The position numbers and the translations under genes are program-made. A DNA stretch of 64,000 nt from Halegenticoccus soli. Its GTDB lineage: Archaea; Halobacteriota; Halobacteria; Halobacteriales; Haloferacaceae. Below, in pieces: positions 1-64,000 of the stretch. A model generated the notes under the pieces. It did not search any database. It was not told the origin of the DNA and saw only the letters and a program-made list of their open reading frames with translations. Within the stretch, counting starts at the first letter, position 1. Each line of letters opens with the position of its first letter. Location: contig NZ_PEND01000001.1 in the NCBI RefSeq assembly GCF_002844195.1, positions 186,001 through 250,000 on the forward strand, written 5' to 3'.

Positions 1-1
1 C

Positions 2-658
2 GCGGACCTCGACGCGGTGGTCGACCTGGACGATCCGGCGGCGTTCGCGCGCCGCGGTCAGCGCGTCGCCGACGCGATCGAGTCCGCCGAGTCGGTCGTC
101 GTCGCCGGGATCAACGGGGCGGCGCGGGGCGGCGGGGTGGAGCTCGCGCTCGCCTGCGATCTCCGCGTCGCGACGCCGGCGGCGACGTTCGCCGAGCCGG
201 GCGTGCGGTTCGGGCTGTTCGGTGCGTGGGGCGGGACGATCCGGCTCCCGCGTGCGCTCCGCGAGGGGGACGCGCTCGACTTCGCGCTCTCGGGTCGCGT
301 CGTCGACGCCGAGGAGGCGCTCAGGATCGGCCTCGTCTCGCGGATCGTCCCCGATCCTCGCGCGGTCGCAGAGGAGATCGCGGCGAACAAACCCGACGCC
401 GTCCGGACCGTCAAAGAGCGTCTGCGGGACCGTCGAAGCCGAGACGAGCGGGCGGTGGCGGAGGCGATCGCGTTCGAACGGCTGGTGGAGCGGTACGCCG
501 GCGACATCGCCGCGGACAGGGGCGACCGCGCCGTCCAGGGAGGCGATCCCGGGGGGGCTGGGGCCGCAGATCCCGCGGGTCCGGGACCCGCGAACGACGC
601 GAGCGACGCGGACGACGGTGAAAGAGGGGACGACAGCGGGGACGAACCTCGTTCCTGA
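2..658 (+). CDS. Enoyl-CoA hydratase/isomerase (crotonase) family protein, 5' end outside window
   Basis: The reading frame is already open at the first base, so the N-terminus is missing. Visible is the crotonase core: an AGINGAARGGGVELALACD segment (the GG oxyanion-hole turn), then AEPGVRFGLFGAWGGTIRLPR, and the IGLVSRIVP strand typical of the family. Family members hydrate or isomerise acyl-CoA thioesters in fatty or amino acid degradation; the exact substrate cannot be inferred. The last ~45 residues are a Gly/Asp/Ala-rich low-complexity tail that the family does not need. It converges on nadE with a 26-bp gap. Confidence 0.85.
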   Translation, partial: ADLDAVVDLDDPAAFARRGQRVADAIESAESVVVAGINGAARGGGVELALACDLRVATPAATFAEPGVRFGLFGAWGGTIRLPRALREGDALDFALSGRVVDAEEALRIGLVSRIVPDPRAVAEEIAANKPDAVRTVKERLRDRRSRDERAVAEAIAFERLVERYAGDIAADRGDRAVQGGDPGGAGAADPAGPGPANDASDADDGERGDDSGDEPRS

Positions 659-684
659 CGGTCCGGACGGCGTCGGAGGGCCGA

Positions 685-1518
685 TCAGAGCCCGAGCGGC
701 TGCGGCGCCGGCGGCATCGAGCGCTTGTGGGCGCTCGCGTCCACCAGCGAGACCACGCGCTCGATCTGCTCTTCGGTCACGCCGAGGTGCCGGACGGTGG
801 CGGCCTTCGACAGCGGACCGTCGACGTGTAGCGCGAGGACGGCGTCGAGCGTGTCGTAGTCGAGCCCCATCTCCTCCTCGTCGGTCTGTCCCGTCCACAT
901 TTCGGCCGAGGGCGTCTTCGTCACGAGGTCGTCGGCGACGCCGACGTGGGCCGCCAGCTGGCGGACCTGCTGCTTGTAGAGGGTGCCGATGGGGTTGCAG
1001 TCGACCGCCTGATCGCCGTACTTGGTGAAGTATCCGGTGAGCGCCTCGCTCCGGTTGCCCGTCCCGAGGACGATTCGGTTCTCGTGGTTGGCGACGAAGT
1101 AGCTCAGGACGGCCCGCGTCCGGACGCGGACGTTCCCCGCCGCCGTCTGATCGCCGGCGGCCTCCGGGAGCGCGTCGAAGAACCGCTCGACGATGGGGTT
1201 GATCTCGATCACGTCGTACTCGATTCCCAGCGTCTGCGCCACGCGTTCGGCGTCGCTCATGTTCTCGTCCGTGTTGACCCGGGAGGGGAGGACGAGAGCG
1301 TGGAGTCCGCCCTCGCCGAGCGCCTCGACCGCGAGGTGCGCGGTCAGGGTGCTGTCGATACCGCCCGAGAGTCCGAGAACTGCGCCGTCGGCGTTCGCCG
1401 CGTCGACGGTGTCGCGGACGAACGAGACGACGTGCTCGCGGGTCGCTTCCAGTTCGTCGTCCGAGAGACGGAGGTCGAGCGGCGCCGAGTCGGACAGAAC
1501 GGTTGCCTCGTTGCTCAT
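685..1518 (-). CDS. nadE: NAD+ synthetase
   Basis: A 277-residue NadE that adenylates and amidates nicotinic acid adenine dinucleotide to NAD+ in the cytoplasm. The ATP-pyrophosphatase P-loop SGGIDS lies at residues 51-56. Later family segments are GTGNRSEALTGYFTKYGD and a C-terminal PSAEMWTGQTDEEEMG stretch. Length fits the ammonia-dependent single-domain form; no glutaminase domain is present. The ATG at 1518 starts a normal N-terminus. Convergent with the preceding hydratase gene. Confidence 0.95.
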   Translation of the reverse strand: MSNEATVLSDSAPLDLRLSDDELEATREHVVSFVRDTVDAANADGAVLGLSGGIDSTLTAHLAVEALGEGGLHALVLPSRVNTDENMSDAERVAQTLGIEYDVIEINPIVERFFDALPEAAGDQTAAGNVRVRTRAVLSYFVANHENRIVLGTGNRSEALTGYFTKYGDQAVDCNPIGTLYKQQVRQLAAHVGVADDLVTKTPSAEMWTGQTDEEEMGLDYDTLDAVLALHVDGPLSKAATVRHLGVTEEQIERVVSLVDASAHKRSMPPAPQPLGL

Positions 1519-2472
1519 CGGTCGCCTCGTAGGGGCGCGACCGACTAATAGCCACCCTCTCCGCCGATCTTTTCGAACGTTCGTCCACTCGACGGAGGAC
1601 GTCCGGCGGGATCGGACCGCGACCGTCGCTTCGACTCGGAGCGTCGAGGTGCGTCCCGCGCCGTCGAGCCGGGTGCGAGGCGGGCGCGCGAAGAACGACT
1701 CAGGAGGATCCGCCCGCCTCGCTGTCAGAGGAACCGCGTGACCCGTGGAGGGTCACCTGAACGTTCGTCGTATGCGATAAATGCTTTCTGGCGGCGGGTC
1801 CGCCGCACGGGTCGAGGGGAGGAAACGGGTGTGTCAGAAACCGCTGGTCGCGCGCTTCCTCCCGTTCGGGCCTCGGAGTTCGTAACTGATATGCTTTTTG
1901 TCGGAACGAGACAAATCGACAGCGAGACGACTGCGCCCGACTAGACGAGTTATTATCGAATACACCTAATAGCTGTTCTCCTGTGAGTTCCACCCCCGAT
2001 TCGCCCTCGCCTCCGTTCTCCGCAGGCGGATCCTCGGTGGAGAGCCGAGCCTCTCAGGGACGAGGGCTCGCGCGGTGTCGAACGACGGATGAAGCTCGCC
2101 GAACGGGTCGTCGAAACGCCGGCGGCTACGACGGTTTCAGTTTGGAAGTGGGTATGTTGAAGAGAAGCTCATTCACGGTCGTCAGAGGCACCCCACTTCG
2201 GCCCGATGTCGCACGGGCCGTCCTAACCTACACGGTTTATCATAAAATCCTTTTCGGATGTCAAATGACTGTACGTTAGCGCCGGCTACGGACGCCGCTC
2301 TCGTCCGGGGGGACTGTTCGGCGTAGAACGGAGGGCCGGGTCGGGGTGCCTCTGATTCGAATCGGCGGATCCGCCCCCCGTCTCTCCCCGACGGGGCGAT
2401 TCCCCCTACGATCAGGGTACAAAAACGGCTCGTGACCGATCCGTCAAAATCCGCGAAAGACGAGCGAGGCCG
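1519..2472. other. Gene-poor stretch upstream of nadE
   Basis: About 950 bp with no convincing coding sequence on either strand; short open frames here lack family motifs and haloarchaeal acidic composition. It has several AT-richer patches (around 1770-1800, 1890-1980 and 2225-2275) and one 13-bp inverted repeat (2182-2194 and 2343-2355). With the transposase remnant just downstream, it looks like a decayed insertion region. This is inference. Confidence 0.6.
2182..2355. repeat. Perfect 13-bp inverted repeat enclosing 148 bp
   Basis: TCAGAGGCACCCC at 2182-2194 is repeated in inverted orientation as GGGGTGCCTCTGA at 2343-2355. The interior has no gene. No target duplication is obvious at the outer ends. 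It could be the termini of a small non-autonomous element, or chance. Confidence 0.5.
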
Positions 2473-2772
2473 TCAGCCTCTCTCAAAGCCGGCGCTTTCC
2501 GGACGCGCCGTCCGGTACTCCGCTCTCGTAGTACGCGTTACCGAGACGGTGAATCGCCTCGGGGTCAAGCCCTGAAGCATCTTCTGAACATTCAGGTCTT
2601 CCACGAACGCGACGTCGTATTCTTTGACGAGCCACGTCGTGGGTTTGTGCTGGTAGTCCACGTAGTCCCAGCGGACGTGGTTGTAGAGTTGGCGATGGAC
2701 GTCTAACTGATGTTCCAGTCGCTCCGCCACCTCTTGTGTCGGGTACGCGTGGTAGCGGTGACTGTCTTCCAT
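2473..2772 (-). pseudogene. Internally deleted TnpB (IS200/IS605-type) remnant
   Basis: The first ~45 residues match the N-terminus of haloarchaeal TnpB proteins (RYHAYPTQEVAERLEHQLDV, then RQLYNHVRWDYV). The frame then jumps to KEYDVAFVEDLNVQKMLQ, the segment with the second RuvC-type acidic residue (ED-L). Everything between, including the first catalytic Asp, is missing. Downstream the reading decays with no zinc finger or C-terminal RuvC motif. A full TnpB is about 400 residues and this is 99, so it cannot be an active nuclease. No tnpA was seen nearby. Confidence 0.8.
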
Positions 2773-2924
2773 CGCTGTCTACTGTATTCCATCGCCGTCT
2801 CTCGATTGGAAACGTGTTGATTTACTGGTTTGTACATCTGAGTGTCGGCTTCATCCCCGAGGTCACGCCTCGCGGTATTCGCCTTGTCCGCTGATAAATG
2901 AGATCACGGAGACGAGTGGGGGAA

Positions 2925-3131
2925 CTACTCTACGAGCACCATCTCGACGAAGTGCTCCTCGCCAAACTCGTCTTCGTGCCGTGTCCCTTCGTTCAGAGCA
3001 GCGCGAAGCCCGTCGATGGTCTCTTCGTAGTTACACTCGACACACGCTAATTCGTATGTTGGCGGGCCATCTACGTCACTCTCCCTCGACGATGGCTCGG
3101 TATCGCTCGACTGCTCTCGGTTCAAGGCCAT
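2925..3131 (-). CDS. Small CxxC protein, haloarchaeal, unknown function
   Basis: A 68-residue acidic protein. The ATG at 3131 (MALNREQSSDTEP) is preferred over upstream starts because the upstream extension is basic and unlike haloarchaeal proteins. The C-terminal half carries YELACVECNYE, a CxxC knuckle, followed by His-containing HEDEFGEEHFVEMVLVE. This resembles a group of small haloarchaeal putative zinc-binding proteins I recall. Function unknown. Confidence 0.65.
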   Translation of the reverse strand: MALNREQSSDTEPSSRESDVDGPPTYELACVECNYEETIDGLRAALNEGTRHEDEFGEEHFVEMVLVE

Positions 3132-3460
3132 CGGCAGAGTGGGGTTCACGCATTGACGTATTAAGCGACGCGCCCAATCGAAATGGCGAGATGCGAGACC
3201 GGGTGGTGGTGATCGCTCATTATCACGTCTCTTCGCTATAGCTCTCATCGCTCCTGATCCGTTCACTGCACTCCGGCGGGGGAGTTGGCCAAACGTGTAG
3301 CGTCGCCACAGCCACCGACGCGGGAATTTAACCGATCGTCCCGTTCCACGAGACGCCACATTGAGAGCGCTTCACCCGCGTAGCACTCGAAAGGGCGATA
3401 CGAGGGCGAGATCGCCATCTTCAAGGTGAGCGACCTTGTACGGGATGATGCGATTCGAGA
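3132..3460. other. Intergenic, nothing recognised
   Basis: About 330 bp between the small CxxC gene and tRNA-Gly. No gene, repeat or structured RNA recognised. It must hold the tRNA promoter, but no clear TATA element was identified. Confidence 0.5.
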
Positions 3461-3531
3461 GCGCCGTTGGTCCAGTGGTAGGACAGTGGCTTCCCAAGCC
3501 ACTAGCCCGGGTTCAATTCCCGGACGGCGCA
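3461..3531 (+). tRNA. tRNA-Gly (anticodon CCC)
   Basis: A 71-nt cloverleaf. Acceptor stem GCGCCGT pairs with ACGGCGC, followed by discriminator A; no CCA is encoded. The D-loop contains GGTAGGAC. The anticodon stem GTGGC/GCCAC closes the loop TTCCCAA, giving anticodon CCC, which reads glycine GGG. The T-arm is GGGTTCAATTCCC. No intron. The last 11 nt plus the next base recur at 19019-19030. Confidence 0.97.
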
Positions 3532-4108
3532 TACGAACGCGGCGCGCTTTTCGACGCGACGGGTCGCCGGACTCCGGGAAGTCGATCTCCGAACCGAGCG
3601 AACGTCGCGCCCGAACTGTCGGTCGGTCGGACAGATCCTGGGATGGCACGACGGGCCCGAGCGCTAAACGGTGCGTTCGCCGCCCGTTTCGATCGACCGT
3701 GACGAAAACGCAAAAAACCGCGATTGTCTTCGAACCAAACAGATTAGGGCCTACGCTGATACTCGAACGGCGACGAGAACGGAGTGCGGTGCGGCGTGAG
3801 GCACCCCCTCTGTGATCGGGTGCGAAACCGCACGATCCGGCACGTGGCTTGACACACTACAACCGGACCGCAATCATCACTCCTCGTCCCTTTCGCGGCC
3901 GCGAACTCCGTCGCCGGCGATCGGCAGCTCTCGTCGATCCCGGTGCTCTCGTCGCTCTCGACGCTCTGGTAGGCCCCGCTCGGATCGGCGGACCGCTCGT
4001 CCGTCCGGTTCGAGCGCCTCCGCGCCCGAAGCGATGCGACGCTCGATCCCGTGACGCGCTTTCTCGCCCGGAGCGTGGTGTCGGTACGGTACCGGACCGC
4101 CGAGGCGC
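3532..4108. other. Intergenic, nothing recognised
   Basis: About 580 bp after tRNA-Gly with no believable gene. A run of A residues near 3710-3716 may help end tRNA transcription. Basic, Arg-rich frames here look like antisense artefacts of high GC. Confidence 0.5.
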
Positions 4109-4843
4109 TTAGCGGTTCTCGGCGCCGAATGGCGCCGCCCGGTCGCCGTCCGCGACGATCCGGCGGAGTTCGACCGTGGCGTTCTCGTCGAACCAGAGCC
4201 GTCGCCTCCACCACGGTCCCCTGCCGGAATCGTTGGAAAGCTCGGTCACGAGGCGGTTGGCCTCCGCGCCGACCTCGCGCGAACTCAGGGGCACGGCGCG
4301 GTCGTAGAGCCGCGAACCGTCGCCGCCGGCGACGAGCACCTTCGCGTCGAACGGGTCGCGCTTGACGTGGGCGTTGTTCGAAAATCGGGCCCGCTCCGCC
4401 GCCGGGAGGCGCTCGTACTCGCGCCCGGTGACGGCCGTCTCGACGCGGAACTCCCCGATGAGGTACGCCCCCCAGTCCGGGGCGATCCACTCCGCCCGCT
4501 CGTCCGGGTGCCCGCTGTAACTCAGGGTCGCGTAAAAGAACAGGCTGTCGTCCGGTTTCAGCTCGGAGAGCGGCCCGGCCTTCACGCCGTGTTCGTCACC
4601 GTAGGTGTAGCGTTCGCAGCTCGGGTACGTCGCGAACTCCGGATCGAGGTGGACCGGCACGTCGGCGACTCCATCCGGAATCTCGATCCTCAGGTCCAGG
4701 TCCGCGTACGTCGGGACCGCTCCGCGCGTCGCGGCCCGTTCGGGTATCGGCACGTACTCGAAGCGCCCGCTCGGGCCGATCGGCCCGCGAAAGCCGGGCA
4801 GGTTCGTGTTGGCGGCGACGTTGATGGCGATGCTCCGGGGCAC
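4109..4843 (-). CDS. Uncharacterised protein resembling Nmad3 (nucleotide-modification-associated) proteins
   Basis: A 244-residue protein beginning at a GTG at 4843 (PRSIAINVAANTNLPGFRGP), chosen because conserved-looking sequence starts there. The opening 'INVAANTN...RGPI...GRFEYVPIPE' pattern, then YPSCERYTYGDEHG and SLFFYATLSY, is how I remember Nmad3-type proteins that comparative genomics linked to DNA-modification loci; that assignment is from memory and not certain. No signal peptide or membrane segment. It lies 80 bp downstream of the zinc-ribbon membrane protein gene on the same strand, likely co-transcribed. No restriction or modification gene is nearby. Confidence 0.75.
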   Translation of the reverse strand: MPRSIAINVAANTNLPGFRGPIGPSGRFEYVPIPERAATRGAVPTYADLDLRIEIPDGVADVPVHLDPEFATYPSCERYTYGDEHGVKAGPLSELKPDDSLFFYATLSYSGHPDERAEWIAPDWGAYLIGEFRVETAVTGREYERLPAAERARFSNNAHVKRDPFDAKVLVAGGDGSRLYDRAVPLSSREVGAEANRLVTELSNDSGRGPWWRRRLWFDENATVELRRIVADGDRAAPFGAENR

Positions 4844-4923
4844 TGACAGGGGGTTCGCCTCCCGGCGGAAAACGTTCTCGGTGTCCGCGTCCGACGCCGT
4901 CGGCCCGCGCGGCACCGGAGCGC

Positions 4924-5283
4924 TCACCCGAGGCGCTGAGCGCAGTTCCGGCAGAAGACGAACGTCGCGTCGGGCTCGTTCTCCGCGCCGCAGTGCGGAC
5001 ACCGTCGCTCTCCCGCCTCCGCGCCCCCCGCGCCGAACGACGGCCGCGACTCGGGCGTCGGCGTCCCCCACCACGTCCCCGCGAAGTGGTCCGGCCCCTC
5101 CCCGCGGGCGCGCTCGCGGCGTCCCCGCTCGTCGCGCACCTCCCGGTCCGCGCCGTCGCGTTCGGACGTCGGGCGGCCGTGCTCGGCGAACGGTTCGTCC
5201 CGGTCCCAGAGATACCGATACACCAGTAGCTGGAGGACGGCCAGCCCGACCGCGTAGAGCACGATCCAGCCCCAGATGTCCAT
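4924..5283 (-). CDS. Membrane-anchored zinc-ribbon protein
   Basis: A 119-residue protein starting at the ATG at 5283. One transmembrane helix near residues 3-22 (IWGWIVLYAVGLAVLQLLVY), then a charged Arg/Asp/Glu-rich linker with FAGTWWGTPTPES, then a C-terminal zinc ribbon CPHCGAENEP...FCRNCAQRLG with two CxxC knuckles. Similar anchor-linker-ribbon proteins are widespread in haloarchaea and uncharacterised. It probably forms an operon with the Nmad3-like gene downstream. Confidence 0.85.
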   Translation of the reverse strand: MDIWGWIVLYAVGLAVLQLLVYRYLWDRDEPFAEHGRPTSERDGADREVRDERGRRERARGEGPDHFAGTWWGTPTPESRPSFGAGGAEAGERRCPHCGAENEPDATFVFCRNCAQRLG

Positions 5284-5403
5284 CACTATGAGGTACGATA
5301 CCACGCGACTTTGATTCTTCGATAGTCTGGATCGTCGAAATGTCGTCGGCGCGGACGAACGATCGGCGCGCAATCGGCCGTTTTCGGGCGAATCGGTGCA
5401 CCC

Positions 5404-6594
5404 TCACCCGTCCGCGGGGAGGAGTCGGAGCACCCGGTCGTCGCTCTCGCGCGGAGAGCCGCGGCCGTCCCGGTTGCTCGTCGCGACGAGCAGGTGGCCG
5501 TCCGGGTCGACGAAGGCGGTCCGCAGCCGGCCGAACTCGCCCTCGAACAGCCGCTCGTCGGCCGCCACGCCGCCGTTCTTCCGGATGCGGGTGCGGTGGA
5601 GGTGTTCCCCGACCAGCGTCCCGAAGAAGAAGTCGCCGCGCCAGGCGTCGATCGGACCGCCGTAGAACGTCGCGCTCCCCGGCGCGATCGTCGGCGTGTA
5701 CGACGCGATCGGATCGGCGTACTCGTCGTCCTCGCTCGGCCCCGTCACCTCGGGCCAGCCGTAGTTGCGGCCCGCTTCGAGCGCGTTGATCTCGTCGTCG
5801 ACGTCGGGACCGTGTTCGGTGCTGTACAGCGTTCCGTCCCGGAAAGCGAGCCCCTGCGGGTTCCGATGCCCGTAGGAGAACACCTCGTTCCCGAACGGGT
5901 TGTCGGGGTGCGGGTCGCCGTCGAGCGTGAGGCGGAGGACCTTCCCGGCGAGCGACTCGCGGTCCTGCGCGAGGCCCGCCTTGTTCGCGTCGCCGGTCGT
6001 GACGAAGAGCGAGTCCCCCCGGACCGCCAGCCGCCCCCCGTCGTGGATGCTCGACGCCGGAATCCCCTCCAGGATCGACTCCTGCGCCCAGCCGTCGTCG
6101 AGATCGTGGCGGACGACCCGGTTCCGGAGCCCGCCCCCGCCGTCGTACGTCTGGTACGTGTACGCCGTCGGCTCGCCCGGGCGGAAGGCGAGTCCGAGCA
6201 GCCCGCCCTCGCCGGTCGGTTCGAGGTCCGGAATCCCGTCGACCAGAACCTCGACCTCGGCCGCCCCGCCACCGCTGCCGGCTCCGCCGTCCGCGACGCG
6301 GACGATCCGGCCGGGGCGCTCGGTGAGGTAGAGCCGTCCGTCCCGGTACGCCGCGCCCCAGGGGACTTCGAGCCCCGAGACGACGGTCTCGACGCGGACG
6401 GGCAGGCCGCCGTTCCCGCCGTCCGACGGGCCGGAACTCCCCTCGCCGTCGGTCGTCGATCCGGTCCCGTCGGGCGCGCCCAGGCAGCCCGCGCTCCCCA
6501 ATCCGAGACCGAAAGCGCCGACGCCGGCCAGGTAGCGCCGGCGAGAACGTCGAGTTCGCGCCCGTCCGGCGGCCGATCTCCGCGTGCGGCTCAT
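5404..6594 (-). CDS. PQQ-dependent sugar (aldose/sorbosone-type) dehydrogenase, Tat lipoprotein
   Basis: A 396-residue soluble beta-propeller quinoprotein family member that would oxidise an aldose outside the membrane. The ATG at 6594 puts the twin-arginine region (RRSRRRYLAGVGAFGLGLG) near the start, followed by a lipobox-like SAGC, so Tat export and lipid anchoring are likely. Family landmarks: VPWGAAYRDGRLYLTERPGRI, GGLLGLAFRP, YSYGHRNPQGLAFRDG-like segment, TEHGPDVDDEINALEAGRNYGWP, and ASYTPTIAPGSATFYGG. A Gly/Ser-rich linker follows the lipobox. The next gene upstream on the same strand is the acyltransferase, 180 bp away. Confidence 0.9.
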   Translation of the reverse strand: MSRTRRSAAGRARTRRSRRRYLAGVGAFGLGLGSAGCLGAPDGTGSTTDGEGSSGPSDGGNGGLPVRVETVVSGLEVPWGAAYRDGRLYLTERPGRIVRVADGGAGSGGGAAEVEVLVDGIPDLEPTGEGGLLGLAFRPGEPTAYTYQTYDGGGGLRNRVVRHDLDDGWAQESILEGIPASSIHDGGRLAVRGDSLFVTTGDANKAGLAQDRESLAGKVLRLTLDGDPHPDNPFGNEVFSYGHRNPQGLAFRDGTLYSTEHGPDVDDEINALEAGRNYGWPEVTGPSEDDEYADPIASYTPTIAPGSATFYGGPIDAWRGDFFFGTLVGEHLHRTRIRKNGGVAADERLFEGEFGRLRTAFVDPDGHLLVATSNRDGRGSPRESDDRVLRLLPADG

Positions 6595-6672
6595 GCCCGC
6601 GATACGGCGGCGCACGGCAAAAGTGGTTGCCCGCCCCCGTTCCGCGACGGGGCGAAGCCGCTCGGCTGCGAG

Positions 6673-6726
6673 CGGTCCGCGTTCGGCGGGCGGTCCGCGT
6701 TCGGCGACCGATCCGCGTTCGGCGGG
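6673..6726. repeat. Three 18-bp tandem units in the spacer
   Basis: Consecutive units at 6673-6690, 6691-6708 and 6709-6726 follow the consensus CGGTCCGCGTTCGGCGGG with one to three changes; a decayed fourth unit follows. It lies between the acyltransferase stop and the PQQ dehydrogenase start. Confidence 0.8.
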
Positions 6727-6775
6727 CGATCCGGCAGGCGACGAGCCGCGTTCGCGCTCGGTGAGCGGCCGGCGA

Positions 6776-7681
6776 TCAGTCGGCGCTCGGCGGCCGGAGG
6801 TCCCGGCCGAACTCGTCGAACACGTCGAGGTCCTCGGGGAGGTCGTACTCGATCCGGCGCTCGTCCTGCCGGTTCGGATTCGCGTTCTCGATGGGCTCGG
6901 CCGCCGACTCCCAGCCGGGCTTCACCTTGACGCTGCGGGCGGGCATGCCGACGGCGATGTGGTGGTCCGGCACGTCGCCCTGGACGACCGCCCGCGCGCC
7001 CACGATGGCGTTCTTCCCGACGCGGCACCCGGCTCGGATCATCGAGTCGTACGTGATGCGCGCGTCGTCGCCGACGATCGTCTCGTAGTTTCTGACCTCC
7101 GTCTGATCGACGATGTCGTGGTCGTGGCTGTAGATGTGCACGCCGTCGGAGATGGAGACGCGGTCGCCGATGGTGAGCTTCCCGCGGTCGTCGAGGTGGA
7201 CGTCGTCGTGGATGACCGTGTTGTCGCCGACGGTGATGTTGTGGCCGTAGGAGAAGGTGACGCCCTTGAAGATGCGGAGGTTTTCCCCCGCCTCCTCGAA
7301 GAGGTGGTCGGCGAGCATCTGCCGGAAGCGGAGGGCGAAGTCGACGTTGTCGGCCATCGGCGTCGCGTCGAACTGCCGCCAGAGCCACTGGAGGTGCTTG
7401 GAGCGGCGGAACTTCTCCTCGTCCTTCTCGGCGTAGTACTCGCTCTCGAGCGTCGAGTTGCACGGGTCGTACCCCTGGAGACGGACCCGCTCGGCGTTCG
7501 ACACCGGCTCCCCGTTCTGCCAGGCCTCGTACGCCTCGCGGTCGCCGAAGAGGTCGACGAGCACGTCCCGGACGACCTTGCAGGTGTCTTCGTCCGAGGA
7601 GAGCCGCTCGTCTACCTCTTCGATGAAGTCCTGAACGCCGGCTTCGGCGTCCTCGGGGAGAGACACGTAGCGCTTCGTCAT
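6776..7681 (-). CDS. Left-handed beta-helix (hexapeptide) acyltransferase
   Basis: A 301-residue protein. The first ~140 residues are an acidic helical domain (LSSDEDTCKVVRDVLVDLF, KHLQWLWRQFDATPMADNVDF). Residues ~155-260 are hexapeptide repeats with the ITVGDNTVIHDDVHLDDRG and ISDGVHIYSHDHDI pattern; the His-rich turn fits the active site of the maltose/galactoside acetyltransferase-like superfamily. The repeats end at GMPARSVKVKPG, the usual coil-exit motif. Family members move acetyl or acyl groups onto sugars or nucleotide sugars; the acceptor here is unknown. Divergent from GH68 with a ~200-bp spacer. Confidence 0.85.
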   Translation of the reverse strand: MTKRYVSLPEDAEAGVQDFIEEVDERLSSDEDTCKVVRDVLVDLFGDREAYEAWQNGEPVSNAERVRLQGYDPCNSTLESEYYAEKDEEKFRRSKHLQWLWRQFDATPMADNVDFALRFRQMLADHLFEEAGENLRIFKGVTFSYGHNITVGDNTVIHDDVHLDDRGKLTIGDRVSISDGVHIYSHDHDIVDQTEVRNYETIVGDDARITYDSMIRAGCRVGKNAIVGARAVVQGDVPDHHIAVGMPARSVKVKPGWESAAEPIENANPNRQDERRIEYDLPEDLDVFDEFGRDLRPPSAD

Positions 7682-7883
7682 TAGCCCCCCTTTCGCCGTC
7701 GCCCCACAAATGGATTCGGGTGTGAGCAGCGGTCGCCAGACTCCGGCTCCCGGGCGCGCGACCCCGGCGCGCCGGTACGCGATCTCGCCCCGCCAGAACT
7801 GATCGACGGACGCGATCCGACGGCTCGGTTTCCTCCCGGCGCAAAAGGTGAGAGCTTTGGGTCAGCACCGATCACCGACACGC

Positions 7884-9245
7884 ATGACCGACGGATCAGA
7901 CGCGGCGCTGCTCGACGCCGTCGACGACCGAAGCACCCCCGCGTGGACCCGGGCCCACGCGGCCGGCATCGACCGAACTGAACGGAACGTCGCGCCGATC
8001 ATCTACCCGCCCGAAGCGCCGCTCGACCCGGCGCTGCACGTCTGGGACACGTGGTTCCTCCGGCGGCGCGACGGGAGCGTCGCGGAGATCGACGGGTACC
8101 GCGTGATCTTCGCTCTCACCTCGCCCTCGGAGCTCCTGCCGGGCAAGCGCCACGACGTCGCCGCGATCCGCTACTTCTACTCGCGCGACGGGAAGAACTG
8201 GACGACCGGGGGCCGCGTTTTCGAGGAGAGCGAACCGCTCGGCTCGCGCCAGTGGGCCGGGTTCGCCCTCTACGACGAGGGCGAGGTGTTCGCCTACTAC
8301 ACGGCCGCCGGGCGGCGCGGCGAGGCGGAACTCGCCTACACGCAGCGCATCGCGCTCGGCCGCGGCGGCGCGGTCGAGACCGACGGCGACGGTCTCCGGA
8401 TCGAGGGGCCGTGGGACCACTTCGTCCTCCTCGAACCGGACGGCGAGTACTACGAGACGGAAGCCCAGTCCCGCGGGATGATCTACACCTTCCGCGACCC
8501 GTGGTTCTTCGAGGACGGAGACCGTACCTACCTGCTCTTCGAGGCGAACGCGCCCGTCCCCGACAGCGCCGATGTCTGCGGAGGGGATCCCGCCCAGCGG
8601 GAGTTCAACGGCTGCGTCGGGATCGCCGAGTCGCCGACGGGCGATCCGACGGACTTCGAGCTCCGCCCGCCGCTCCTCGACGCCGTCTGCGTGAACCAGG
8701 AACTGGAACGCCCCCACCTGATCGTCCGCGACGGCACCTACTACCTGTTCGTCTCCAGCCACGACCACACGTTCGCGCCCGGCCTCGACGGCTACGACGC
8801 GCTGTACGGCTTCGCCGCCGACTCGCTCCGCGGCGACTACGAGCCGCTGAACGGCTCGGGACTCGTGCTCACGAACCCCTGGAACGCGCCGTTCCAGGCG
8901 TACTCGTGGCTCGCGTACGACCACGGCGACGAGGCGCTCGTCACCGCCTTCTTCAACTACTTCGACTTCGACCGCCCGACACTCGACGACGTGGCGCTCC
9001 TCCCGGAGTCCGAACAGCTCCGGCGCTTCGGCGGGACGCTCGCGCCCACCGTCCGCCTCCGGCTCGACGGGCGAGAGACGCGCGTCGCGGGCACGCTCGA
9101 TCACGGCCACCTGCCGCTGCCGAGCGAGGAACTCCCGGAGCCGTGGTGGGAGCCAGGGGAGGACGTCGCTGTCAGCGGGTACCTGACTCCGCCCGAGGCC
9201 GACGCCGGCGACGGCGTGCTCGACGTGGACGATCCGGACTGCTGA
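7884..9245 (+). CDS. GH68 fructosyltransferase (levansucrase/inulosucrase family)
   Basis: A 453-residue five-bladed propeller enzyme expected to split sucrose and polymerise or transfer fructose. The ATG at 7884 is chosen because conserved sequence begins soon after it. Catalytic landmarks: nucleophile Asp55 in VWDTWF, transition-state stabiliser Asp205 in FRDPWFF, and acid/base Glu275 in NQELERPH. No signal peptide is visible, so the protein is predicted cytoplasmic or exported by an unknown route, unlike most bacterial levansucrases. It converges on the GH32 gene with an 88-bp gap, suggesting a small fructan metabolism locus. Levan versus inulin linkage cannot be told from sequence by eye. 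Confidence 0.93.
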   Translation: MTDGSDAALLDAVDDRSTPAWTRAHAAGIDRTERNVAPIIYPPEAPLDPALHVWDTWFLRRRDGSVAEIDGYRVIFALTSPSELLPGKRHDVAAIRYFYSRDGKNWTTGGRVFEESEPLGSRQWAGFALYDEGEVFAYYTAAGRRGEAELAYTQRIALGRGGAVETDGDGLRIEGPWDHFVLLEPDGEYYETEAQSRGMIYTFRDPWFFEDGDRTYLLFEANAPVPDSADVCGGDPAQREFNGCVGIAESPTGDPTDFELRPPLLDAVCVNQELERPHLIVRDGTYYLFVSSHDHTFAPGLDGYDALYGFAADSLRGDYEPLNGSGLVLTNPWNAPFQAYSWLAYDHGDEALVTAFFNYFDFDRPTLDDVALLPESEQLRRFGGTLAPTVRLRLDGRETRVAGTLDHGHLPLPSEELPEPWWEPGEDVAVSGYLTPPEADAGDGVLDVDDPDC

Positions 9246-9333
9246 TCCCGCGCTATCGGCGGCTGATCGCGTCCGCCGCCGGCTGATCGGGCGGCGTCTG
9301 TTGAACGCTAGAGGGTGCAGGCGGCGATCCGAT

Positions 9334-11502
9334 TCACTCCGTCCGCGTCCGCCCCGCCGCGAACGTCGGCTTCAGCTCCCACGCGTCGAGCGAGCGCAGT
9401 TTGACGTCCCCGCCGCGCGCGAACAGAGACGCGCCGTCGGCGTCCGGGCGCGTCGGGTACGCCCGGCCGGTCAGACATCGGCGCTCGTTCGCGAACAGCT
9501 CCAGGATCGAGCCGTCGACGAACGCCCGGAGCGAGAGCGTCCCGTCGGGGCCGACCGCGTCGGCGACCGGCATCCGCTGTTCGCCGCGCGCCGCCGGGTC
9601 GTGGCTGCTCCGCGACCGGTCGACGGCGACCGACTCGCCGTCGTAGCGGACCGCGGTGCGCTCCGACAGCGCCGGCGACTCGAACAGCCCGAGTTCGAAC
9701 GTCGCGCCCGGGTCGAGGTCGATCTCCAGGCCGAGCTCGTAGGCGTTGCCCGATAGACCGAGCGACAGCCGCTCCCCCGCGGCGAGCGACCGCTCCCCGG
9801 AGGCGGCGTGCCGCTCCCGGAGTTCGGCGAGTTCCGCGGCCGGTCGCTGAGCGAGTTCGCCGCCCTCGATCGAGAGTTCGCGCGGGAGCGACATGGCGCC
9901 CGACCAGCCGGCGCGCCACTGCGCCGCGACGCCGCGCGCTTCGGGGAGCCACCCCCACGTCAGGTATCGGCCGTCCGGCGCGCGGGTCGACTGCGGCGCG
10001 TAGAAGTCGCCGTAGTCGAGCACGCCCCGGCGCTCCACCTCGAACGCCGGCGCGCCGAGGTCGGCCTCGCCGACGAAGTAGACGGTCTCCTCGTAGTTCG
10101 ACACGTGCAGCAGCCGCCGGTCGCCGAAGTCGAGCAGCTCGGGACACTCCCAGACGGTCTCTGGCGGCGCGTCGTCGCTCCCGTCAGCCAGCAGAGGGCC
10201 GACGTACTCCCACTCCCGGAGGCTCTCGCCGCGGTACAGGAGCGCCGCGCCGCCGCCGTCCCGCGTCCCCGCCCCGATGAGCTGGTACCAGGCGCCGTCC
10301 TCGCGCCAGACGCAGTGGTCGCGGAACTCGGCGGCCCAGTCGTCCGTTTCGAGGATGGCCGGATCGTCGGGCGTCTCCTCGATGATCGGGTTCTCCGGGT
10401 GCTTCTCCCACGCGCGGAGGTCGTCGTCCGCCGCGGTGGCGAGGCAGGGGAGCTGATCGCGGCCGCGGCCGCCCGTGTACAGCAGGGTGGGCGTGCCCTC
10501 CGCGTCGACGACGGCGCAGCCCGACCAGCAGCCGTCGCGGTCCGGCCCGTCCGGCGACGGCGTCAGCGCGAGCGGCTCGTCCCGCCAGTGGAGGAGGTCC
10601 TCGCTCGTCGCGTGGCCCCAGTGGATCGTCCCGTGGAACGGGCCGGCCGGGTTGTACTGGTAGAAGACGTGGTAGCGGCCGCCGTGGTGGATGATCCCGT
10701 TCGGATCGTTCAGCCAGTTCGCGGGCGCGGCGAGGTGGTACCCCGGCCGGTGGTGGTCGTCGGCGAGCGCCGCCCGGAGGGCCCGGGCGCTCTCCTCGTC
10801 GGTGTAGCGGTCGGTGAACGTCGGCCGGCGGTCGCCGCCGAGCGTCGCGAGGAGGTTCCGGACGAACTGATCCCTGGCAGCGGTCTCGTCCCCTTCCGCG
10901 GTGAAGACGACGTGCGCCCCGACGCCGACGACCGCCCCGGCTCCGACCCGCCACGAGACGACCTGCTTGCGGCCGACGAGGAGGTCGTCGCCCGAGACGG
11001 CGCAGGCGAGCACCTGCCCCCGATCGGGGACGAGCGACTCGTAGCGGGCGAACGGGCGGTCCTCGGCCGCCGGGTCGGTGCGAACGCGCTCGCCGAACGA
11101 CTCGAACGCCGGGTGGGACGCGTGGACGGCCTTCGGGGCGAACCCGGTCGGTTTCGGGCAGTCCTCGACGCCGACCGCGTCGGGTCCGACGGGGTCGACT
11201 CCGAGCGGTTCGACGGCCGAAAGCGCCCGGAGCGAGAGGAGGAGGCCGCCGCCGTCTTCGAGGTACGATCCGAGCGCGCCCGCGCAGTTCGCCGCCTCCG
11301 CCGACACTTCGTCCAGCGGTTCGTCGCGGTGCCACCACGCGGCGTCGTAGTCGCCGAGGTCGACCGTTCCGTCGGCCACGTCCGACAGCGCAACGGGGTC
11401 GGCGGCGACGGCCGCCCCGTCGCACCACTCGTGCGCCGCCCGCTGTTCCACAGAACGGTCGGTCGCGTGCAGGCACGCGACCCGAACCGGAAGCGAGTCC
11501 AT
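9334..11502 (-). CDS. GH32 beta-fructosidase with N-terminal class I amidotransferase-like domain
   Basis: A 722-residue protein. Residues ~1-225 form a flavodoxin-like domain ([11 protein letters not shown], then [14 protein letters not shown], then [14 protein letters not shown]) similar to class I amidotransferase-like folds such as those attached to some fructan enzymes. Residues ~250-530 are the GH32 propeller: nucleophile Asp266 in WLNDPNG, FRD at 393-395, and acid/base Glu452 in WECPELL. Residues ~545-720 are the C-terminal beta-sandwich. It should hydrolyse sucrose or fructan chains. No signal peptide, so the enzyme is probably intracellular like its GH68 neighbour. A TATA-like element sits ~27 bp before the ATG. 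Confidence 0.93.
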
Positions 11503-11527
11503 CGAACGACACTGGTGACGGCGGCGG

Positions 11528-11534
11528 ATTAAGC
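11528..11534 (-). promoter_or_regulatory. TATA-like element of the GH32 gene
   Basis: On the minus strand the sequence reads GCTTAATCC, ~26-32 bp before the GH32 ATG. This is the expected place for a leaderless haloarchaeal transcript. Pattern only. Confidence 0.45.
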
Positions 11535-11831
11535 GTTGTCAGTCGGTTCCGGTCTCCGCTCGACGGCGGTTGTAGGCCGGTACGCGCCGCTTGCGAACCG
11601 TGTGGTTGCCACCGCTGCCTCGTTTCGCGAGCGGCGCTGCGGCCGGAACCGCGGTTCCGCCACATTTCGTATCACAATAACCTGTGTATGGTGGTCGGCG
11701 CGGCGCGAACGGACGCACCGTCCCCGACCGGCCGCGCCGCTCTCTGCCCCCCGATTCGACGCTCGCGCTCCCGAAACCCGTTCGAGCGCCGAACCGGTTC
11801 CGATAAGTGCGAGCTTTCCCTACCCGCCGGC

Positions 11832-12884
11832 ATGAAGTACCGGACGCTCGGTGACTCAGGCGTCGAAGTGAGCGAGGTCGGCTTCGGCGCGTGGGTCGTC
11901 GGCACGGACTGGTGGGGCGACCGGACGGAGGAGCAGGCCGTCGAGCTGGTTCAGCACGCCCTCGACCGCGGGATCACGTTCTTCGACACCGGCGACGTGT
12001 ACGGGCACGGCGACAGCGAGACGCTGCTCGGGAGGGCGCTCTCCGAGCACCGCGACGAGGTGACGCTCGCCACGAAGGTCGGCTACGACTTCTACAACAA
12101 CCCGCAGGCGGGGCACGGCGAGCTGCCGAAGCGCCTCGAACCGGACTGGATCCGAACCTGCGTCGAGCGCAGCTTAGAGCGCCTCGGGACCGACCACGTC
12201 GAGTTCCTCCAGCTCCACAACGCGAACGTCGACGAGGTGACGCCCGAGGTAGTGGAGACCCTCGAAGCACTCCGCGAGGAGGGCGTCGTCGACGCGCTCG
12301 GCTGGGCGATGGGGCCGTCCATCGGCTGGCTCGCGGAGCACGAACGCGCCGTCGATCTCGACTTCGACGCGGTGCAGACCGTGTTCAACGTCTTCGAGCA
12401 GGTTCCCGGCCGGCACGTTCTCGACTACATCGAGGAATCGGACGCCGACACGTCGGTCGTCGCGCGCGTCCCGCACTCCTCGGGGCTGCTCAACGAGCAG
12501 GTGCGCCCCGACACGGAACTCGGAGAGGGCGACCACCGCGGCTTCCGACCGGACGCGTGGTACGAAACCGGCTGGGAGAAGATCGAGACCCTCCGCTTCC
12601 TCGAACGGGACGGCGAGCGGACGATGGGGCAGGCGGCGATCCAGTGGCTCCTGTCGCACGACGCCGTCGCCGCCGTCACGCCCACGTTCCGCACGACGGC
12701 GGACATCGACGAGTGGGCCGCGGCCCCCGACACGCCGCCGCTCTCCGCGGAGGAGGTCGATCGGGTCGAGGAGCTGTACCGCGAGAACTTCGGAATCTCC
12801 GGCGACGACGGCATGGACTCGCTCCGGTCGTCGGTCGGAGGCGCGGACCTCGAAGGTACCGGGAAGACGTACGCCGGGAAGTGA
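11832..12884 (+). CDS. Aldo/keto reductase family oxidoreductase
   Basis: A 350-residue (alpha/beta)8 NAD(P)H-dependent reductase. The ATG at 11832 begins MKYRTLGDSGVEVSEVGFGAW, the canonical AKR N-terminus. Catalytic pattern: Asp and Tyr in FFDTGDVYGHGDSETLLG, Lys in TLATKVGYDF, and His in FLQLHNANVD. C-terminal cofactor segment is VTPTFRTTADIDEWAAA. It most resembles the VdmE/YajO-like sugar-active group; substrate unknown. Divergent from GH32 and may belong to the sugar locus, which is inference. Confidence 0.92.
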   Translation: MKYRTLGDSGVEVSEVGFGAWVVGTDWWGDRTEEQAVELVQHALDRGITFFDTGDVYGHGDSETLLGRALSEHRDEVTLATKVGYDFYNNPQAGHGELPKRLEPDWIRTCVERSLERLGTDHVEFLQLHNANVDEVTPEVVETLEALREEGVVDALGWAMGPSIGWLAEHERAVDLDFDAVQTVFNVFEQVPGRHVLDYIEESDADTSVVARVPHSSGLLNEQVRPDTELGEGDHRGFRPDAWYETGWEKIETLRFLERDGERTMGQAAIQWLLSHDAVAAVTPTFRTTADIDEWAAAPDTPPLSAEEVDRVEELYRENFGISGDDGMDSLRSSVGGADLEGTGKTYAGK

Positions 12885-13244
12885 CGCCCGTCCGCGAACG
12901 ACGCCGCGAACCCCTCCGTTTCGTGTAGAGATTTCGACCGATCGTTCGATTTATCTGTCGGTTCCCGATCACCGCTTTCGTCACCCAGGTCGCGGTGTGT
13001 CGCAGTTTCCGGCCCGTTCGCCCGCTGGACGGAGATTCCTCCCCCTCCCTGTAAAGTAGTATGCGCTGTATGAAACCGTACCGTTCGGGGAGCTGAGACT
13101 ACAGGGGTTGAGCGGGCCTGTTCGGGAGGCCTGTGTCTGTGTCATCGGGACGGGAAGAGAACCCGAGAGAGTCGGGGATTCGTGACCGTAGACGAAGCGT
13201 TGGGACGGCCCAACGGTGTTTCCCCGGGCAGTATTCGTATTGGG
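12885..13244. other. Intergenic, edge of lower-GC segment
   Basis: About 360 bp between the aldo/keto reductase and the convergent dabA gene. No gene or repeat recognised. It marks the visible start of a less GC-rich segment that runs to ~19.0 kb. Confidence 0.5.
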
Positions 13245-15647
13245 TTAGTCGTCTGCGACCGCGGGAGCAATTACCTCTGCGTCGACTTCGTGCCTCTCGG
13301 ACAGTGGTATCCACCGCAAGTCGCTCTCGTACTGGAACGCGCGGTGGTCCTGAGTCGGGTCGACAACTGCCAGGAAGTGCCAGTTGTTGTCAAGTAGCTC
13401 CGCAACCTCCTCCTGGTCGGCAAGGATGCTGTTGACACGTTCGACCGGAGCGTGGATGACCGTCGAGAGGCGGAGTGGCTGGTGGTACGGTTCGTCGTCA
13501 GCGGTCATGAGAGACTGCAGCGGGAGACCGGTCATCAGGTCGCCGCCGTTGCCCTGGTAGACGCCGATATTGCCGACGGGGTTGTGGGTCACCTTCGACC
13601 CGCTGCCGTAGACGGCGTTGTCGACGGTCGAGAAGTAGTACTGGGTGTTTATCCACTGGGTGACGACCATCGGCCCGGCGAGTATCGCTTCCAGCGCCTC
13701 GCCGTCGGGGTCGGTCGACCAGTCGTACGAGTGGAGGAACGCGCGGCCGTCGAGGTCGAGATCGCTGGTCAGTTCGCGAGGACCAATGACGAAGCCGGCG
13801 TTGCCGGCCAGTCCCCACTCGGGACGGGTTTCGGCCCAGTCGGCAGCGCGGCGTTCCGTCTCGCTGACACCCGACGATCCACCGGGATCCATCGACTCGG
13901 CACGCTCGGCGGCCGCGTTCTCGCGAGCGGTGGCGAGGTCGGCACGCAACTGCTCGAGATCGTCGGCGTGACTCTCGGATACGTCGCTGTCGTACAGTTC
14001 GACCTCGTCGGTCGTCGTGTTGTGTTCGCCGGCGAGGAAGACGGTGTCCTCGGGGACGTCGAAACCGCGTTCGCGGAGCGCCGTCTTGACCTCGGAGTCG
14101 TTGCAGATAGCCGCGAGTACGCGGGCATTCGGCCCGCCGGGGTTGCCGGCACAGGCACCACAGTCCAGACTCGAATCGTATGGGTTGTTGGTCGTCTCGC
14201 TGGCGTGGCCGACGAAGACGACGAGGCGGCTGAACTCCTCCCAGCCCATCAGGTTGAAGGCGGTGGCGGCGTACTCGACTTTTTCCTCGGTGGTCAGCCC
14301 CACTGGCAAATCGCCTACGTAAGTATGCTGGTGATGGACGAGCGGCTCACAGAACTCGTGTTCGTCGGGCACTAACCCGTCAGCGGCGTCGAACAGGCCG
14401 TGGACGCGCCCGGGGACGAGCGTGCGGGCCGCGAGCGCGAGGCCGTAGCCGCTCCCGGCGCTCTCGACGTAGCCGTAGGCCGTGGCGGCGTTGGCCTTTA
14501 GCGTCTCGATGACTTCGTGGGCGGCCTCGCGGACACCCGACCGGCGGTCGTACCTTGTCCGCGTGTCGTCGTCGATCGGAAAGTCGGTGATGCGATGTTG
14601 TGGTTCGAGAATCGGTGGACAGGCATCGACCGGTACGTCGGCGTCGTATCCCTGGTACTCCATCGGGATGCCGAAGAAACCGGCGTACCCGTGGGTCTCG
14701 TAGTCGCCTACTGCCTCGATGTGACGGCGGATGATTTCCGAGCGAGTGTCGATACAGAAGACCAGTTGGGCGTCCGGTCGGCCCGATGTATCGCTCTCGG
14801 CCAGCGACTGACTCTCTGCGGCGACGGCCTCGACGAGGTCACCGCGGTAAGTCGCCTCCCACGCGCGCAGGAACGCCCGGGCGAGTTCGTCGGCCGGGTT
14901 CGCGTCGGCGTCCTCGTTCGAGGGCTCGATGGTGGCACCCACGCCGTCCAGCAGCGCCAGCCGCACCGCCAAGTACCCTTCCAGCGAAATCGGGTACGTC
15001 GACTGCCACTCTCCCTCGTCGGTGGCGCGCTGCTTGATGAAGCCCGTCCAGCCTGGAAGGGCGGCCAATTGCTCCTCGAAGATCGGCACCCACTGGCTCT
15101 CCGGATACGGCTCCAGCACCGTCTCGATGGCCTCGATCGGCGTCTCGGGTAGGTCAGCGACGACCCCCTCGTCGGGGACTTCGCCGTCGTATTCGGCCAC
15201 CTCACGGAATGCGACGTAGAACCCCGCTTCGCGGTTCGGCATCGACCAGTGGGCGCTTCCCTCGTCGAGGAAGGCCGACAGCCACTTCGTCAGCACCCGG
15301 TCGACGTGGTCTGTGGCGGTGTCCGCGTCACGGTCCTCGGTGTCAGCCGCGTCGGCCATGAGGTCGAGTAGCATCTCGGGATCATCCTCGTAGCCGGCCT
15401 CGGCGAGTTCCGCTCCGAGTATTTTCGGGTCTATCTGGCCGCGTTTCAGCGCCTTCCTGAACGTCTCGGCGCTGGGGTAGCCACGGCCGCCGAGCAGGTC
15501 GGCTGCCCGCACGACCGCCTCGTCGAACGGCTGGTCCTCGAACCCCGAGAGGGGGTTGGCCGTCACGAACGAGTGGATGGGCCAGAGCGAGCCCACGCTG
15601 GTCGCTGCATCGTCGATGCTGTCCGGGATGGTGGATTCAGTACTCAT
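13245..15647 (-). CDS. dabA: Inorganic-carbon pump subunit DabA (DUF2309/UPF0753)
   Basis: An 800-residue soluble subunit related to beta-carbonic anhydrases. The zinc-site residues I would assign by family are Cys298 and Asp300 in VFCIDTRSE, His481 in VGHASETTNN and Cys496 in LDCGACAG; Arg302 completes the CxDxR signature. In the known bacterial complex DabA hydrates CO2 to bicarbonate, driven by ion flow through DabB. The ATG overlaps the last 11 bp of dabB, so translation is likely coupled. A heterotrophic archaeon would use this for anaplerotic carboxylation or pH and CO2 balance, which is inference. Confidence 0.93.
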   Translation of the reverse strand: MSTESTIPDSIDDAATSVGSLWPIHSFVTANPLSGFEDQPFDEAVVRAADLLGGRGYPSAETFRKALKRGQIDPKILGAELAEAGYEDDPEMLLDLMADAADTEDRDADTATDHVDRVLTKWLSAFLDEGSAHWSMPNREAGFYVAFREVAEYDGEVPDEGVVADLPETPIEAIETVLEPYPESQWVPIFEEQLAALPGWTGFIKQRATDEGEWQSTYPISLEGYLAVRLALLDGVGATIEPSNEDADANPADELARAFLRAWEATYRGDLVEAVAAESQSLAESDTSGRPDAQLVFCIDTRSEIIRRHIEAVGDYETHGYAGFFGIPMEYQGYDADVPVDACPPILEPQHRITDFPIDDDTRTRYDRRSGVREAAHEVIETLKANAATAYGYVESAGSGYGLALAARTLVPGRVHGLFDAADGLVPDEHEFCEPLVHHQHTYVGDLPVGLTTEEKVEYAATAFNLMGWEEFSRLVVFVGHASETTNNPYDSSLDCGACAGNPGGPNARVLAAICNDSEVKTALRERGFDVPEDTVFLAGEHNTTTDEVELYDSDVSESHADDLEQLRADLATARENAAAERAESMDPGGSSGVSETERRAADWAETRPEWGLAGNAGFVIGPRELTSDLDLDGRAFLHSYDWSTDPDGEALEAILAGPMVVTQWINTQYYFSTVDNAVYGSGSKVTHNPVGNIGVYQGNGGDLMTGLPLQSLMTADDEPYHQPLRLSTVIHAPVERVNSILADQEEVAELLDNNWHFLAVVDPTQDHRAFQYESDLRWIPLSERHEVDAEVIAPAVADD

Positions 15648-17127
15648 TGTAGTCTTCCGTGGAGGTCAGCACGGTGTCCGGTGACGGTTGACTGGCGTTC
15701 AGCAGGGCCACGTAGAGACGCTGGCTGTGTTCGTGGACGCCGGTCTCGATGCCGACGTAGATGCCGACGAAGACGGCGGCGATGACGCCGTGGAGCAGGG
15801 TCAGTTCGGTCGTCGCCGTGCTGACGGTCAGGAGCTCCGAGATAGCCTCGTAGACCACGGCATAGATGACGATAGCAGGGAAGAAGACCAACGGGACGGC
15901 CCCATAGCGGGCCGTCGTCGGAAGCGAAGTGTGCTGGACCGCGCTGCGGGCCGCGTGGAGCGTGGTGAAAACCACGAAGAACGTCAACAGGAGACCACTG
16001 TCGACGTTCGTCCCCTTCCCCGTCAGCACCGCGAACAGCATGCCGCCACTGAGGCCGGTCAGCAGCGCCACGGCAAGGCCGACGACGCTCGTTATGCGCC
16101 CTATCGTGTGCTCGGTCGCCTCGCTTGGGCTGGTGTGTTCGACCTGTCCGCCTGCGCTGAGGAACTGGTAGGCCTTGTAGAAGCCGTGCAGGATGAGATG
16201 GGTGATAGCGGCCCCGAAGAAGCCGAGGCCGACCTGCATGATCATGAACCCCATCTGGCCGATCGTCGAACAGCCAAGCTTGCTCTTGATGTCCGTCTGG
16301 ACTGACTTCAGGAGTTTCCCGCCGACGGCGCTAGCCCCGCCGACAGCGACTACTGCGAGCATAAGCGCGGGATCGACGGTGATGACCGGGGCGAAGCGGG
16401 TTAGCAGGATGGCGCCCGCGTTGACGAACCCGGCGTGCATCAGCGCCGACGCCGAAGTCGGTGCGGTCATCGAGGAGAGCAGCCAGTTGTGGAACGGGAC
16501 GAGCGCGGATTGAATCATCGCCGCGAGCACGAGCGTGCCGGCGGCGATCAGCCACACTGGGCCACCGAGCGTGTCGGCGGCCGCGGCGATCCCGGAGACC
16601 GTAGTCGCCCCGGTCGCCCACCACAGTGCCGTCAGCGCGATCCCAAGGAGCGCGCTGCTGGCGAAAAAGTACTTGCGGGCGACCGCCGCGGCCGCCTGCG
16701 CCTGGTCCCAGCCGCTGGCGATACCGATGAGTTTCGCCATCAGCAGACCCATCGCCAGCCACAGAATCCCAAACAGGGCGACGTGGTCGGCCGCGACTAG
16801 CCCCATCACGACCACCGTGAAACCGAACATAGTGGCGAAAAAGGCCGTTTTGTGGGTGCTTCCGGCCATGTAGCGGCGCGAGTAGCTGTGGACGATGCCG
16901 CTGAAGAAGGTGACGACCACCCACATCAGAACAGTTAGTCCGTCGATGACGACCACGCCGGGGATCTCCCACGCGCCCTCGGTCTGGGCTCGGACGCCAA
17001 GCGTAGCGATACTCGCGATCGACAGTGACCACGCGAGCCACGTGAGTGCGGCGGGCACGAACGGCGGCTCTGCCGTCGTGTCCGGGAGCGATCCGACCGT
17101 CGTCGTCGTTGAGCCGTGTCCTGACAT
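15637..17127 (-). CDS. dabB: Inorganic-carbon pump subunit DabB (NuoL/MrpA-like ion-translocating protein)
   Basis: A 496-residue polytopic membrane protein of the proton-conducting transporter family. Typical segments: SRRYMAGSTHKTAFFATMFGFT, then SALVPFHNWLLSSMTAPTSASALMHAG-like core (the functional antiporter helix with Lys/His replaced by local variants), and SKLGCSTIGQMGFM followed by HGFYKAYQFLSAG. About 13 transmembrane helices by eye. Its 3' end overlaps dabA. The promoter and a palindrome lie 70-100 bp before the ATG. This subunit supplies the ion gradient coupling to DabA. Confidence 0.93.
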   Translation of the reverse strand: MSGHGSTTTTVGSLPDTTAEPPFVPAALTWLAWSLSIASIATLGVRAQTEGAWEIPGVVVIDGLTVLMWVVVTFFSGIVHSYSRRYMAGSTHKTAFFATMFGFTVVVMGLVAADHVALFGILWLAMGLLMAKLIGIASGWDQAQAAAAVARKYFFASSALLGIALTALWWATGATTVSGIAAAADTLGGPVWLIAAGTLVLAAMIQSALVPFHNWLLSSMTAPTSASALMHAGFVNAGAILLTRFAPVITVDPALMLAVVAVGGASAVGGKLLKSVQTDIKSKLGCSTIGQMGFMIMQVGLGFFGAAITHLILHGFYKAYQFLSAGGQVEHTSPSEATEHTIGRITSVVGLAVALLTGLSGGMLFAVLTGKGTNVDSGLLLTFFVVFTTLHAARSAVQHTSLPTTARYGAVPLVFFPAIVIYAVVYEAISELLTVSTATTELTLLHGVIAAVFVGIYVGIETGVHEHSQRLYVALLNASQPSPDTVLTSTEDYNEY

Positions 17128-17199
17128 CGTTCAGTCCATTTGCGACCCGTCACGGTATCCGAGACAAACCAGGTGGGTCGCTTCTGGTCGCCCTCACCC

Positions 17200-17219
17200 A
17201 CCATTACGAACAGAATGGT
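17200..17219. promoter_or_regulatory. Palindrome at the dab promoter, candidate operator
   Basis: ACCATT-N8-AATGGT is a perfect 6+6 bp inverted repeat directly downstream (minus strand) of the dab TATA-like element, about where transcription would start. A protein bound there would block or modulate initiation. The Lrp-family gene 1.3 kb away is a natural candidate, but no second copy of the palindrome was seen at its own promoter. Confidence 0.45.
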
Positions 17220-17227
17220 TATTAAAT
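17220..17227 (-). promoter_or_regulatory. TATA-like element of dabBA
   Basis: On the minus strand this reads ATTTAATA inside an AT-rich stretch (17215-17275), upstream of dabB. It predicts a transcript starting near 17195 with a ~65-nt leader. Confidence 0.5.
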
Positions 17228-17318
17228 CCTTCTATTCTACCAAATTGTTCCCGATTAAGCGGATAATAGAACGTTATGTTTTCACCCCGCCAGCGAGTGG
17301 AGTGGCCCGACAGTGAGG

Positions 17319-18020
17319 TCAGTTCAGGAGACTCCCTACCTGAACCGAGGGATCGTCCGGGAGGCGAGGCCGAATCTCGGTCGGTTCAGTCGCACCGTCA
17401 AGAGCAACTAGATACCGCTTGCCGGGGAAGGAACTGTACGCCCCGTCTTGATCGTGGACGTAGCCAGCAATCGTGACCGAAGGGGGGAGTGCCTGCTGGA
17501 GAAACCGAACTTGGCGGCTGACATTGTATTCGACGAGTCGATACGCTCTCGTCCGAAGTGACGTAGATTCCTCGAAGAGGCCCTGCTCGGCTCCATCCTC
17601 GACGAGGGAAACGAGCGGATCCAATCGTGCCTGGACGCCTGCAGGCGATTCTGGTGGCGGTGACACCCACCGATCGTACGCATCTCTGAGAACCTCACAC
17701 CTCGTATGTCCAACGACGAGCACGGCTGCGATGTCGTACTGGTTCCTGAGATGTGCAATGTCACCGTCGATAACCGTCTCGCCCTCGTATCGTTCCCGCG
17801 TCTGGTTTCCGAGGGTCTGAACGCCGACGGCGTTCCAGGCGGCGTCAATTGGCCAGAGTGGCTCACGGGGTTCGCAGTCACTCATCGAACACGAGACGAC
17901 GAGGGCGGTCTGAGCACTCGATGCGCGTACCGAATCTCTTCGAGATTCGGTCCAGTCTTGGACGGATTCGATGAGAGATTCGAGACTGTCCCCGCTCATC
18001 AACGGGTGGTCCACCTCCAT
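17319..18020 (-). CDS. Beta-carbonic-anhydrase-like protein lacking the Asp/Arg dyad
   Basis: A 233-residue protein starting at the ATG at 18020 (another ATG at 17999 is possible). It keeps the three zinc ligands of beta-carbonic anhydrases: Cys44 in VVSCSMSDCEP, and His105 plus Cys108 in VVGHTRCEV. In active enzymes the first motif is CxDxR; here the Asp is Met46 and the Arg position is Asp48. The C-terminal part (SRQVRFLQQALPPSVTIAGYVHDQDGAYSSF) matches the family's last strands. It lies just upstream of dabBA on the same strand but beyond their promoter. It may be a partner or regulator of the pump rather than a normal carbonic anhydrase. Confidence 0.8.
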   Translation of the reverse strand: MEVDHPLMSGDSLESLIESVQDWTESRRDSVRASSAQTALVVSCSMSDCEPREPLWPIDAAWNAVGVQTLGNQTRERYEGETVIDGDIAHLRNQYDIAAVLVVGHTRCEVLRDAYDRWVSPPPESPAGVQARLDPLVSLVEDGAEQGLFEESTSLRTRAYRLVEYNVSRQVRFLQQALPPSVTIAGYVHDQDGAYSSFPGKRYLVALDGATEPTEIRPRLPDDPSVQVGSLLN

Positions 18021-18167
18021 TCACGCGTATCGGTGTCTGTCATCGACCGTCAGGACAGAATAGCCGCCGAGACGAAATAGTGTTACCGAAACGTTCGATA
18101 TTCGGGGTTTGAAAAATCATATCGTTATTCGGGATGTCGGGTTCCTGTCGCAGTCTGTCCGCGCGCG

Positions 18168-18500
18168 AATACTGTCTTGGGTAGACCCCCAGTACGGGAG
18201 TTGGTCGATCACACGACAGTCGCACTCGGGACGGATAACGTACCGCTCAATCCACCCGCTATGGTTCGCGAGATGGCATATACGGCGAAACGATTCGACG
18301 TGACCGCGCGGGAGGATGTCAAGGATGGCGACGACCGCGGGTGCCGAGATCGTCGGACTTGACTGTGGAGTCATCGCTCCTGGCCGCCGGGCCGCACTCA
18401 CCGTTCTCGACGGCGACTCGGACAATCTGGCTGACTCAGTCGATCCGGTACGTGCAGTCGTCCGGCGCGCGACCGCGCTCGATATCAAATACGTCGTCAG
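18168..18500 (+). pseudogene. 3' fragment of an amidohydrolase (COG0402-type), frameshifted
   Basis: Frame 3 from ~18168 reads GRPPVRELVDHTTVALGTDN, then VREMAYTAKRFDVTARE, which is the metal-binding GTDN strand region of cytosine-deaminase/chlorohydrolase-like amidohydrolases. After a frameshift near 18310-18318 it continues in frame 1 as MATTAGAEIVGLDCGVIAPG, RRAALTVLDGDSDNLA and DPVRAVVRRATALDIKYVV, the usual C-terminus. The N-terminal ~250 residues with the HxH motif are absent. Its 3' end abuts the Lrp gene on the other strand. Confidence 0.8.
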
Positions 18501-18974
18501 TCAGCTGCTGTTCTCGGAATCGAACTTGCCGAAGGGCGTCGTCTCGTGGCTTCGAACGAGCACTTCGTCGGCGACTGTCAGTCCCATATCGAGGAGTTCC
18601 TGCGCCACGGGCGTGATCTCGCTGTCCGACTCGCCGACAGCCGTCACGAGGAGATTCCGTTCACCAGTGACCAGTTCCTGAACCGACACAACGCCGTCGA
18701 TCTCCAAGATTTTGGGTATCAGGTCGCCGCGTTCGGATATCGAAGCAGTACAGTAAAGCAACATTCGGAGGGGGTAACCCGCCTTCTGATAATCGACGCT
18801 GGCGCTGTATCCTTTGATTATGCCGTCGGACTCGAGGCGCTGGATGCGCTTACGGACCGTACTGTCCGAGGTACCGGTTCGCTCTGCGATGTCTCCGGAC
18901 GACGTGTTACGAGCATCCTCTTGTAACGCGTATAGGACTGCTCTGTCCACGTCGTCAATTTCTTCGTCAGCCAT
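18501..18974 (-). CDS. Lrp/AsnC family transcriptional regulator
   Basis: A 157-residue regulator. Residues 1-60 are a winged HTH (VDRAVLYALQEDARNTSSGD, then GTSDSTVRKRIQRLESDGII). Residues ~65-150 are a RAM/AsnC ligand domain (VQELVTGERNLLVTAVGESD). Such proteins sense small molecules, commonly amino acids, and act as activators or repressors. A TATA-like element (TATAAA at 19006-19011 on the minus strand) sits ~32 bp before the ATG. Being the nearest regulator to the dab genes it is a candidate for controlling them, which is inference. Confidence 0.92.
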   Translation of the reverse strand: MADEEIDDVDRAVLYALQEDARNTSSGDIAERTGTSDSTVRKRIQRLESDGIIKGYSASVDYQKAGYPLRMLLYCTASISERGDLIPKILEIDGVVSVQELVTGERNLLVTAVGESDSEITPVAQELLDMGLTVADEVLVRSHETTPFGKFDSENSS

Positions 18975-19342
18975 ACTGGCGTGTCCACACTAAAAGCACT
19001 TTACCTTTATACGTTACTCGGACGGCGCATCGAGTTTGACTGCCCTCCTCTCACTTTCTGCGTACGTAGCGAGAGATACCCGCTATCTGCCTTCCTTCCT
19101 CGTCTCTGAACCGCCAACGAAACGCCGCTTCCGTCCGTAAATTCGTCATCCTCCGGAGTTGTGTGGGCGACCAGCGTCGCCGCCGTCCGCGACGGGGAGC
19201 CGATCGCCGTCGGTGACGTCGCTCAAAACGTCAGATAATCGTCTTGTCACAGCCACTATACCGAAGAAGCGCGTACCGAGCGGACGACGACGGCGCCGAC
19301 CGGACGAACGTCCGGTCGAGCAAACGAGCCCCGGTGATCAGA
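18975..19342. other. Divergent intergenic region, includes 12-bp copy of tRNA-Gly 3' end
   Basis: About 370 bp between the Lrp gene and the HhH protein gene. It holds the Lrp promoter (19006-19011) and, at 19019-19030, an exact 12-bp match to 3521-3532, the 3' end of tRNA-Gly plus one base. GC content rises again to the right of this point. No gene seen. Confidence 0.5.
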
Positions 19343-20077
19343 ATGAGTGAGAGTACACACCCGAACCGAACGCCGAACCCGATAGCAGCGATGTTCGAAA
19401 TGCAGCGTCAGTCGATAGAGCAGGGTCGACGCTGGTTCCAGCGGAGCGTGAACGCGCAGGCGCGGTTGCCGCAGGCGCTACGGAACGCGATAAAGTCGGG
19501 GCTGTCGATCCAGCGGTCGAGCGTCGGCGCGACGCGCAACGTCTGGAAGGCGTCCCTCGAGGCGTACCGCGCGAGTGCGCCCGGTCGGACCGAGGACGCG
19601 TTCGAGAACCTCGAACGGGCGGTCGACGAGCAGTTCGACGCCCTCGATCGGATCAACGAGCGGGCCTGGCGGACCGCCGAGGACGGCGTCGTCGACAACG
19701 CCGAGGCGTACGCCCGGTTTCTCGACCAGTCGGCGTCGCTCGTCGACGCCCCGGCGAGCGCGTACGCGGACTCGCTCGGCGCGGTCGCGCGGCGGGTTCG
19801 AGAGGGGACCCGCGAGACGGCACAGTCCGCCGAAAGAGCCGGGACCGAGACGGGAACGGACCGGGACGAGGGGATCGACGAGGCGGAAGGCGACGACCTC
19901 CGATCCATCCCGGGGATCGGCTCGGCGTACGCGGAGCGCCTCCGCGCGGAGGGCGTCGACGGCGTGGCCGCGCTCGCGGAGGTGGATGCCTCCTCGTGCG
20001 CCGAGCGGATCGGTGTCTCCGAAAAGCGCGTCAGCCTCTGGGTCGACGAGGCGCGCGACCGCGTCGATTCGGCGTGA
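19343..20077 (+). CDS. Phasin-like helical protein with C-terminal helix-hairpin-helix domain
   Basis: A 244-residue protein starting at the ATG at 19343. Residues 1-165 are amphipathic helices (AAMFEMQRQSIEQGRRWFQR, later RVREGTRETAQSAERAG) reminiscent of archaeal polyhydroxyalkanoate-granule phasins. An acidic linker leads to a helix-hairpin-helix motif at ~187-235 (IPGIGSAYAERLRAEGV), usually DNA- or protein-binding. No PHA synthase gene lies in the window, so the granule role is only a suggestion. Convergent with pitA. Confidence 0.8.
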   Translation: MSESTHPNRTPNPIAAMFEMQRQSIEQGRRWFQRSVNAQARLPQALRNAIKSGLSIQRSSVGATRNVWKASLEAYRASAPGRTEDAFENLERAVDEQFDALDRINERAWRTAEDGVVDNAEAYARFLDQSASLVDAPASAYADSLGAVARRVREGTRETAQSAERAGTETGTDRDEGIDEAEGDDLRSIPGIGSAYAERLRAEGVDGVAALAEVDASSCAERIGVSEKRVSLWVDEARDRVDSA

Positions 20078-20147
20078 TCGACGGTCCGTCGGTCGCCCCG
20101 TCCCGGTAGTCGCCGGCCGGACTCCGATCAGACGAGTTCGGTCCCGA

Positions 20148-21725
20148 TCAGGCGAGGAACACGTGCCGCGGCCGGTCCGCGAGCACGTCCCGCCCCCACC
20201 GGACCGTGTCCCTGAACTCCTCGCTCCGGAAGAACGCCATCGCGTCCTCCTTCGAGCGCCACTGGCTGGAGATGAACATGTCGTTTTCGTCCTCGCGGTT
20301 CACCATGAGGTCAGTGCCGTGGTGACCCTCCATGTCGTCGAGCAGCCCGCCGACCGTCGCGAACTTCCCGACGAAGTCCTCGCGGTGCTCCGGCTCGACC
20401 GTGTAGAACATCCCCATCGTGCCGAACCCGGACTCCTCGCCCGCGCGGGAGACGATCCCGGGCAGTTCCGAGAGGAACCCCGCGGCGGTTTCGGCGGCGC
20501 TCGCCGTCTCCCAGACGCTCACGACCGCCGATCTCTCCCCGTCGCTGGCCTCGTACACGGCGGTCTTGACGTGCGTGCCGTAGTGGTCGAAGTTGCCCCG
20601 CAGCCCCTCGACTTCCTTGAACAGCTCGGCGGGGTCGGCTTCGGAGTACAGGACGGTGGCGTACACGTCCTCGCCGTGCGGCTTGCCGGCGTAGACGTTC
20701 AGCTCCTCCAGTTCGCCGCGGATCTCCTCCGAGGCGTCGGCGGACTCGTCGCGTCCGCGGCCGTGACCATCTCGGGCGTCCTCACCGCCACCGTGGGCGT
20801 GGTGGGCGCCGCCTCCGTGATGGTTGCCGGCTTCGGCGCGACCGCCCTCGCCGCGTCCGCCGTGGACGCCGTTGTCGACGCCGTGCTCGGACGTCGGGAC
20901 GGGGTCGCCGGCGAGGAACGTGCCCAGATCCGACGGCGGGAATCGCCGACCGACGTAGAACCGCCCGAACTCGCCGTACTTCGAGGACGCCTCGTCGAAC
21001 CGCATCTCGTAGACGATGTCCTTGATGTCGGTCGGATCCGCCGCGAAGAGCGTGACGCCCCACTCGTAGTCGTCGAAGCCGACGCTGGAGGCGATGACCT
21101 GTTTTATCCTCCCGGCGAACTTCCGCCCCACGTCGCCGTGGCCCGACATGAGCTCGGCGCGCTCGTCGAACGGCAGGTCGTACCAGTTGTACACCTCGCC
21201 CCGGCGCTTTTTCATCGGGTAGAAGCTCACGTACTCGTCGTCCGGGATGTCCGGTTTGAGCTTCCCCTCGATGTAGCGGCGGAGGCCCTCGTCGATGGAT
21301 TCCGCCCCTCCTTGGCTTACCTCGCCGGTTTCGGCCTCGTCGTCGGACGGCTCCGACGCTTCGCTCTCGAAGTAGGCGTCGGAGACGTAGCCGGACACCT
21401 CGGTGACGGAGACGTACGACGTCGCCCTGTCGGTGAAGCCCGCGAGGGCCGTCCGCTCGAAGCGGCGCTCCGCCGTCGACAGGTCGTCGAGCGTCGGGCG
21501 GAAGTGCAGGAGCAGCAGGTCGGCCTTGTGGCCCAGAAGCCCGAACACGGCCGACGCGCCCTCCTCCGCGTCCTCGACCGCCTCGTGCGATTCGAGGTAC
21601 CGAACGCCGGCTTCGATCGCCCGTTCGCGTTCCCGTTCGGGCGTGTCTCGCCACGCGTCCCAGTCGACCGTCCGGAAGTCGTGCAGCGCGTACCACCCTT
21701 CGTCGGTCTGCGGCGGCTCTGGCAT
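20148..21725 (-). CDS. pitA: PitA: chlorite-dismutase-like coproheme/heme protein fused to an ABM monooxygenase-like domain
   Basis: A 525-residue protein starting at the ATG at 21725. Residues 1-270 are the Cld/HemQ fold. Tyr169 in SFYPMKKRR and His196 in MSGHGDVGRKFAGR match the catalytic Tyr and proximal heme His of coproheme decarboxylases, followed by FDDYEWGVTLFA. Residues ~281-330 are a Gly/His-rich linker with eight His. Residues ~335-525 carry two antibiotic-biosynthesis-monooxygenase-like ferredoxin folds. It matches haloarchaeal PitA, thought to act in the last step of heme synthesis. Separated from the divergent FNT gene by ~150 bp. Confidence 0.9.
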   Translation of the reverse strand: MPEPPQTDEGWYALHDFRTVDWDAWRDTPERERERAIEAGVRYLESHEAVEDAEEGASAVFGLLGHKADLLLLHFRPTLDDLSTAERRFERTALAGFTDRATSYVSVTEVSGYVSDAYFESEASEPSDDEAETGEVSQGGAESIDEGLRRYIEGKLKPDIPDDEYVSFYPMKKRRGEVYNWYDLPFDERAELMSGHGDVGRKFAGRIKQVIASSVGFDDYEWGVTLFAADPTDIKDIVYEMRFDEASSKYGEFGRFYVGRRFPPSDLGTFLAGDPVPTSEHGVDNGVHGGRGEGGRAEAGNHHGGGAHHAHGGGEDARDGHGRGRDESADASEEIRGELEELNVYAGKPHGEDVYATVLYSEADPAELFKEVEGLRGNFDHYGTHVKTAVYEASDGERSAVVSVWETASAAETAAGFLSELPGIVSRAGEESGFGTMGMFYTVEPEHREDFVGKFATVGGLLDDMEGHHGTDLMVNREDENDMFISSQWRSKEDAMAFFRSEEFRDTVRWGRDVLADRPRHVFLA

Positions 21726-21874
21726 ACGCCCGGCTTGGCACGGTGCGAACAAGGACCTTTTGAGTCCGCGCCGGCGGAGCAGTCTGTTCGGCGCGGTCCG
21801 ATTCGGTCGCGCAGTCGATCGCAGCCGTAGCCGTTTTGCGCCGTCCCCGCGTTTGACGCCCACGGCTCTCTCCG

Positions 21875-22714
21875 ATGTCATCTGACGAACCAACGGGTGC
21901 GACGCTGTCGTACCGACGTATCCTCGAACAGGAGATGGAGAACGCGCTGAAGGAGATCAACCGCCCCGCGAAGGGCGTGTTCCTCTCGGGCATCTCCGCC
22001 GGGCTCAACGTGAGCTTCGGCGCGTTGTTTATGGGGATGGCGCTGACGTACGCCGGCGGGTTCTCCTCGTCGCTCGTCCAGCAGGCAGTCCTCGCGGCGG
22101 TGTCGTCCGTCGGCTTCGTCTTCGTCATCCTCGGCCAGACGGAACTCTTCACCGCCCACACGACGATGGCCGTCATTCCGGTGCTCGACGGCCGCGCGAC
22201 GCTCCGCGAACTGCTCGGGCTCTGGGGCGTCGTCTACGTCTCGAACCTCGTCGGCTGCGCGCTGTTCGCCGGGCTCATCGCGGTTCTCGGTCCGGCGCTC
22301 GGCATCGTTCAGCCGTCCGCGTTCGCGACCATCGCGGAGGCGGTCGTTCCGTACCCCTGGTGGGTGATCCTCCTCAGCGCCGTCGTCGCCGGGTGGCTGA
22401 TGGGCCTCGCGACGTGGCTCGTCGCGGCCAGTCTCGACGCCATCTCGCGGGTCGTCCTCGTGCTCCTCACCACCGCGGCGATCGGATTCGGACCGTTCCA
22501 CCACGCCCTGCTGGGGTCGACCGAGATGCTCGCCGCCATGTTCCTCGGCCAGGGAGTGACGCTCGCAGAGTTCGCGACGGTCCTCGCGTGGACGACGATC
22601 GGCAACGCCGTCGGCGGCGGCGTCTTCGTCGCGCTGCTCAACTACGGACACGTCGCCCTCGCCGGCGAGCGGGTCGACGTCGACTTCGACGCCGAAACCG
22701 ACGCGAGCGACTGA
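21875..22714 (+). CDS. Formate/nitrite transporter (FNT) family channel
   Basis: A 279-residue membrane protein with six helices and the FNT fold. Family landmarks: RPAKGVFLSGISAGLNVSFG near helix 1 and GQTELFTAHTTMAVIPVLDG after helix 2b. HHALLGSTEMLAAMF is in helix 5 and TIGNAVGGGVFVALLNYGH in helix 6. Family members conduct small monovalent anions such as formate, nitrite, hydrosulfide or lactate; the substrate is unclear here. The gene precedes a PadR regulator by 66 bp. Confidence 0.92.
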   Translation: MSSDEPTGATLSYRRILEQEMENALKEINRPAKGVFLSGISAGLNVSFGALFMGMALTYAGGFSSSLVQQAVLAAVSSVGFVFVILGQTELFTAHTTMAVIPVLDGRATLRELLGLWGVVYVSNLVGCALFAGLIAVLGPALGIVQPSAFATIAEAVVPYPWWVILLSAVVAGWLMGLATWLVAASLDAISRVVLVLLTTAAIGFGPFHHALLGSTEMLAAMFLGQGVTLAEFATVLAWTTIGNAVGGGVFVALLNYGHVALAGERVDVDFDAETDASD

Positions 22715-22780
22715 GGCCGCGCCGTCCGCGGGCGGCCGTCACCAAAACGCTTTCAACGCCGCTCCGCGGACTCGGACCTG

Positions 22781-23299
22781 ATGCGGAAAAGCGGCCCACC
22801 GAAAGGCCTCATCTCCTATCTCGTTCTCGAACTGCTCGACGAGAAGCCGCGCTACGGCTACGAGATCCTGAAGGAGATCGCGGAGCTGAGCGGCGGCCAC
22901 TGGGAGCCCTCCTACGGCTCCGTCTACCCCATTCTCTACAAGTTCGAGGAGAAGGGGTGGGCCGAGCGAGTCGAGCGCGCGGATGAACCGGACCGGAAGT
23001 ACTTCGCGCTCACCGACGCCGGGCGGCGCGAACTCGACCGCAAGCGCGCGGAGTGCGGCGGCTGCGCGCGCGAGTTCGCCGACGTGATCCTCGGCTTCTA
23101 CCACGTCTACGTGGCGTTCGCCACCGACGACCGCTTCGAGATCGCCCGCCCGGACGACGACTGGTGCTTCGACGAGACGTTCAGCTCCTGGATCGTCGAG
23201 CAGATGATCCGCCACCACGAGCGGGACTTCGGCCCGTTCGAGCGGATCGAGGCGTCGCCCGAGGAGTTCTACGCGCGGCACGCCGTCGAGGGGGAGTGA
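22781..23299 (+). CDS. PadR family transcriptional regulator
   Basis: A 172-residue protein. Residues 1-95 are the PadR winged HTH (GLISYLVLELLDEKPRYGYE, SYGSVYPILYKFEEKGW, RKYFALTDAGRREL). The C-terminal helical part includes ECGGCAREF, two Cys near the dimer arm that could sense redox or metal. Same strand as the FNT gene, so it may be co-transcribed and may control it. Convergent with the site-2 protease gene. Confidence 0.92.
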   Translation: MRKSGPPKGLISYLVLELLDEKPRYGYEILKEIAELSGGHWEPSYGSVYPILYKFEEKGWAERVERADEPDRKYFALTDAGRRELDRKRAECGGCAREFADVILGFYHVYVAFATDDRFEIARPDDDWCFDETFSSWIVEQMIRHHERDFGPFERIEASPEEFYARHAVEGE

Positions 23300-23308
23300 C
23301 TCCGGCGG

Positions 23309-25105
23309 CTACGAGAGCAGCTGCGGCCCGAAGACGATCACGACGAGCGCGGCCAGCATCGTGAGACCGATGGACGTCGTGATGGTTCGGACCAGCGCGT
23401 AGGGCTGGCTGACGGGCAGCCGGGAGACGATCGCCTCGGTGCTCGTCCGGAGGATGCGGCCGCCGTCGAGCGGGTACCCCGGAATGCAGTTGAACAGCCC
23501 GAGCTGGAGGTTGATCCACGCGGTCCAGAACAGGACGTTCGCGAGGAGGAACACCCCGCCGCCCAGGAAGGACAGGGGTCCGCCCTGGGCGACGTAGAAG
23601 TTCGTCACCTCGCCGGTGAAGCCGGGGAAGTTGTACGGGAGGCCGAACACGCTCGCCAGCGGCAGGATGAGCGCGATGTACACCAGCCCGAGGAACGAGT
23701 CGACGATCCCGCTCAGGGGGAGCGCATCGGCCCCGGAGCCGCCCTCGCCGCCCAGCAGCGCGAGGTAGGTCCCCGCCGGGTACTCCTGGACGCCGAAGTC
23801 GGTGACGAGCAGGCCGCTCGTCCCCGGCAGGAGATTGACGCCCAGGAAGCCGGACCCGTCCTGCGGGTTCTCCCCGAGCGTCACGCGGTACGTCTGGATC
23901 GAGCCGTCGACGTGCGCCGTCACCTCGACGGTCTGTCCCGGCTCGGTCCCGTCGAGGACGCCCCCGAGTTCCTCCGCGGACGTCACCCGCTCGCCGGCGA
24001 CGTGGGTGATGATGAGCGTCCCGTTCGTCGGCGCGCCGGCGCTCGCGAACGGCCCCTCCGGCTGGACGTTCGTCACGGCTGCGCCGACGGGGATGGTGCG
24101 CTCGCCCTGCGAGGTGGACAGCCGCGCGAACGTGTCGTTCCCCACCGCGGCCTCGAACTCGGCCATCGTGGTCACGCTCGTCCCGTTCACCGCCGTGATC
24201 CGGACGGGATCGTCGCCGGGCGAGACCGACAGCCCGGCGGGATTGCCCGGCACCGAGTCGACGATCACCACGGAGCGCCGAACGTCGACGGTCTCCCCGC
24301 CGGCGAGCGTCACCGACACGGTGCGGTCGGGCGCGTCCCGCAGCGCGGCGTCGAACGTCCGCTCGTCCGACACGGACTGCCCGTTCACGGCCACGATCCG
24401 CTCGCCGCTGTCGATGCCGGCCGCCGCCGCGGGTGCGCCGTCGTACGTCCCGCCGACCGCGACGCCCGGCGCGACCGCGATCGACCCCACGACCGGACCG
24501 AAAAGCAGCGCGAACGCGACGACCGTCACGGCGAAGTTGTTCGTCACGCCCGCCGCGAACATCCGCGTCCGCGCGCCGCGGTCGGCGTTCCGCTGGCTCT
24601 CCTCGTCGGGTTCGACGAACGCGCCGATCGGGAGAACAGCCAGGAACACGACGCCCATCGACTCGATGTCGATGTCCTCGACGCGGCAGAGGAGGCCGTG
24701 TCCCCCCTCGTGGACCACGAGACCGACCAGCAGGCCGAACACGATCTCCGGCGCGACCGACAGGGGGAGAAAGTCGTTGACGCCGGGGATCACGAGGAAG
24801 TTCTGCGGCTGGTTGACGGTCGAGGTCTGCGGGTTCCGCACCGTCGTGAGCGCCGCCTGCACCAGCAGGAAGAACGAGCCGATCATCACCACGAGCGCGA
24901 TCCCGACGCCGACGTTGCTCCACGCCCGCCAGAACCGCTTCGGCCCGGCGAGCCAGTTGAGGAACGCCCGCCCCCGCTTCGTGTGGACGGTCATGAGCGG
25001 TCCCTGCAGCCGGACCGACGCGGGGAGGAGCCCGCGTGACTGCAACGAGAGCGCGATGACCGAGTACGCGAGGACGCCGGCGAGTACCCAGAACAGCGTG
25101 TTCAT
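23309..25105 (-). CDS. Site-2 protease (M50) with PDZ-like domains
   Basis: A 598-residue intramembrane metalloprotease. An N-terminal helix is followed by a segment with a second helix near residue 70. Zinc motif HEGGH at 132-136 and the distal motif in YPLDGGRILR supply the metal ligands. Between them lie two or three PDZ-like repeats (GIDSGERIVAVNGQSV, NPAGLSVSPGDDPVRITAVNG). Such enzymes cleave membrane-bound anti-sigma-like or regulatory proteins; the substrate is unknown. Located 136 bp downstream of lysS, a pairing I recall as common in haloarchaea. Confidence 0.93.
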   Translation of the reverse strand: MNTLFWVLAGVLAYSVIALSLQSRGLLPASVRLQGPLMTVHTKRGRAFLNWLAGPKRFWRAWSNVGVGIALVVMIGSFFLLVQAALTTVRNPQTSTVNQPQNFLVIPGVNDFLPLSVAPEIVFGLLVGLVVHEGGHGLLCRVEDIDIESMGVVFLAVLPIGAFVEPDEESQRNADRGARTRMFAAGVTNNFAVTVVAFALLFGPVVGSIAVAPGVAVGGTYDGAPAAAAGIDSGERIVAVNGQSVSDERTFDAALRDAPDRTVSVTLAGGETVDVRRSVVIVDSVPGNPAGLSVSPGDDPVRITAVNGTSVTTMAEFEAAVGNDTFARLSTSQGERTIPVGAAVTNVQPEGPFASAGAPTNGTLIITHVAGERVTSAEELGGVLDGTEPGQTVEVTAHVDGSIQTYRVTLGENPQDGSGFLGVNLLPGTSGLLVTDFGVQEYPAGTYLALLGGEGGSGADALPLSGIVDSFLGLVYIALILPLASVFGLPYNFPGFTGEVTNFYVAQGGPLSFLGGGVFLLANVLFWTAWINLQLGLFNCIPGYPLDGGRILRTSTEAIVSRLPVSQPYALVRTITTSIGLTMLAALVVIVFGPQLLS

Positions 25106-25241
25106 TGGGAGATCGAAAGGCAGGGAGCGGCAAATGCGTTCGGGTTGACCGCCTCACGGCGACGGGTCGGGGCTTCGGCGGTCGGCGGAAGCGGACGGTT
25201 CGGCGACTCCGTCGGCGTCCGGTGCGCCCCGGCGGCTCAGC

Positions 25242-26915
25242 TCAGCCCTCGCGGCGGAGGCGCGCGACGACGAACTCGGGGTCGAGTTCGCCGAGGAACT
25301 CCCCGAGTCGCGGGCCCTGCGTCGCGTCGAAGAACAGCCGGTAGCCCGCCTCGAAGAAGTCGCCGACGGGAACGTCGTGGCGGCGGGCGACCTCGTAGAT
25401 CTCCCCCTGGATCTCCTCGCCGTCGCGGCCCTCCTCGACGAAGTCCGCGAGCTCGTCGAGCGCGGCTTCGGTCTCCGGGTCGAAGTCGACCTCGGGGAGC
25501 GCCGCCTGGAGCCGGTAGTTGTACTGGTTGTCCATCCGCTCGGCCCAGGTGCGAGCCTGCTTGACCCGCTCGAGCGCCTCTTCGATCGCCCACTCGGGCG
25601 TCTCGTCGGTGATGTGTCCCTGGTTCCGCGCCATCCGCTCGCGCAGGTCGCGGTCGTCCGTCATCCCGAGGACGGCCGCGAAGGTGTACGGCAGGCGGAC
25701 GCGGTCCTCGCGGACCTCGTCGACGACCAGCGGGTAGGCGCGGTCCGCGAGGCGCTCGAGCTTCGGATCGACCTCCTCCTCGCCGAAGTAGATCCGCTCG
25801 AAGCGGTCGAACTCGTCGACGAGCAGGTCGAGCCGCGAGACGTCGAAGTCCTTCGCGCGCTTCGGGTTCCGGACGAAGAAGTACCGGAGCACCTCGGGTT
25901 CGAGCAGTTCCAGCACCTCGGCGACGGTGACGACGTTGCCCGCGGAGGACGACAGCGGCTCGCCGTTGAGCGTGAACCACTCGTACACCATCGGGACCGG
26001 CGGTTCGATCCCGAGGACGTTGCGGGCGATGTCCTCGCCGCTCGGCCACGATCCCTCGGCGTGATCCTTGCCGAACGGTTCGAAGTCGACCCCGAGCACC
26101 TGCCACTGGGCCGGCCACTCGAACCGCCACGGGAGCTTCCCCTGACGGAGCGTCGCCGTCCCCTCGTGGCCGCAGCCGTCGATGGTGCGCTCGCCCGCCT
26201 CCATGTCGGTGCAGACGTACGAGACGGTGCCGGAATCGAGGTCGACGTCGGTCACGGTCTCCGTGATCTTTCCGCAGTTCCCGCAGATCGGGTTGAACGG
26301 GACGTACCCCTCGTCGACCTTGTCCTGGTACTTCGCGAGGACCTCGCGGGCCGTCTCGACGCGTTCGAGGACGCGGCGGATCACCTCCTCGAACGCGCCC
26401 GACTCGTACAGCTCCGTGTTCGAGACCATTTCCACGGGGACGTTCAGGCGATCGGCGTCGGCCTTCAGGAGCGCGGCGAAGTGAGCGGCGTACGACTCGG
26501 CCTCGCCGAACGGGTCGGGGATGTCCGTGTACGGCTTGCCGAGGTTGCGGCCGAGCGCGCCCGCGTCGACGTCGCCGAGGCCGACGACGTTCCCGTCGGT
26601 GTCGGCGAGCTTCCGCGGGAGCTTCCGGAGGGGGTCCCTGTCGTCGCTCGTGAACACCTGTCTGACCTCGCGGCCGCGCTCCCGCAGCACCTCGGCGACG
26701 AAGTACCCGCGCATGATCTCGTTGAAGTTGCCGAGGTGGGCGACGCCCGAGGGCGAGACGCCGCCCTTTATCACGATCGGCTCGTCTGGGTCGCGAGCCT
26801 CGATCTCGTCTGCGACCTCGTCGGCCCAGAAGGCGCGGTACCGCGGTTCGCCGTCTCCCTCGACCCTCTCGACGCCGGCGCCGGAACTGGGCGCGTCTTC
26901 CGGATCCGCGCTCAT
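25242..26915 (-). CDS. lysS: Lysyl-tRNA synthetase, class I
   Basis: A 557-residue class I LysRS, the archaeal type, charging tRNA-Lys. Signature GVSPSGVAHLGNFNE (HIGH-like) is near residue 52 and SSSAGN serves as the KMSKS loop. A zinc site is seen in CGNCGKITE. The ATG at 26915 overlaps the TGA of pyrH (ATGA), giving a tightly coupled operon. Confidence 0.97.
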   Translation of the reverse strand: MSADPEDAPSSGAGVERVEGDGEPRYRAFWADEVADEIEARDPDEPIVIKGGVSPSGVAHLGNFNEIMRGYFVAEVLRERGREVRQVFTSDDRDPLRKLPRKLADTDGNVVGLGDVDAGALGRNLGKPYTDIPDPFGEAESYAAHFAALLKADADRLNVPVEMVSNTELYESGAFEEVIRRVLERVETAREVLAKYQDKVDEGYVPFNPICGNCGKITETVTDVDLDSGTVSYVCTDMEAGERTIDGCGHEGTATLRQGKLPWRFEWPAQWQVLGVDFEPFGKDHAEGSWPSGEDIARNVLGIEPPVPMVYEWFTLNGEPLSSSAGNVVTVAEVLELLEPEVLRYFFVRNPKRAKDFDVSRLDLLVDEFDRFERIYFGEEEVDPKLERLADRAYPLVVDEVREDRVRLPYTFAAVLGMTDDRDLRERMARNQGHITDETPEWAIEEALERVKQARTWAERMDNQYNYRLQAALPEVDFDPETEAALDELADFVEEGRDGEEIQGEIYEVARRHDVPVGDFFEAGYRLFFDATQGPRLGEFLGELDPEFVVARLRREG

Positions 26916-27631
26916 CGCTGGGTCCAGTAGGTCGGCTCGCCCCCGCTCCCCGCGGGAACGATGTCCGTTCCGGCGTGATCCCCGCGGAGGACCGCCGCCT
27001 CCACGCGATCGGGGTCCTCCCCGTCGAGGACGATCGTCCGCATGCCGGCGCGTTCGATGAGCTTCGCCGCGAGCAGGTCGACCGGCGCGGAGGAGCCGGC
27101 GTCGCGGCTCATCGGCGCGATGATGTCGACGAGTTCGGTCGGCGTGAGCTCCGCGAACTTCTCGGCACCGTCGTTCGTCCGGGGGTCGGCGTCGTAGACG
27201 CCGTCGACGCTCGTCGCGTAGACCAGCAGGTCCGCGTTGACGTACTCCGCGAGCGCCGCCGCCACCGCGTCGGTGGTCTGGCCGGGCATCACCCCGCCCA
27301 TGACGGTGATGTCGCCCCGGCGGATGGCGTCGCCGGCCTCGTCGTAATCGTGCGCCGGAGTCGGGTCGACCCGATCGCCCAGCGCGGCGATGAGCAGCCG
27401 CGCGTTGATCCGGGTCACGTCGATGCCGATCTGATCGAGCTGGACCTCGTTCGCCCCGAGGTCGCGAGCCGCCCCGATGTACTCGCGCGCGATGCCGCCC
27501 CCGCCGACGACGGCGCCCAGTTCGCACCCTTCCCGCGCCAGCGACTCGATGGCCCCGGCGTAGCCCTCGACGCGTCCGGGATCGAGCTTCGGCGCGAGAA
27601 CGCTACCCCCGATAGAAACCACGACTCTCAT
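26912..27631 (-). CDS. pyrH: UMP kinase, archaeal
   Basis: A 239-residue amino-acid-kinase-fold enzyme converting UMP to UDP. Landmarks: VVSIGGSVLAP at the start, VVGGGGIAREYIGAAR, DQIGIDVTRINARLLIAAL and VYATSVDGVYDADPR. Length matches archaeal PyrH. First gene of the pyrH-lysS operon. Confidence 0.95.
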   Translation of the reverse strand: MRVVVSIGGSVLAPKLDPGRVEGYAGAIESLAREGCELGAVVGGGGIAREYIGAARDLGANEVQLDQIGIDVTRINARLLIAALGDRVDPTPAHDYDEAGDAIRRGDITVMGGVMPGQTTDAVAAALAEYVNADLLVYATSVDGVYDADPRTNDGAEKFAELTPTELVDIIAPMSRDAGSSAPVDLLAAKLIERAGMRTIVLDGEDPDRVEAAVLRGDHAGTDIVPAGSGGEPTYWTQR

Positions 27632-27880
27632 TGCCCACGGGTTGCTGTGAGTCGGTCTTAAGGGTTGTCAACTCGAAGACCGTCGTTTCGCCGACGCTTT
27701 CGTCCGAACCGCCGCCCGGTAGCGCGGTGCGCCGCCGACCCGCCGCTCGCCTTCGCGGTCCCCTCGCGGGCGGCGGGTCGCCGATCGATCCTTCGCGCAC
27801 GCGGGGCTTTGCACCCGCCGGGCGATGAACGAATTCATACGTCAAGGTGCATTTTTGTACTATTAGGACCAGTAGTGGGT

Positions 27881-28585
27881 ATGGGTGACGACGGCCCCGC
27901 TGATGATCGGTATCGGATCGACGGTTTCGCCTTCCTCGGTCGGACGTTCGAGGAGTACCGTCGGATGTTCGACCTGGATCCGGACCGTCTCGCCGGCGAG
28001 CGGGTGCTCGACTGCCCCGGCGGCGCGTGCTCGTTCGCGGCCGAGGCGGCGGCTCGGGGTGCCGAAGCCGTCGCCGTCGACCCTCTGTACGGGCCGACCC
28101 CGGACGATCTCGCGGCGCGGTGCGCACGCGACGTCGAGCGGGCGGTGGCGGCGCTCGACGGGGTCGAGCACCTGTACGACTGGGAGTTCTACGGCGACGC
28201 GGGATCGCTCGAATCGTACCGACGGGCGGCCGCGAAGCGGTTTCTCGCCGACTACGAGTCGACCCCCGACCGGTACGTCCGCGCGGGGCTGCCGGACCTG
28301 CCGTTCGCCGACGGGAGCTTCGACCTCGTTCTGTCGGCGCACCTCCTCTTTCTGTACGACGATCGCCTGGATCACGAGTTCCACCGAGCCGCGCTGTGCG
28401 AACTCGCCCGGGTCGCCGCGGACGAGCTCCGGGTGTTCCCGCTCGTCGGGTTCGACGCGGAGCGGTACGGCCGGCTGGACGACCTCCGGCGGGCGCTGGG
28501 AGCCGCCGGCTACGCGTCGGCGGTACGCGAGGTGCCGTTCGAGGTCCAGCGCGGGGCGACCGAGATGCTGGTCGTCCGGAGGTGA
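27881..28585 (+). CDS. Class I SAM-dependent methyltransferase-like protein
   Basis: A 234-residue protein beginning at the ATG at 27881; a TATA-like stretch around 27850-27860 supports this start. RVLDCPGGACSFAAEAAARG is the SAM-binding motif I with a GGACS loop, followed by AVAVDPLYG (motif II acidic residue) and LPFADGSFDLVLSAHLLFLY (motifs III/IV). The middle (DWEFYGDAGSLESYRRAA) is a family-specific insertion. Substrate not known. Similar standalone proteins are common in haloarchaea. Confidence 0.88.
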   Translation: MGDDGPADDRYRIDGFAFLGRTFEEYRRMFDLDPDRLAGERVLDCPGGACSFAAEAAARGAEAVAVDPLYGPTPDDLAARCARDVERAVAALDGVEHLYDWEFYGDAGSLESYRRAAAKRFLADYESTPDRYVRAGLPDLPFADGSFDLVLSAHLLFLYDDRLDHEFHRAALCELARVAADELRVFPLVGFDAERYGRLDDLRRALGAAGYASAVREVPFEVQRGATEMLVVRR

Positions 28586-28657
28586 CGGTCCGGGGGTGGC
28601 GGTCGACGGGGGCTCCGCGAAGCAAAACTAAAGCCCGTCGCCCCCCGCCGTTCGGGT

Positions 28658-29485
28658 ATGCAGGTACTCTCACTCGTCGGATCGGACGCGGCCGAGGTCG
28701 CCGCGCGCCTCGTCCCCCGACTCGACGGCCGCGTCGCGACGGTAGATCGGCTCCCCGAGACGGACTCCGGGGCGAAAATGCCCGGAACGGCTGCCTCGTT
28801 CGGCCTCGCGCCAAACGGGTCGTGGGTGGGCGCCGGGGCCGATCGGTCACTCTCTGACCTCCTCGACGCGCTCGCCGCCGAGTACGACTTCGCCCTTCTG
28901 ACCGGGTTCTCGGGCGTCCGCCTCCCGACCGCCGTCGTCGGCGAGGTCGATGTCGACGGCGATTCGGCCGACAGCGCTTCGACCGGCGGCGTCCCGGAGG
29001 ACGCGCTGCTCGTCGCCGAGAGCGCGGACGCGGTCGACCTCGACGACCTCGCGCGGCGACTCGACGACGCCGAACCGCACGTCACGCTCGACTCGCTCGT
29101 GCGCGCGATCAAAGGCTCCCCGCGGGCCGACCGCGCCGGAGCCATCGCGACGTTCACCGGCCGCGTGCGCGCGAAGGACGGCGACGACGATCCGCGGACT
29201 GTCCGGCTCGAATTCGAGAAGTACGAGGGCGTCGCCGAGGAACGCGCGGAGGCGATCCGCCGGGACCTCCGCGAGCGCGACGGCGTCGAGGAGGTCCTGC
29301 TGCACCACCGCACCGGCGTCGTCGAGGACGGTGAGGACATCGTGTTCGTCGTCGTGCTCGCCGGCCACCGGACGGAGGCGTTCCGCGCCGTCGAGGACGG
29401 CATCAACCGCCTCAAGGACGAGGTCCCCATCTTCAAGAAGGAAACGACCGTCGACGGGGAGTTCTGGGTCCACGACCGCCCGTAG
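28658..29485 (+). CDS. moaE: MobB-like/MoaE molybdopterin synthase fusion
   Basis: A 275-residue protein. Residues ~145-275 are MoaE, the large subunit of molybdopterin synthase: AIATFTGRVRAKDG, LEFEKYEGVAEERAEAIRRD, HHRTGVVEDGEDIVFVVVLA, then VPIFKKETTVDGEFWV with the catalytic lysines. Residues 1-140 resemble the MobB GTPase domain that haloarchaea often fuse to MoaE, but the start (LSLVGSDAAEVAARL) lacks the Walker A GKT/S. It makes the dithiolene of the molybdenum cofactor together with a MoaD-type protein encoded elsewhere. Confidence 0.9.
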   Translation: MQVLSLVGSDAAEVAARLVPRLDGRVATVDRLPETDSGAKMPGTAASFGLAPNGSWVGAGADRSLSDLLDALAAEYDFALLTGFSGVRLPTAVVGEVDVDGDSADSASTGGVPEDALLVAESADAVDLDDLARRLDDAEPHVTLDSLVRAIKGSPRADRAGAIATFTGRVRAKDGDDDPRTVRLEFEKYEGVAEERAEAIRRDLRERDGVEEVLLHHRTGVVEDGEDIVFVVVLAGHRTEAFRAVEDGINRLKDEVPIFKKETTVDGEFWVHDRP

Positions 29486-29773
29486 CGCGCGCCGATGGGG
29501 CGTCAAGCGTCGGATGAACGCCTCTCGACGGATCAATTTAGTATCCGATACACGTATTAAAAACCCGCCGGAACGTCCACCGTACCATACACGAAGCTCA
29601 GAAAGAAAATCCGTGCGCGCTCGATAAAACGTCTAACCGGTTCATAAAAAGTCGCAAAACGAACAATTTCGCCCGTTTTAACCTGAACGTAACCGAAGGA
29701 GTCCGAAGGGGTCCTAACGTTCCTCCCTTTATAACTCCCCCACCGGGCATACGGAGAAGCGAGGTCACACGAC
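29486..29773. other. AT-richer promoter region of the DUF7123 gene
   Basis: About 290 bp, notably AT-richer than its surroundings, with A/T runs at 29557-29570 and 29630-29670. No gene in it. The TATA element of the next gene is at 29728-29735. Long leader or extra regulatory sites are possible. Confidence 0.5.
29728..29735 (+). promoter_or_regulatory. TATA-like element of the DUF7123 gene
   Basis: TTTATAAC preceded by a pyrimidine-rich CCTCCC, ~40 bp before the ATG at 29774. It predicts a short leader of ~15 nt. Confidence 0.6.
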
Positions 29774-30028
29774 ATGAGCGCAACCGTACACGCCTCCGCC
29801 GACAGCCCCTCTAAGGAAGAACGCCTGAAGCAGTACCTGGCCGAGAAGGCACAGGACGGCGAGCTCTACTTCAAGAGCAAGTTCATCGCCGACGAAGTCG
29901 GGCTCTCGCCGAAGGAGATCGGCGCCCTCATGGTCAAACTCCGCGACTCCGCGACCGACCTCACCATCGAGAAGTGGTCGTACACGAGCGCGACCACCTG
30001 GCGCATCCAGCCGGCCGACACCGCCTGA
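29774..30028 (+). CDS. Small winged-helix-like protein (DUF7123, as I recall)
   Basis: An 84-residue conserved haloarchaeal protein. KEERLKQYLAEKAQDGELYF, then KFIADEVGLSPKEIGALMVK reads as a winged helix-turn-helix with the recognition helix at LSPKEIGALMVKL, ending in YTSATTWRIQPA. Probably DNA-binding. It has a strong AT-rich promoter, suggesting high expression. Confidence 0.85.
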   Translation: MSATVHASADSPSKEERLKQYLAEKAQDGELYFKSKFIADEVGLSPKEIGALMVKLRDSATDLTIEKWSYTSATTWRIQPADTA

Positions 30029-30223
30029 TCGCGCCTCCCGGGTCCCCGCACCCGTGACGCCGGTTCCGTCTCCGCCGCCGGTCAGTTCCGTCCCGGCGGC
30101 CGCAGCCTACACCCTTCACGCGCAGTCTGACACCCCTCGTGAACCGGCACGCCTCGCGGACCTCCGCTCGAACGGCGGACCCGCGACCGACGCGCTTTCG
30201 CCCGGAAGCCGTTCTTCGCCCGC

Positions 30224-30848
30224 TCAATCGTCGGCTGCCGCCGTCGGATCCGCGGCGCCGTCCCCGCCCCGGCGGGCGAAGTAGCTCGCCAGCGCGACCG
30301 CGAGGCCGCTGTTCCGGAGGCCGATTTCGAACGCGCACGTCCGCCGCCGATCCGCCGGCATCCGGCGAGGCGGCCGACGCCGTACCCCGCGCCGAGCCCG
30401 AGCGCGTTGTGCGCGACGACCGCGAAGGCGACGGTTCCGGCGGCGGCGAAGACGTTCTCGACGTTCAGCCCGACGACGGCGGCGACGATGGCGACGGTGG
30501 TGACGACGCTGACGGCGGGAAACACGTCGAGGCCGACCTCCGCGGCTTCCGGCGCGCGGCGATCGAGCGCGTAGCGGAGCGCGAAGCCGAAAAGGACCGG
30601 GCGAACACGATCTGGACGATGCTGGCGAAGAGATCGACGAACGTCACGTGCAGCCGCCTGAAGTCGTCGGGTCGGAGCGTCAGCCCCCTCCCCAGCATGA
30701 TGACGCCGAGGAGCGGCGCGATGTAGGGGGCAATCCACGTGAACGCCCCGGGAACGACCAGCGCGACGCCGGAAAACAGCAGTACCCAGACGACGAAGTA
30801 CTCGCTCGCGATTCGACTGCCGGCCCGGAGATACCGCCGGGCGCTCAT
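30224..30848 (-). pseudogene. Bile acid:sodium symporter (BASS) family transporter, two frameshifts and internal deletion
   Basis: Read from the ATG at 30848: ASEYFVVWVLLFSGVALVVP, PYIAPLLGVIMLGRGLTLRP and VDLFASIVQIVFA (BASS helices 1-3). Near 30600 the frame shifts to VRPVLFGFALRYALDRR and VVTTVAIVAAVVGLNVENV. Near 30355 it shifts again to RRRTCAFEIGLRNSGLAVAL, the conserved EIG-x-N-S-G sodium-site motif, then directly ASYFARRGG and a stop at 30224. The two or three helices normally after that motif are gone. Total ~205 codons against ~300 normally. Confidence 0.8.
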
Positions 30849-31009
30849 CGAGCGTCGCCCTCGTGCCGGTGCGCCCGAGTCCCGCCTCTCATCCTTTCGT
30901 CTTCCGCCGCTCCGGCACATATCAGCGACGGTGAGAGCGACTCGGTCGCGCTCGCAGCCGGCGAGCGACGACACCGGATTTATACGGTTTCCGACCGTAA
31001 ACCCGCTAA

Positions 31010-32146
31010 ATGGATCGGGTAGATCAGTCGTCGGAGCCCCGCGCGATCGACGCGCTCCGATCGGTGTTTCACCTCCACGACGTCCAGCGCGACGGCGATC
31101 GCGTGTTCTACTACGGCGAATCTCTCGTCCCCGATCGGATGCTCCTCCGCGAGGTCTGGCCGGCCTTCCGAGAGGCCGGCTACGAGGTGCAGATCGCCCG
31201 AACCCGCGACTCGCGGGACGTGCTCGTCGCGACGCCGGCGACCACCGGCGTCGACGGGGTCCCCTGGAAGAACCTCCTGCTCTTCGTCGCGACGGTCTGC
31301 TCGACGCTCTTCGTCGGCGCGACCGCCTGGTACTACATTCCGATTTCGACGATCGCCGAGAACCCGCTTGTCGCGCTCAGGGCGTGGCCGTTCACGGCCG
31401 CCGTCCTCGGCGTCCTCCTGATCCACGAACTGGGCCACTACGCGATGGCTCGCTACCACGGCGTGGACGTCTCGCTGCCGTACGTCATCCCCTTCATCCT
31501 CCCGTTCGGGACGATGGGTGCGATCATCCGAATGCGCGGACAGATGCCCGACCGAAAGGCGCTCTTCGACATCGGCGTCGCCGGGCCCCTCGCGGGCCTC
31601 GCCGCGACGATAGTGGTGACGGTCGTCGGCCTGTCGCTCGGGCCGTTCACGATCCCGCAGTGGGCGTTCTCGACCGGCGGCGAGGTCATCTACTTCAACA
31701 ACCCGCCGCTCCTCGAACTCATCGCCGCGGCCATCGGCCGACCGACGGACTATCCGCCGCCGAACACCGTCCACCCGGTTGTCATCGGCGGGTGGGTCGG
31801 GATGTTCTTCACCGTCCTCAACCTCCTGCCGGTCGGCCAGCTCGACGGCGGCCATATGCTGCGGGCGATGATCGGGGAGCGACAGGAGACGGTCGCCGCG
31901 CTCGTCCCGCTCGCGCTGTTCGGCCTCTCCGGGTACCTCTACTACGTCAGGGGGCTCAGCATCAACGAGTCCGTGGGCCTGTGGGCGTTCTGGGGGCTCT
32001 TCTCGACGTTCATCGCGTTCAACGGTCCGGCGAACCCCATCGACGAGACGGGTATCGGCCGGAAGCGACAGCTCGTCGGCCTCCTCACGTTCGGCCTCGG
32101 GCTGCTCTGCTTCATGCTCGTTCCGATTCAGATCGGGAGTGCGTAA
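31010..32146 (+). CDS. Site-2 protease (M50 family), second paralogue
   Basis: A 378-residue intramembrane metalloprotease. Residues 1-85 form a small cytoplasmic domain (YYGESLVPDRMLLREVWPAF). HELGH at 139-143 and the distal NLLPVGQLDGGHML give the zinc ligands. Unlike the paralogue at 23-25 kb it has no PDZ domain between the motifs; it resembles the EGY1/S2P-like group with an N-terminal domain. Its last 35 bp overlap the convergent thiL. Confidence 0.93.
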   Translation: MDRVDQSSEPRAIDALRSVFHLHDVQRDGDRVFYYGESLVPDRMLLREVWPAFREAGYEVQIARTRDSRDVLVATPATTGVDGVPWKNLLLFVATVCSTLFVGATAWYYIPISTIAENPLVALRAWPFTAAVLGVLLIHELGHYAMARYHGVDVSLPYVIPFILPFGTMGAIIRMRGQMPDRKALFDIGVAGPLAGLAATIVVTVVGLSLGPFTIPQWAFSTGGEVIYFNNPPLLELIAAAIGRPTDYPPPNTVHPVVIGGWVGMFFTVLNLLPVGQLDGGHMLRAMIGERQETVAALVPLALFGLSGYLYYVRGLSINESVGLWAFWGLFSTFIAFNGPANPIDETGIGRKRQLVGLLTFGLGLLCFMLVPIQIGSA

Positions 32147-33011
32147 ACCCTCGATCGGGGAGCGGACCGCCGTCCATCGTCACGCCCCGGCTCTCGTCGG
32201 TCACGCGGCCGACGCGCGCGATCGACGTCGGCGACGCCTCCCGGGCGTCGTCGAGCGCGTCCTCCGGGAGCGAGAACACGAGCTCGAAGTCCTCGCCGAA
32301 GTGGACCGCGAGCTCGCGGCGGTCGCCGCCCCCGTCGGCCACCTCGTCGACGCTCCGATCGACGGGGACGCGGTCCCACTCGACCGCGAATCCGCAGCCG
32401 CTCGCCTCGGCCAGCTGGTGGAGCGACCGCGCGAGCCCGTCGCTGGAATCCATCATCGCGCTCGCGTGCCCGCGGAGCGCCAGCCCGGCGGCGACGCGCG
32501 GTTCGAAGCGGAAGAGGTCGTTCCCCCGTTCGGCGTCGCCGCGCTCGAAGAAGCGCAGCGCCGCGGCGGTTCGCCCGAACGTCCCGGTGACGCAGACGGC
32601 GTCGCCGGGCTCCGCCCCCGTGCGGAGGACGGGGTCGTCCGTCTCGCCGATCGCGGTCGTGGCGACGGTGAACTCGCCATGCGCGTCGAGGTCGCCGCCG
32701 ACGTACGTCGCCCCAACCGCGTCGCAGACGCCCCGCGCGCCGCGCACGAACGCCCGGAGTTCGTCCCCGTCGAACGCGGGGGCCCCGTACGCGGCGACGG
32801 CCGCGGTCGCCTCGGCCCCCATCGCGGCCACGTCCGACAGCGACGCCCCGACCGACCGCCAGCCGGCGGTGTAGCGGGTCGTCCCCGGCGGGAAGTCCGT
32901 CGACTCGTGCAGCATGTCCGTCGTGATGACCGTCCCGCCGACGACCGCGGCGTCGTCGCCCGCCCCGGGGAGATCGCCCGCGAGCATGCGCAGGGCCGTG
33001 CGCTCGTCCAT
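32112..33011 (-). CDS. thiL: Thiamine-monophosphate kinase
   Basis: A 299-residue ThiL phosphorylating thiamine monophosphate to the diphosphate cofactor. Landmarks: GAGDDAAVVGG at the N-terminus, the magnesium/ATP segment TTDMLHESTDFPPG, VGASLSDVAAMGAEA, and the second-half MMDSSDGLARSLHQLAEASG. Start at the ATG at 33011. Divergent from the flippase-like gene. Confidence 0.95.
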   Translation of the reverse strand: MDERTALRMLAGDLPGAGDDAAVVGGTVITTDMLHESTDFPPGTTRYTAGWRSVGASLSDVAAMGAEATAAVAAYGAPAFDGDELRAFVRGARGVCDAVGATYVGGDLDAHGEFTVATTAIGETDDPVLRTGAEPGDAVCVTGTFGRTAAALRFFERGDAERGNDLFRFEPRVAAGLALRGHASAMMDSSDGLARSLHQLAEASGCGFAVEWDRVPVDRSVDEVADGGGDRRELAVHFGEDFELVFSLPEDALDDAREASPTSIARVGRVTDESRGVTMDGGPLPDRGFTHSRSESERA

Positions 33012-33198
33012 GCCTCGGTGGTTGCGACGGCGACGTGGTAAAGGCTCCGAGACCGAAACTCCGGCCCGGACGCCGCGGAGACGAACAGGGCGTCACCGAG
33101 ACGAACCTGATCACAGCGGCGGAGGGCCGTCGAGGCGGCGGCTGCGCCCCGTCCGTCCCTTTCGGTGGCTTAATGCCGTCCGTGTCCGATTCGGCGGT

Positions 33199-34227
33199 AT
33201 GGCCGGCGAGAGAATTCGAACGACGGTGCTGGGGTTCGCTGGCGCGCTCGCCGTTTTCGCGTTGTTGTTCTACTTCGTCGGCGTCGACCGCCTCGTCCAG
33301 CAGCTGTCGACGGCGGACCCGAGAACCGTGGCGCTCGTCCTGTTCGTGACGCTGGGGTGGCTCACGGCCTGGAGCCTGTCGCTCCGGACGGTCCTCGCGG
33401 TGCTCGGGCTCGACATCTCGACGGCGAAAGCCTTCTTCGTCTTCGCCGGCGCGACGTTCTCGAACAACATCACGCCGTTCGGGCAGGCCGGCGGCGAGCC
33501 CGTGACCGCGCTGCTCATCTCGCGGACGGCCGACGCGGAGTACGAGACCGGCCTCGCGGCCATCGCGAGCGTCGACACGCTCAACTTCGTCCCGTCGATC
33601 GCGCTCGCGCTCATCGGCGTCGGCTACTTCGCCACGGAGACGACCCTCGGTCGAAACCTGGAGATCGCGGTCGGCGCGGTTCTCGTCCTCGGGCTCGTCG
33701 TCCCCTCCCTCATCTACGTGGGCTGGCAGCGGCGCTACTCGCTCGAACGGCGGGCCGTCCGGGGCGTGACGCCGCTCATCCAGCGCATCGCCGGCGTCGT
33801 TCCGCGCGTTTCGGCCCCCAGCGCGGCGATCATCGAACGGCGCGTCGGGCGCTTCTTCCAGGCGATCGAGCGAGTCGCCACGAATCCGAAGGGGCTCGCG
33901 CTCGCCGTCATGCTGTCGGCGACCGGCTGGGCGTTCCAGATGGTGGGCCTCTGGCTGGCCTTCGAGGCGATCGGCGCGTCGATCCCGCTGTCGATCACGC
34001 TGTTCGTCGTCCCGATGGCCGCGATCGCGGGGGTGACACCGCTCCCCGGCGGCGCGGGCGGCATCGAGAGCATGCTCGTCGTGTTGCTGCTCGCGGCGAC
34101 CGGCCCGATGATCACGGAGCCCATCGTGCTGGCGGCCGTCATCATCTACCGCGGCGCGGTGTACTGGGTTCCGATGGTCATCGGCGGGATCGTGATGGGC
34201 GTTGTCACCGTCCGCGAACGGGCCTAA
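33199..34227 (+). CDS. Flippase-like (LPG synthase TM / UPF0104) membrane protein
   Basis: A 342-residue protein with ~8 transmembrane helices, starting at the ATG at 33199. Family motif SNNITPFGQAGGEPVTALLI is near residue 88 and TPLPGGAGGIESMLVVLLLA near the C-terminus; paired Pro-Gly-Gly motifs are typical of AglD/MprF-like flippases. In haloarchaea relatives act in lipid or glycolipid handling; the exact substrate is unknown. Confidence 0.92.
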   Translation: MAGERIRTTVLGFAGALAVFALLFYFVGVDRLVQQLSTADPRTVALVLFVTLGWLTAWSLSLRTVLAVLGLDISTAKAFFVFAGATFSNNITPFGQAGGEPVTALLISRTADAEYETGLAAIASVDTLNFVPSIALALIGVGYFATETTLGRNLEIAVGAVLVLGLVVPSLIYVGWQRRYSLERRAVRGVTPLIQRIAGVVPRVSAPSAAIIERRVGRFFQAIERVATNPKGLALAVMLSATGWAFQMVGLWLAFEAIGASIPLSITLFVVPMAAIAGVTPLPGGAGGIESMLVVLLLAATGPMITEPIVLAAVIIYRGAVYWVPMVIGGIVMGVVTVRERA

Positions 34228-34236
34228 TACGATGGC

Positions 34237-34242
34237 TTTAAA
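34237..34242 (+). promoter_or_regulatory. TATA-like element of rps19e
   Basis: TTTAAA 25-30 bp before the S19e ATG, predicting a leaderless mRNA. Confidence 0.6.
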
Positions 34243-34266
34243 CAGCGCCCTCAAGAATTCGTAGCC

Positions 34267-34722
34267 ATGGTAACCCTCTACGACGTCCCGGCGGACGAGC
34301 TCATCTCGGAGCTCGCAGACCGCCTCGAGGACCGGCTCGAACAGCCCGACTGGATGCAGTACTCGAAGACCGGCGCGAACAAGGAACTCCCGCCGCAGGA
34401 CGACGACTTCTGGTACGTCCGCGCGGGGAGCGTCCTCCGAAAGGTCGCCATGAAGGGGCCGATCGGCATCGAGCGCCTGGCGGTCGAGTACGGCGGCCGA
34501 AAGCGCGGCACGAACCGCTACCGCGTCGCCAAGGCCCACCAGGAGACGGGCAGCAAGAAGATCATCCGCACGATCCTCCAGCAGCTCGAAGCGGAGGGCT
34601 TCGTCGAGACCGCGCAGGGCGAGGGTCGCCGCATCACGCCCGAGGGCCGCAGCTTCCTCGACGAGGCCGCCCGCTCCGTCTTCGAGCGCCTCGACCGCCC
34701 CGACCTCGAGCGCTACGCGTAG
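34267..34722 (+). CDS. rps19e: 30S ribosomal protein S19e
   Basis: A 151-residue archaeal/eukaryotic ribosomal protein. Landmarks: TLYDVPADELISELADRLE, then DDFWYVRAGSVLRKVAMKGP and KKIIRTILQQLEAEGFVE. First gene of a small cluster with the PDCD5-family and PP-loop genes, a conserved archaeal arrangement. Confidence 0.97.
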   Translation: MVTLYDVPADELISELADRLEDRLEQPDWMQYSKTGANKELPPQDDDFWYVRAGSVLRKVAMKGPIGIERLAVEYGGRKRGTNRYRVAKAHQETGSKKIIRTILQQLEAEGFVETAQGEGRRITPEGRSFLDEAARSVFERLDRPDLERYA

Positions 34723-34823
34723 CCTTTCGTCGAACGCGTCGTGAGCGTTTCACCGTCCGCCCGACGAGCCGTCGCTGCGTTCGTCCGTAACCGTTTTCCT
34801 GTCCAATCGGAAACTATGCAGGT

Positions 34824-35174
34824 ATGAGCGGCAATCCAGACGACGAACGGTTGGAGGAGCTCCGTCGCCAGAAGATGCAGGAGATGCAGGAGCAGGCCCA
34901 ACAGGAGGGCCAGGAGGAAGCCGACGAGGCGGCCCGCCAGCAGGCCGAAGCCCAGAAGGACGCGCTCCTCCGGCAGTTCCTCACCGACGGCGCCCGCCAG
35001 CGGCTCAACGCGGTCCAGATGAGCAAGCCGCAGTTCGCCGAACAGGTCGAACGACAGATCGTCGCGCTCGCCCAGAGCGGTCGGATCCAGGGCAAGATCG
35101 ACGAAGAGCAGATGAAGCGACTCCTGAAGGAGCTCAAGCCCGACTCCAAGAGCTTCAACATCCGTCGCCGGTGA
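34824..35174 (+). CDS. DNA-binding protein, PDCD5/TFAR19 family
   Basis: A 116-residue basic-helical protein. An N-terminal coiled coil rich in Gln/Glu ([20 protein letters not shown]) is followed by the PDCD5 core [20 protein letters not shown] and [20 protein letters not shown]. Archaeal members bind double-stranded DNA. The next gene starts 4 bp after its stop. Confidence 0.95.
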
Positions 35175-35178
35175 CGGA

Positions 35179-35775
35179 ATGGAGCTCGCGCTCCTCTACA
35201 GCGGGGGAAAGGACTCCTCGCTCGCCGCCCTCCTCCTCGACTCGTTCTACGACGTGACGCTCGTCACCGCCCACTTCGGCGTGACGGACGACTGGCGGCA
35301 CGCCGAGCGGGCGGCCGAGGCGCTCGGCTACCCGTTCGAGGCGGTCGAACTCGACCGCGCCGTCGCGGAGGAGGCGGTCGACCGGATCCGCGCCGACGGC
35401 TACCCCCGACACGGCATCCAGCGCGTCCACGAACACGCCCTGGAGACCGTCGCGGGGCTCGACGTCGCCGCCGTCGCCGACGGGACCCGCCGCGACGACC
35501 GCGTCCCGACCGTCTCTCGCGCCCAGGCGCAGAGCCTCGAGGACCGCCACGACGTCGACTACCTCGCGCCGCTTTCGGGCTTCGGCCGCCGGGCCGTCGA
35601 TCGCCTCGTCGAGTCGCAGCTCGCGGTCGAGTCGGGTCCGAGCGAGGAGATCCCCAAGTCGGACTACGAGGGCGAACTCCGCCGCCTGCTCGCCGAGCGG
35701 TACGGCTCCGACGCGATCGTCGAGGTGTTCCCCGCCCACGAGCAGACGTACGTCCGGGGCACGAAAACCGATTGA
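35179..35775 (+). CDS. PP-loop ATP-pyrophosphatase family protein (alpha hydrolase-like)
   Basis: A 198-residue protein opening with LLYSGGKDSSLAALLL, the SGGKDS PP-loop that binds ATP for adenylation. Later RRDDRVPTVSRAQAQSLEDR and LAPLSGFGRRAV are typical of an archaeal group related to tRNA-thiolation and diphthamide-type enzymes. No CxxC zinc or sulfur motifs are visible. The reaction is unknown. Tightly linked to S19e and PDCD5, pointing to translation. Confidence 0.9.
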   Translation: MELALLYSGGKDSSLAALLLDSFYDVTLVTAHFGVTDDWRHAERAAEALGYPFEAVELDRAVAEEAVDRIRADGYPRHGIQRVHEHALETVAGLDVAAVADGTRRDDRVPTVSRAQAQSLEDRHDVDYLAPLSGFGRRAVDRLVESQLAVESGPSEEIPKSDYEGELRRLLAERYGSDAIVEVFPAHEQTYVRGTKTD

Positions 35776-35840
35776 CGTGGGTTCGTCCCCGCCCCGAGCG
35801 ACTTCGAATCCCTCTTGTCCCCCTCGCCTGTAGGCCGTCC

Positions 35841-36719
35841 GTGGACATCGGCATCGCCTACTCCGTCGTCGCGGCGCTGGTCTGGGGCGGCTACCTGTTC
35901 GGACTGAAGCGCTACTTCGACGACTACCCCGCGACGGCGCTCTCCGTCCTCGTCTACGCCTTCGCCATCGCCTGGTACCTCCCCTACGCGGCCGTGGCGC
36001 TCCCCGAGGGTGCCGTCGGCGACGCGGTCGACCGCGCCGGCCTCGCGACGGCCGGGGTGGTGCTCGTCACCGTCGCCGCCATCGCCGCGGCGCTCGTCAT
36101 CTTCCTCTGGGCGCTGGAGGCGGGCGACGTGTCGTACGTCGCGCCGATCAACAAGACCGTGCCCGTGTTCGTGCTCCCGATCGAGATCGGGCTGCTCGGC
36201 GCGCACCTCGCCCCGATCCAGGTGTTCGGCGTGCTCGTCGCCACGTTCGCGGTGTACGTCGCCAACTACCGGCCCGGCGGGCTGCTCGCGCCGGTGCGGA
36301 AGGCGGCGACGTCGCGGGCGGCGCAGCTTGCGCTCGTGAGCGCCGCCTGCTTCGCCGTCGGCGACATCGGCAAGCGCCTCGCGCTACAGGATCTGGGGCT
36401 CCCACTGGAAGCGTGGGTGCTCGCCCTCCTCGGCGGCGTCCTGCTCGTCCTCCTCCCGGCGGCCCTGCGGTCGTGGCCGGACGACGTGCTGGCGGACGCC
36501 CCGAAGCTCGCCGTCGCGGGCGCGGCGGTGGCCGTCGGGGAGCACGTCACCTCGCTCGCCTTCTCGAACGTCCCCGCCAGCATCGCCTCGCCGGTGATCA
36601 ACACGCAGGCGATCGTCGCGGTCGTCCTCGGCGGCGTCGTCCTCCGCGAGGAGGCGTTCCGCGTCCGCCTCGCAGCCGCGGGGCTCGCGGTTGCCGGAGT
36701 GGCGCTCATCGCCCTGTGA
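35841..36719 (+). CDS. EamA/DMT superfamily transporter
   Basis: A 292-residue membrane protein with ten helices in two EamA repeats. The GTG at 35841 (DIGIAYSVVAALVWGGYLFG) is favoured since it opens right at helix 1. Repeat 1 ends with YVAPINKTVPVFVLPIEIGL and repeat 2 with NVPASIASPVINTQAIVAVV. Substrate unknown. Confidence 0.88.
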   Translation: MDIGIAYSVVAALVWGGYLFGLKRYFDDYPATALSVLVYAFAIAWYLPYAAVALPEGAVGDAVDRAGLATAGVVLVTVAAIAAALVIFLWALEAGDVSYVAPINKTVPVFVLPIEIGLLGAHLAPIQVFGVLVATFAVYVANYRPGGLLAPVRKAATSRAAQLALVSAACFAVGDIGKRLALQDLGLPLEAWVLALLGGVLLVLLPAALRSWPDDVLADAPKLAVAGAAVAVGEHVTSLAFSNVPASIASPVINTQAIVAVVLGGVVLREEAFRVRLAAAGLAVAGVALIAL

Positions 36720-36795
36720 CGCGTCGGCCCGCGCTGAACGCGCTGAACCGCGTCGGTCCGCGTTCCGAAGCGCGTCGGATCGCGTCCCTGAATCG
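36720..36795. repeat. Degenerate tandem units after the DMT gene
   Basis: Three units starting CGCGTCGG at 36720, 36749 and 36771 (29, 22 and 25 bp) continue with GCGT/GCGC and GAA/GAAC. They sit directly after the transporter stop codon. Confidence 0.55.
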
Positions 36796-36861
36796 TTCCG
36801 GCGCGCGTACTGAAGTCGGGTTCAGCGCGCCGTTAAGCCGCCCGAGAACCTCCTCTCCTGT

Positions 36862-36930
36862 ATGTACGCCGAACGACATCCGCACGCGGGCGGCTCGGAG
36901 CCGCAGCCGCGCTCGTCCTGGAGGCGCTGA
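36862..36930 (+). CDS. Possible 22-residue upstream ORF coupled to the SDR gene
   Basis: ATG at 36862 gives MYAERHPHAGGSEPQPRSSW plus RR, and its TGA overlaps the SDR start as TGATG. A TATA-like GTTAAGC (36834-36840) is ~25 bp before this ATG, where a leaderless transcript would start. Composition is basic, not haloarchaeal-like, so it may be only a coupling leader or chance. Confidence 0.35.
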   Translation: MYAERHPHAGGSEPQPRSSWRR

Positions 36931-37637
36931 TGCCGCGATTCGCCCTCGTCACGGGCGCGAGCAAGGGACTCGGTGCCGTTCTCGCGACGTTCCTCGCCGG
37001 GCGGGGCGACGACCTGCTACTCACCGCCCGCGACGAGGCCGCGCTGACGGAGCGAGCCGAGTCGCTCGCCGAGTTCGGCGTCGACGTGCGCGCCGTCGCC
37101 GGCGATGTCGCCGACCCCGACCACCGCGCGGTCCTCGGCGAGATCGCGGCCGAGCGCGGGGCGCTCGACCTGCTCGTGAACAACGCCTCGGCGCTCGGCC
37201 CGTCGCCGCTCCCGCCGCTTTCGGCGTACCCCCTCGACGAGTTCGAGCGCGTGCTCCGGACGAACGTCGTCGCCCCACTCGCGCTCGCGCAGGCCGTCCT
37301 GCCGGTGCTCCGCGAGGCCGGCGGACTGGTGGTGAACGTCACGAGCGACGCCGCGGTCGAGGGCTACCCCGGCTGGGGCGGCTACGGCGCGAGCAAGGCC
37401 GCCCTCGACCAGTTGACCCGCGCGCTCGCGGCCGAGGAGACCGCGGTGGGCGTCGTGAGCGTCGACCCCGGCGACATGCGGACCGACATGCACCGGCGGG
37501 CGTTCCCGGGCGAGGACATCTCCGATCGCCCGCTGCCCGACATCACGCTCCCCTTCTGGGCGTGGCTGCTGGGCCGCGATCCGCTCGACGTTACCGGCCG
37601 CCGCTTCGAGGCGCAGGCCGAACGGTGGGAGGCGTGA
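36930..37637 (+). CDS. Short-chain dehydrogenase/reductase
   Basis: A 235-residue Rossmann-fold oxidoreductase. NAD(P)-binding TGASKGLGA at residues ~9-17, LLVNNASALG, catalytic Ser in NVTSDAAVEG and the YGASKAAL active-site Tyr-Lys. The tail DPLDVTGRRFEAQAERWEA is short. Substrate unknown. Its TGA overlaps the queA ATG (TGATG), so the two are co-translated. Confidence 0.93.
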   Translation: MPRFALVTGASKGLGAVLATFLAGRGDDLLLTARDEAALTERAESLAEFGVDVRAVAGDVADPDHRAVLGEIAAERGALDLLVNNASALGPSPLPPLSAYPLDEFERVLRTNVVAPLALAQAVLPVLREAGGLVVNVTSDAAVEGYPGWGGYGASKAALDQLTRALAAEETAVGVVSVDPGDMRTDMHRRAFPGEDISDRPLPDITLPFWAWLLGRDPLDVTGRRFEAQAERWEA

Positions 37638-38716
37638 TGGGCGGCGGGATGGAACTCGCGGACTTCCGGTTCGAACGGCCGGTCGATCTGCAGGCGACGC
37701 TGCCGCCGGAGGCGCGCGGCCTCGCGCGCGACGGGGTGCGCCTGCTCGTCAGCCGCGGGCGCGAACACGTCCACGCCGGCTTCGTCGACCTCGCGGACTT
37801 CCTCGACCCGGGCGACCTGCTCGTCGTCAACGACAGCGCGACGCTCCCGGCCAGCCTCCCGGCGACGGGACCGGATGGGACGTTCCTGCTGAACGCCTCG
37901 ACCGACTACGGCCGGAACCTGTGGCTCGTCGAACCCCGCCACGGCCCGGGCGAACCCGGGCCGATCGGGCTGAACCCCGGAGACGAGATCCGCGTCCCCG
38001 GCATCGCCGGTCGCGTCGTCGCCCATTACCCCGAGATTCCGCGGCTGAGCTTCGTTCGGTTCGACGGCGACCTCCGGGAGGCGATGGAGGCGGCGGGCGA
38101 GCCGATCCGCTACGGCTACCTCGCGGAACCGCAGCCCCTCGACGCCTACCAGACCCCCTTCGCGGCGCGCCCCGGGAGCGCCGAGATGCCCTCGGCGGCG
38201 CGGCCGTTCACGGAGCGCGTCGTCGAACGCCTCCGCGCGAAGGGCGTCGGAATCGCGTCGATCACCCTCCACGCCGGCGTGTCGAGCCTCGAAGTCGAGT
38301 TCGACGCGCTCGAATGCGGCTGCGAGGACGACTGGAACCCGCTGTACGGCGAACCGTTCGAGGTTCCCGCCGCGACGGCGCGCGCGGTGACGGCCGCGAA
38401 ACGCGACGGGCGGCGCGTCGTCGCAGTCGGCACGACCGTCGTCAGGGCGCTCGAAAGCGCGTACGACGGCGCGATCGGGGCGGCTCGGCCTGTCCGCGGG
38501 TTCACCCGGGCGTTCATCACGCCGAAGCGGGGCGTCGCGGTCCCCGACGGCCTCCTGACGGGGATGCACGACCCGGAGACGACGCACTTGGCGATGCTCC
38601 ACGCGATCGCCGGCGCGGAGGTGATCGGGGAGGCGTACCGGGCGGCCGTCGGAGAGGGCTACCTCTGGCACGAGTTCGGCGACAGCCACCTGATCCTGCC
38701 GGGGTCGGCGCGGTAG
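37637..38716 (+). CDS. queA: S-adenosylmethionine:tRNA ribosyltransferase-isomerase homologue (QueA)
   Basis: A 359-residue QueA-family protein (a second ATG at 37649 would give 355). Landmarks: FVDLADFLDPGDLLVVNDSA, SITLHAGVSSLEVEF, AVGTTVVRALESAYDG, and the C-terminal HAIAGAEVIGEAYRAAVGEG followed by WHEFGDSHLIL. In bacteria QueA moves the ribosyl part of SAM onto preQ1 in tRNA to make epoxyqueuosine. Archaea instead make archaeosine at position 15, so this protein's substrate is open. It is coupled to an SDR gene. Confidence 0.9.
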   Translation: MGGGMELADFRFERPVDLQATLPPEARGLARDGVRLLVSRGREHVHAGFVDLADFLDPGDLLVVNDSATLPASLPATGPDGTFLLNASTDYGRNLWLVEPRHGPGEPGPIGLNPGDEIRVPGIAGRVVAHYPEIPRLSFVRFDGDLREAMEAAGEPIRYGYLAEPQPLDAYQTPFAARPGSAEMPSAARPFTERVVERLRAKGVGIASITLHAGVSSLEVEFDALECGCEDDWNPLYGEPFEVPAATARAVTAAKRDGRRVVAVGTTVVRALESAYDGAIGAARPVRGFTRAFITPKRGVAVPDGLLTGMHDPETTHLAMLHAIAGAEVIGEAYRAAVGEGYLWHEFGDSHLILPGSAR

Positions 38717-38723
38717 GGCGGCC

Positions 38724-39170
38724 TCACTCCGCGTGCCGGACGATGTGCACGTCGTACCGCGGATCCTCCGAGACGGGGTTACCGACGCTCGTGAGGGGCG
38801 CGGAGACCTTCCCGGCGTTCTGGCTGCCGACGAACACGACGGACGCGTCGACTTCGTCCGCGACCTCGCGGACGGTCCGCGCGATGTCCATCGTCCGCGT
38901 GGCGGTCGGATCGTCGCCTCGGGGTACCTCCGTCCGGAACGTCGCCTCGGGGGCGAGGGCGGAAACGCGCTCCCGCATCGACTCGCCGACCCGTTCGACG
39001 CCGAACGGCTCGTTCTCCGCGATCCAGCCCCGCTCCAGCGCGTACTCCGCGTCGTCCGGGACCACCGTGAGGGCGACGACCTCCTCGTCCACGAGTTCGC
39101 CGAACTCCGTCGCCCGTTTCAACGCCGCCTCCGAGAGGTCGGAGCCGTCGAACGGCACCAGTAGTGTCAT
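38724..39170 (-). CDS. Universal stress protein family
   Basis: A 148-residue UspA-fold protein from the ATG at 39170 (another in-frame ATG is at 39179). It starts TLLVPFDGSDLSEAALKRA. The usual ATP loop G-x2-G-x9-G-S/T is not present; the region reads VFVGSQNAGKVSAPLTSVGN. It is therefore probably a non-ATP-binding type. Divergent from hisS. Confidence 0.88.
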   Translation of the reverse strand: MTLLVPFDGSDLSEAALKRATEFGELVDEEVVALTVVPDDAEYALERGWIAENEPFGVERVGESMRERVSALAPEATFRTEVPRGDDPTATRTMDIARTVREVADEVDASVVFVGSQNAGKVSAPLTSVGNPVSEDPRYDVHIVRHAE

Positions 39171-39319
39171 TCCACGCATGGGTTGGCGTTCCGCCCTGAT
39201 AGCCCTTGTTCAGGGTTGCCGATGGGTACGCCGGCGGCCGTCCGTCGCGCGAGCCGATCCGGCTCCACTCGAAAAGGACAGCCTTCAAGCGAGCGCTGTG
39301 CGAACCACGACACAATACA

Positions 39320-40621
39320 ATGTACGAGCGACTCAAGGGGTTCCGAGACTTCTACCCTGGGGAGATGCAGGCTCGGCGGACGGTCATCGACGCCATGGAG
39401 TCCGTCGCGAAGCGCTACGGCTTCCGGGAGGTGGGGACGCCCGCGCTGGAGCGGACGCGGATGTACGTGGACAAGTCGGGCGAGGAGATCGTCGACGAGC
39501 TGTACTCCTTCACGGATCAGGGCGGCCGCGACGTCGCGCTGACGCCCGAACTCACGCCGACGGTCGCGCGCATGGTCGTCGCGAAGCAGCAGGAGCTCTC
39601 GAAGCCGATCAAGTGGTACTCCACGCGCCCGTTCTGGCGCTACGAGGAGCCCCAGCAGGGCCGATTCCGCGAGTTCTACCAGACGAACGTCGACGTGTTC
39701 GGCTCGTCGGACCCCGCGGCCGACGCCGAGATCCTGGCGTTCGCCGCCGACTCCATGACCGACCTCGGGCTCACGGGCGAGGAGTTCGAGTTCCGCGTGT
39801 CCCACCGCGACATCCTCGGCGGCCTGCTCTCCGCGTTCGAGGCAGACGTGGACGTCCGCGCGGCCGTCCGCGCCGTGGACAAGAGCGCGAAGATCGCGGA
39901 CGAGGAGTACTACGACCTCCTCGTCGACGCCGGCCTCGACTACGACGAGGCCCGGCAGTTCGACTCCCTCCTCGGATCGGAGGACCTCGACGAGCTCGTC
40001 GACTTCGCCGGCACGGAGCGCGTCGACGAGGCCGTCGGCAACCTGCGGGCCGTCCTCGACGCCGCCGAGGACTTCGGCGCGCGCGAGTACTGCTCGCTCT
40101 CGCTCGAAACCGCCCGCGGCCTCGACTACTACACCGGTGTCGTCTTCGAGTGCTTCGACTCGACCGGGGAGGTCTCCCGCTCGGTCTTCGGCGGCGGCCG
40201 CTACGACGACCTCATCGAGAGCTTCGGCGGTCAGCCCACCCCCGCGGTCGGCGTCGCGCCGGGCCACGCGCCCCTTCAGCTCCTGCTCCAGCGCGCCGGC
40301 GTCTGGCCCGACGAGGCGCTCTCGACGGACTACTACGTCCTCCAGGTCGGCGACACCCGCCCCACGGCGGCCCGCATCGCCCGCGACCTCCGCGAGCGGG
40401 GCAACGTCGTCGAGACGGACGTCTCCGGCCGGAGCTTCGGCGCGCAGATGGGGTACGCAGACAGCGTCAACGCCCGGACGGTCGTCATCGTCGGCGAGCG
40501 GGACCTCGAGAACGGCGAAGTGACGGTCAAGGACATGGCGTCGGGCGAGCAGACGACCGCGCCGGTCGACGACTTCCCCGGCGAGCGCGACGCGCCGACG
40601 TACGACGACTTCGCCGTCTGA
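39320..40621 (+). CDS. hisS: Histidyl-tRNA synthetase
   Basis: A 433-residue class II synthetase. Motif 1 region KGFRDFYPGEM, motif 2 FWRYEEPQQGRFREFYQTNV, the HisA box ARGLDYYTGVVFE and motif 3 GGGRYDDLIESFGG. The C-terminal anticodon domain ends VTVKDMASGEQTTAP. The ATG at 39320 is preferred over upstream starts since it begins MYERLKGFRDF. Confidence 0.97.
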   Translation: MYERLKGFRDFYPGEMQARRTVIDAMESVAKRYGFREVGTPALERTRMYVDKSGEEIVDELYSFTDQGGRDVALTPELTPTVARMVVAKQQELSKPIKWYSTRPFWRYEEPQQGRFREFYQTNVDVFGSSDPAADAEILAFAADSMTDLGLTGEEFEFRVSHRDILGGLLSAFEADVDVRAAVRAVDKSAKIADEEYYDLLVDAGLDYDEARQFDSLLGSEDLDELVDFAGTERVDEAVGNLRAVLDAAEDFGAREYCSLSLETARGLDYYTGVVFECFDSTGEVSRSVFGGGRYDDLIESFGGQPTPAVGVAPGHAPLQLLLQRAGVWPDEALSTDYYVLQVGDTRPTAARIARDLRERGNVVETDVSGRSFGAQMGYADSVNARTVVIVGERDLENGEVTVKDMASGEQTTAPVDDFPGERDAPTYDDFAV

Positions 40622-40844
40622 CGGCGCGACTCCGCCGCCTCGGACGCCTCACGGGACGACCCCGCCGCAGACGACGCGACTCAACCGTCCAATCGCGCGT
40701 CGGGGAGCCCATCCGATTCAATTCTCTCCGATTCGATCCACTGCGATCCGTTCGGGTCCACCACGATCAGCTCCGATTTTCGCCCCGCGGGAATCGGCGG
40801 TCAGGGTTAACCCGCTGCCCGGGAAAGACCCGCACGGAGACGCC

Positions 40845-41297
40845 ATGTACGAGCGCATCCTCATCCCGACGGACGGAAGCGAGACGGCGAGAAGCGCGGT
40901 CCAGCGCGCGGTGGACTTCGCGCGTCGATACGACGCGACGCTCCACGCGCTGTACGTCGTCGACACCGCCGCCTTCGGCACGGCCGACTTCGACGCCGAC
41001 GTGATGCTCGAGGGGTTCGAACAGGAGGGAAAGCGGGCGGTCGAGTACGTCGCCGAGGCGGCGCGCGACGCGGCCGTCCCCGTCGAGACGGCGATCGTCC
41101 ACGGGTCGCCCGAACGGACGATCCTCCGGTACGCCGACGACAACGACATCGACCTCATCGTCATGGGAACCCACGGGAGGCGGGGGCTCGAACGGTACCT
41201 GCTCGGGAGCACCACGGAGCGGATCGTGCGGAGCGCGACGGTGCCCGTGCTCACCGTCCGACACCACCGCGAGGGGACCGAAGCGGCCGAGGAGTGA
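40845..41297 (+). CDS. Universal stress protein family, ATP-binding type
   Basis: A 150-residue UspA-fold protein. It starts YERILIPTDGSETARSAVQR and ends with GTHGRRGLERYLLGSTTERI, the intact G-x2-G-x9-G-S/T ATP motif, then SATVPVLTVR. Functionally linked to stress or signalling, as for the family. Preceded by a ~220-bp spacer with no gene but several short direct repeats (CCGATTC/CGATCC). Confidence 0.93.
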   Translation: MYERILIPTDGSETARSAVQRAVDFARRYDATLHALYVVDTAAFGTADFDADVMLEGFEQEGKRAVEYVAEAARDAAVPVETAIVHGSPERTILRYADDNDIDLIVMGTHGRRGLERYLLGSTTERIVRSATVPVLTVRHHREGTEAAEE

Positions 41298-41456
41298 GCG
41301 GGGACTGCGAGCGGGATGGCCGCAGAGCGGGCGGGAGTGACTGCGGAACGCGAGGCGTGGCGACGCACCGCGAGGGGAGCGACCGACGCGCGCCCGCCGT
41401 GACCGCTCGGTCCCGGAGCCGGACGCGTTAAGCCGGCGCTCGCCGAACGGCCGACA

Positions 41457-42266
41457 ATGCCGACGCGGGCCTTCCGTATCGCGTACGACGGCCGGCCGTT
41501 CCACGGCTTCCAGCGCCAGCCCGACGTGCCGACAGTCGAGGGCGCGCTGTTCGACGCCCTCCGCGACCTCGGGGCGCTCGACGCCGACGCCCCGAAGCCG
41601 ACCGGCTACGCGGCCGCCGGCAGAACCGACGCCGGCGTGTCCGCGCTCGCCCAGACGGTCGCTTTCGACTGTCCGGCGTGGTGCTTGCCGCGCGCACTCA
41701 ACAGCGCCCTCCCGGCCGACGTGCGGGCGTGGGCGAGCGCCGCGGTGCCCGCCGACTTCCACGCGACCCACGACGCCGTCCGGCGCGGGTACGCCTACCA
41801 CCTCTACGCGCCGGAGATCGACGACGATCGGGCCCGCGCGGCGCTCGACGCGCTCTGCGGCGAACACGACTTTCACAACCTGACGCCCGATCACGAGAAC
41901 ACGGTCCGCGACCTCTCGGGGTCCGTCGAGCGCGACGGCGCGTTCCTCGTCGTCCGGGTCGAGTCCGGCGGCTTCGCCCGCGAACTCGTCCGCCGCCTCG
42001 TCTCCCTCGTCCGCGCGGTCGCGGCCGGCGAGGCGGATCTCGCGAAGGTGGACCGCGTGCTCGGCCCCGACCCGATCGACGGACCCGAGGGGGTCGCCCC
42101 CGCGCCGCCGACGCCGCTCGTCCTGACCCGCGTCGAGTACCCGGACGTCTCGTTCGACGTCGACGCGGACGCCGCCGGGAGCGCGCGGGCGGTGTTCGAC
42201 GACAGGTACGTCGCGGGCCGAGTCGCCGCGCGCGTCGCCGACGAGATCCGCCGCGGCGTCCGCTGA
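41457..42266 (+). CDS. truA: tRNA pseudouridine(38-40) synthase
   Basis: A 269-residue TruA. It starts RAFRIAYDGRPFHGFQRQPD; the catalytic Asp58 lies in GRTDAGVSAL; the second-half FHNLTPDHENTVRDL and GFARELVRRLVSLVRAV are standard. It modifies the anticodon arm of tRNAs. Confidence 0.95.
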   Translation: MPTRAFRIAYDGRPFHGFQRQPDVPTVEGALFDALRDLGALDADAPKPTGYAAAGRTDAGVSALAQTVAFDCPAWCLPRALNSALPADVRAWASAAVPADFHATHDAVRRGYAYHLYAPEIDDDRARAALDALCGEHDFHNLTPDHENTVRDLSGSVERDGAFLVVRVESGGFARELVRRLVSLVRAVAAGEADLAKVDRVLGPDPIDGPEGVAPAPPTPLVLTRVEYPDVSFDVDADAAGSARAVFDDRYVAGRVAARVADEIRRGVR

Positions 42267-42313
42267 CGGCTCCCCAGTCCGATAACGACTCCCGACGCGG
42301 CCGTAGGGCTATT

Positions 42314-42323
42314 GCTATATATT
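42314..42323 (+). promoter_or_regulatory. TATA-like element before the HAD gene
   Basis: GCTATATATT in a sharply AT-rich patch (42310-42340). The predicted start site is ~42345, upstream of a 36-codon ORF and ~130 bp before the HAD start. Confidence 0.55.
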
Positions 42324-42365
42324 GAGTAAAGTAATTATGGAGTGAACGACCACTAGCGGGTGACC

Positions 42366-42476
42366 ATGTCCGAAACGCCGATCGGGTTCGCCGGGCCCGG
42401 AGCCGCGTTCGACGGTTCGCTCGCGGCGGCGGACGGCGATCCCTCCGGGCCGACGGAACCGAGGTGGGGCGGGTGA
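42366..42476 (+). CDS. Possible 36-residue upstream ORF overlapping the HAD gene
   Basis: ATG at 42366, MSETPIGFAGPGAAFDGSL and an acidic rest ending RWGG; its TGA overlaps the HAD GTG start (GTGA). It lies at the right distance from the TATA element, and its composition is haloarchaeal-like. It may be a real leader peptide or the relic of an earlier N-terminus in another frame. Confidence 0.4.
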   Translation: MSETPIGFAGPGAAFDGSLAAADGDPSGPTEPRWGG

Positions 42477-43075
42477 GCTACGACGCGATCATCCTCGACA
42501 ACGACGGCGTCCTGACGCACCTGACGGGGACCGACGTCGTGCGCGCGGCCGAGGCCCAGCGCGCCGCGCTCCAAACCGGCGCGAAGCCGCTGTACGACGA
42601 CGTCGCGTACCTCTTCGATCTCGCCGGCGATGAGCCGACTCGTCCCGTGGACCTCGACGACGATGGGTCGTCTCGTCCTGTCGACTTCGCCGGCGACGGG
42701 CCGGCTCGTCCGATTGATCTCGCCGTGGTGAGCAACAACCAGCACGCGACGGTCGAGCACATCCTCGACGTGTTCGGCCTCGACGACCTGTTCTCGGTCG
42801 CCTACGGGCGGGAGCCGACCATCGAGGGATTCCGCCGTCGGAAGCCGGAGCCGTACTACCTGGAACTGGCGGTGTCGGAGCTGGGGGCCGAAAACGCCCT
42901 CTACGTCGGCGACAGCAACGTCGACGTGCTCGCGGCGGACCGCGCCGGCGTCGACGTGGCGTTCATCCGGCGGCCGCACCGGGCGGAGTACGAACTGGTC
43001 GCGGAGCCGACGTACGAGATCGAGACGCTGGAGGAGCTCCTCCCGCTGGTCGGCTGCGAGCCCGTCCCCCGCTGA
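42473..43075 (+). CDS. HAD superfamily hydrolase with an internal repeat insertion
   Basis: A 200-residue HAD phosphatase-like protein from the GTG at 42473 (another GTG at 42464). Motif I is ILDNDGVLT, motif II is VVSNNQ, the motif III Lys lies in RRRKPEPYYLEL, and motif IV is YVGDSNVDVLAADRAG. Where a cap domain is expected there are three 11-residue repeats (RPVDL-type) at 42623-42721, between motifs I and II. Substrate unknown; some haloarchaeal members are called phosphoglycolate-phosphatase-like. Confidence 0.85.
   Translation: MSYDAIILDNDGVLTHLTGTDVVRAAEAQRAALQTGAKPLYDDVAYLFDLAGDEPTRPVDLDDDGSSRPVDFAGDGPARPIDLAVVSNNQHATVEHILDVFGLDDLFSVAYGREPTIEGFRRRKPEPYYLELAVSELGAENALYVGDSNVDVLAADRAGVDVAFIRRPHRAEYELVAEPTYEIETLEELLPLVGCEPVPR
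42623..42721. repeat. Three 33-bp in-frame tandem repeats in the HAD gene
   Basis: Units at 42623-42655, 42656-42688 and 42689-42721 encode AGDEPTRPVDL, DDDGSSRPVDF and AGDGPARPIDL. The first and third match best. Confidence 0.85.
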
Positions 43076-43116
43076 CGACGGACACCTATTTGACACGTCC
43101 CCGCGTCCCCGCGCAC

Positions 43117-43347
43117 ATGTCGCTCGAACAGGCCTCCTGGGACGCGACGATCCGCCTCTTCGCGGGCGTCGCGCTGATCGCGCTCGGCGTCGAACTCGGC
43201 GGCCCGATGCTCGGATCGGGACTCCTCGGCGGCGCTCTCGGCCTCCTGGTGCTCTGTAGCACCCTCCTCTACGGGCTCAATCAGATCGCGAAGGGCCTGT
43301 GGATCGTCGTCTCAGACGCCGCCGGCGCGTCGACGCGGTCCGGGTAG
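43117..43347 (+). CDS. Small two-helix membrane protein
   Basis: A 76-residue protein from the ATG at 43117. It has two hydrophobic helices (IRLFAGVALIALGVELGG and LLGGALGLLVLCSTLLYG). Its layout resembles DUF2892-type inner-membrane proteins, but without their usual signature, so it is left unnamed. Convergent with the M28 peptidase. Confidence 0.7.
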   Translation: MSLEQASWDATIRLFAGVALIALGVELGGPMLGSGLLGGALGLLVLCSTLLYGLNQIAKGLWIVVSDAAGASTRSG

Positions 43348-43369
43348 TCCGTAACCCGGTTCGCCCCCG

Positions 43370-44788
43370 CTACTCCCACGCCTCGGGCCACAGCCCCGCC
43401 GCCCGCATCCCCGCCTCGAACTCGGCCTCGCGGAACGCCGCGGCGAGTTCGTCGCGGTCGAGCCGGGGCACCTCGCTCCGCGCGAGTTCCGCGACGAGCA
43501 GCGCGGTCAGCATCGCGTGCTCCCTGACGTTCCGGTCGTCCACCTTGTCCCGCGTGTCGGCGTGTGTGTGCCCCCAGCCGCGGCCGCGCTCGCCGCTGTC
43601 GCTGTGGAGCTGCAGCGCCGGCACGCCGCGCTTGACGAACGGCCACTGGTCGCTGAACGGGTGGGGCTCCTCGCGGAGTTTGATCGGCTGCCGCGTCCGC
43701 TCGCTCACGCGAGTCGCGGCGCCCCTCGTCGCCTCCGAGGCGTGCGTCATCGCGACGAGGTCGCGGAACCGCCCCGCGCCGTCGACGTTCACGACGGCCT
43801 TCACGCGATCGAGCTCCAGCGTCTCCGCGAGGTGCTCCGCGCCCATGAGCCCGATCTCCTCGCAGCCGACGCCGGCGACCCGGACGCCGAGATCGAGATC
43901 CGCCTCGGCGAGGATCCGCGCGGCCGTCACGACCGTCGCGATGCCGCAGCCGTTGTCCAGCGCCCCCTCCGCGATGTCGTGGGCGTCGTAGTGGGCGAGC
44001 AGCAGCAGCTCCTCGTCGGTGTCGGGACCGAGGCGACCGACCACGTTCTGGCTCTCGCCGGGTCTCGTCTCGGCCTCGACCGAGAGGCGGACCTCGCCCC
44101 CGCGGTCGGCGTACTCGGAGAGCCACGAGCCGGTCTCCTTGCTCACGCCGACGGCGATCGCCTCGGCCTCCTCGTCGAACCGGAGCGATCCGGTCGGCGG
44201 GAGCTGCCCGGGGACGTGGTTGACGAAGACGAACGCCTCCGCGCCCGACTCGATCGCGTGACCGAACTTCTCCATTCGGTGGATGAACCGGCTCCCCGCC
44301 GGCGTGGTCGTGCTGGCGACGACGACCTTCCCCGCGACGTCCGTCGCGTCGATCTCGGCGGGGGTGCCGTAGCCCGCGTCCGCGAGTTCGCCCGCCGCCT
44401 CGCCCGCGGGGCAGTACGGGAGCGCGATCGCTTCGAACTGCCGACGCCGCGGCGCGCGCAGTTCGAGCTTCGTCCGCCCGCGGACCCACTCGTTCATCTC
44501 GAACCGCCAGTGGCGGACGTTCTCGACGCCCGCGTCCTCGAACGCGGACGCGACCAGGTCGGCGGCGCGGCGCTCGCCCTCGCTGCCGCCCATCCGATCG
44601 CCGATGCTCGTGAGGTCCGTCAGGAACCGCCACGGTCGGTCGTCGATCCACGTGCGCCCGAGGGCGGCGCGGTCGGCCGCGACCCGCCGCTCGTCGTCCG
44701 CGGCCGGCCCCTCGTCGTCCGCAGCTGGCCCTTCGTCGCCCGCGGAGCTGCGCTCGTCGACGGCGGAGCGCGGTTCGTCGTCGTCCAT
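43370..44788 (-). CDS. M28 family zinc aminopeptidase-like protein with acidic repeat N-terminus
   Basis: A 472-residue protein from the ATG at 44788. Di-zinc ligands by family pattern: His and Asp in AHYDAHDIAEGALDNGCG, Glu-Glu in CEEIGLMGAEH, Asp in VNVDGAGRF and His in GWGHTHADTRDKVD. A PA-like domain lies between residues ~130 and 250 (VAGKVVVASTTTPAGSRF). The first ~40 residues are an acidic repeat encoded by 21-bp units (44690-44773) and lack a signal peptide, so the protein is probably cytoplasmic. It would remove N-terminal amino acids from peptides. Confidence 0.9.
   Translation of the reverse strand: MDDDEPRSAVDERSSAGDEGPAADDEGPAADDERRVAADRAALGRTWIDDRPWRFLTDLTSIGDRMGGSEGERRAADLVASAFEDAGVENVRHWRFEMNEWVRGRTKLELRAPRRRQFEAIALPYCPAGEAAGELADAGYGTPAEIDATDVAGKVVVASTTTPAGSRFIHRMEKFGHAIESGAEAFVFVNHVPGQLPPTGSLRFDEEAEAIAVGVSKETGSWLSEYADRGGEVRLSVEAETRPGESQNVVGRLGPDTDEELLLLAHYDAHDIAEGALDNGCGIATVVTAARILAEADLDLGVRVAGVGCEEIGLMGAEHLAETLELDRVKAVVNVDGAGRFRDLVAMTHASEATRGAATRVSERTRQPIKLREEPHPFSDQWPFVKRGVPALQLHSDSGERGRGWGHTHADTRDKVDDRNVREHAMLTALLVAELARSEVPRLDRDELAAAFREAEFEAGMRAAGLWPEAWE
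44690..44773. repeat. Four 21-bp in-frame tandem repeats at the M28 start
   Basis: Units at 44690, 44711, 44732 and 44753 (21 bp each) encode heptads of the type GDEGPAA/DDEGPAA/DERSSAG. The two nearest the enzyme core are almost identical. Confidence 0.85.
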
Positions 44789-44945
44789 GGCGCGCCGTTC
44801 GTCGCTTCCGACTAAAACCTCCGGGATCGCGGTGAAGTACGCCTCCCGCACCGCGATCGCCGCAGCCCGCCCCGACGGGGCGCCCCGTCACCCTTTCGCA
44901 TTCGGATAGGCAAGGCTTACCAGCCTGACACGCCACCCACCGGGT

Positions 44946-46745
44946 ATGAGTTCGGTTCCCGAGCGCGGCGACATCGACCGGGAGTACAAGTGGGACCTGG
45001 AGAGCGTCTACGCGACGGACGAGGCCTGGGAGGAGGCGCTCGAGGAGGCGAAAGGCCGGGTCGAGGAGATCCGGGAGTACGAGGGGCGGACGACGGAGAG
45101 CCCGGAGACGCTCCTCGAACTGCTCGAACTCGTGGAGTCGGTGATGCGCGACGTGGCGACGGTCGTCTCCTACGCGCGGCTCCGAAGCAGCGAGGACACT
45201 CGGAATCAGGAGTACCAGGCCCTGTCCGCGCGGGCCGAGTCGCTGTCCGCCGAGGCCGGGAGCGCGACGAGTTTCATCGAACCCGAACTCCAGCGCCTCG
45301 ACGGGAACGAGGTCGAGGCGTTCCTGGAGGAGGAGCCGGCGCTCGAAGCGTACGAACACTACCTCGACGACGCCCTCCGGATGAAGCCCCACACCCGCTC
45401 GCCGGAGGTCGAGGAGCTGCTCGCCGAGCTGTCCGAGGTGACGGGCGCGGCGAGCGACGTCTACTCGATGCTCTCGAACGCCGACATGCGCTTTCCCACC
45501 GTCGAAAATCCGGCGGGCGAGGGCGTCGAGATCACGCAGGGGAACTTCACGAAGCTCCAGAAGCACCCCGACAGGGAGTTCCGCCGCGAGGTGTACGAGG
45601 CGTTCTACGACGAGTGGGCGGGCGTGCGAAACGCCGTCGGTACGGCGCTGAAAAACAGCGTGAAGGCGGACGTGAAACTCGCCCGCGCCCGGAACTACGA
45701 CACCGCCCGTGAGGCGGCGCTCGACGGCCCGAACGTGCCCGTCGCGGTGTACGACACCCTCCTCGACACCGTCCGCGACAACCTCGGGCACCTCCACCGA
45801 CACGCCGAACTGAAGCGCGAGGCGATCGGCGCGGACGAACTCCGGATGTGGGACCTCTACATGTCCCTCACCGGCGACGAGGGACCGGAAGTCACCTACG
45901 AGGAGGCGACGGAGTACGTCGTCGAGGCGGTCGCCCCGCTCGGAGAGGCGTACCAGGAGTGCATGGCCGAGGGGCTGGAGAGCCGGTGGGTCGACGTCTA
46001 CGAGAACAGGGGCAAGCGAGCCGGGGCGTTCTCCGGCGGGACGTACGACACCCACCCGTTCATCCTGATGAACTACCAGGACGACGTCGCCTCGATGTTC
46101 ACGCTTGCCCACGAGCTGGGCCACTCGATGCACTCGCTCCTCGCCAACGAGAGCCAGCCGTGGCACTACTCGAGTTACGACATCTTCGTCGCCGAGGTGG
46201 CGAGCACCGTCAACGAGACGCTCCTCACCCACCACCTGCTGGAGAACGCGGACGACGACGAGCTCCGCCGGCACGTCCTCGACGAGTACCTCGAACGCTT
46301 TCGCTCGACGCTGTACCGGCAGACGATGTTCGCCGACTTCGAGCTACGGATCCACGAGATCGCCGAGGAGGGCGGCGCGCTCACGCCCGACGCGTTCGAC
46401 GAGATCTACGGCGGCCTCAAGGCGGAGTTCTACGAGCCCGCGGCGATCGACGACCGGATCGCCCGCGAGTGGATGCGCATTCCGCACTTTTACTACTCCT
46501 ACTACGTCTACCAGTACAGCACGGGGATCAGCGCGGCCGTCTCGATCGTCGAGCGCATCCGCGAGGAGGGCGAACCGGCCGCGGCGGACTACCGCGAGGC
46601 GCTGCGCGCGGGCGGCAGCGCGTACCCGATCGAGGTGCTCGAAACGGCCGGCGTCGACGTGACCTCGCCCGCCCCGGTCGAGGACGCGCTCGGCGTCTAC
46701 GGCCGCTACCTCGACGAGATCGCCGATCTGCTCGACCTCCGGTGA
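44946..46745 (+). CDS. pepF: Oligoendopeptidase F (M3B family)
   Basis: A 599-residue zinc peptidase. HELGH at 389-393, with the third ligand Glu in FVAEVASTVNETLL. It starts ERGDIDREYKWDLESVYATD, the canonical M3B N-terminus, and ends in FYYSYYVYQYSTGISAAVSI-type helices. Hydrolyses cytoplasmic oligopeptides. It is divergent from the M28 peptidase, so both may serve peptide recycling. Confidence 0.95.
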   Translation: MSSVPERGDIDREYKWDLESVYATDEAWEEALEEAKGRVEEIREYEGRTTESPETLLELLELVESVMRDVATVVSYARLRSSEDTRNQEYQALSARAESLSAEAGSATSFIEPELQRLDGNEVEAFLEEEPALEAYEHYLDDALRMKPHTRSPEVEELLAELSEVTGAASDVYSMLSNADMRFPTVENPAGEGVEITQGNFTKLQKHPDREFRREVYEAFYDEWAGVRNAVGTALKNSVKADVKLARARNYDTAREAALDGPNVPVAVYDTLLDTVRDNLGHLHRHAELKREAIGADELRMWDLYMSLTGDEGPEVTYEEATEYVVEAVAPLGEAYQECMAEGLESRWVDVYENRGKRAGAFSGGTYDTHPFILMNYQDDVASMFTLAHELGHSMHSLLANESQPWHYSSYDIFVAEVASTVNETLLTHHLLENADDDELRRHVLDEYLERFRSTLYRQTMFADFELRIHEIAEEGGALTPDAFDEIYGGLKAEFYEPAAIDDRIAREWMRIPHFYYSYYVYQYSTGISAAVSIVERIREEGEPAAADYREALRAGGSAYPIEVLETAGVDVTSPAPVEDALGVYGRYLDEIADLLDLR

Positions 46746-46864
46746 CCCGTCTCGCCCCGCGTTAGCCGGCGCGTCCGCGGCCGACCCGACCCCGCGACGA
46801 ACCCCCGTTCGGTTTCCGGACCCACAAGGCACATTTACTCCGATCCCGAAGCGGGCAGTAGCGA

Positions 46865-48091
46865 ATGTCACGTAGCCCGTCCCTTCCCGACCGTCCTCGG
46901 CTGGATCTGGACCCGGAGATGTCCGACGCCGAGCGGCTGAACGCGATGCGCAAACACTACGCGCGCATCGTCCACGTGAACGAGGAACTGGACGAGCGCC
47001 TGCAGGAGGCGAACGATCGGCGACGTGAGCTCCGGGAGGAAGTCGACCACCTGAAGCGGCGAAACGAGGTGCTGAAGACCTCCTCGATGTACATCGCGAC
47101 CGTCGAGGAGATCTCGGACGACGGCGTCGTCATCAAACAGCACGGGAACAACCAGGAGGTGCTCACCGAGGTGTCGCCGAGCCTCGCCGACTCCCTCAGC
47201 GAGGGCGACCGCGTCGCGATCAACGACTCCTTCGGCGTCCAGCGCGTCCTCGACGACGAGACCGACGCCCGCGCGCAGGCGATGGAGGTCGAGGCGTCGC
47301 CCGACGTGCGCTACGAGGACATCGGCGGCATCGACGAGCAGGTACGCGAGGTCAGGGAGGCGGTCGAGGACCCGCTCGTCAACCCGGACCTGTTCGAGGC
47401 GGTCGGCGTCGACCCGCCGAAGGGGGTCCTCCTGCACGGCCCGCCGGGCACCGGCAAGACGATGCTGGCGAAGGCCGTCGCCAACGAGACGGACGCGACG
47501 TTCATCAAGATGGCCGGCTCCGAGCTCGTCCGCAAGTTCATCGGCGAGGGCTCGCGGCTCGTCCGCGACCTGTTCGACCTCGCCGAAGAGCGCGAACCGG
47601 CGGTCATCTTCATCGACGAGATCGACGCCGTCGCCTCGAAGCGGACGGACTCGAAGACCTCCGGGGACGCCGAGGTCCAGCGGACGATGATGCAGCTGCT
47701 CTCGGAGATGGACGGGTTCGACGACCGGGGCGACATCCGCATCATGGCGGCGACGAACCGCTTCGACATGCTCGACGAGGCGATCCTCCGGCCGGGTCGG
47801 TTCGACCGCCTCATCGAGGTGCCCAAGCCGGCCGCGGAGGGCCGCGAGCGCATCCTCGAGATCCACACCGCCGACATGAACGTCGCCGACGACGTGGACC
47901 TCGGTGAGATCGCGGCGGCGCTCGACGACTACAGCGGCGCGGACATCGCCAGCCTCACGACGGAAGCGGGCATGTTCGCCATCCGCGACGATCGGGTCGA
48001 GGTCCGACACGAGGATTTCGAGGCCGCGCGCGAGAAGGTCGAAGCCGAGGACGAGGGGCCGGTCGCCGGCTTCACCGACTACCAGTACTGA
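46865..48091 (+). CDS. pan: Proteasome-activating nucleotidase
   Basis: A 408-residue AAA+ ATPase that unfolds proteins for the 20S proteasome. Residues ~38-72 are a coiled coil, ~75-130 the OB domain. Walker A GPPGTGKT is at 192-199, Walker B is [14 protein letters not shown], and the sensor/Arg-finger region is [13 protein letters not shown]. The last residues are FTDYQY, so the C-terminal tripeptide is YQY rather than a textbook HbYX. A TATA-like ACATTTACT lies ~30 bp before the ATG. Confidence 0.96.
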
Positions 48092-48196
48092 GCCGCGAAC
48101 GGGATCTGCGACCCGCAACTGCGACCCCGGCTCCGCAACCCGCGACCGCGCCGCCGATCCGTAACCCATTCTTAGCCGCGCCTCCGTCATCCGACA

Positions 48197-48667
48197 ATGA
48201 ACGCGATCCACGTCGCGCGCGGCGCGGCGACCGCGCCGACCGAGCTGTCGTCGTACGACGCCGCGCTGGCCGAGGCGAACGTCCACAACTACAACCTCGT
48301 CGTCGTCTCCTCTATCGTCCCGGCCGGCGCGACCGTCGAGGAGGTCGACGCCGTCCCCGACCTCGGCCCGGCGGGCGACCGACTCACCGTCGTCCAGGCG
48401 CGGGAGACGAGGGCCGGGCCGGGCACCGTCGCCGCGGGCCTCGGCTGGGCGACCGGTCCGGGTCCGGGGCTGTTCTACGAGGCGACCGGCGACGACCCCG
48501 ACGAGGTCGCCGCGGAGATCCGGGCGGGCCTCGACGCCGGGGCGGAGCTCCGCGACTGGGAGTTCACGGACCGGGAGGTGACCGTGACGTCGGTCGAGGC
48601 CCCGCCCGAGGGCTACACGACGGCCCTCGTCGTCGCGGCCTACGGCGAGAGCGAGCCCGTCTTCTGA
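48197..48667 (+). CDS. pdaD: Pyruvoyl-dependent arginine decarboxylase
   Basis: A 156-residue proenzyme. It self-cleaves at Ser38-Ser39 within VVVSSIVPAG, turning Ser39 into the pyruvoyl cofactor. The large subunit has TVVQARETRAGPGTVAAGLG and GYTTALVVAAYGESEPVF. It makes agmatine from arginine; in archaea agmatine feeds polyamines and the agmatidine of tRNA-Ile2. The spacer before it (48092-48196) holds short direct repeats but no gene. Confidence 0.95.
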   Translation: MNAIHVARGAATAPTELSSYDAALAEANVHNYNLVVVSSIVPAGATVEEVDAVPDLGPAGDRLTVVQARETRAGPGTVAAGLGWATGPGPGLFYEATGDDPDEVAAEIRAGLDAGAELRDWEFTDREVTVTSVEAPPEGYTTALVVAAYGESEPVF

Positions 48668-48719
48668 CGCGTTCGACGGCTTTTTACCCCGGGTCAGCCT
48701 ACTCTCCCCGAACCTTCCT

Positions 48720-49103
48720 ATGAACGCGAACGATCCGTACGCCGGTGTACCCGGCGTCGTCGGCGCGGGCGAGTCGTCGCACGACGTGGACCTGACGCTC
48801 GACCAGCGGCGGACGCTCCGCCGCGCCGTCGCGGGCATCGTCGAGCAGACCCGCGCGTACCTCCCCGACAGCTACACGGTCGGGTCCGAACTCTCCTACG
48901 GCGCGGACGGTCCGCGGGCGACCGTCGCCGTCCACCCCCCGGCCGGGCACCCCGTCAGCGCGGGCTTCGCGCCCGACCTCGACGACCTCGAAACCGGGCT
49001 CGCCGAGGAGGACCGGCGCGAGGTCGCCCGCGGCCTCGCCGCGAGCGCGGCGCTCCAGGTGATGAACGCCGTCGGCGACGGCGTCACCCCGACCGCGCGG
49101 TAA
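48720..49103 (+). CDS. Conserved haloarchaeal protein (DUF5811, as I recall)
   Basis: A 127-residue acidic protein starting NANDPYAGVPGVVGAGESSH and ending with a helical LAASAALQVMNAVGDG. A conserved haloarchaeal family without known role. No membrane segment or metal motif visible. It follows pdaD by 52 bp on the same strand. Confidence 0.82.
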   Translation: MNANDPYAGVPGVVGAGESSHDVDLTLDQRRTLRRAVAGIVEQTRAYLPDSYTVGSELSYGADGPRATVAVHPPAGHPVSAGFAPDLDDLETGLAEEDRREVARGLAASAALQVMNAVGDGVTPTAR

Positions 49104-49199
49104 CCGTAGCCGCCGCTCTTCGACGCTCCTTCCCTTCTCCGAGAACCGAATCGCGGGACGCCGGACGCGCCCGTACGGTCGATCGGCGCGTCCGCGTCC

Positions 49200-49285
49200 C
49201 GACTCGGCTTCGGCCGACTTCCGACTACTCTCGGCCGATTTCCGACTCGACTTCGACCGACTTCCGACTACTCTCGGCCGGCTTC
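49200..49285. repeat. Two 43-bp tandem units in the spacer
   Basis: Units at 49200-49242 and 49243-49285 share CGACTCG, then ACTTCCGACTACTCTCGGCC. Only a few positions differ, and a decayed third start follows. Inside each unit shorter CTTCCGAC/TTTCCGAC steps recur. Confidence 0.8.
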
Positions 49286-49316
49286 CGACGCGGCGTCGGT
49301 CGACGCTCGCCGTCCG

Positions 49317-49541
49317 TCACGCCGTCCCGTCCGCGGGGGCGTCACAGAACAGGCCGTAGCCGAGCACGACCGCGGAGGGGAGCGACCCCAGTCCGGCGCC
49401 GAGCGCCGTGGGAACCGGCGCGAGGAACGACCACGCGACCCCCGCGACGAGCGGGAGCGGAAGCGCGGCGAGCAGCAGGTCGTACCGCGATACCTTCGGC
49501 GGTCCGGTGCCGCCGCTTCGCTGTGCGTTTCGAACGCTCAT
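49317..49541 (-). CDS. Small two-helix membrane protein
   Basis: A 74-residue protein. Start SVRNAQRSGGTGPPKVSRYD is followed by two hydrophobic helices (LLLAALPLPLVAGVAWSFLA and LPSAVVLGYGLFC). The pattern is common among small haloarchaeal membrane proteins of unknown function. An AT-rich AATATTTT box lies ~45 bp before the ATG. Confidence 0.75.
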   Translation of the reverse strand: MSVRNAQRSGGTGPPKVSRYDLLLAALPLPLVAGVAWSFLAPVPTALGAGLGSLPSAVVLGYGLFCDAPADGTA

Positions 49542-49731
49542 CGTCGCTCACCTCCGCGCGACTGTACGGCGCAGCGCCACAAAATATTGTCGCCGCACCC
49601 CGACGCCGCCTCTCGGTTTTACTCACCGACTCGCCATCCCGCTCCGTCGGGTGGCGCTTCGGACGCGTACGCGGGTCGAGCGGGGTTCGCCGCCCGCCGC
49701 GGGGTGCGACGGCGGTCTCCGTCGCCGCGTC

Positions 49732-51534
49732 CTACTTCCCCCAGAACGGGTCGCGGCGGCGGTGCTTGTCGAGGTAGCCCTGGAGCGCCTCCAGTTCGTC
49801 CGCCGGTATCTCGCCCGACAGCTCCTGCTCCAGGATCTTCGCGTGCTTCTCGGGCAGTTGGATCCAGAGTTCGTCGCCCTCGTCGATCTGTCGGCCGACG
49901 GTCGGGCCGTCGATGGCGACGCTCACCCGCGATCCCGCGCGCGCCTCGGAGATGTCCTCGCCCTGCTCCTGAATGCCGTTGAGCTGCCCGACGCGCGTCG
50001 GCTCGTCGCCCTCCCACTTCGCGACGTACTGGTTGTTCTTCAGCGTCCCCGAGAGCACCTCGACGCCGACGACCGCGGGGTTGCTCTGGCGGAATACGTG
50101 GTCCTCCAGGACGCGGAACCGGCACGGGCGGACGATCTTGTCGAGCACCGTCTCCTGCTGGGCGCGCTTTCGCTCCTCGACAAACTCGTCGTAGTCCTCG
50201 ACGAGCTGGTAGATCACGTCGTGCTCGAACAGCGTGACCTCGCTGTGGTCGAGTTCGTCCGCGGCGTCCGGGAGGACGTCGACGCTGAACCCGAGGATGA
50301 CCCGGTGTTCGGGTTCGCGCGCGGTCCCGGCGATGGCGATGTCCCGCGGGGCCACGTCGCCGACTTCGGCCCGGAGGATCGGCACTTCCGCCTCGCGAAG
50401 GGCGTTCGCCATCGCCTCCAGGCTCCCGAGCGTGTCGGCCTTGACGACGACGCCCTCCTCCTCGGTCTCGACTTCGATCTCCGCGAGTTCGGACTCGACC
50501 GCCTCGATCACCGCGTCGAGGTCACGGTCCCGGACGACGCGGACCGGCGCGCCGGCCATCGCGTCTTCGAGGTCCGGCGCGGCGATCTTCACCCCCGCCG
50601 CCGCCGAGACCTCCTCGACCCGCTCGAACCGCTTTTCGGTCCGGATCTCGGCGAGCGGGCGGGGCTGCAGGAGCGCCCGCACCTCCGTGACGATCGGGCC
50701 GTTCGTCCCGCCGACGACGATCCGCTCGTCCTCGCGGACGGTGCCGTCGTACAGCACCACGTCGAGCGTCGCGCCGAAGCCCCGCTCCTCTTTGACCTCG
50801 AGGACGGTCCCCTTCCCCGGCCCGGCGATGTCGATCTGCATCTCCGCTTTCATGTACCGCTGGGAGAGGCCCATGAGCACCGCGAGCAGGTCCGGGATCC
50901 CCTCGCCCGTGATCGCGGAGACGGGGACGACGCCGACGTCCTTCTGGAAGTTCTGGACGCGCCAGTACAGGTCGGCGGAGAAGCCCTGCTCCGAGAGGTT
51001 CCCGATGATGCGGTAGAGATTCTCGTCCAGCCGGGAGCGGGCCTGCTTGCTCTGGGCCTCGTAGGTCTGCTGGATCGGCGCGCCCTCCCGGGCGTTCCAG
51101 CCGGGGGTGGTGTCGATCTTGTTCGCGGCGACGACGAACGGCGTGCCCGTCCGCTTGAGGATGTCGATGGCCTCGATCGTCTGCGGCTGGAAGCCGTCGT
51201 TCACGTCGACGACGAGGATGGCGATGTCGGCGAGCGCCCCGCCCCGCGAGCGCAGCGTCGTGAACGAGTGGTGCCCCGGCGTGTCGATGAACAGCAGGCC
51301 GGGCAGGTCGAAGTCGTCGGGGTCGACGAGGCTCCCCGCCATCCCCGAGATGGTGTCGAGCGGGACGGCCGTCGCCCCGATGTGTTGCGTGATCGCGCCG
51401 GCCTCGCCCTCGCTGACGGCGGAGCCCCGGATCTTGTCGAGGAGGGTCGTCTTCCCGTGGTCGACGTGGCCGAGGACGGCGACGATGGGTGTGCGAAGCG
51501 CTTCGGTCGGGCCGCGTGTATCGGTATCAGACAT
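49732..51534 (-). CDS. infB: Translation initiation factor aIF5B (IF-2 homologue)
   Basis: A 600-residue GTPase for subunit joining. The ATG at 51534 is chosen ([20 protein letters not shown]). G1 is GHVDHGKT; G2 region [12 protein letters not shown]3 is [11 protein letters not shown]4 is VVAANKID. Domains II-IV follow ([20 protein letters not shown] near the end). Spacer to the divergent PRC-barrel gene is ~290 bp. Confidence 0.97.
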
Positions 51535-51690
51535 CGAGATCACCCAGCAGAAATGCTCTTGTAGGGTTTGAGCGGCGGATCGTAGTTAAGTCCATCGTCC
51601 TCCTACCGCCGAACCGTCATCGAACCGCCGACCACCGACCCGCGGGGGAGCGTCGAATCGTCCGCCCCGCCGGTCCTCAGCGGTTTTCGA

Positions 51691-51750
51691 CGCCGAGTGC
51701 CGTCGAGTGCCGAGCGATGCTGAGCGACGCCGAGCGATGCCGAGCCGCGC
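51691..51750. repeat. Six 10-bp tandem units in the infB / PRC-barrel spacer
   Basis: Ten-base units from 51691: CGCCGAGTGC, CGTCGAGTGC, CGAGCGATGC, TGAGCGACGC, CGAGCGATGC, CGAGCCGCGC. Each unit ends in GC and has the GAG core within it. Confidence 0.75.
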
Positions 51751-51798
51751 CGTCCGGCCTCCCGCGCGTCCGCCGCCCGTCGGACGCACCCCGTGGCG

Positions 51799-51806
51799 TT
51801 TATGTA
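51799..51806 (+). promoter_or_regulatory. TATA-like element of the PRC-barrel/nob1 operon
   Basis: TTTATGTA ~25-30 bp before the ATG at 51829, consistent with a leaderless mRNA. Confidence 0.55.
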
Positions 51807-51828
51807 ACGGCGGCCGAATACCCCCCGT

Positions 51829-52068
51829 ATGGCCGACATACTCGCCGAGAACCTCTCGGGGAAGGCCGTCATGGGCTCCGACGGTACGGAACTGGGAATG
51901 CTGTACAACATCACGATGAACCTCAAGACGGGGGCGCTGCACGACCTCGTCGTCGACCCCCACGAGACGATGACGGAGGAGTCGTTCGAGCGGGACGAGG
52001 AGGGACACGTTCACGTGCCGGTGGGCCGGGTACAGGCGGTCAAGGATTACATCGTCATTCAGCGGTAG
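51829..52068 (+). CDS. PRC-barrel domain protein
   Basis: A 79-residue single PRC-barrel: LSGKAVMGSDGTELGMLYNI, then GALHDLVVDP and VPVGRVQAVKDYIVIQR. Archaeal PRC-barrels of this size are linked with RNA or ribosome maturation and, in some lineages, cell division. The stop codon is immediately followed by the nob1 ATG (no gap), so the two are co-translated. Confidence 0.92.
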   Translation: MADILAENLSGKAVMGSDGTELGMLYNITMNLKTGALHDLVVDPHETMTEESFERDEEGHVHVPVGRVQAVKDYIVIQR

Positions 52069-52527
52069 ATGCACGTTCTCGACACGTCAGCGTTCATCCA
52101 CGAGTACCACACCGACGAGCAGACGGCCTCGATTCCGCTCGTCCAGGAGGAACTCGAAGGCGAGCACGCCTTCCGCTTCGACGCGATGGAGGGGGCGGGG
52201 ATGCACATCCACATCCCGGCGGACGGGACCGTCGAGAAGGTCCGCCGTGCGGCCGTCGAAACGGGGGATCGAGAAGTGCTGTCGGAGACCGACATCCGAC
52301 TGCTCGCCGCCGCGTTCGAACTCGACGCCACGCTCGTCACCGACGACTACGCGATGCAGAACGTGGCCGACCGCCTGGGGATCGCCGTCGAGGTGATCGC
52401 CCGCGACGGCATCACCGAACAGCGGAGCTGGATCTTCCAGTGCGCCGGCTGCGGCCGCGAGTTCGACGAGCACCGCGACCGCTGCCCCGTCTGCGGGAGC
52501 GGCCTCTCCAGAAAGAACCCTGCCTGA
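52069..52527 (+). CDS. nob1: Ribosome-maturation endonuclease Nob1
   Basis: A 152-residue protein. Residues 1-115 are a PIN nuclease domain: Asp5 in VLDTSAFIH, Glu28/29 in VQEELEG, and the acidic pair in LVTDDYAMQNVA. A C-terminal zinc ribbon follows (CAGCGREFDE and CPVCGSGL). In archaea and eukaryotes Nob1 cuts the 3' end of pre-16S/18S rRNA. Directly coupled to the PRC-barrel gene. Confidence 0.95.
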   Translation: MHVLDTSAFIHEYHTDEQTASIPLVQEELEGEHAFRFDAMEGAGMHIHIPADGTVEKVRRAAVETGDREVLSETDIRLLAAAFELDATLVTDDYAMQNVADRLGIAVEVIARDGITEQRSWIFQCAGCGREFDEHRDRCPVCGSGLSRKNPA

Positions 52528-52590
52528 GCTCCCCCCGAGGCTCCGTGCCCGAGGGGGGCCGCCCGGTTTCCGCCCGACTCGCGGGAAGAC

Positions 52591-53340
52591 TCACGGGAGC
52601 GCGCCGGTCACGGCGGCGTACTGGAACGCGAAGAGCACCGCGTTGTACCCGCCGTGGACGAGCGCGGGGAGCGCGATGTTCCCCGTCCGTTCGTACAGCA
52701 GGCCGAGGACGACGCCGAGGAGCGCCGCGACCAGCGCGTACACGAGCCGCTGGCCCGGCGTGCCCGTGACGCCGAACACGTGGACGAGCCCGAACACCGC
52801 GGAGGCGAGCGCGATCGCGCTCGCCGCGCCGAACGCCCGACGGAGGAGCCCCTGCACCACGCCGCGGAACAGCAGCTCCTCCGTCGGACCGACGAGGAGG
52901 AGCGTCACGGGGATCATGTACAGGAGGTACGCGGGCGAGCGCCGCCCGGTCGCGACGACCTGGTTCTCGCCGGCGTTGACGCCGAGCGCGCCGAGCGCCG
53001 CGACGATGACGAACTGCGCGACGAGCAGGAACGCGACGCCGCCCCCGACGAGCAGCAGGTCGCGCCCGGTCGGCACTCGCGCGCGGATGAGCCGCCAGTC
53101 GTCGGTCACGGCCAGGTAGCCGGCGACGGCGACGCCGAACCCGACGAACTGGAACACCGTCAGCACGACCTGCCGGCCGACGCCCCGCGGGCCGACGAGC
53201 CCGAGGCCCGCGAACAGCTCCGCCGCCGGGATCGCCAGGGCGCTCGCGCAGAGGAACGCGCCGAGGACGACGAGCATCGCCTGTCCGAAGCGGACGAGCC
53301 CGCGCTTGCCACGCTCGACCGCAACGTCGTTCGTCTCCAT
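52591..53340 (-). CDS. CPBP/CAAX family intramembrane metalloprotease
   Basis: A 249-residue protein with ~8 membrane helices from the ATG at 53340 (a GTG at 53349 is possible). Family motifs EELLFRGVVQGLL, FGLVHVFG and LVHGGYNAVLF provide the Glu-Glu, His and His/Asn active site. It may process prenylated or other membrane proteins; the substrate is unknown. Convergent with nob1. Confidence 0.92.
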   Translation of the reverse strand: METNDVAVERGKRGLVRFGQAMLVVLGAFLCASALAIPAAELFAGLGLVGPRGVGRQVVLTVFQFVGFGVAVAGYLAVTDDWRLIRARVPTGRDLLLVGGGVAFLLVAQFVIVAALGALGVNAGENQVVATGRRSPAYLLYMIPVTLLLVGPTEELLFRGVVQGLLRRAFGAASAIALASAVFGLVHVFGVTGTPGQRLVYALVAALLGVVLGLLYERTGNIALPALVHGGYNAVLFAFQYAAVTGALP

Positions 53341-53413
53341 CGGACTCACTTGGCGACGGGCTCGAATAGGCGCTCCGGTTCGCTACGCGGCTGGAGCCGG
53401 GCGCTTCGGTTCG

Positions 53414-54733
53414 TCACCCGATTTCGAACCGCCGCTTGTCGCTCACGGCGTCGGCCTCGGGGAAGTCCCCGCCGCCCAGCAGGCCGCGCGCGGCGCGCTT
53501 CCCCCACTCGACCGCCGGCTGCGTGAACGTCGAGACGGCGTCGAGTTCGCCGTAGAGGACGCAGGCGGCCTCCATGCCGTACAACAGCTCCCCCAGCCCG
53601 CGCTCGTCGACGCGGTCGATCTCGATCCTGACGTTCGGCCGCCCCGCCGCGGCGAGGCTTGCCTCCGTCGCCTCGAACTCCGCGTCGAGCAGTTCCCCGA
53701 GGCTCGACCCGCCGAGGTACGACAGCCCCTCCAGGTCCGTCTCCGGGATGGGCCGATCCTCGCGCTCGCGCGGGCGGACGAGGGTGATCAGCTTGTCGCG
53801 CGGCCCGGCCCGGTACAGCTGGAGCTGCGAGTGCTGGTCCGTCGCGCCGAGGGCGCGGGCGGGGGTCTGGCCGACCCCGTCCTTGCCGAGGCTCTCGGCC
53901 CAGAGCTGTGCGAACCACTCCGCGAAGTACTCCAGCGACTCCGCGTAGGGCATCATCGCGTTGACCGACGCGCCGCGGCGAGCCAGCGCGTACGCGGTCG
54001 CGCCGTAGGCGTACGCCGGCGACTCGAACAGCGACCCCGAGAGGCGCTCGGCCTCCGCCGCGCCGCCGGCCAGGATCGACTCGACGTCGCGGCCCTGGAT
54101 CGCCGCGCAGGCCAGCCCGACGGTCGAGAGCGCCGAGAACCGGCCCGGAACGCCCTCCGGAACGTCGAGCGCGGGGAGGTCGTGCTTCTCGGCGAGGTCC
54201 CGGAGGTTCCCCTCCTCGCCCGTGGTGACGAACGTCCGCTCGGTCCAGTCGACGCCCGCGTCCGCCATCGCCTCGCGGACGACGAGGAAGTTCGCAAGCG
54301 TCTCGGCGGTCGTCCCGGACCGCGAGACGACGTTCACCGCCGTCCGGTCAAGCGGGAGCGAGTCGAGCAGCGCGGTCGCCCGCTCCGGGTCGACGTTGTC
54401 GAGGAAGTGCGCCTCGGCGCCGCTCTCGGAGGCGGTCTCGTCCCCGTCTCCGGATCCCTCCAGCGCCTCCGCGATCGTGGCCGCGCCGAGGGCGCTGCCG
54501 CCGATGCCGACCGTCAGCACCGCCTCCGCGTCCGCGAACGGTTCGACCGCCGACCGGATCGCGTCGGGGTCCGCGGTCTCGGGGAGATTCAGCGCGGCGT
54601 AGCCGTGCTCGGACTCCTCGCGGCCCCGCTGGATCCGCTCGTGCGCGTCGGCGACGCGTTCGTCGAGGCGTTCGAGCGCTTCGCGGGAGACGCCCGGCGA
54701 TGCGTCGAGTGCGTTGCCCAGGTCGACGTACAT
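53414..54733 (-). CDS. pgi: Glucose-6-phosphate isomerase
   Basis: A 439-residue PGI of the bacterial superfamily type from the ATG at 54733. Landmarks: LTVGIGGSALGAATIAEAL, VVSRSGTTAETLANFLVV, VPGRFSALSTVGL (signature) and ATDQHSQLQLYRAGPRD. It interconverts glucose-6-P and fructose-6-P. It is the only central sugar-phosphate enzyme in the window and is not near the fructan genes. Confidence 0.95.
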   Translation of the reverse strand: MYVDLGNALDASPGVSREALERLDERVADAHERIQRGREESEHGYAALNLPETADPDAIRSAVEPFADAEAVLTVGIGGSALGAATIAEALEGSGDGDETASESGAEAHFLDNVDPERATALLDSLPLDRTAVNVVSRSGTTAETLANFLVVREAMADAGVDWTERTFVTTGEEGNLRDLAEKHDLPALDVPEGVPGRFSALSTVGLACAAIQGRDVESILAGGAAEAERLSGSLFESPAYAYGATAYALARRGASVNAMMPYAESLEYFAEWFAQLWAESLGKDGVGQTPARALGATDQHSQLQLYRAGPRDKLITLVRPREREDRPIPETDLEGLSYLGGSSLGELLDAEFEATEASLAAAGRPNVRIEIDRVDERGLGELLYGMEAACVLYGELDAVSTFTQPAVEWGKRAARGLLGGGDFPEADAVSDKRRFEIG

Positions 54734-54847
54734 GGAGAGTGCGCCGTCCGGAGGCGGTAAAGTCGTTGTCCTCCGGCATCCGGAGCGCCGGAGTGCGGGG
54801 AAAGCGGGACCGGGCAGTTTAATCGCACCCGGGACCAACCACGACCG

Positions 54848-55360
54848 ATGGCCGACGGGTACGACGGCGTGTTCGGGGCGTTCCCCTACGCCTTCCGGAA
54901 GAGCGACTCCTGGTTGTTTCGCCTGTACGTCGTGGTCGCGGTCCTGGCCTCCCTCGCCGTTACGCTGCTCGTCGCCCTCGGACTGGTCGTCCTCATCGCC
55001 GAGACGGCGGCCCTCCAGGGCGGGTCGCTCACCCTCTCGCGGGCCTTCTACGTGCTCGTCGGGCTGTTCATCGTCGGGCCGCTCATCGCGCCGGCGCTGT
55101 TCGTCGCCCGCCGGCACCGGCGGGGGTTCGCGCGGACGGACCACTACGACGCCCTGCTCGCCCTCGCGGGCTTTCTCTTCCTCGCCTCGCTGTACGTCGG
55201 GCTGGTGATCACGGTCCCGCCGTCGCAGCAGACGCCCGCGACGGGGCCGCTCGCCCCCGCGGTCCGATTCCTCTACGGCCTGCCGGCGGTCTTCGGGCTC
55301 GTCCCGCCGCTCGTCTGCGCGCTCCTCATCGGGGCCGTTCACCGGTACGCGAGTCGGTGA
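54848..55360 (+). CDS. Four-helix haloarchaeal membrane protein, unknown function
   Basis: A 170-residue protein starting ADGYDGVFGAFPYAFRKSDS. It has four hydrophobic helices at ~25-50, 65-90, 105-125 and 140-165. Only haloarchaeal relatives are known to me (a DUF family). A charged RRHRRGFARTDHYDA loop lies between helices 2 and 3. Divergent from pgi. Confidence 0.85.
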   Translation: MADGYDGVFGAFPYAFRKSDSWLFRLYVVVAVLASLAVTLLVALGLVVLIAETAALQGGSLTLSRAFYVLVGLFIVGPLIAPALFVARRHRRGFARTDHYDALLALAGFLFLASLYVGLVITVPPSQQTPATGPLAPAVRFLYGLPAVFGLVPPLVCALLIGAVHRYASR

Positions 55361-55424
55361 TCCCTGCCGTGCGAACCGGCGATTCCGGTCCGAATCGGCG
55401 ATTCGGCGTCCGAACGGACGGCGT

Positions 55425-56243
55425 TCAAAGCATCGAGGTGGTCTTCAGCCGGACGTTCCGCGCGTACTTTCTCACGTACCCCCTCACCGTGATGCGTCGC
55501 CCGTGCGCCCGCGTCCGACCGGCGCGCATCGCCTCGACGACCGCGTCGGCGTCGATCGGTCCGGCGGCGACAACCGTCACCTCCGTGTAGGCGCGTCCGA
55601 CGAGATCCGCGCGGTGGGCGTCGCTGCCGCCGAAGCCGGGGAGGCCGTGCGCCCGGGCGAACGCGGCGGCCTGCGCGTTCCGGACGCCGGTCAGGGTGTG
55701 GGCGTTGTAGATCTCGATCCCGTCGACGGGAGCGCCGCCCGCTCCGTCTCCCTGCCCTTCGTGCGCTTTCTCCCCTCCGTCCGCTTCCCTCCCCCCGTCG
55801 CCGCTCCCGGCGAGCGTCCGCCGCCGGACGCCGTGGCGGATCCGCTGGAACGGGTGCGGAACGACGGCCACGCCGCCGAGCGATCGGACGGTCGCCGCCG
55901 TCTCCGCGAGCGGTCGTCCGGGTTCGGGCGCGCGCTCGACGCCGACCGCGAGGAGGTGCCCGTCCGCCGTCGACACCTCGACGCCGGGGATCCCGATCAG
56001 GCCGTACTCCGGCGCGAGCGCCGCCGCCCGAAGCGACTCGCCGACGGCGTCGTGGTCGGTGACGACCACGCCGTCCAGCCCGACGTCGCGGGCCCGTTCG
56101 AGGACGCGTTCGACCGGCGTCTCCGCGTCGTAGGACGCCTCCGAGTGGACGTGCGCGTCGATCCGGACGACGACCTGCGAGCGCCGCGACGGCGCGGAGA
56201 GCCGCCGCTCTCCGCCGGCGTTCGGCTCCCTCGCGTCGCTCAT
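55425..56243 (-). CDS. PHP domain metal-dependent phosphoesterase
   Basis: A 272-residue protein from the ATG at 56243, overlapping the TGA of the upstream gene (ATGA). Metal-binding motifs: IDAHVHSEASYD (HxH), GVVVTDHDAV (TDHD), GVEVSTADGHLL (E and H), and later GGSDAHRADLVG. A Gly/Asp/Glu-rich low-complexity insertion (~residues 155-180) splits the barrel and looks like a repeat-expansion loop. The substrate may be a phosphoester linked to the lipid pathway of its neighbour. Confidence 0.9.
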   Translation of the reverse strand: MSDAREPNAGGERRLSAPSRRSQVVVRIDAHVHSEASYDAETPVERVLERARDVGLDGVVVTDHDAVGESLRAAALAPEYGLIGIPGVEVSTADGHLLAVGVERAPEPGRPLAETAATVRSLGGVAVVPHPFQRIRHGVRRRTLAGSGDGGREADGGEKAHEGQGDGAGGAPVDGIEIYNAHTLTGVRNAQAAAFARAHGLPGFGGSDAHRADLVGRAYTEVTVVAAGPIDADAVVEAMRAGRTRAHGRRITVRGYVRKYARNVRLKTTSML

Positions 56244-56935
56244 GCGTATCCGAATTCGATGAGGAGACAGAGCCCGGCGACGATCACCGCGAGGAGTCCG
56301 GCGAGGAAGTGCCCGGCGGTCGTCTTGTACGCCTTGTAGTCGGAGACCATGAGCGGGCAGACCGCGAGGACTGTCGCGGCGGCGAACCACCCGTTCCAGA
56401 AGCCCACGAACGCGGAGAGCAGGTAGTTCGCCAGCACGACCGCGTTCGTGTGGACGACGGTCGTGCCGTGGTAGTAGCTGGTGCCGTCGTCGTCACCGAA
56501 CCCCTCGCTGTTGTGACGGATCAGCCGCAGGCCGCCGAGCGAGAGGACGGCGAACCCGACGACGACGCTGACGAGGATGTGCGGCGCGAGCGCGAAGTGA
56601 AACAGCAGCGCGGCCGTCACGAGGTACGCGAAGATGTCGATGAAGGAGTCGACCTGCCGGCCGAACCGCGACTCGATGCCGCGCTTTCGGGCGTAGTACC
56701 CGTCGAGTTTGTCGAACAGGAACGCCCCGAACATGACGACGATCGCCCAGTTCGGCTCCCCCGAGAGGAAGAGGATGGCGCTCACCCACGCGAAAAAGAG
56801 CGAGACGAGGCTGAGGTAGTCCGCCGCCGTCAGCCGCCGGATGACGTTCGTCCGGTTCTTCGACTGAACCCGCCGATTCCGGGCGTCTATTCGGTCGAGC
56901 GCGCCCCGTATCGTCGATCTGAGTTCGTCTGGCAT
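56240..56935 (-). CDS. CDP-alcohol phosphatidyltransferase, probable archaetidylserine synthase (PssA-like)
   Basis: A 231-residue membrane enzyme with ~6 helices. The signature D-x2-D-G-x2-A-R-x7-G-x3-D-x3-D is complete in FDKLDGYYARKRGIESRFGR followed by QVDSFID. It moves a phospho-headgroup from CDP-archaeol onto an alcohol acceptor. The closest match I recall is haloarchaeal PssA, which works with the ArtA protein-sorting system. Overlaps the PHP gene, so both are one operon. Confidence 0.88.
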   Translation of the reverse strand: MPDELRSTIRGALDRIDARNRRVQSKNRTNVIRRLTAADYLSLVSLFFAWVSAILFLSGEPNWAIVVMFGAFLFDKLDGYYARKRGIESRFGRQVDSFIDIFAYLVTAALLFHFALAPHILVSVVVGFAVLSLGGLRLIRHNSEGFGDDDGTSYYHGTTVVHTNAVVLANYLLSAFVGFWNGWFAAATVLAVCPLMVSDYKAYKTTAGHFLAGLLAVIVAGLCLLIEFGYA

Positions 56936-56964
56936 CTGGCTCTATCGGAAGTCGTACGCTCGGG

Positions 56965-56972
56965 AATATAAA
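56965..56972 (-). promoter_or_regulatory. TATA-like element of the pssA-like/PHP operon
   Basis: On the minus strand it reads TTTATATT, ~30-37 bp before the ATG at 56935, within an AT-rich spacer (56960-57020). The remainder of that spacer may also end the GNAT transcript. Confidence 0.6.
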
Positions 56973-57082
56973 ATTTGCCCAGTTAGTAAATAGTTTGTAC
57001 TAAAATATATAGGTATGTTCCCGTACGGAGCGCTCCCGAGAGACCGGTCCCCCGCGACCGCCGACCGCCGGTCGAGTCGGTG

Positions 57083-57685
57083 TCACGCCCCCGACGCGTC
57101 GGCGACGGGCGCGACCGTCCGTCGGCGGAGCCCGAACAGCCGGTAGTAGCCGTGGACCCGGCGGCGGCGGAACCCGTTGGCTTCGAACACCCACTGCGAG
57201 GGTCGGTTGTCGACCGCGACCAGCGCGGTGGCGCGGTCGGCCCCGAACTCCTCGCGGGCCGTCTCGACCGCCCGGGCGACGAGGGCCGTCGCGATTCCGC
57301 GCCCCCTGTGGTCGGGGTCGACGAACAGGCGACGGACGTACGCGCCCTCGAACGCCATCGACGTCTCCAGGGGGGCGACGTACGGGTCGTCGTCGACGCT
57401 GAGGAACAGGCGGCCGACCGCGGTACCGTCGTCCAGCGCCGCGACGACGAGTTCGCCCGGCCGGAGTTCGTCGAACGCCCCGCCCGTCGCGTCGAGTTCG
57501 TCGCGGCGGAAGACGCCGAGTTCGACGCGCTCGTCGACCCGCCGCGCCGCGGTCCGCTCGTCGTCCGCCCGCCGGGTTCCGGCGACGTACTCGTACATCC
57601 GAGCGCCCTTCACCCCGACCCGTTCCAGCGACTCGTACAGCGCCCGCCCGTACCGGTTCCGGGTCAGCCGCCAGAGTGGAAGCAT
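57083..57685 (-). CDS. GNAT family N-acetyltransferase
   Basis: A 200-residue protein from the ATG at 57685; upstream extension would be Arg-rich and implausible. Acetyl-CoA loop is in VRRLFVDPDHRGRGIATALV (Q/RxxGxG/A), then LVAVDNRPSQWVFEANGFRR, the family's C-terminal strand. The first ~50 residues are a helical extension (WRLTRNRYGRALYESLERVG). Substrate unknown. Confidence 0.9.
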   Translation of the reverse strand: MLPLWRLTRNRYGRALYESLERVGVKGARMYEYVAGTRRADDERTAARRVDERVELGVFRRDELDATGGAFDELRPGELVVAALDDGTAVGRLFLSVDDDPYVAPLETSMAFEGAYVRRLFVDPDHRGRGIATALVARAVETAREEFGADRATALVAVDNRPSQWVFEANGFRRRRVHGYYRLFGLRRRTVAPVADASGA

Positions 57686-57820
57686 GCGGGCGGTGGGTCG
57701 CGTCGGGGGGCTAAATAGCCGGCGTGCGAACCGATGGCGAACCGCCGTCGGTCGAGGCGGCTCCCGGGCGCTCGCGGCGGGACGAAACCCCGAAAAGGGT
57801 CGACGGCCTACGACGGGGCG

Positions 57821-58414
57821 ATGACGGAGCAAGACGGGCCGGACGCGGATCCAGACGGTTCGAAGGACGACGAGCCGGCTCCGAACGCCGGCGAGGTGGG
57901 CGGCGACGAGCCGGTCATGACCACCGACGAGGTGAACGCCGACGGGGCGACGGAGAAGGACGGGACGTTCCTCGTCACGGCCGCCGACGAGGGCTCCGCC
58001 GTCCTGAAGGACGTGACCGACGGCCAGGTGCACGCGCTCTCGTCGAATCCGGGCGTCGAGCGGCACGACGCGGTCGAGGGCGTCGTCGCGTCCGACCCGC
58101 CGCTGAACGTCTCCTGGCGGCTCGTCGAGATCAGGGAACGGCGGGCGCTCTCCGTCGAGGAGAGCGCCGAGTCGCCCACGGCGACGACGAAGGGGATCGC
58201 GGCGGAACGGGACGCGGGCGATCTGACGCGCAGACCCCGAGCCGGAACCGGCGAGATACACGTCATCACCGTCCCCGAGGGGACGACGGAGCGGGCCGTC
58301 CGCGACGTGCTGGACGACGAAGAGGGGCTGCTCGCCAGAGCCGCCCGGCTCGGCGTCTCCCGGGTCGAAATCCGCTCCGCGCCGGGGGTCGTGAGCGTCC
58401 GCTACATGCCCTGA
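57821..58414 (+). CDS. Conserved haloarchaeal protein (DUF5812, as I recall)
   Basis: A 197-residue protein from the ATG at 57821. An acidic low-complexity start (EQDGPDADPDGSKDDEPAP) is followed by a compact domain: GTFLVTAADEGSAVLKDVTD, LNVSWRLVEIRERRALSVE, and the C-terminal VSRVEIRSAPGVVSVRYMP. Known in haloarchaea only, no function assigned. Confidence 0.82.
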   Translation: MTEQDGPDADPDGSKDDEPAPNAGEVGGDEPVMTTDEVNADGATEKDGTFLVTAADEGSAVLKDVTDGQVHALSSNPGVERHDAVEGVVASDPPLNVSWRLVEIRERRALSVEESAESPTATTKGIAAERDAGDLTRRPRAGTGEIHVITVPEGTTERAVRDVLDDEEGLLARAARLGVSRVEIRSAPGVVSVRYMP

Positions 58415-58473
58415 TCCCCGATCCGGCGGTCGATCGGCGGCCGCGCGAACGCGCTCCGGCGCGAACCGGCGAT

Positions 58474-58800
58474 TTACCGTTCGGGCTCCGGCCCGGCCGC
58501 GCTCTGGACGAGCCAGCCGCCGCGCATCTCGGCGTCGCGCTCCGCGAACTCGATCTCCGTCTCGGGACCCATCGCGTCGCCGCCCTCGACCGCCTCGACC
58601 CGGAGCGGGACGTCGAGCGTGTCCCCGCAGCAGCCGACGTCGGCGAACTCCTCCCACTCCTTGCCGACGAACACCCCGCCGACGGTCTTTCGGAGGTAGT
58701 TCACGTACCGGTCGCTTTCGAGCTGATCGCGCCCCCAGTCGCTCAGCTCCGCGGGGTACGAGACGACGACGCGGTCTGCCGGAGTCTGCGCTTCGCTCAT
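58474..58800 (-). CDS. Conserved haloarchaeal protein, unknown function
   Basis: A 108-residue acidic protein starting SEAQTPADRVVVSYPAELSD, with VGCCGDTLDVPLRVEAVEGG (adjacent Cys pair) and MRGGWLVQSAAGPEPER at the end. The Cys-Cys could hold metal or be redox-active. Divergent from secF with a 120-bp spacer. Confidence 0.8.
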   Translation of the reverse strand: MSEAQTPADRVVVSYPAELSDWGRDQLESDRYVNYLRKTVGGVFVGKEWEEFADVGCCGDTLDVPLRVEAVEGGDAMGPETEIEFAERDAEMRGGWLVQSAAGPEPER

Positions 58801-58890
58801 GCGCGCGAGTACGCGCCGCGCGAACATAGGCTCCGCGGCGGACCGGGAGTCCGCGCCGGGTCGAGAGCGCGGTGCGACGGATTGAGAAGG

Positions 58891-58897
58891 CTTATTC
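58891..58897 (+). promoter_or_regulatory. TATA-like element of secF-secD
   Basis: CTTATTC ~24-30 bp before the secF ATG; leaderless transcript expected. Confidence 0.5.
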
Positions 58898-58920
58898 AGT
58901 GGGCCCTCACACCGCCGCGC

Positions 58921-59799
58921 ATGGTTACGTTCGAAGTACCGGAGGTCGATTACACCCGGTACACGAATCGCCAGCTCGCGGCCGTCCCCGTCGCGGTGCT
59001 CGTCGTCGCCCTCCTCGTCATCGCGGGATGGTACGTCGCGACGGGCGCGCCGGTGACGCCGGGGCTGGATTTCACCGGCGGGACGGAGCTCCGGATCGCC
59101 GTGGACGCACCCTCCGACCAGGCGGCGCGCGAACAGATCCGCGCCGCGTTCTCGGAGGAGCCCGAGTCCATCAGATCCGTCCCCTCCGACGGGACGTACG
59201 TCGTGACGTTCAAGGCGTCCGACGTCGGCGCCGCACAGCTCGAACGGCAGGCCGAGGACGCCGGCTTCGATATCAGATCGATCGACTCCGTCTCCGCGAG
59301 CTTCGGCGCCGAAACCCAGCGGCTCGCGCTCGGCGGCGTCGCGCTCGCGTTCGTCGGCATGAGCGTCCTCGTGTTCCTCCTGTTCCGGACGTTCGTCCCC
59401 TCTATCGCCGTGGTCCTCTCCGCCTTCTCGGACATCGTCATCCCGGTCGCCATGATGAACCTCCTCGGCATCGAACTCTCGCTGGGGACGGTCGCGGCGC
59501 TCCTCATGCTCATCGGGTACAGCGTCGACTCCGACATCCTGCTCAACAACCACATCCTCCGGCGATCCGGCGACTTCTACGAGTCGACGTACCGGGCGAT
59601 GCGGACCGGCGTGACGATGACGCTCACGTCGCTCGCGGCGATGATCGTCATGACGATCACGGCGACGGTCTTCGGCATCCAGCTGCTGTCCGCGATCGGC
59701 ACGATCCTCGTCTTCGGCCTCGCCGCCGACCTCATGAACACCTACATGCTGAACCTCAGCCTCCTTCGCTGGTACAAGTACGAGGGGGTGGCGCGCTGA
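58921..59799 (+). CDS. secF: Protein-export membrane protein SecF
   Basis: A 292-residue RND-type membrane protein aiding Sec export. Helix 1 near residues 20-42, then the periplasmic start TPGLDFTGGTELRIAV. The C-terminal five helices include SVDSDILLNNHILRRSGDFY and AMRTGVTMTLTSLAAMIVMT. Its TGA overlaps the secD ATG (TGATG), the usual archaeal secF-secD order. Confidence 0.95.
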   Translation: MVTFEVPEVDYTRYTNRQLAAVPVAVLVVALLVIAGWYVATGAPVTPGLDFTGGTELRIAVDAPSDQAAREQIRAAFSEEPESIRSVPSDGTYVVTFKASDVGAAQLERQAEDAGFDIRSIDSVSASFGAETQRLALGGVALAFVGMSVLVFLLFRTFVPSIAVVLSAFSDIVIPVAMMNLLGIELSLGTVAALLMLIGYSVDSDILLNNHILRRSGDFYESTYRAMRTGVTMTLTSLAAMIVMTITATVFGIQLLSAIGTILVFGLAADLMNTYMLNLSLLRWYKYEGVAR

Positions 59800-61379
59800 T
59801 GGGGGCGCTCCGCGACAACTGGCGGGTGCTCCTGCTCGTCGTCTTCGTGCTCGCGAGCACGTTCGCGCTCTTATCGCCGACGGTCGCCCCCGACGAGGGG
59901 CCCGGCTCGCCCGGCGCGGCGAGCGAGGGCGCGACGAACCTCAAGTTCGGGCTCGACCTCTCCGGCGGGACGCGCATCCGCGCCCCGCTCGTCGGCGTCA
60001 CGGCCGAGGAGGTGCAGTTCGGGGGAGATAGCCCCGGACAGGTCGAGCGGAACGTGGCGGCCCAGCTGCGGGGAGCCGACGTGACGGACGTGACGGCCAG
60101 GCAGACGAGCCAGTCCGGCGGCACCGTCGAGGTCACGGCCGACAACGTCACCCAGTCCGACCTGGCCACCGCGCTCGACGCGGCCGGCTACGGCCACGGC
60201 GAGGTGCGCGACGGCGTCACCGCGCAGACCCGCGAGGAGACGGTCCGCATCCTCGAGGACAAGATCAACCAGGCGGGCCTCTCGGGCGGGACGGTCCAGG
60301 AAGTGACGACGGCCTCCGGCGAGCACTTCATCCTCATCGAGGTGCCCGGCGAGGACCGGTCGGAGGTGCTCGACCTCGTGCAGTCGCGCGGCACCGTCCG
60401 GGTCGACGTGTACTACCCGGTCGAACGGAACGGGTCGACGGAGTACCAGCGCGACCGGGCGGTTCTGGAGCGCGACGACTTCCAGACGATCGGCGCGGCC
60501 CAGCAGGGCGGCAACGGCCAGCCGCCGCACGTCCCCGTCGTCCTCACGCAGGAGACGGCTCCCGAGTTCCAGCAGAAGATGGTCGATACGGGCGTCGCAC
60601 AGCGGGGCGGTTCGACCTGCACCTACGAGGAGAACCGGCAGACCACCGGTCCCTGCCTGCTCGTCGTCGTCGACGACCGGGTCGTGGGATCGTTCGGGAT
60701 GCACCCCAGTCTCGCGTCGAGCATGCGCAGCGGCGACTGGGCGAGCGACCCGTCGTTCGTCCTCCAGACGCAGAACTTCTCGGAGGCCCAGGAGCTGTCG
60801 ATCAACCTCAACGCCGGCGCGCTGCCCGCGAAGCTCGATCTCGGTCCCGACGGCGAGGGCACGTCCTCGTACATCTCGCCGACCCAGGGCGAGAGTTTCA
60901 AGACCGACTCCGTCATCACCGGCCTCATCGCCGTGTTCGCGGTCAGCGGGGTCGTGTTCGTCCGCTACGGCGAGGCGAAGGTCGCGCTGCCGATGATCGT
61001 GACGGCGCTCTCGGAGGTCGTGATCCTCCTTGGGTTCGCCGCCGGGATCGGCTATCCGATCGACCTCGCGGTCGTCGCCGGGTTCATCGCCGTGATCGGC
61101 ACCGGCGTGGACGACCTCATCATCATCGCCGACGAGGTGATGGCCGAAGGACAGGTCAGGAGCCGCCGGGTGTTCCGGTCGCGCTTCCGCAAGGCGTTCT
61201 GGGTCATCGGCGCGGCCGCCGCGACGACGATCATCGCGATGAGCCCGCTCGCGGTGCTGTCGCTCGGCGACCTGCAGGGGTTCGCCATCTTCACCATCCT
61301 CGGCGTCATCGTCGGCGTCCTGGTCACGCGCCCGGCGTACGGCGACATCCTCCGGTCGCTCCTGACCGACGACCGCTGA
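59799..61379 (+). CDS. secD: Preprotein translocase subunit SecD
   Basis: A 526-residue partner of SecF. Helix 1 at ~8-26, NLKFGLDLSGGTRIRAPLVG (D1 motif), a large external domain, and five C-terminal helices with VAGFIAVIGTGVDDLIIIAD and GAAAATTIIAMSPLAVLSLG. Uses the ion gradient to aid late translocation. Confidence 0.95.
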   Translation: MGALRDNWRVLLLVVFVLASTFALLSPTVAPDEGPGSPGAASEGATNLKFGLDLSGGTRIRAPLVGVTAEEVQFGGDSPGQVERNVAAQLRGADVTDVTARQTSQSGGTVEVTADNVTQSDLATALDAAGYGHGEVRDGVTAQTREETVRILEDKINQAGLSGGTVQEVTTASGEHFILIEVPGEDRSEVLDLVQSRGTVRVDVYYPVERNGSTEYQRDRAVLERDDFQTIGAAQQGGNGQPPHVPVVLTQETAPEFQQKMVDTGVAQRGGSTCTYEENRQTTGPCLLVVVDDRVVGSFGMHPSLASSMRSGDWASDPSFVLQTQNFSEAQELSINLNAGALPAKLDLGPDGEGTSSYISPTQGESFKTDSVITGLIAVFAVSGVVFVRYGEAKVALPMIVTALSEVVILLGFAAGIGYPIDLAVVAGFIAVIGTGVDDLIIIADEVMAEGQVRSRRVFRSRFRKAFWVIGAAAATTIIAMSPLAVLSLGDLQGFAIFTILGVIVGVLVTRPAYGDILRSLLTDDR

Positions 61380-61506
61380 GGGTCGAACCCGAGCCGTCGC
61401 GCCGGTTTCCCTCTCGACCGAGATCGGGACCGCCCGCCGTCCGGGCGTCCGGTCGCCCTTCACTCGGAGGGATTATCGTAGCCAGCCGGTGGTTCTGAAG
61501 CCCGTC

Positions 61507-61613
61507 CTTGGGTGGTGGCTCTCGGTTCGTCGCCGAGAATCTATGAACTCCTCCGATACTCCCTCTCAGTCACGCGCGCTGATCGTTCAGAAACGCGAGC
61601 CACCAGGCCCAAG
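61507..61613 (+). ncRNA. Hairpin-rich segment before the 39-codon ORF, candidate structured leader
   Basis: Outer arms CTTGGGTGGTGGCTC (61507-61521) and GAGCCACCAGGCCCAAG (61597-61613) pair over 15 bp with a 2-nt bulge. An inner stem CTCGG/CCGAG (61521-61525, 61533-61537) has the loop TTCGTCG. The element ends 25 bp before the ATG of a small membrane ORF. It may be a structured leader, a small RNA or the remnant of an inserted element; the strand is assigned only by its position before that ORF. Confidence 0.4.
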
Positions 61614-61638
61614 TCGATGAAACGCGGATAGACGGGGT

Positions 61639-61758
61639 ATGAAACTTCCGTCGATGACCTCGCCCGGTGGTCTCTTCGACTACATCGTGCTGTTCATCCT
61701 CGCGAGCGCGGCGTTCTTCGGGGCGATCTTCGCGGCGCTGTACTTCGGCGTCATCTGA
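61639..61758 (+). CDS. 39-residue single-helix membrane protein
   Basis: ATG at 61639 gives KLPSMTSPGGLFDYIVLFIL and then ASAAFFGAIFAALYFGVI before TGA at 61756-61758. One transmembrane helix covers nearly the whole C-terminal half. The sequence reads like a real haloarchaeal small membrane protein, but no family is recognised. Confidence 0.6.
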   Translation: MKLPSMTSPGGLFDYIVLFILASAAFFGAIFAALYFGVI

Positions 61759-61784
61759 GCCTCCCGGCCGCCGCGGGCGCGAGA

Positions 61785-62435
61785 TCAGAAATCCGAGAGC
61801 GCCGACTGCTCGACCGCGTCGAGGAGGTCGGCGCAGGTCTTCCACGAGGTCCGCGCGCAGGCGGGCAGGCCGTCGTGCTCCCGGACGTACGCCCGGAGGA
61901 AGTCCCGGGTCTTCGGGTCGCTCGGGTAGCCGCTGCCGATCGCGCCGTACTCCGCGGCGAGGGAGTCGATCCGCGCGTCGCGCTCGACCTTGGCGACGAC
62001 GCTCGCCGCCCCGACGAGGGCGTGCCGCTCGTCGGCGCGGTGTTCGGCCAGCACGTCCACCTCCGGGCCGGTTTCTGCGACCGCGGCCCCGACGCGCCGG
62101 CCGAACCGCGACTCGTTCACGTCCCCGGCGTCGACGACGACGGCGTCGTCCGCGTCGGCGACGGCCGCGATCGCCTCGGCCTGCGCGAGGACCGTCAGCG
62201 CGTTCATGTCCGTCTCCGGGTCGTCTATCGTCTCCACCTCGACGACCGCGACGCCGATCTCGATCCCCTCCGCCGCCCGGAGGTCGGCGGCGACGGCTTC
62301 GCGCCTGGCCGGCGCGAGGCGCTTCGAGTCGTCGATCCCGTCGGGTAGTGCACCCGGCTCCGCGCGCACCGCGGCGGCAACCATCGGACCGAGCACCGGA
62401 CCCTTCCCCGCCTCGTCCGCGCCGACGCGCACCAT
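61785..62435 (-). CDS. rnhB: Ribonuclease HII
   Basis: A 216-residue enzyme removing RNA from RNA-DNA hybrids. Motif I VGADEAGKGPVLGPMVAA gives the Asp-Glu pair; further catalytic Asp lies in VVVDAGDVN, with the later ADERHALVGAASVVAKVERD and SGYPSDPKTRDFL. Archaeal-length. The region 62436-62566 upstream has no gene. Confidence 0.95.
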   Translation of the reverse strand: MVRVGADEAGKGPVLGPMVAAAVRAEPGALPDGIDDSKRLAPARREAVAADLRAAEGIEIGVAVVEVETIDDPETDMNALTVLAQAEAIAAVADADDAVVVDAGDVNESRFGRRVGAAVAETGPEVDVLAEHRADERHALVGAASVVAKVERDARIDSLAAEYGAIGSGYPSDPKTRDFLRAYVREHDGLPACARTSWKTCADLLDAVEQSALSDF

Positions 62436-62566
62436 GGATCCGCAGTGGTCGAGCGCGCACTAATCGGTTTCTCTCCGAACCCGCTCGCCCGCGCCGACGG
62501 CGGACGGCGAAAAAGCGGAACGTGGCGGATCTCGGCGGCCGCCGCGAGGACGCGGCGAGGGGCCGC

Positions 62567-62710
62567 TCAGTCGTCCGCGGGCGTCGGCGTCCGTCTCTTC
62601 TCTTCGCGCGCCGACTCCTCGCGTGCGGTCTCCTCCGGCTCCGGCTCGTCTTCGGCCTCGCGGAGGTTCTCACGCAGCGCTTCCCGTTCTCGTTCGAAGT
62701 GGTGGCACAT
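62567..62710 (-). CDS. 47-residue Cys/His-led acidic small protein
   Basis: ATG at 62710 begins MCHHFEREREALRENLREAE and continues as a strongly charged helix with EPEPEET and AREESAREEKRR, ending PTPADD before TGA at 62567-62569. MCHH-led small proteins occur repeatedly in haloarchaea as I recall, possibly binding a metal through the Cys-His-His. Function unknown. Confidence 0.65.
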   Translation of the reverse strand: MCHHFEREREALRENLREAEDEPEPEETAREESAREEKRRTPTPADD

Positions 62711-62804
62711 GGTAGCTCGCCTCACCAGTCGGTCGGGTCCGGGAAGACAAAACCGTGTCGCCCGTCGGGACGGCGAAGCGTCGTCGCCCGGCGACTCTCC
62801 GGCG

Positions 62805-64000
62805 CTACCGGAAGAACTCCTCGCGCTCGAACGGCTCGTCCTCGCCCTCGACGGCGATCACGTCCAGCGCCGCGACGGTCGCGTCGACGCCGAGGAGCCC
62901 CGCGAGGCTGGGCTCGGTCCGCCCCTCGTCGCCGGAGACGAGCTCCTTGATGTAGAGGCCGCCCTCCCCGTGGATCTCGATGGTCGCGCGGCGCGGATCG
63001 ACGAGTTCGCCGCTCGCGTCGTACACGCGACGCGTCCGCGTGAGGCCCGCCCGACGGTGGTCGACGCGGTGCGGGGTGTACTGCTCGACGGTCGCCCCGC
63101 GGAGCTCCGAGAGCGCCTCGTCCAGCGCCTCGGGCGTCACGTCGTCGCCGAACTCGACCGCCGCGCGGTACGTCTTGCTCGCGTCGAGCTCCTTCACCCG
63201 CTCGACCATGTCGTGCTCCGCCGAGCGGAGCCCCTCGACTTCGACCTTCCCCTCCGCGAACGCGTTGATGTCGGCTTCGAGGCGCTCGACGTCGACGTCG
63301 CGCCGTCGGGGCTCTTTCACCTCGATCACGAACGGGCGGCCGGTGCCGAGCATCCGCGCGTCCACGTCCTCGCGGCCCGCGCCGTGGAACAGCGCCTCGG
63401 TGCCGTCCATCACGTCCAGCACGACCGGCGCGGTCAGCCCCTCGACGCTCTCTTCGTACAGGTAGCCCGACCCCCCGCAGTGGTCGCACGCCGTTCGCCC
63501 CCGCCGGCCGCTGCCGTCGCACTCCCGGCAGGGCCACTCGGTCTGGGGGATGTCGCGTTCGAGCTTCCGGTACCGGCCGTACACGAACGCCGAGTTGACC
63601 GTCGTCTCGACGGTCCCGCGGTCGACGTCGAGGACGAACTGCACGTCCGGCCGGTCGAAGTCGACCCGCGTCCCGGTGAGCCGGCCGATTCGCTTTCCGA
63701 CCTCGCGGTTGCACTCCGATTTGAACGCCTCGCCGGCGTCCTCGGGCAGCCCCGCGCCCTCGCGGAGCAGGAGTTCGTTCTCCTCGATCAGGGGGGGCGC
63801 GCGGGTTCCGACCTGGTAGGTCTCGAACTCCACGTCCCCGACCGCCTCCGCGGCGCGCTCGGCCCACTCGTCGAAGCGGTCAGTCTCGCCCTCGCACACC
63901 CAGCACTCCGACGCGTCGACCGGTTCGAACGGCTCGTCGGCGTCGAGCGCCGCCGCGATCCGGAGCGACCGCCCGCGCTCCTCGTTCGTCAGCCCGTAAC
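62805..64000 (-). CDS. pus10: tRNA pseudouridine(54/55) synthase Pus10, 5' end outside window
   Basis: Visible are the last ~398 residues; the frame continues past the window edge through NEERGRSLRIAAALDADEPF. An N-terminal CWVC knuckle and the later CRECDGSGRRGRTACDHCGG (CxxC pairs) form the zinc-binding part, with the THUMP-like region around them. The catalytic Asp is in GREDVDARMLGTGRPF. C-terminal YDASGELVDPRRATIEIHGE is standard. It makes pseudouridine 54 and 55 in archaeal tRNA. Confidence 0.95.
   Translation of the reverse strand, partial: YGLTNEERGRSLRIAAALDADEPFEPVDASECWVCEGETDRFDEWAERAAEAVGDVEFETYQVGTRAPPLIEENELLLREGAGLPEDAGEAFKSECNREVGKRIGRLTGTRVDFDRPDVQFVLDVDRGTVETTVNSAFVYGRYRKLERDIPQTEWPCRECDGSGRRGRTACDHCGGSGYLYEESVEGLTAPVVLDVMDGTEALFHGAGREDVDARMLGTGRPFVIEVKEPRRRDVDVERLEADINAFAEGKVEVEGLRSAEHDMVERVKELDASKTYRAAVEFGDDVTPEALDEALSELRGATVEQYTPHRVDHRRAGLTRTRRVYDASGELVDPRRATIEIHGEGGLYIKELVSGDEGRTEPSLAGLLGVDATVAALDVIAVEGEDEPFEREEFFR

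Follow-up and report, generated by a model that had tools for sequence, protein, structure and literature searches.

In the 64,000-nucleotide stretch of Halegenticoccus soli DNA analyzed here (the window), a transferred cassette composed of an Lrp regulator, a pseudo-carbonic anhydrase, dabB and dabA very likely encodes a DAB-type inorganic-carbon pump, with the carbonic-anhydrase-like protein (CAL) as a non-catalytic accessory. Within this assembly, DabB would pass protons down the membrane gradient, and the proton flow would power the unidirectional hydration of CO2, yielding bicarbonate, at the DabA zinc. The bicarbonate produced would feed the biotin carboxylases and further carboxylation reactions of a heterotrophic host. 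The Lrp protein would control the dabB promoter, and CAL would act as a bicarbonate/CO2 sensor or as a modulator of DabA rather than as a carbonic anhydrase. For this host, the pump reaction is proposed by analogy with the DAB2 system of Halothiobacillus neapolitanus. The pump itself is not a new find, since DABs in heterotrophic Halobacteria were previously on record (PMC10880623; PMC8305020). The initial annotation had located dabA, dabB, CAL and the Lrp gene correctly, with all four on the minus strand.

CAL (17319-18020, minus strand) is a protein of 233 residues related to beta-carbonic anhydrases (beta-CAs). The description of a carbonic-anhydrase-like gene next to the pump stands as regards its presence and its beta-CA fold, but the protein falls below the Pfam cut-off and lacks the catalytic Asp, Arg and Gln. 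Its score against the Pfam Pro_CA profile is 22 bits (E 2e-4), under the gathering score of 25.7, which a relative (L012) barely exceeds with 26.7 bits, and a sequence search of the PDB with CAL returned no match. The fold is that of the AlphaFold2 model (pLDDT 86), for which all the top Foldseek matches listed are beta-CAs (best E 1.8e-8, TM about 0.5). Alignment and tree comprised 15 CALs and 15 other haloarchaeal beta-CAs. The zinc ligands, C44, H105 and C108 in the window, are invariant as Cys/His/Cys in 30/30 aligned sequences. CAL has both the fold and the zinc ligands of the canonical haloarchaeal proteins (CSDSR ... GHTGCG). What sets CAL apart is the rest of the active site. The CxDxR motif is replaced by CSMSD in the window; the catalytic Asp is found in 0/15 CALs, an Arg occupies the dyad place in only two of them (L087 and L156), and the transition-state Gln, located nine residues before the first Cys, is likewise present in none (Ser in the window), whereas all 15 canonical enzymes keep Asp, Arg and Gln. 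The two groups split as separate clades with 100/100 support. With the catalytic Asp, Arg and Gln gone, CAL is probably not a CO2-hydrating partner of the pump.

The genomic distribution of CAL ties it to dab. Across 392 genomes sampled class-wide, 14/14 loci of the CAL clade occupy the position before dabB; the other six matches in this sample are canonical beta-CAs encoded elsewhere, one of which adjoins dabA. Moreover, every genome of the family sample that carries CAL also carries a canonical beta-CA. Canonical beta-CA genes (CSDSR) are also seen near dab in L079, L104, L100, L105, L103, L108, L091, L096, L051 and L035, either just downstream of dabA or past the regulator and divergent from it. 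The full cassette is found on a plasmid of Halorussus pelagicus (L194, EP007_RS15815-15835), where a wHTH regulator, an amidohydrolase, a "carbonic anhydrase" (WP_128478739.1, L194:3666-4334), dabB and dabA follow one another. This publicly annotated carbonic anhydrase is a dyad-less CAL that reads CSMSS. The public name thus conceals a homologue that has no dyad and is linked to the pump.

Comparisons of the window CAL with its relatives give omega values of 0.18-0.28, like those of dabA and dabB; CAL is therefore under purifying selection and is a maintained protein. It is, however, intact in 4 of the 81 scored named and plasmid dab loci and absent from most, while relics are found in L010/L085, L013 and G034 and a stop codon in L154. 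As most dab loci lack CAL and several carry a damaged copy, the protein is dispensable. It can be proposed that CAL is a pump-dedicated pseudo-carbonic anhydrase, described here for the first time, for which the candidate roles would be those of a sensor, a DabA partner or a zinc carrier. More specifically, and tentatively, CAL may found a pseudo-carbonic anhydrase family dedicated to the pump: a beta-CA paralogue that has lost catalysis and kept zinc, possibly together with CO2/bicarbonate binding, and that performs gating or sensing for the DAB pump or for the Lrp regulator while avoiding the futile cycling to which a genuine cytoplasmic carbonic anhydrase could lead. A precedent, for the principle only, exists in Arabidopsis, where beta-CA4 binds the membrane transporter SLAC1 and regulates it apart from catalysis (PMC13128974); CA4 is, however, a catalytically active plant enzyme acting on an anion channel, and the comparison is an analogy.

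Two other readings of CAL have to be weighed. In the first, which appears unlikely, CAL would be catalytically active, either as a carbonic anhydrase or as a related lyase acting on some other small molecule, and different residues would replace the Asp-Arg dyad. The presence of the zinc ligands in every member, the beta-CA fold and the purifying selection would all agree with an active enzyme, and one mycobacterial beta-CA functions without Gln/His. Such an enzyme would nevertheless have to work after the loss of Asp and Gln in 15/15 CALs and of Arg in 13/15, while the function of DabA2 depends critically on its dyad residues; in addition, all CAL-bearing genomes of the family sample encode a separate canonical beta-CA. 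In the second, which is less probable still, CAL would be a functionless former carbonic anhydrase decaying in a degrading cassette. The CAL relics and the interrupted copy mentioned above, as well as the amidohydrolase already reduced to a relic in the window, are in keeping with decay; the omega values of the window CAL, close to those of dabA and dabB, argue against it, as do the invariance of the zinc ligands over a deep clade and the intact reading frame in the window. The preferred reading is therefore still that of a maintained accessory protein that is probably non-catalytic.

The amidohydrolase relic (PF01979 family; 18123-18498, plus strand) was detected by tblastn with the L008:4492-5508 protein, to which it is 79% and 81% identical in frames +3 and +1. 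Residues 1-210 are gone and about the last third survives, split over the two frames. Thus, the cassette either lost this gene after arrival or came already reduced. The corresponding gene is intact in the Halorussus pelagicus plasmid and, more generally, in 36 of the 81 scored haloarchaeal dab loci. In these relatives, it is oriented towards the regulator and placed between the regulator and dabB or CAL. The amidohydrolase is dispensable in the loci that lack it.

The two pump genes are dabA (13245-15647, minus strand), which encodes the beta-CA-like cytoplasmic subunit of 800 residues, and dabB (15637-17127, minus strand), which encodes the NuoL-like membrane subunit of 496 residues (PF00361). 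The PF10070 match of DabA spans the whole protein (902.5 bits, profile positions 1-746 of 747), and the Pfam matches of DabB are Proton_antipo_M and Proton_antipo_N. The 11-bp overlap of the two genes that had been noted initially is confirmed at 15637-15647, and the same overlap is found in named relatives on annotated haloarchaeal plasmids. By PDB sequence search, DabA2 of H. neapolitanus (9rd0_A) is the sole solved relative found for DabA, and DabB2 (9rd0_B) is the top match of DabB. The residues C298, D300, R302, H481 and C496 singled out in the initial annotation align with C351, D353, R355, H524 and C539 of DabA2. Mapped on 9rd0_A, C298, H481 and C496 are the zinc ligands and D300/R302 form the dyad; the alignment, examined for a loss of zinc ligands that would speak against function, shows ligands and dyad kept. 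The finger glutamate (E395) and the Ala/Leu pair of the CO2 pocket (A322 and L613) are present too. In all, 11/11 functional residues of DabA2 are identical in the window protein (C298, D300, R302, S303, A322, E395, H481, C496, H542, D547 and L613), and all of them are invariant across 81 haloarchaeal DabAs. Similarly, the proton path of DabB is identical to that of DAB2 at 7/7 residues (S227, H231, K281, S287, H310, H314 and K318), which are invariant in 78 haloarchaeal DabBs. Mutants of DAB2 in the mapped functional residues are impaired in function (PMC13144422). With all 11 DabA and all seven DabB residues present, the pair qualifies, on the sequence features that define the family, as a genuine DAB-type pump.

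One residue departs from the DAB2 model. K235 of DabB2, the member of the K235/Asp185 ion pair that could be placed on the alignment, corresponds to Q206 in the window DabB, and a Gln is found here in 78/78 haloarchaeal DabBs. This position also holds R and A among four aligned bacterial DabB rows; the ion pair, the lysine of which is missing here, varies in the DAB family and is not strictly defining. In DAB2, loss of K235 lowers growth without abolishing it (PMC13144422). Coupling in haloarchaeal DabB could therefore differ from that of DAB2. It may be asked whether the pair acts like staphylococcal MpsAB, that is, as a sodium-driven bicarbonate importer and not as a proton-driven CO2 hydratase. 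MpsAB belongs to the same gene families as DabA/DabB and has been proposed to be a Na+/HCO3- symporter, haloarchaea inhabit high Na+, and the Gln at the K235 position could be read in the same direction. This view is nonetheless improbable, given that DabA has kept its residues for zinc, the dyad and the CO2 site in full and DabB all seven of its proton path, and that the closest PDB match is DAB2. A proton-driven CO2 hydratase is the reading kept hereafter.

Two known systems are closest to the window pump. DAB2 of H. neapolitanus (DabA2/DabB2; PDB 9rd0, PMC13144422) resembles it in the gene pair, in the protein families and in the 11 DabA and seven DabB residues. The proteins are, however, about a third identical, the host of the window is heterotrophic and its DabB has the Gln described above. 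Haloferax volcanii HVO_2410/HVO_2411 (dabAB) is likewise a haloarchaeal DAB pair, predicted to be a CO2 transporter (PMC8305020). Among other species of Haloferax, DabA shares 76% identity with the window protein in H. gibbonsii and 64% in H. mucosum. The window differs from the H. volcanii pair by the addition of CAL between the regulator and dabB. Second, divergent dabA copies (55% identity) were observed at G100:C1:40592 and G105:C3:335686, with no Lrp partner within 8 kb.

The Lrp/AsnC-type regulator (18501-18974, minus strand) is a protein of 157 residues. Its N-terminal helix-turn-helix is of the AsnC type (HTH_AsnC-type; PF13404, 1.8e-12), while its C-terminal half, where a RAM ligand domain would lie, has no Pfam match. 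A regulator of this type stands beside the pump in the window, whereas a LysR-type regulator stands beside dabBA in three of the bacterial plasmid loci examined. Co-occurrence was studied in 119 genomes of the window's family, 83 of them with dabA, a homologue being counted when at least 70% identical to the window Lrp. It is found in 81/83 dabA-bearing genomes vs 0/36 dabA-less ones, and in the two dabA genomes without it, dabA lies about 1.3 kb or less from the contig start. Counted by gene copy, 83/87 dabA have an Lrp within 8 kb. Within the cassette, Lrp is also under the strongest constraint (omega 0.06-0.08). The near 1:1 association with dabA in the genomes sampled marks the Lrp regulator as an obligate partner of haloarchaeal dabBA, a relation reported here for the first time.

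A candidate target of the regulator lies between CAL and dabB. At 17209-17278 (minus strand), a putative operator together with a TATA element forms a footprint of the form CATAACGTTCTATTAT-N11-GGGAAC...GGATTTAATA...CATTCTGTT. The consensus over 78 dabB upstream regions reads CATAATGTTCTATAAT, about 11 bp, GAACgattTGtgAat, TTTAATA and CTGTTC, with near-fixed spacing. Identity to the window averages 0.71 in the footprint, compared with 0.46 in the 60 bp just upstream and 0.62 at dabB four-fold sites, and the exact pattern has one occurrence in the 4.6 Mb genome. This dabB promoter footprint, conserved at the sequence level, is also new here. Its haloarchaeal conservation before dabB supports the single promoter that had been proposed for dabB and dabA. 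Binding of the Lrp protein to the predicted operator at 17209-17278 may be envisaged. Between the TATA box and the dabB start (about 17128-17208; median 90 nt in relatives), the dabB leader carries partly conserved CGACC...GGTCG blocks; RNAalifold, run on a gappy alignment of this stretch, gave no consensus structure, and a structured RNA leader is accordingly not proposed.

The lower GC content from which transfer had been suspected is confirmed by measurement: 0.627 at 12.9-19.0 kb vs 0.713 at 4.0-12.9 kb and 0.689 at 19-30 kb. GC3 is 0.83 for dabA, 0.85 for dabB, 0.64 for CAL and 0.68 for Lrp, vs 0.86-0.96 nearby, and codon usage shifts likewise, the reference genes for this comparison being confined to the window and a number of unlabelled, probably spurious ORFs being left out. 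In the RpoB tree, the nearest relative of the host is Halalkalirubrum salinum (93% identity), and both fall within Haloferacaceae, recovered as one clade at 100%. The window DabA is, in contrast, 64% identical to that of Halalkalirubrum and 80-83% identical to those of Haloarcula, Haloglomus, Natronomonas and Halorussus, which are outside Haloferacaceae. With the 31 taxa shared by both trees, a grouping of the window DabA with that of Halalkalirubrum is rejected (AU p=6e-10), as is a single DabA clade of Haloferacaceae (AU p 2e-4). The window DabA sits in a mixed clade of 17 rows, inside which its placement has a support of 93 or less. The search of a single further genome of the genus (G001, 99% complete) found neither dabA nor the Lrp regulator, and the dab locus is carried by plasmids in Haloarcula, Halorussus, Halobaculum and Halorientalis. 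The conflict between DabA and RpoB, the AU rejections, the absence from G001 and the plasmid loci make transfer among haloarchaea well supported by sequence comparison. Vertical inheritance with compositional drift is very improbable: the moderate GC3 of dab genes in other lineages and the presence of dab in 83/119 genomes of the family would suit it, but the AU rejections set against the RpoB clade at 100%, the lack of dab in G001 and its plasmid carriage in four genera go against it. Recent acquisition from bacteria is rejected. In the comparison, the 81 DabAs of haloarchaea stay together and separate from five bacterial ones, and bacterial relatives on plasmids are less than 40% identical; the deep root is unsure, as the bacterial branches are long. 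No convincing direct repeats were found at the edges of the low-GC segment.

Elsewhere in the window, a second low-GC stretch (1500-3600, about 0.57-0.63) contains an ORF resembling a fragment of a TnpB-type transposase (2473-2772, minus strand), adjoined by a tRNA-Gly(CCC) gene at 3461-3531. Just beyond the dab segment, a gene of the formate/nitrite-transporter family (21875-22714, plus strand) and a HemQ-like gene with a fused ABM domain are divergently oriented. A tRNA-Phe called by ARAGORN at 20437-20527 (minus strand) falls within the chlorite-dismutase/HemQ-like ORF and is probably false.

As for the role of the pump in a heterotroph, growth of heterotrophs requires bicarbonate, and because of this requirement a DAB can replace carbonic anhydrase activity (PMC9894237). 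In Firmicutes, DAB and carbonic anhydrase are reported to follow a one-or-the-other pattern (PMC10880623). Among the 119 family genomes, searched with one beta-CA query and without regard to other carbonic anhydrase classes, dabA is present in 22/24 genomes without a beta-CA match vs 61/95 with one (Fisher p 0.011, uncorrected for relatedness). When genomes at least 90% complete are considered, these counts become 17/18 and 58/89. The complementarity is modest and points the same way as the Firmicutes pattern. The host genome has two biotin carboxylase genes. The proposal, made in the initial annotation, that the pump serves carboxylations under low CO2 fits both the literature and this distribution. 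The near-complementarity of DAB and beta-CA backs the view that DABs are a general bicarbonate supply. Most work on DABs concerns autotrophs. In haloarchaea, which include species tractable in the laboratory, the pump can be studied in heterotrophs and comes with a regulator and a promoter signal of its own. Should CAL turn out to sense or gate inorganic carbon, one could directly test how a vectorial carbonic anhydrase is controlled.

Follow-up and report, generated by a model that had tools for sequence, protein, structure and literature searches.

A gene next to the dabBA genes of Halegenticoccus soli raises the question of what a relative of the beta-carbonic anhydrases (beta-CAs) does beside DAB (DabAB), a membrane pump for CO2 uptake, when it keeps the zinc ligands of these enzymes and has lost their Asp-Arg dyad. 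We have studied it within a stretch of 64,000 nucleotides (contig NZ_PEND01000001.1, positions 186,001 to 250,000), called here the window, and refer to its product, a DAB-linked beta-CA-like protein with no Asp-Arg dyad, as CAL. DACs occur in Halobacteria, which are heterotrophs (PMC10880623), and HVO_2410/2411 have been named as dabAB (PMC8305020). In the open-licence PMC literature, we found no description of a beta-CA-like protein that lacks the dyad and is encoded beside dab.

The CAL gene and its predicted fold

CAL lies on the reverse strand of the window, in an open frame of 233 aa that extends from 17319 to 18020. The true start is probably Met8, at position 17999, which gives a gene at 17319–17999 and a protein of 226 aa. 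We placed it there because a Met is found at the aligned place in 18/18 members (some of them with additional GTG starts upstream) and because the CDS annotated for the homologue in Halorussus pelagicus begins at the matching position; the rows of our alignment were trimmed at this same Met. The Pfam model Pro_CA (PF00484) matched the window protein with 22.0 bits, below the gathering cut-off of 25.7 and over residues 84–177 only, and it matched all 12 CAL members scanned at E ≤ 1, the best of them at 1.1e-7. The single CAL protein, used as query, had no match in NCBIfam or among PDB sequences. The structure predicted by AlphaFold from 57 aligned sequences (pLDDT 88.8, pTM 0.84) is that of a beta-CA: the best 50 Foldseek rows were all beta-CAs, at moderate TM-scores (0.46–0.56 by query length), and so were 49 of the best 50 rows of VIA-align, headed by the H. 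influenzae beta-CA 3e2x (Z 16.8, 162 residues, rmsd 3.1), with LCIB in the last row. A pseudogene or a sequencing error in the window could be ruled out, the frame being open and selection being seen (see below).

A zinc site kept without the catalytic residues

When CAL is aligned with the Can protein of E. coli (obtained by translation from NC_000913), D44, R46, H98, and C101 of Can correspond to CAL positions 46, 48, 105, and 108. The zinc ligands Cys44 (codon 17889–17891, on the reverse strand like all codons given here), His105 (17706–17708), and Cys108 (17697–17699), which an earlier note on this DNA had described as kept, are present in the window protein and invariant in the 18 intact copies. 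Invariant columns number only 24 out of 226 in the CAL alignment, and all three zinc columns would fall among them by chance with a probability of ca. 0.001. We infer that CAL holds zinc through this Cys2His set. The same note had read the CxDxR motif as C44-S-M46-S-D48, and the Can alignment agrees, with Met in place of the dyad Asp and Asp in place of the dyad Arg. At position 46 (17883–17885) there is Met in 16 copies and Leu in two, compared to Asp in 39/39 ordinary haloarchaeal beta-CAs. The Asp site thus stays Met or Leu, while the Arg site, position 48 (17877–17879), drifts (six D, four S, two each of G, Q, and R, one N, and one H). As all 18 intact members keep Cys, His, and Cys and have Met or Leu at position 46, neither chance nor a sequencing slip accounts for the loss of the dyad.

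Could the dyad be supplied elsewhere? A dyad made of D48 and a nearby Arg in register, which the earlier note had considered, found no support, Asp occurring at position 48 in six of the 18 copies and Arg at the Arg position in two. A dyad out of register was also ruled out, since C42, H98, and C101 anchor the Can alignment and there is no conserved pair of Asp and Arg near Cys44. The dyad may have been relocated, in which case D113 could be paired with R161 (both 18/18) or R132 (15/18).

CAL shares with the beta-CAs (PF00484; the Cab/plant type and the type II enzymes Can and HICA) the fold and the Cys-His-Cys zinc triad, and it has G104, L162, E164, G186, D190, and Y195 in common with the haloarchaeal ones. 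What it lacks goes beyond the dyad. Gln35, Asp46, and Phe65 are retained in 0/18 copies and Arg48 in 2/18, compared to 39/39 for all four in the ordinary haloarchaeal beta-CAs. Of these, the Gln column corresponds to the transition-state site (Gln33 of PACA) and holds neither Gln nor His in any of the 18 copies, compared to Gln in 39/39 ordinary CAs, while the Phe is the pocket residue that matches Phe61 of Can. The Gln is described as a stabiliser of the transition state (PMC13144422). With this Gln and the pocket Phe lost besides the dyad, ordinary CA chemistry by CAL seems unlikely, although we would go no further than to call the protein presumably inactive, since the D34A variant of the archaeal beta-CA Cab shows only a modest loss of kcat with kcat/KM unchanged (PMC12018205). 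For the D44N variant of HICA we found no account in the open-licence PMC literature.

The clade also has residues of its own that the beta-CAs do not have. Asp113 (17682–17684) is present in 18/18 copies, compared to Ala in 39/39 ordinary CAs, and Cys49 (17874–17876) in 14/18, compared to Val in 39/39. Similarly, His90 is found in 14/18 copies (Tyr in 38/39 ordinary CAs) and His189 in 12/18 (Tyr in 39/39). These four residues probably line the pocket, and we read the whole pattern as a zinc site under selection from which CA chemistry has been removed while the pocket was rebuilt, rather than as plain decay.

Such a rebuilt site might still be that of an active enzyme, with Asp113, His90, and His189 handling proton transfer or ligand orientation, either in CO2 hydration by another route or in some other hydrolysis for which the beta-CA scaffold would serve. 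CS2 hydrolase, which is among the listed relatives, illustrates that this scaffold can switch chemistry. The invariant zinc ligands and the polar residues that replace Ala or Tyr would suit this reading, as would the unchanged kcat/KM of Cab D34A (PMC12018205) and the example of Rv1284, which functions without the Gln (PMC13144422). However, the dyad Asp, the Gln, and the Phe are lost from all copies and the dyad Arg from 16/18, an ordinary CA gene is already available in the CAL genomes, and in DabA2 the substitutions D353A, D353N, and R355A significantly impair growth at low CO2 (PMC13144422). Altogether, we consider an active CAL unlikely, if still worth keeping in mind. The new Cys49 suggests another role, that of a zinc-thiolate switch responding to redox state or zinc availability, in which an oxidised Cys44-Cys49 pair would release zinc and report to DAB. 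This Cys is indeed peculiar to the clade and lies five residues from Cys44, but four of the 18 copies do without it, and a switch of this kind appears highly improbable.

Type II beta-CAs possess a non-catalytic bicarbonate site formed by Trp39, Arg64, and Tyr181. The earlier note had suggested a bicarbonate sensor, and one built on this site is not borne out, the corresponding columns having Trp in 0/18, Arg in 1/18, and Tyr in 4/18 copies (absent from 18, 17, and 14, respectively). Trp39 and Arg64 are missing from the ordinary haloarchaeal CAs as well, but the Tyr is kept in 39/39 of them.

A distinct haloarchaeal clade coexisting with ordinary carbonic anhydrases

A search of 391 Halobacteria genomes gave matches in 348 of them, and at least 14 genomes belonged to the close CAL group, defined by at least 37% identity and the dyad-less motif, with G063 counted as a broken copy. 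The remaining matches that were aligned were ordinary CAs. A CAL profile separated both kinds (at least 262 bits for CAL and at most 163 for ordinary CAs), and profile searches of 170, 146, 125, and 28 genomes provided four more genomes (G403, G422, G398, and G446). Three families (f3, f4, and f6) were searched at E ≤ 1e-50, a level not reached by the ordinary CAs seen, and the coverage of the other haloarchaeal families consists of the 391-genome search and the matches within a 392-genome sample of the phylum. In total, we have retrieved 18 intact CAL genes from 17 genomes, plus the frameshifted copy of G063, and the intact ones span six families and deep branches. A partial genome (G398) contains two different CAL-dabBA loci (L182 and L183) and may be a mixed assembly, its contamination being 6%. 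The profile search found no CAL in a genome of the same genus (G394). Outside the window's own order there was none at E ≤ 1e-35 in the phylum sample, for which the class make-up is not given, and among 117 pattern matches in viral_contigs none was confirmed. A tree that included E. coli Can and 39 haloarchaeal CAs of the ordinary type showed the CAL sequences as monophyletic with support of 100/100, on a long stem branch of 1.11 changes per site.

Each of the 18 CAL genomes (17 with intact copies and G063) has one or more ordinary Pro_CA genes that score above the cut-off, with C-x-D-x-R and H-x-x-C motifs, and a replacement of the ordinary CA by CAL is ruled out by this coexistence. One of these genes, in G021, is frameshifted past the H-x-x-C motif in the assembly, so that intact-looking ordinary CAs are present in at most 17. 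The ordinary CA of the window genome (contig C7, G000:C7:57902-58492) is of the same fold family as CAL, with ca. 30% identity over residues 24–222, but it has the full dyad (CCSDSRV), is encoded away from dab, and does not group with the CAL clade. Four CAL genomes and G063 also contain beta-CAs of a second haloarchaeal group (L204–L208), which has C-M-D-E-R and H-T-D-C motifs.

Beta-CAs are dimers or higher oligomers, and CAL, as an inactive subunit, could enter mixed dimers with the ordinary enzyme and lower its activity while DAB runs. The kept fold and the ordinary CA gene in the 18 CAL genomes would make this feasible. However, the linkage of CAL is to dabBA, with a second CA-type match in only one of 13 loci (L046) in a search with the CAL protein, a query that detects ordinary CAs weakly, the ordinary CA of G021 is frameshifted, and the length of the stem branch makes shared interface residues doubtful. 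Mixed dimers are therefore a very unlikely explanation.

Linkage to the dab genes

The neighborhood agrees with the placement beside dabBA given in the earlier note. The gene of the membrane subunit, dabB (15637–17127, reverse strand; Proton_antipo_M, PF00361, 117.7 bits), is found 191 bp downstream of CAL, together with dabA, the gene of the vectorial CA subunit (13245–15647, reverse strand; PF10070, 902.5 bits), which keeps C-I-D-T-R and H-x14-C. A TATA-like TTTAATA (17220–17226, reverse strand), 93 nt upstream of dabB, is weak evidence of a possible separate promoter for dabBA, and with this box and the 191 bp gap between the genes CAL and dabB may not share a transcript. CAL adjoins dabB-dabA in 19/19 loci, including the window and the broken copy of G063, and the active-site motifs of DabA (C-x-D-T-R and H-x14-C) are kept in all of them. 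In 18/19 it directly precedes dabB, with a gap of ca. 170–290 bp; in G066 the gap is ca. 1.0 kb (L045 9268-10304) and includes an unrelated frame (173 aa, reverse strand).

We compared these with dab loci that have no intact CAL, a hand-picked spread rather than a random sample. Three of 40 loci were dropped, L127 and L129 because they showed no dab and L134 because it duplicates L119, and the 37 left include L128, chosen for its CAL fragment. In 36 of them the interval is in view and the order is Lrp-dabB-dabA, while the remaining one (L112) is truncated by the end of its contig. The Lrp/AsnC-type regulator gene, which in the window lies at 18501–18974 (reverse strand), is upstream in 18/19 CAL loci (in G021, the only one without it, the locus lies at a contig edge) and accompanies nearly all the haloarchaeal dab loci inspected, with or without CAL. 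Its presence beside 36/37 loci without intact CAL rules it out as a CAL-specific partner and suggests a near-universal dab neighbor, a candidate regulator of dab.

Other genes of the surroundings vary. Between Lrp and CAL, the window has the relic of an amidohydrolase-family gene (18021–18500, forward strand), of which the C-terminal part is recognizable; in several relatives the gene is whole (ca. 340 aa) and located between Lrp and CAL or dabB. Further away, a chlorite-dismutase/ABM-domain fusion (20148–21893) stands beside a gene of the formate/nitrite-transporter (FNT) family on the opposite strand (21875–22714), the two listed frames sharing 19 bases at their 5' ends, and FNT-type matches also occur near dab in L046 and L116. 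Ordinary beta-CA genes are found near dab in 10 of the 37 CAL-less loci (L107, L108, L111, L115, L116, L118, L119, L126, L130, and L144), on various sides of it, as if they had been repeatedly recruited.

The suggestion that CAL might be a partner of the pump has fared well as far as linkage is concerned, this being found in 19/19 loci, but not if a core subunit is meant. DabA was detected in 240 of the 391 Halobacteria genomes, among them all of the at least 14 that carry CAL. This distribution, together with the 36 CAL-less loci and the scattered occurrence of CAL among dab loci (see below), rules out a core DAB subunit.

Shared history, transfer, and loss

The evolutionary distances of CAL correlate with those of DabB (r = 0.885), DabA (0.814), and Lrp (0.813) over 17 copies, and none of 2000 permutations gave values as high. 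The correlation between DabA and DabB (0.887) is comparable to that of CAL with DabB. As the permutation leaves common descent in, such tracking fits the joint inheritance of a linked locus and is by itself no proof of interaction. When the presence of CAL is plotted on a DabB plus DabA tree (55 loci, quick method), it changes 12 times, at least nine of them on well-supported branches, and it is only weakly clustered, 20 of 500 shuffles being as low. Either an old presence followed by many losses or spread together with the locus could give this scatter. G287 and G204 have relics of CAL in the Lrp-dabB gap, and the copy of G063 is frameshifted; among the 36 Lrp-dabB gaps scanned for such relics, only those of L126 and L128 exceeded the shuffled controls. 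Judging from this repeated loss or breakage and from the scattered label on the tree, DAB evidently works without CAL.

The locus also appears to move. Two genomes of different families (G049 and G403, loci L037 and L180) share an 8.5 kb CAL-dab locus at 95.3% identity, a clear case, as we read the comparison, of recent transfer of the whole locus between families, and in H. pelagicus CAL is carried by a plasmid of 303 kb. In the window, the third-position GC of CAL (0.64) and Lrp (0.68) is lower than the 0.89–0.96 seen in genes farther away, and the CAL-Lrp stretch (17319–18974) is probably an acquired locus.

Selective constraint was estimated for eight genomes, dropping pairs with dS ≤ 0.2 and leaving out G403. 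The median dN/dS was 0.306 for CAL (27 pairs, 0.20–0.40), 0.199 for DabB, 0.195 for DabA, and 0.090 for Lrp, which means that CAL evolves faster than its three neighbors. The near-identical pairs gave values for CAL of 0.43, 0.46, and, with very few changes, 2.01 (G049-G403). One could see in CAL a decaying passenger, a former CA with no present function, and the relics, the frameshift, the scattered occurrence with its 12 changes, and the faster evolution all point in that direction. However, dN/dS remains at 0.20–0.40 over the 27 pairs, the zinc triad and D113 do not vary across the 18 copies, which come from six families and deep branches, position 46 stays Met or Leu with no drift, and the locus has moved nearly intact between families. 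A mere passenger is thus quite unlikely.

Possible role of CAL

A parallel within the locus is DabA itself (PF10070; DAB/MpsB), which has a beta-CA-like fold and a Cys2His zinc site like those of CAL. However, DabA keeps the Asp-Arg dyad and has ca. 800 aa, compared to the 226 aa of the dyad-less CAL. The site of DabA2 is composed of Cys351, Asp353, Arg355, His524, and Cys539 (PMC13144422), to which the motifs of DabA in the 19 CAL-bearing loci correspond. Purified DAB2 shows no spontaneous CO2 hydration, and DabA2 is also devoid of the Gln (PMC13144422). For an optional gene beside the pump there is a precedent in MpsC of Staphylococcus aureus, a dispensable third gene next to mpsA and mpsB, the homologues of dabB and dabA (PMC6689103). 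The likeness, drawn from descriptions only, is limited to this dispensable position, since MpsC is confined to staphylococci by synteny and no likeness to CAs is stated in the part of its description used here (PMC6689103).

The reading that we prefer, with a probability of roughly 45%, is that CAL is a zinc-binding beta-CA paralogue dedicated to DAB, in which the chemistry of CO2 hydration has been given up and the pocket rebuilt, and which acts as an optional accessory. With the dyad, the transition-state Gln, and the pocket Phe gone, it would not hydrate CO2 at the rates of a CA. In a complex with zinc and a small ligand, which may be inorganic carbon, CAL would tune or assist DabA/DabB, presumably through physical or regulatory contact with them. 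The bicarbonate that DAB makes would be converted back to CO2 by a free CA, and a dead CA close to the pump would avoid this. The presence of ordinary CA genes near 10/37 of the CAL-less dab loci weakens this argument.

A more specific version appears to us rather unlikely: CAL as an optional third DAB component, a zinc-bearing pseudo-CA that binds CO2 or bicarbonate without turnover and thereby gates DabA or docks on it. If true, a gating CAL would give the pump a feedback control by inorganic carbon that the CAL-less loci lack. Between a sensor, a subunit, and a new enzyme, the sequences do not discriminate.

Returning to CAL as an optional zinc-binding accessory, its position beside the pump and the loss of the catalytic residues with the zinc ligands kept suggest an accessory or reshaped role and not ordinary carbonic anhydrase work. 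It would represent a naturally separated module for the binding of zinc and inorganic carbon, in which the zinc ligands have been kept and the catalytic residues lost. The single clade member that we saw in an annotated record, that of H. pelagicus, is named 'carbonic anhydrase'; such a plain name is an annotation trap and would lead models of haloarchaeal CO2 metabolism astray.
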